Shown: in pieces, positions 1-11,305 of the stretch
How the letters are laid out: the number at the start of each line of letters is the position of its first letter
Position numbering within the stretch: the first letter of the stretch is position 1
Source: Halobacteriovoraceae bacterium
Lineage (GTDB): Bacteria > Bdellovibrionota > Bacteriovoracia > Bacteriovoracales > Bacteriovoracaceae
Assembly (NCBI GenBank): GCA_018663815.1
Contig: JABJPQ010000301.1
Location: 1-11,305, forward strand
Length of the DNA stretch: 11,305 nucleotides
Reading direction: 5' to 3'
Notes under the pieces: generated by a model
What the model saw: only the letters and a program-made list of their open reading frames with translations
What the model was told of the DNA's origin: nothing
Database searches by the model: none
Position numbers and translations under genes: made by a program

Positions 1-312
1 AAAAGATAATATTAAAAAAGCACTAATAAGGCCAAACCAACCGGCCATGCTCCATAAAGATTTTTCTTTTTTTTCAAGAATAGCAAAAGATGTTATTGCA
101 TTATGTTGAGCTTTTTGACCTATATATAGCTCAGCTACAAAAATGGGAAGACCAATGAGTAAAATACAAAATAAGTAGACCAAAACAAAAGCTCCACCGC
201 CATTTTCACCTGCAATGTATGGAAATTTCCAAATATTGCCTAGTCCTACAGCAGAACCTATGGCCACGATGATAAATGCGAGCCTATTGCTCCAGTGAGA
301 TCTTTTTTGCAT
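1..312 (-). CDS. Sodium:neurotransmitter symporter (SNF/NSS family), N-terminal part
   Basis: Partial gene whose ATG is at 312-310. The 104 visible codons run off the left edge. The protein should be a multi-pass inner-membrane Na+-coupled transporter of amino acids or related amines (LeuT fold). The first membrane segment has the family signature GSAVGLGNIWKFPY at residues 19-32, followed by ENGGGAF (36-42). A21 and N26 align with the LeuT sodium-site residues A22 and N27. TM2 (about 41-63) ends in LPIFVAELYIGQ, and TM3 starts near the edge (SAFLILSF). Residues 1-10 form a short basic cytosolic lead as in LeuT. The gene is divergent from the patatin-like gene. No good Shine-Dalgarno precedes the ATG, and the best promoter lies so close that the transcript may be leaderless. 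Substrate cannot be inferred from this part. The family call is very secure. Confidence 0.93.
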   Translation of the reverse strand, partial: MQKRSHWSNRLAFIIVAIGSAVGLGNIWKFPYIAGENGGGAFVLVYLFCILLIGLPIFVAELYIGQKAQHNAITSFAILEKKEKSLWSMAGWFGLISAFLILSF

Positions 313-317
313 ACCTA

Positions 318-346
318 TATTTATAAAATAGATCAAAACCAGTCAA
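318..346 (-). promoter_or_regulatory. Candidate promoter of the symporter gene
   Basis: On the minus strand, TTGACT (346-341) and TAAATA (323-318) are separated by 17 bp, close to sigma-70 consensus. An overlapping TATAAA (325-320) gives a 15-bp spacer. With either, the start of transcription would fall at or beside the ATG at 312, which would give a leaderless or almost leaderless mRNA. Seen by eye only. Confidence 0.35.
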
Positions 347-358
347 GAAATGTATGTA

Positions 359-369
359 GATGTTACATC
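359..369. promoter_or_regulatory. Short palindrome in the divergent promoter region
   Basis: GATGT-T-ACATC is an 11-bp perfect inverted repeat between the divergent symporter and patatin-like genes. It lies just upstream of the symporter -35 element. It could be a regulator site, but a palindrome of this length also occurs by chance in AT-rich DNA. The rest of the 136-bp intergenic region (313-448) shows no other clear signal. Confidence 0.15.
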
Positions 370-448
370 AATTAATATTTGATCCCGGCTGAGTTTAAAT
401 ATCTGATAAGTTATACCTTTAAATTTAATGGCCCTCTAGGAGCAAAAT

Positions 449-2323
449 ATGCGAAAACTAGCTGTTTTAACCACTTTATCTGTACTTTGTCTGGGATTAT
501 TACCAAGTATCTCACAGGCGGAATCACCGAAGTCATATACTCAAGAGGGTTCCTATTGTGCAGCAATTAGAGGAAATGGTGAGTTAATGCCTGCTCATTG
601 GGGTTCCATGGCCAAGCTGGTTGAAAGATATGGCGTTCCTAGTGCTATGGCCGGTGGAAGCTCAGCTTCAATAACGATGTTTTTGATTGAAAGTATTTCG
701 ATGAATAAATTAGTTAAAAATGAAACTGAGCGAGCTTTACTTATCAAGTCCATTGAAGGCTACTTTGAAACAATGACTGCGACTGAAGAAGGTAAAGCTT
801 TGATGAGCTTAATGGCCGATAAAGAAGCATTAATTTTACTTGGTAAAAAGCTTATTGCTACTGGTGGAAAGCCGACTGGTAATACATTACTTGAGTTAAT
901 GGCATTTCAACAAAAGCATTTAGAAGATTTAAAAGTAACAATGAACTCATCAGACTTAAAGAGTATTATTAATCCTGAAATGCTCAAGTACATCGATAAA
1001 ACGATGAAAATGATGGAGAGTTACAAAAAAGAAGAAAATGCGAAAACAGAAGGACAAGTAGCTTATCGATATAACCAAATTCAACAAGCATTTAACAATT
1101 TTGGGAAATTCAATACACTTACAGATAAAACACTTTTTTTTAGACCTGGCTTAATTAGCTTTGAAAAAGTTGCTGATCTTTTTGGACGAATGGGAAATTT
1201 TTATGCTGGCTTTAGTTTAGGCTTAGACAATCAGGTTAAAGCTAGTGTTGATGGCTTAATGACGAATTTCTTGCGATATTGTTCACAAGATTCAAAAGGA
1301 AAATCATGGCAAGAAATTGCAGCTGCTAAACCACAGTGCCGTATGATGCTGGGAAAAGCGGTTTTGGATTATAGAGAGGAGTTTAAAAACCAAATTAATG
1401 CAAAAGTAAAACTTCCATTAAGAATTACAAATAACATAGGAAGCAGTCTTGCAACTTTTCCTACAACATCTATTATTGTAGGAAAGGGTGTTGATGCCTA
1501 CAAGACGGCCTATAAGGAATATAACAAAACATTTGACCCTACTTTTGGTGATAGATTTAAAGTTAAACCTGCCCAGTATCGATTTGGCTACTGGGGAAAT
1601 GAAAGTGAATTAAATATAATCAAACAAAACCTCAGAAGTAAAAATGGTTTTATTGATGGACGAGGTGTAGAGATAAATCTAAGCAAAGACAAAAAAAGTC
1701 AAAAATTTACATCTCTTGGAAATGCATCTTGGTTTAAGGCCCTATCTACCTCTCCAGCAGAACCAGGTCTTGCAAGAATACTTCCACTAAAAGGAACTCG
1801 ATTATTATCAGCTGGTGGGTGGAATGACCTACATCCAACACTAGTTTTAAGAGCAGTCGGTTGTAAAAACATTATATATGTTACGAGACGTGGTGGAGAC
1901 TCAATGTTTGGTCAAGGAGTTATAAGAAAGCTAACAAAAATTGGTGGATTTAATTGGCAAGAATGGCAGGATCTATCCAAGGCAGAAAAGCGGTTAAAAA
2001 ATGCTATGGGAGATCCAACTGATGTTGGTGCAAAAGCAAGCTCGTGGAGTAAACTTTTTAACCTATCAAATCCTAATAGCTCATTTACAAAGTCACTAGA
2101 ATACACAGATGCAGTTTGGTGTACTAATTGGGACATGCAAGATGTGAAAAATGGAATGCACACCGTGGTTGCAGATGGTTCAGCAGGTCTTTTACATAAT
2201 CGATCTAATAATGATTTTTTTAAATCGGGTAAAAACTTATCTCAAATTGAGTATATGTCTCAAATTCTTAGACGTGGTGATGGGGATGACTATGAATTTT
2301 CAGGGTGTTTACTTAATCAATAG
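449..2323 (+). CDS. Secreted patatin-like phospholipase-fold protein, catalytic Asp apparently lost
   Basis: This gene encodes 624 aa. The ATG follows AGGAG (438-442) with 6-nt spacing. Residues 1-24 are a Sec signal peptide (basic n-region, hydrophobic core, SQA cleavage), so the protein acts in or beyond the periplasm. Residues 39-76 match the start of the patatin domain. RGNGELMPAHWG (41-52) stands for the GGGxRG oxyanion loop, and GSSAS (70-74) stands for GxSxG, with S72 as the nucleophile. The family's DGG motif aligns with SAGGWNDLHP (454-463), followed by the usual strand IIYVTR. There the catalytic Asp is A455. Other candidate acids are D460 and D576 (ADGS). About 370 residues separate the two motifs, far more than in a compact patatin, so a large insertion, partly helical and Lys/Met-rich (about 85-215), is present. 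Patatins hydrolyse phospholipid or lipid acyl esters. Activity here is uncertain, and a pseudoenzyme or a rewired dyad is possible. It is apparently a single-gene unit. Confidence 0.7.
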   Translation: MRKLAVLTTLSVLCLGLLPSISQAESPKSYTQEGSYCAAIRGNGELMPAHWGSMAKLVERYGVPSAMAGGSSASITMFLIESISMNKLVKNETERALLIKSIEGYFETMTATEEGKALMSLMADKEALILLGKKLIATGGKPTGNTLLELMAFQQKHLEDLKVTMNSSDLKSIINPEMLKYIDKTMKMMESYKKEENAKTEGQVAYRYNQIQQAFNNFGKFNTLTDKTLFFRPGLISFEKVADLFGRMGNFYAGFSLGLDNQVKASVDGLMTNFLRYCSQDSKGKSWQEIAAAKPQCRMMLGKAVLDYREEFKNQINAKVKLPLRITNNIGSSLATFPTTSIIVGKGVDAYKTAYKEYNKTFDPTFGDRFKVKPAQYRFGYWGNESELNIIKQNLRSKNGFIDGRGVEINLSKDKKSQKFTSLGNASWFKALSTSPAEPGLARILPLKGTRLLSAGGWNDLHPTLVLRAVGCKNIIYVTRRGGDSMFGQGVIRKLTKIGGFNWQEWQDLSKAEKRLKNAMGDPTDVGAKASSWSKLFNLSNPNSSFTKSLEYTDAVWCTNWDMQDVKNGMHTVVADGSAGLLHNRSNNDFFKSGKNLSQIEYMSQILRRGDGDDYEFSGCLLNQ

Positions 2324-2372
2324 TCCTTTTTACATGCCTTGTTAAAAAGCTTGTGCTGTGCGATATATCTGA

Positions 2373-2405
2373 TATAACCCCTACAATTCGTAACAATCGT
2401 AGGGG
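2373..2405 (+). promoter_or_regulatory. Hairpin masking the ribosome binding site of the four-Cys repeat gene
   Basis: The sequence 2378-2405 folds as CCCCTAC / GTAGGGG (7 bp), one A-C mismatch, then ATT/AAT, with a 6-nt loop CGTAAC. The 3' arm contains AGGGG (2401-2405), which is the only Shine-Dalgarno for the ATG at 2413 (7-nt spacing). If transcribed whole, the hairpin would hide the ribosome site. A possible -10 TATAAC at 2373-2378, with TTGTGC at 2351-2356 (16-bp spacer), would start transcription inside the left arm. In that case the palindrome would act as DNA. A better-placed upstream start is not obvious. Confidence 0.45.
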
Positions 2406-2412
2406 ATAAATT

Positions 2413-3315
2413 ATGACAAAATTTTTAATGACAAGTATTTTAACTGTAATTACTTTCACAAGTAATGTTCAAGCAGAAAAAAGGGTAATACGTACAACAA
2501 GGGTAATTAATCATAACCCTGTTCAAACAATTATCAATCACACAGGACCAACTGTAATTCGGAACAGACATAATCGTGTCGATCGTACAAGGCCAAGAGT
2601 TATTGTGAACCGTACAAGACCAAGAGTGGTTATAAATCCTGCAGGACCAAGATATAATAATGTTGAGCTTTATCATGATGATGGTAGATGCAAAAGTAGA
2701 AATTATATCCAATCTATAGGACCAAGAACAAGCTGTAATACTTTGTATGGCCGTAAGAATGTATGGGGAATAAAAGTTAATGGAGTTTGCGAAAACATCA
2801 CAGATGTTGATGCCGTTAGCGCATGTGAAATGTATAAATATTCACATATTCCAGTCAACAGAGTTTCAACTGTTCAACTCTATCACGATGACGGAAGCTG
2901 CAGAGCTAGTAAGTTAATTGCTAACGTTGATCGCTATACAAATTGTAATGAAATGAGACATCATGAAAGAGTTTGGGGTGTAAGAGTAAATGGTGTGTGC
3001 CAAGATATTACTGACATGGACGCCGATCGTGCCTGTGAAGCTTATAAGCCAGTAAGTACTGTTCGAGTACCTAGGCATGTTCCGACAACAAGACCAACAA
3101 CTACACCTGTTACTCCTGTAAGGTTGTATAAAGATGATGGACAGTGTCGATCAGATAAATTTGTTGGTAAGGTAACTCAACAAACTGTATGTGCTGAAAT
3201 GTATAGTCGTTCTCAAAGAGTTTGGGGTGTAAGAGTAAACGGTCAGTGTATGGATATTACAGATACTGATGCAGTAAGTGCTTGTAGAGATTATAAATGG
3301 CAGGCTGGACGATAG
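2413..3315 (+). CDS. Secreted protein with three four-cysteine modules
   Basis: This gene encodes 300 aa of no family I recognise. Residues 1-21 are a signal peptide (VQA cleavage). Residues 22-80 are strongly basic, with repeated Arg/Asn/Pro units including two adjacent copies of RTRPRVxxN (58-75). Three modules follow at 84-142, 154-212 and 236-295. The shared pattern is VxLYxDDGxC-x14-C-x17/18-C-x11-C, with VWGxxVNGxC, ITDxDA and ACxxYK conserved. The twelve cysteines are 93/108/126/138, 163/178/196/208 and 245/260/279/291, an even and regular set that suggests two disulfides per module in an oxidising compartment. A Thr/Pro-rich linker (213-235) precedes module 3. I infer a modular binding or surface protein. 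The basic N-terminal part could contact anionic polymers such as cell-wall or nucleic-acid polymers. A terminator follows at once, so it is probably transcribed alone. The ATG is chosen by AGGGG and the signal peptide. Confidence 0.75.
   Translation: MTKFLMTSILTVITFTSNVQAEKRVIRTTRVINHNPVQTIINHTGPTVIRNRHNRVDRTRPRVIVNRTRPRVVINPAGPRYNNVELYHDDGRCKSRNYIQSIGPRTSCNTLYGRKNVWGIKVNGVCENITDVDAVSACEMYKYSHIPVNRVSTVQLYHDDGSCRASKLIANVDRYTNCNEMRHHERVWGVRVNGVCQDITDMDADRACEAYKPVSTVRVPRHVPTTRPTTTPVTPVRLYKDDGQCRSDKFVGKVTQQTVCAEMYSRSQRVWGVRVNGQCMDITDTDAVSACRDYKWQAGR
2584..2637 (+). repeat. 27-bp tandem repeat, two copies, in frame
   Basis: 2584-2610 and 2611-2637 are nearly identical in-frame units, both starting CGTACAAG. 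Each encodes Arg-Thr-Arg-Pro-Arg-Val, two aliphatic residues and Asn. They form the basic N-terminal region of the four-Cys module protein and suggest growth by slippage or unequal crossing over. Confidence 0.8.
2662..3297 (+). repeat. Three direct repeats encoding four-Cys modules
   Basis: The units are 2662-2838, 2872-3048 and 3118-3297. At protein level they share Cys spacing and the motifs DDGxC, VWGxxVNGxC and ITDxDA. At DNA level units 2 and 3 share an exact 25-base identity (2966-2990 and 3215-3239, starting AAAGAGTTTGGGG), while unit 1 has diverged there. This suggests that units 2 and 3 split more recently or have been homogenised by gene conversion. Confidence 0.85.
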
Positions 3316-3333
3316 ATATTAAGTATTAAAACA

Positions 3334-3370
3334 AAGCCTAGGTTGGTTTTTAGCTGAGCTAGGCTTGTTT
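3334..3370 (+). terminator. Rho-independent terminator after the four-Cys gene
   Basis: AAGCCTAG (3334-3341) pairs perfectly with CTAGGCTT (3359-3366). After one mismatch the stem can extend inward with several weaker pairs. It is followed by GTTT. The terminator lies 18 bp after the TAG of the secreted four-Cys protein. The T-run is short, so strength may be moderate. Confidence 0.65.
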
Positions 3371-3484
3371 ACTATATAAATAATGCTGTACTGGAACTGT
3401 ACGATAAGACTTTAAAATTATTTCAAAACCTACCGAAAAGACAATGTGATAAAATATTTATATTCAATTATATTACTAGTCGTC

Positions 3485-3533
3485 TGTCCAGCGACAATTA
3501 CTTTTACCCACCAATGACAGTTATAAATACCCA
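3485..3533 (+). repeat. Left end of the IS21 element with two transposase-site repeats
   Basis: Two direct copies of an 18-bp motif, GACA-N10-TACCCA, lie at 3493-3510 and 3516-3533, with starts 23 bp apart. The outer tip TGTCCAGC is at 3485-3492. IS21-family ends are known to hold multiple repeated transposase-binding sites, and this layout fits. It matches the right end in inverted orientation. The inner copies are the closest pair: GACAGTTATAAATACCCA versus GACACTTATAAATACCCA, one mismatch in 18. Confidence 0.85.
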
Positions 3534-3730
3534 CAAAAATCATAAAACTCATGGTGTTACCTAGAAATGGACTCAAGTAATATTTTCAAAAGCTAAACAC
3601 AATTAAGGCCATTTTCGAGAAAGAACCCCATTTCTCAAGATTTTCTACAAGATGTTCGAGTTGCCCACTTATCCTATCCTTTTGGTCTGCCATACTCGAT
3701 AGTTGTTTCGGCAGCTTCTATCCAGTGAAT

Positions 3731-3744
3731 TTCTTAATTAAGAA
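3731..3744. promoter_or_regulatory. 14-bp palindrome upstream of the passenger gene
   Basis: TTCTTAATTAAGAA is a perfect palindrome 38 bp before the ATG at 3783. A weak promoter, TTGTTT (3703-3708) and TGAATT (3726-3731) with a 17-bp spacer, would put the palindrome at the start of transcription, where an operator could sit. AT-rich composition makes a chance palindrome plausible. Confidence 0.25.
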
Positions 3745-3782
3745 GTTAGAAAGCTTCAGTCCAAATAGACGATAAGGTAACT

Positions 3783-4562
3783 ATGAGAAAAACTGCCTAT
3801 TTTTATTTATCTGTATTGCTTTTAATCATTAATTTGGATTGCATTGCTTCTACCAATAAAAAAGAGGTTATTTTTTCTGATATTACTAGTATTCAAGTTG
3901 GCAACCCTTGGAACAATGAAACCCAATCAAAAATGTACAATATCAACTCAGACGATAAGCTGCCGGAGGTTATAACTACAATCTTGTTTGAGACACCTGT
4001 GTCAATAATTGAATTAGGAGTAGAAAAGTTAACCTCTGACTTTTCATACAGGGCAAAGCTTATTGCTGCCCATTGCAAGTCAAAAAATAGCGATACATGG
4101 GCACAAGTATCCTGTGTTAGTCATAGTGTGAACAAAACTTTTAAGCAGTATAAGTGGGGTGACTATACAAGTTTCTGTAGAGCACACGCACAAGCTTTCA
4201 AACAAGCATTTGAAAACCTCAATATACCAAGTAGTCTTGTATCCAAAGATCAAATTAAGACGAGTTCAGGTTTTGCCCATGTCTTTAATAGACTGATTAT
4301 TGCCTCAGAAGATGGACGCTATTTTTCATTTATTATAGATGTAAGCTGGAAGCCTGGTACTATTTTTCCTGATGCTTTAATCACTAATCAATATTTTGAT
4401 ATTAATAATGATGGTGTTACCGATCACTTTGATTTACCTAAAATGAATTCTCCTCCAGTTTTTTCTTTTCAAGAAACTTGTAAGCCATCAAGCGAAGATG
4501 GAGTTGCCCAAAGACTTATAGCCTCAATGCGGAAAATCTTATTGAATCTTATGAGTCGGTAG
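3783..4562 (+). CDS. Secreted transglutaminase-like protein, passenger gene inside the IS21 element
   Basis: This gene encodes 259 aa. The ATG follows TAAGG (3773-3777) with about 5-nt spacing. Residues 1 to about 23 are a signal peptide ending near CIAS/TNKK. The middle resembles the transglutaminase-like Cys-His-Asp fold. C132 begins the helix in FCRAHAQAFKQAFENLNI, H166 lies in FAHVFNRLII, and D186 lies in FIIDVSW after DGRYF, the usual order and surroundings of that triad. A calcium-loop-like DxNxDGxxD occurs at 206-214. Members of this superfamily are proteases, peptide N-glycanases or crosslinkers. The target here is unknown and is probably extracytoplasmic. The gene lies between istB and the element's left end, pointing against istB, with only 8 bp between the two stop codons. 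The family call rests on motif reading, and a different alpha/beta protein with a chance triad is possible. Confidence 0.6.
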   Translation: MRKTAYFYLSVLLLIINLDCIASTNKKEVIFSDITSIQVGNPWNNETQSKMYNINSDDKLPEVITTILFETPVSIIELGVEKLTSDFSYRAKLIAAHCKSKNSDTWAQVSCVSHSVNKTFKQYKWGDYTSFCRAHAQAFKQAFENLNIPSSLVSKDQIKTSSGFAHVFNRLIIASEDGRYFSFIIDVSWKPGTIFPDALITNQYFDINNDGVTDHFDLPKMNSPPVFSFQETCKPSSEDGVAQRLIASMRKILLNLMSR

Positions 4563-4570
4563 TGCAAGAA

Positions 4571-5257
4571 TCAACATGATATAATCCCCCAAAAAACAAC
4601 CTCATTTAATGCTATCGAATTGGCCTCTTCGAATACAAATAACGATGGAGACACAAGATTACTAGAAATCATTATACTCTTTCTTTCGTACCTGTCTGCA
4701 AGAAGAGTGAATAGAACTTCCATTTCATCTCGGCTCTGTTGAACGTAGCCAATATCATCAAGAATGATAACGTCAAACTTGTCTAGCTTCTTTAGGGCAT
4801 TCTCAAGCTCATATTCCTTCTTTGCAACGAGAAGTTTTTCAACGATCTTGAATGTCGGTGTAAAATAAACACTGATATTATATCTAAGTATAAGCTCACG
4901 TCCTAGAGCACCGAGTAGATGACTCTTACCTCTACCTGGAAGACCGAATGCTAAAACATTACTTCCGTCTTCCACAAACTCCCCCTTAAGTAGAGAGTTA
5001 AAGTCCTTTCTAACTTTTTGAGAGAGAAGTTTTTGATCTAACATCTCAAAGGTATACTGAGCTGGAATCTTCGCCTGCTTGATGAGGCGAGCAGTCTTCA
5101 GTTCTTTTCTGTAGTCAAGTTCACATACTCCAAGCTCTTTTAGAAACTTCTCGTAGCTCCAACTTCCACGTTCAGCTTTCTTTTCCATTGCTTCAAAATT
5201 TGAAGAAAAGGTTGGTAGTTTTAATTCTTTTAATAGGTCATTGGTAGCTGTTTTCAT
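4571..5257 (-). CDS. istB: IS21 IstB helper ATPase with replaced or truncated C-terminus
   Basis: This gene encodes 228 aa. The ATG at 5257 follows AGGAGA (5271-5266) with 8-nt spacing and lies 32 bp after the istA stop. IstB is the AAA+ ATPase, related to DnaC, that forms complexes on target DNA and recruits and activates IstA. The N-terminal domain runs from about 1 to 95. Walker A is GLPGRGKS (105-112). Walker B is VIILDDIG (163-170), with D167 and D168. Then comes the very typical SRDEMEVLFTLLADRYERKS (175-194) and sensor-1 SN (199-200). After V202 the normal ending (W..IF...AAxIDRLxHH and on, to about 245-260 aa) is absent and is replaced by about 26 unrelated residues. No frame in the next 100 bases restores it. 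The helper is probably impaired. Confidence 0.9.
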   Translation of the reverse strand: MKTATNDLLKELKLPTFSSNFEAMEKKAERGSWSYEKFLKELGVCELDYRKELKTARLIKQAKIPAQYTFEMLDQKLLSQKVRKDFNSLLKGEFVEDGSNVLAFGLPGRGKSHLLGALGRELILRYNISVYFTPTFKIVEKLLVAKKEYELENALKKLDKFDVIILDDIGYVQQSRDEMEVLFTLLADRYERKSIMISSNLVSPSLFVFEEANSIALNEVVFWGIISC

Positions 5258-5289
5258 TAGAATTTTCTCCTGTGTTTAAAAATAGATCA

Positions 5290-6747
5290 TCATATATTTA
5301 GATTTGGAACTAACTTGATGCTGTCAGAGACAGACTCCTTATTCATAAGGACAAGTTCAGAGATCGAGATACTGTCTAGCTTTAATGACTTATCAGACAA
5401 GATTAACTCTATCGCAACGTCCACATCATCTTCATAGTTATCCGCTGCAAGCTTCAAAACTCTCAGGTACTCAAGAGTTGCTTGCCTTTGGGAGCTTGCT
5501 TCACTTAAATGATCAAATGCCTTTTTAAAGTTCTCTGTGGGATATAGTTCTTCTCGGAATTTATAGCTCTCAAATGCTGCTGGTTTCTTAATAAGTGAAT
5601 GAATAATGTGTCGATAATTAATCACAACACCACGATCTCCAAGAACTCTTTCCATTGAGTACACAAGGTCTGCTCCGGCATACAAATCAATTTTGTATTC
5701 ATAGATTCTTGCCTTAAACTTATTTCCTATAAGTCTTGATAGGACTGAGTAAGTAATCTTCTTTATATTTGCCGTACTGCGATTTCTGACAGTAATATAC
5801 TCTTCTTGATACTCAGGAAGTGGCCTTGTCGGTATGGTATTTAGAAGCGCAAGCTCTTCATCAAACTTCTTTTGTCTCTTAGAGTTTGCCTTATCAATAA
5901 CTTTCCTTAGAAAATATTCATAGTCATCTATACTTTTAAAGTTTTTACTACCTCTAATAATCAGTGCCTGCTTAATCTTATTCTTTAGATGGCCATTTTG
6001 GGATTCAACGACACCATTTTCATTTGGACAACCAACATTAGTCTTCTGTGCTTTGATTCCGTAGTAATCTAGAATTTGAAGATATTCGTCATTAAATACT
6101 CTTTCTTTTTTATCCTTAACAGGTCTGTGTGTGGCCGCAGAGCTATTGTCTACCTGAAGGATGAGTGGAGCTTTACCAACAACTCGATATAGAAACTCAC
6201 GGAGTCCCTTCTTTATTGAGAGAATAGATTCAGACCTACAGATACTTACTGATTCAACATTTGAATGGTTGAGAGTGAAGTGAGAAAGCTTGTGCTCAAA
6301 GTGCTCGCCATTGATTTCAATACCAATCTTATTCATAACAACCCAATCAAGTTGAGCTAACTTTCCTGGAGTCGTGAGCTGGTCAAAATAAACCTCTTGA
6401 TTCTCTCCATGCTTGATTCTCCACTGCTTAATTCTTCTTTGGAAGGTTCTCAGTTGGTTTTCTTCAATGTCGTTAGGATAGGTTTCTAGGAGGTGCTCAA
6501 ATAAGGCTTTGCCCTCAATATCTGAGTTTTCTTGAAGAAACTCTTCAGCCTTAGACCAGATAGCTCCAAGTTTATCAGGATGAGTTTTCCAATTGCGATC
6601 TTTAACAATTTCACTTGGTAATATTTTAGAGTTAATATATTTAGCAGCAGTTTTCCTGTCCATCCCGACCCTCAACGCACTAATATTAACTACCTTCGAT
6701 TTATTGAACTCTTTCCAAAGAGCAAGAACTTGATGATCAGTAACCAC
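5290..6747 (-). CDS. istA: IS21 IstA transposase (DDE)
   Basis: IstA binds the terminal repeats and carries out DNA cleavage and strand transfer. The chosen start is GTG at 6747. A near-perfect Shine-Dalgarno, AGGAGGTG (6761-6754), lies 8 nt upstream, whereas the GTG at 6756 overlaps it and cannot use it. The result is 485 aa, a normal family length. In this numbering an N-terminal helix-turn-helix lies at about 18-42 (NISALRVGMDRKTAAKYI). The catalytic DDE is D134 (QLDW), D200 (LQVDNSSAATH) and E248 (NENGVVESQNGH), with a D-E gap of 47 residues. A C-terminal beta-rich region (about 310-380) and a Glu/Asp-rich tail follow. The frame is complete with no stop or shift, so the transposase itself looks intact. 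It is cotranscribed with istB. Confidence 0.93.
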   Translation of the reverse strand: MVTDHQVLALWKEFNKSKVVNISALRVGMDRKTAAKYINSKILPSEIVKDRNWKTHPDKLGAIWSKAEEFLQENSDIEGKALFEHLLETYPNDIEENQLRTFQRRIKQWRIKHGENQEVYFDQLTTPGKLAQLDWVVMNKIGIEINGEHFEHKLSHFTLNHSNVESVSICRSESILSIKKGLREFLYRVVGKAPLILQVDNSSAATHRPVKDKKERVFNDEYLQILDYYGIKAQKTNVGCPNENGVVESQNGHLKNKIKQALIIRGSKNFKSIDDYEYFLRKVIDKANSKRQKKFDEELALLNTIPTRPLPEYQEEYITVRNRSTANIKKITYSVLSRLIGNKFKARIYEYKIDLYAGADLVYSMERVLGDRGVVINYRHIIHSLIKKPAAFESYKFREELYPTENFKKAFDHLSEASSQRQATLEYLRVLKLAADNYEDDVDVAIELILSDKSLKLDSISISELVLMNKESVSDSIKLVPNLNI

Positions 6748-6767
6748 TATTTGCACCTCCTGGGCTT

Positions 6768-6796
6768 TTAATAGTGAACGTATCGGATCAAGTTAA
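6768..6796 (-). promoter_or_regulatory. Promoter of istAB
   Basis: On the minus strand, TTAACT (6796-6791) and TATTAA (6773-6768) are separated by exactly 17 bp, about 20 bp before the istA start. The -35 element abuts the inner transposase site (6797-6814). Bound IstA could therefore block its own promoter, a plausible autorepression, though this is inferred. Confidence 0.45.
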
Positions 6797-6845
6797 TGGG
6801 TATTTATAAGTGTCGTCGGTGGGTAGTTTAAACTGTCGTCAGCCA
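6797..6845 (-). repeat. Right end of the IS21 element with two transposase-site repeats
   Basis: Read on the minus strand, the outer copy GACAGTTTAAACTACCCA is at 6837-6820 and the inner copy GACACTTATAAATACCCA is at 6814-6797. Starts are 23 bp apart, the same period as at the left end. The tip TGGCTGAC occupies 6845-6838. With the left end these form an inverted terminal pair of about 49 bp. Confidence 0.85.
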
Positions 6846-6943
6846 TTTATGCTAGGACAGCATATTTTCGTCTTTATCATGAAAAAGATAAATATGAATT
6901 TGCAGGTACAGAAAATTCCTCACTTGGTAAGAATAAATTTTTT

Positions 6944-9010
6944 TTGAGTATGAATTATAAAGAATTTACAAATATGGCTGAAGACTATCCTCCGATGAAG
7001 GGGCTAGTAAACTATATAAATGAAAATCCAAAGAAGTTAACTTCAACGCTAATAATATTTGATGATGAAAATGATGATTATGTTTTAATGGACTCCTCCT
7101 TAAATTTTGTGGTTACCAAGAGTAGTAAAAAGATTTCTTATAGAGATCTTAATGATAAAAAAGTTAATGAATATATGTCTAAGTATGTGCAAAGTTTAAT
7201 TAACAATATGCCCCAGTCAGATTTGTATCGTTTTGTAAAAAATGATTGTACTGATTCTATACTTGAAACGGAAAAGTTGGAACACAACGATGCTGAATTA
7301 ATTGAATATGTCGACTGGATGAGTACTCACACCTGTACCGAGAAATATAAAGATCAAGATGTTAAAACTTACCAAGCTGATCTTCATGAGAAAGTTTTTC
7401 AAGGGTGTCTAGATTGCATGAAAGGGAATTTTACTGAAAAAAAACTATTTGAAATGTTTTTGAGTATAAGCACTAACGATGAAACAAATTGTTTTGATCT
7501 GTTTAAAAATGATATAATTAAAAAAATTTCTTTTAAGGAAAAGCAAGTATTATTAAAAAACAGTGTCTTGTACGTGGAAAAGTTGCGACCTGAAATAAAA
7601 TATATTCATGAGACCCTTAGTTTTGAAGCAACAGAGTTCTCAGGAAAGGCTCTTGATTATATCCTACACTATCTCGATAGGTTTGGAATACAAGAAGTAC
7701 CAAAAGATATTTTGGGCATAATTTCATTACAAACGAATTCAGTAAGTGATGATTCGAGAAAAGAATTAAATGATCTTTTAGCTTTGAAGCTTTCCCGAAC
7801 TGATCTGTTTGGCTTTGGAGATAACCAAGTTGAAAGAAACGATTTAGCAAAAAAGATGCTAAAGGATTATTTAAAGAAAGCAAAACCGGAGATAAATGAG
7901 ATTGAAGTTTACCAGCTAAACAATGAAGGTGTAAATGAGATAGGTGATGACGGTGTTTTCTTAACCTGTGGTATTCACGACCTTGACATATTTGAAAAGA
8001 AAAATGGAGAAAGAATTTATTTGAGAGGTAATTACGAAGCTGAATTTAAAAATATGGCAAAAGGCTTATTTGTTCCAGCTTCACAAATCATACAACTTAA
8101 ACATAATAAAAGTGAGCTTTACGGAGTGTGTGGAGGTAAAGAATACAAAATAGAATTTCCTCCCAATATATTACTTGATCTGAAGGACTCAATAAATTTA
8201 AGAGATTTAGAAACGTTTAAATTTCAATTTGGAGAGGATAATGTCATTGATGCATTCTCAACCCTAGGGCTTGTAGAAGAGATGTCCTATAAACTAGCGA
8301 CTGGGCTTAAGTTTGCTTTTAGCATGAAAGGGTTTAGGCTCGTAAGTGAAAATGAAATAGATAACTTAAAACAGCGCTTTTTAGATGAATTGAAAGTAAC
8401 TGATATCTATTTTCCCATAAACCATTCGATGTCACTAAATAATTTTACTATCGGTCGTACTAAAGCAATAGAGTTTGTTTTTGAGAAGAAGATAAAACCA
8501 AACAGGACGGTTAGGCTTAAGGTTTATACTCCAAGATATGATAATAACGAGACATCTATGGATGAGATTGCATCTACTCAGGAAATTGAGAACGTATTGT
8601 CCCAGAGAAGTGATGAACATAATAACTTATTTATCTTAAACCTTTCATGTCAGGCGGAAAAAACCATTCCACAATGGATGCATGCATACACAAACGCTGT
8701 AAAGGTCAGTGTTCAAGAAAAAGAAATTCTTGCACCTGTTATCATTTCTTCTAAGAGAGCTTTTGAAACGGGCTCTCCAACACAAATATTAAAGCACATG
8801 GAATACCCCTTCGGTGTTTTAGAGCTTGCAGCAAAAGAAAGCAATATTGAACAAACACTAGACTTTCTTGCTGCAAAACCAGATGCGAAGTTTAAAGCAT
8901 CGAGGTCATTTAGTCCCATTTCAAATATTGGTAAAACCTTTCTTCGTGAGCAACTAAAAAAGATAGATGTAAAAATAACAACAATGGATGGGAAAGTTTC
9001 AAATTTTTAA
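6944..9010 (+). CDS. Large protein of unknown family, probably 5'-truncated by the IS21 element
   Basis: The gene encodes 688 aa from TTG at 6944, or 686 from ATG at 6950. No family or catalytic motif is recognised. No Shine-Dalgarno stands at the right distance: the only weak candidate is GGTAAG at 6926-6931. The frame stays open upstream without any ATG, GTG or other TTG to a TAG at 6824-6826 inside the element, and the 32 codons just outside the element (from 6848) read like protein (FRLYHEKDKYEFAG). The native start was therefore probably lost. Five cysteines cluster at residues 102-183 (C102, C131, the pair C155/C158 in a CxxC, and C183), which hints at a metal site or an extracytoplasmic domain. 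The rest is Lys/Asp/Glu-rich, mixed alpha/beta, with no membrane segment. Codon use is even more AT-rich than in istAB. It could be a decaying gene, or still expressed from a promoter I do not see. Confidence 0.6.
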   Translation: MSMNYKEFTNMAEDYPPMKGLVNYINENPKKLTSTLIIFDDENDDYVLMDSSLNFVVTKSSKKISYRDLNDKKVNEYMSKYVQSLINNMPQSDLYRFVKNDCTDSILETEKLEHNDAELIEYVDWMSTHTCTEKYKDQDVKTYQADLHEKVFQGCLDCMKGNFTEKKLFEMFLSISTNDETNCFDLFKNDIIKKISFKEKQVLLKNSVLYVEKLRPEIKYIHETLSFEATEFSGKALDYILHYLDRFGIQEVPKDILGIISLQTNSVSDDSRKELNDLLALKLSRTDLFGFGDNQVERNDLAKKMLKDYLKKAKPEINEIEVYQLNNEGVNEIGDDGVFLTCGIHDLDIFEKKNGERIYLRGNYEAEFKNMAKGLFVPASQIIQLKHNKSELYGVCGGKEYKIEFPPNILLDLKDSINLRDLETFKFQFGEDNVIDAFSTLGLVEEMSYKLATGLKFAFSMKGFRLVSENEIDNLKQRFLDELKVTDIYFPINHSMSLNNFTIGRTKAIEFVFEKKIKPNRTVRLKVYTPRYDNNETSMDEIASTQEIENVLSQRSDEHNNLFILNLSCQAEKTIPQWMHAYTNAVKVSVQEKEILAPVIISSKRAFETGSPTQILKHMEYPFGVLELAAKESNIEQTLDFLAAKPDAKFKASRSFSPISNIGKTFLREQLKKIDVKITTMDGKVSNF

Positions 9011-9150
9011 GTTCCACCTATTGTTTTTAAATTTAAACATCAACATATTCTGAATCTACTTAACTTTCCATATTCTCTATCGTTATTTTGTCTTAAAATT
9101 GTACTGTGATATAGAGGATTTAAATATCTTGCTTGTAAAATTGACCTTGG

Positions 9151-9175
9151 TGACTAGTAACTAGGCATTTTTTTT
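9151..9175 (+). terminator. Weak rho-independent terminator
   Basis: The stem TGACTAG/CTAGGCA (one A-G mismatch, loop TAA) is followed at once by eight T residues (9168-9175). It lies 140 bp after the large unknown gene, so a long 3' untranslated region would be implied. The rest of 9011-9288 is AT-rich and shows no gene. The stem is short, hence moderate confidence. Confidence 0.45.
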
Positions 9176-9288
9176 ACCTTTAATTTGGTAATAATTTAAA
9201 CACCATGTTTATTATATATACTTGGCGATTATTTTTTAAATATTTTTAGAAGTTTGGCATAATAAAATAAACAAAAGTAAGGATACCT

Positions 9289-9933
9289 ATGAAAAAGCTA
9301 TTTTTAATAACGATTATTATTATCTCAACGATCACTTCTACTTTGGCCGAAACAACCGTACAGTACGCGAGAATTGGCACCGATAATGCCGTTATAACCC
9401 AATCTGAAAGAACAAGTAAACCTGAAGAATGGCTAGCTGTGTTTGATGGTAGAATTGAACTCATAAAAGACCAAAAAGATTTCCCGATGTCGATGTACCT
9501 ACAAATAATTAAAAACATTGTTGATACAGATGACCTAGATCAATTACAAATAAGAGATATGTACATTAATAAGAAAAATATTCAGATTATTAATAACAGA
9601 GCCGTTCTATCCTTTGTTCTAAGCATAAAGTACTATGACAACATTTTCCAACAAGGAACGGTTAACGTTTCTGGGAAGCTAGAGTTTGACCTGAATGAAT
9701 TACGCCTGATTAATAATGAACCTCAGTATTATACAGCATCAAGCCCTGCTGAAGAATTTGGAAGAGAGAGTGGTTATCATGAACAGTTTAAAGAAGAATT
9801 TGTAGAAGTCGTAGTGGCCACGATAGTTGATGGATATTTAGGCAATACGGAAACGATAGAAACTCTTTTTGAAAATTTAAATGAAGAGTCCCTAAAGATC
9901 ATTCCAACTGAGAACTACGCACCCCTTATGTGA
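9289..9933 (+). CDS. Secreted or periplasmic protein of unknown function
   Basis: This gene encodes 214 aa. The ATG follows AAGGA (9279-9283) with 5-nt spacing. A possible -10 CATAAT is at 9258-9263, but with a poor -35. Residues 1-20 are a clear signal peptide (MKK, an Ile-rich core and TLA cleavage). The mature part is acidic, with alternating strands (for example AVLSFVLSIKYYDN, GTVNVSGKLEFDL) and a helical C-terminal third (about 165-205). It has no cysteine in the mature part and no recognised motif. It stands alone and meets proA tail to tail, its last 19 bases overlapping the proA 3' end. The overlap needs no frameshift and both stops are clear. A small lipid- or peptide-binding periplasmic protein is conceivable, but nothing specific supports it. 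Confidence 0.7.
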   Translation: MKKLFLITIIIISTITSTLAETTVQYARIGTDNAVITQSERTSKPEEWLAVFDGRIELIKDQKDFPMSMYLQIIKNIVDTDDLDQLQIRDMYINKKNIQIINNRAVLSFVLSIKYYDNIFQQGTVNVSGKLEFDLNELRLINNEPQYYTASSPAEEFGRESGYHEQFKEEFVEVVVATIVDGYLGNTETIETLFENLNEESLKIIPTENYAPLM

Positions 9934-11144
9934 CCATCACCCACAACAACATAACGCTCAGTTGTCATCTCTTTGGCTCCCATAGGGCCATAGGCATGAA
10001 GTTTTGTCGTTGAGATACCTAACTCTGCTCCAAGGTTATATTCCCCACCATCGTTAAATCGTGTTGAGGCATTTAGCATAATCGATGAGGCATCAACTTG
10101 ATTTTGGAATTTTTCTAGATGATCTTTTGTATTACTGATTATGGCTTCAGTATGGTGAGAGCCAAAAATTTGAATATGCTTAATGGCTTCATCTAAGTTA
10201 GATATGGTTTTAACAGATAAGATATTATCTAAATACTCTGTTTCCCAGTCATCCTCTGTTGCGGATTTTAAATTTTTTAAAGATGTATTGGTGTTATCAC
10301 AAACTCTTAACTCAGTTTCCTTTGCAATAAGAGCATTAAATAGTTGATCAACAAACTCTATTGGAAGGTCTTTATGTAGCAGGAGAGTTTCAACTGCATT
10401 GCAGACACCTGGCCTTTGAGTTTTAGCATTGATGACTATATTTATGGCATGCTCAAGGTTAGCGTCGGCATCAATATAAATATGGCAAAGTCCCTTAAAG
10501 TGAGCAATAACGGGAATTTTAGAGTTCTTATAAACATACTCAATCAGTTTCTCGCCACCTCTAGGAATAATCACATCTACAAGGCCTACTTGATCCAGCA
10601 GCTGTGAAACATTTTGTCTCGATTCAATTAATTGTACGACTAATTTGGGAATATACTTAGATATAGCTTGTTGTACTAACTTAGCTAAGTATAAATTTGA
10701 GTGCTTGGCTTCTTTGCCACCTTTTAGGATTATACAATTACCTGACTTTATGGCCAAACAAGAACAGTCAATGACAACATTAGGTCTGCTTTCAAAAATC
10801 ATCCCAATGACACCGAGAGGAATTCTTTGTTTTTGAATAATAAGCCCGTCAGGTCTTGTCATCGTTTGGGTAATTTCTCCAACCACTTGCTCTTGATTGG
10901 CTATCGCTTTCACACTATCAATTAAAGCATTAATACGACTTTCATTCATCTCTAGTCGATCGATCATGGCCTTAGATAATTGATCTTGTTTTGCTGCTAA
11001 AATATCGTGCTGATTAGCTTGTATGAGTTCTTGCTTGTTTGCATCAAGTGCTTTGGCAATCTCTAATATAGCCTTGATTCTGTCTTGCTCACTAACCTTG
11101 ATAAAGTCTAATTTTGCCTGCTGAGCCTGCTTTGCTTCTTTCAA
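9915..11144 (-). CDS. proA: Gamma-glutamyl phosphate reductase
   Basis: ProA catalyses the NADPH-dependent reduction of gamma-glutamyl phosphate to glutamate-5-semialdehyde, the second step of proline synthesis from glutamate, in the cytosol. It is a full-length 409 aa. Visible family motifs are PLGVIGMIFESRPNVVID (109-126), LKSGN-like IKSGNCIILKGGKEAKHSN (132-150), GLCHIYIDADANL (218-230) and QRPGVCNAVETLL (243-255) with catalytic C248. The C-terminal STRFNDGGEYNLGAELGIST and HAYGPMGAKEMTT are also present. The start is TTG at 11144, supported by AGGA (11154-11151) with 6-nt spacing; the next in-frame ATG is near residue 60 and would remove family sequence. Only 8 bp separate it from the proB stop, and the Shine-Dalgarno overlaps that stop, so the two are translationally linked. 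All key residues are present. Confidence 0.97.
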   Translation of the reverse strand: MKEAKQAQQAKLDFIKVSEQDRIKAILEIAKALDANKQELIQANQHDILAAKQDQLSKAMIDRLEMNESRINALIDSVKAIANQEQVVGEITQTMTRPDGLIIQKQRIPLGVIGMIFESRPNVVIDCSCLAIKSGNCIILKGGKEAKHSNLYLAKLVQQAISKYIPKLVVQLIESRQNVSQLLDQVGLVDVIIPRGGEKLIEYVYKNSKIPVIAHFKGLCHIYIDADANLEHAINIVINAKTQRPGVCNAVETLLLHKDLPIEFVDQLFNALIAKETELRVCDNTNTSLKNLKSATEDDWETEYLDNILSVKTISNLDEAIKHIQIFGSHHTEAIISNTKDHLEKFQNQVDASSIMLNASTRFNDGGEYNLGAELGISTTKLHAYGPMGAKEMTTERYVVVGDGHIRGA

Positions 11145-11152
11145 TTATTATC

Positions 11153-11305
11153 CTATTTTAAAATGAGGTTATCTTTATGAATAATTACTTTGGAGGGAAC
11201 ATGCCCTAAAATAGTTATAAGTTCATGGCTTTTAAGCTGCTTTATTTTCTCGATATCATTTGATGAATATTCTGTTATTCCATTACCCACAATTTGATTT
11301 TTATG
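11153..11305 (-). CDS. proB: Glutamate 5-kinase, C-terminal end
   Basis: The last 50 residues of a gene that starts beyond the right edge. ProB phosphorylates glutamate to gamma-glutamyl phosphate, the first and normally proline-inhibited step, and hands the labile product to ProA. The visible part matches the end of the PUA domain: GNGITEYSSNDIEKIK, then SHELITILGH and VIIHKDNLIL, as in the family pattern YSS.DI..IKG..S.EI..ILG...EVIHRDNLVL. So this ProB has the C-terminal PUA domain, which some ProB proteins lack. Its TAG stop (11155-11153) overlaps the proA Shine-Dalgarno. The operon order proB-proA is standard. Confidence 0.9.
   Translation of the reverse strand, partial: HKNQIVGNGITEYSSNDIEKIKQLKSHELITILGHVPSKVIIHKDNLILK

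What the first reader, a model, noticed from the sequence alone, without database searches (positions are those of the whole stretch)
3485..6845. IS21-family element that carries a secreted transglutaminase-like passenger gene
Matching inverted ends, each with two 18-bp sites at a 23-bp period, enclose istAB plus about 1.1 kb of extra DNA with a complete signal-peptide gene. IS21 elements normally hold only istA and istB. A passenger encoding a putative exported Cys-His-Asp enzyme would be an unusual cargo and could be spread by the element.
Basis: partly seen in the sequence, partly recalled or inferred. Interest (0 to 1): 0.7.

Follow-up and report, generated by a model that had tools for sequence, protein, structure and literature searches.

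The report
Decayed IS21 element enclosing secreted-enzyme gene
A broken jumping gene in a Bacteriovorax-like bacterium now encloses a gene for a probable secreted cysteine enzyme, but relatives and damage at its borders suggest a local rearrangement rather than an element known to carry that gene around.

Summary
IS21-type ends, each with two 18-bp sites (GACA-N8-TACCCA, not N10), lie at 3493-3533 and 6797-6837 and were found nowhere else in the held draft genome. They enclose istA, istB and a complete gene (3783-4562) for a probable exported Cys-His-Asp enzyme. The reading as a gene-spreading element is only partly supported. IstB lost its last ~45 residues where the extra DNA begins, and IstA lost its C-terminal tail by a frameshift. 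Related copies end 30-390 bp after istB (18 of 20 loci). The 8 other fetched loci with passenger relatives have no IstA/IstB within 1.5 kb. The window shows no target duplication, but only about half of the related copies tested show a clear one, so this weighs little. Best reading: a decayed IS21 copy whose istB end was replaced by ~1.1 kb of host-type DNA; it could move only in trans. One relative (G128) has a different gene, for a protein-arginine deiminase, in the same slot, so recurrent cargo capture stays open. The passenger belongs to a small transglutaminase-like family without a matching Pfam model.

The parts
3485..3533 (+). istB-side (R) end of the IS21 element: TG tip and two 18-bp sites GACA-N8-TACCCA
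   Evidence: 22 bp including the tip identical to the R end of the G023 copy
3534..3782 (.). non-IS DNA between the R end and the passenger; no coding-like + frame
   Evidence: sequence; frame scores -0.16 to -0.37
3783..4562 (+). passenger gene, 259 aa, signal-peptide-like N terminus (by eye), Cys132/His166/Asp186; divergent transglutaminase-like family
4563..4655 (.). foreign DNA between the passenger stop and the istB break; frame 0 after the passenger stop is coding-like
4656..5257 (-). istB stub (homologous part of IstB); the last ~45 residues are missing, and the ORF runs on to 4571 through foreign DNA
5290..6756 (-). istA, DDE-type transposase, 488 aa; frameshift removes the C-terminal 18 residues found in the closest relative
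6797..6845 (-). istA-side (L) end of the IS21 element with two 18-bp sites and TG tip
6848..9010 (+). flanking gene; its frame stays open and coding-like to the IS border, first in-frame start at 6944/6950; possibly truncated by a deletion next to the istA-side end

Best explanation
This is a decayed copy of an IS21-family insertion sequence, of a clade found in Bacteriovorax-type bacteria. Local rearrangement put about 1.1 kb of host-type DNA, with a transglutaminase-like gene, between istB and the istB-side end, destroying the end of istB (shown: the break and the loss; inferred: how). A second event, perhaps an IS21-type deletion next to the istA-side end, may have removed a target duplication and the start of the right-hand gene (inferred). 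The order could have arisen by replacement inside one IS copy or by collapse of two same-direction copies flanking the gene; the data do not separate these. Because both ends keep both repeat sites, an intact IstA/IstB supplied in trans could in principle move the whole 3.36-kb unit, but nothing shows that it has moved with this gene. The passenger probably makes an exported cysteine enzyme (protease- or transglutaminase-type chemistry) unrelated to transposition.
For: Ends real and found only here in the held genome. IstB homology stops near residue 202 of 247 where foreign DNA starts. IstA tail lost. R end 30-390 bp after istB in 18 of 20 in-clade loci (17 by motif, which had no shuffled control; L023). 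In one search, 11 of 15 other loci beat their shuffles; L019, L027, L028 and L031 did not. None of 8 other fetched passenger-family loci has IstA/IstB within about 1.5 kb. The frame at 6848-6943 scores 0.246 against a coding median of 0.168, with no ATG/GTG/TTG before 6944; deletions next to the 5' end are described for the IS21-family ISPve1 (PMC9330008, passages). A 12-of-14 direct repeat lies near both junctions (25 of 2000 shuffles reach it; noticed after the fact).
Against: G128 carries a different enzyme gene in the same slot, so the clade may take up cargo more than by accident. The missing target duplication is weak evidence: of 9 cargo-less copies tested, G101, L026, L023 and L035 show 6-9 bp, L032 a doubtful 6 bp, and L018, L025, L029 and L030 no convincing one; G023, split over two contigs, shows none. 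The right-hand gene may simply start at 6944/6950; the codon model was trained partly on that gene, and a second frame at 6848-6943 scores -0.037, above the off-frame 95% point of -0.115. The origin of the 1.1-kb DNA was not found; 'host-type' rests on similar G+C and codon use.
Confidence: 0.6

Rival explanations
1. A genuine cargo-bearing IS21 (a transporter-IS-like element) that transposed here with the passenger as a unit, and decayed afterwards.
For: Passenger lies inside two intact, correctly oriented ends; G128 has another enzyme gene between istB and an R end; a clear target duplication is also missing in about half of the cargo-less copies tested.
Against: istB is broken at the cargo junction, so the unit was probably non-autonomous from the moment the cargo entered; no second copy in the held genome; no IstA/IstB next to the 8 other fetched passenger relatives.
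Confidence: 0.18
2. Assembly chimera: the istB/passenger or passenger/R-end junction is an artefact of a fragmented draft assembly.
For: The genome is a draft in 717 contigs, 80.7% complete; the G023 copy is itself split over two contigs.
Against: The protein search lists the passenger on 3 contigs, the longest 102 kb, though not whether the IS is beside it; G+C is similar across the junctions.
Confidence: 0.1
3. The inserted 1.1 kb is itself a mobile element (MITE or cassette) that landed in the istB 3' end.
For: MITE-like DNA (by eye) sits in the same slot in L102; abrupt junction in istB.
Against: No inverted-repeat pair at the borders of 3534-4655 was reported; no Rfam match in the window; ~45 istB codons are lost, which simple insertion does not do.
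Confidence: 0.1

Closest known systems
IS21 family (IstA transposase + IstB AAA+ helper; ends with L1/L2 and R1/R2 repeats; PMC10122671 and PMC11208146, passages seen)
   Same: transposase and IstB-type helper genes, two repeated sites in each end, TG/CA tips, 6-9 bp target duplications in some relatives
   Different: istB truncated, istA frameshifted, extra 1.1 kb with a gene between istB and the R end, no clear target duplication
Transporter ISs (tIS) as described in PMC9330008 (passages seen)
   Same: a non-transposition gene inside the ends of an IS
   Different: mobility as a unit not shown; damaged transposition genes; one copy in the held genome
IS21-558 with cfr (PMC4862533, passages seen)
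   Same: IS21-type element physically tied to an accessory gene
   Different: there an IS21-558 lies upstream of cfr; a role in mobility is stated in the title of a paper it cites, which I did not see
Transglutaminase-like cysteine protease superfamily (PMC4866520, passages seen)
   Same: Cys-His-Asp order (C132, H166, D186); weak top fold match to Streptococcus pyogenes TglA (E 0.07)
   Different: no Pfam or NCBIfam match above cut-off and no believable PDB sequence match; fold model of low confidence

Membership tests
IS21 family | IstA-type DDE transposase | tested here: met
   NF033546 E 1.4e-43, 149.5 bits (curated cut-off 160, so just below); 92% identity to P0002; a 28-row alignment of relatives keeps D137, D203 and E251 (that these three are the DDE triad is recalled)
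IS21 family | IstB AAA+ helper, complete | tested here: not met
   Pfam IstB_IS21 matches positions 3-194 of 238; last ~45 residues missing
IS21 family | multiple terminal repeats in both ends | tested here: met
   two 18-bp sites per end, only two hits in the held genome
IS21 family | short target duplication (4-8 bp, recalled) | tested here: not met
   none in window; clear in 4 of 9 cargo-less copies tested, doubtful in 1, not convincing in 4 (with L023)
Transporter IS (tIS) | non-transposition gene between the ends | tested here: met
   3783-4562
Transporter IS (tIS) | gene moves with the element (several copies, or target duplication around the unit) | tested here: inconclusive
   one copy in the held, 80.7% complete genome; no duplication, which related copies often lack too
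Transglutaminase-like superfamily | conserved Cys-His-Asp in order | tested here: met
   C132, H166, D186 invariant in 10 sequences; that they are catalytic is inferred
Transglutaminase-like superfamily | transglutaminase-like fold | tested here: inconclusive
   single-sequence model, pLDDT 44, helix then three strands around the three residues; best PDB match TglA, E 0.07, none at E <= 0.001; the model with relatives did not finish

The most novel reading that the evidence does not exclude
An IS21 clade of Bacteriovorax-type bacteria repeatedly captures genes for exported enzymes (transglutaminase-like here, protein-arginine deiminase in G128) between istB and the R end, acting as a small cargo transposon for exported, perhaps predation-related, enzymes. 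That would bridge two-gene IS21 elements and cargo-bearing Tn7/Tn402-type transposons.
Probability: 0.12. Interest if true: 0.6.

Novelty: new variant of a known kind. Interest (0 to 1): 0.35.

Why it matters
If IS21 elements in such bacteria pick up exported-enzyme genes, they would be an overlooked route by which these genes spread, and a possible intermediate between plain IS and cargo transposons. As it stands, the case mainly shows how a gene can become enclosed by IS ends through rearrangement. It also exposes a small, probably exported Cys-His-Asp protein family that matched no Pfam model above cut-off.

Tried and rejected
Passenger as inherent part of this IS: rejected, since G023 and G101 copies lack it. 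Passenger as core gene at this site in relatives: matches in 2 of 98 genomes, the window's own and a weak one in G078, none in the 3 same-genus genomes. The G023 contig with the homolog of gene 449-2323 matches no other window gene, so no empty site could be read. Sequence shared by the DNA around the window cargo and around the G128 cargo: none above shuffles. RNA families: none at gathering scores. Promoter and terminator patterns: no excess over shuffles worth using. Plasmids: no passenger; 969 records with IstA relatives, all under 60% identity. Extra ~1.1 kb in L102 (G354): no convincing gene, a MITE-like inverted repeat seen by eye. First genome-contig scan with the single IstA found no relative. 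L end for the G128 element: not found on the fetched stretches; istA is 5'-truncated. One PDB profile hit, a designed helical repeat protein (E 1.2e-5, best stretch 32 profile positions), was judged spurious. Literature: searches; from the listings no title describes an IS21 unit with a gene inside its ends. Only passages of five IS papers and one on transglutaminase-like proteins were seen, so no claim of absence in print is made.

Full report
What is there. The window is contig C700 of a draft genome (717 contigs, 80.7% complete). Two genomes of its family, G101 and G023, have contigs that match by length and coordinates the named records of a Bacteriovorax and a Halobacteriovoraceae bacterium, hence 'Bacteriovorax-type' (inference). 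The ends are real: arms 3492-3533 and 6797-6838, each with two GACA-N8-TACCCA sites at a 23-bp period. A scan of the held genome for the two-site pattern with up to 3 mismatches gives two matches, both perfect and both here, and none for the reversed control. Multiple, usually at least two, repeats per end are reported for IS21 (PMC10122671, passages).

Transposition genes. IstA (5290-6756, minus) has its closest listed relative at 92% identity but ends 18 residues earlier, by a frameshift; part of that tail is nearly invariant in 28 aligned sequences. IstB aligns to position 194 of 238 in Pfam and to residue 202 of 247 of the G023 IstB; after ISSNLV the DNA is foreign. The extra DNA thus begins inside istB, and the element is probably not autonomous.

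The passenger. With the 259-aa protein (3783-4562) as query, the only hit in 5.8 billion proteins was itself. A profile of it and the G078 protein found those two and three more. A five-sequence profile found the family in 8 of 368 genomes of the phylum, the window's own included. Ten sequences, the passenger among them and several close to each other, share W43, C98, C111, C132, H166, G178, D186 and P196. No Pfam or NCBIfam model was met above its cut-off. A single-sequence fold has low confidence (pLDDT 44); its top PDB match, TglA, has E 0.07. Cys-His-Asp/Glu is the usual triad of transglutaminase-like enzymes (PMC4866520, passages). 'Exported cysteine enzyme' is inference.

Other copies of this clade. 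From 26 genome-contig loci, one viral locus and G128, 20 loci had istB and DNA beyond it; 8 of the 26 were left out because istB was missing or cut. The R end lies 30-390 bp after istB in 18 of 20 (17 by motif, without shuffled control; L023). L028 is unresolved; G128 has it 2.17 kb away. By inverted repeats, 11 of 15 other loci beat their shuffles and L019, L027, L028 and L031 did not.

Other IS21 copies of the phylum. One search listed 81 IstB matches; 45 of them were tested from 49 fetched stretches. Six had too little flank; of 39, 20 gave a clear inverted-repeat pair and 19 did not. In 19 of the 20 the end starts 49-185 bp after the IstB match; L102 has 1.1 kb without a convincing gene and with a MITE-like repeat. 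A cargo copy among the 19 unresolved ones cannot be excluded.

G128. istB is complete at its 3' end but frameshifted inside, istA is 5'-truncated, and a 561-aa protein with a Pfam PAD match (E 2.2e-7) at L013 4913-6598 lies between istB and an R end with three sites. No L end was found on the fetched stretches. PAD relatives occur in 25 of 129 family genomes, G128 included; 11 of the 27 other places were fetched and none has IstA/IstB nearby. Enclosed genes in 2 of 4 in-clade copies of this family against 0 of 36 other resolved copies gives Fisher p = 0.008. But the window was chosen for its cargo, and some copies share genomes; without the window, 1 of 3 against 0 of 36 gives p = 0.08. This is suggestive only.

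Border scars. No exact repeat of 5 bp or more lies near the two borders of the window element (longest shared word 4 bp). Of 9 cargo-less copies, G101 (7 bp), L026 (9 bp), L023 (7-8 bp) and L035 (6 bp) show a duplication, L032 a doubtful 6 bp, and L018, L025, L029 and L030 none that stands out from shuffles; G023, on two contigs, shows none. The lack here is therefore weak evidence. The frame of the right-hand gene is coding-like from 6848, with the first in-frame start at 6944, which would fit a deletion next to the istA-side end; the gene could also simply start at 6944/6950. Such deletions are reported for the IS21-family ISPve1, and IS21 forms tandem dimers that rearrange DNA (PMC9330008, passages). 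A 12-of-14 direct repeat (3537-3550, 4666-4679) lies near both junctions (25 of 2000 shuffles reach it).

Verdict. An IS21 element with a non-transposition gene between its ends is real and unusual, but the evidence favours rearrangement over a dedicated carrier. Mobility in trans is possible, not shown. The G128 parallel keeps a more novel reading alive at about 0.12.

Noticed in passing
L013 (G128:C1) 4913-6598: A protein-arginine deiminase-like gene with a signal-peptide-like start (by eye) between a decayed IS21 istB and an R end with three sites; a second, different enclosed gene in the same IS clade.
   Followed up: partly
window 3783-4562 and L158, L159, L161-L165: Small, divergent, probably exported Cys-His-Asp family spread thinly through the phylum (8 of 368 genomes) with no Pfam model met above cut-off.
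   Followed up: partly
window 2413-3315: Secreted-looking protein (by eye) whose gene has three copies of an ~82-nt repeat coding a module with conserved cysteines.
   Followed up: no
window 4563-4655: Coding-like frame directly after the passenger stop, ending at the istB junction; possibly the remnant of a longer or following gene.
   Followed up: partly
L012 (G101:C142): Complete cargo-less copy of this IS21 type with a 7-bp target duplication, inserted between genes that look like an IS66-type element (by eye).
   Followed up: partly
L102 (G354:C221) 3280-3830: MITE-like inverted repeat (by eye) between istB and the R end of another IS21 copy.
   Followed up: no
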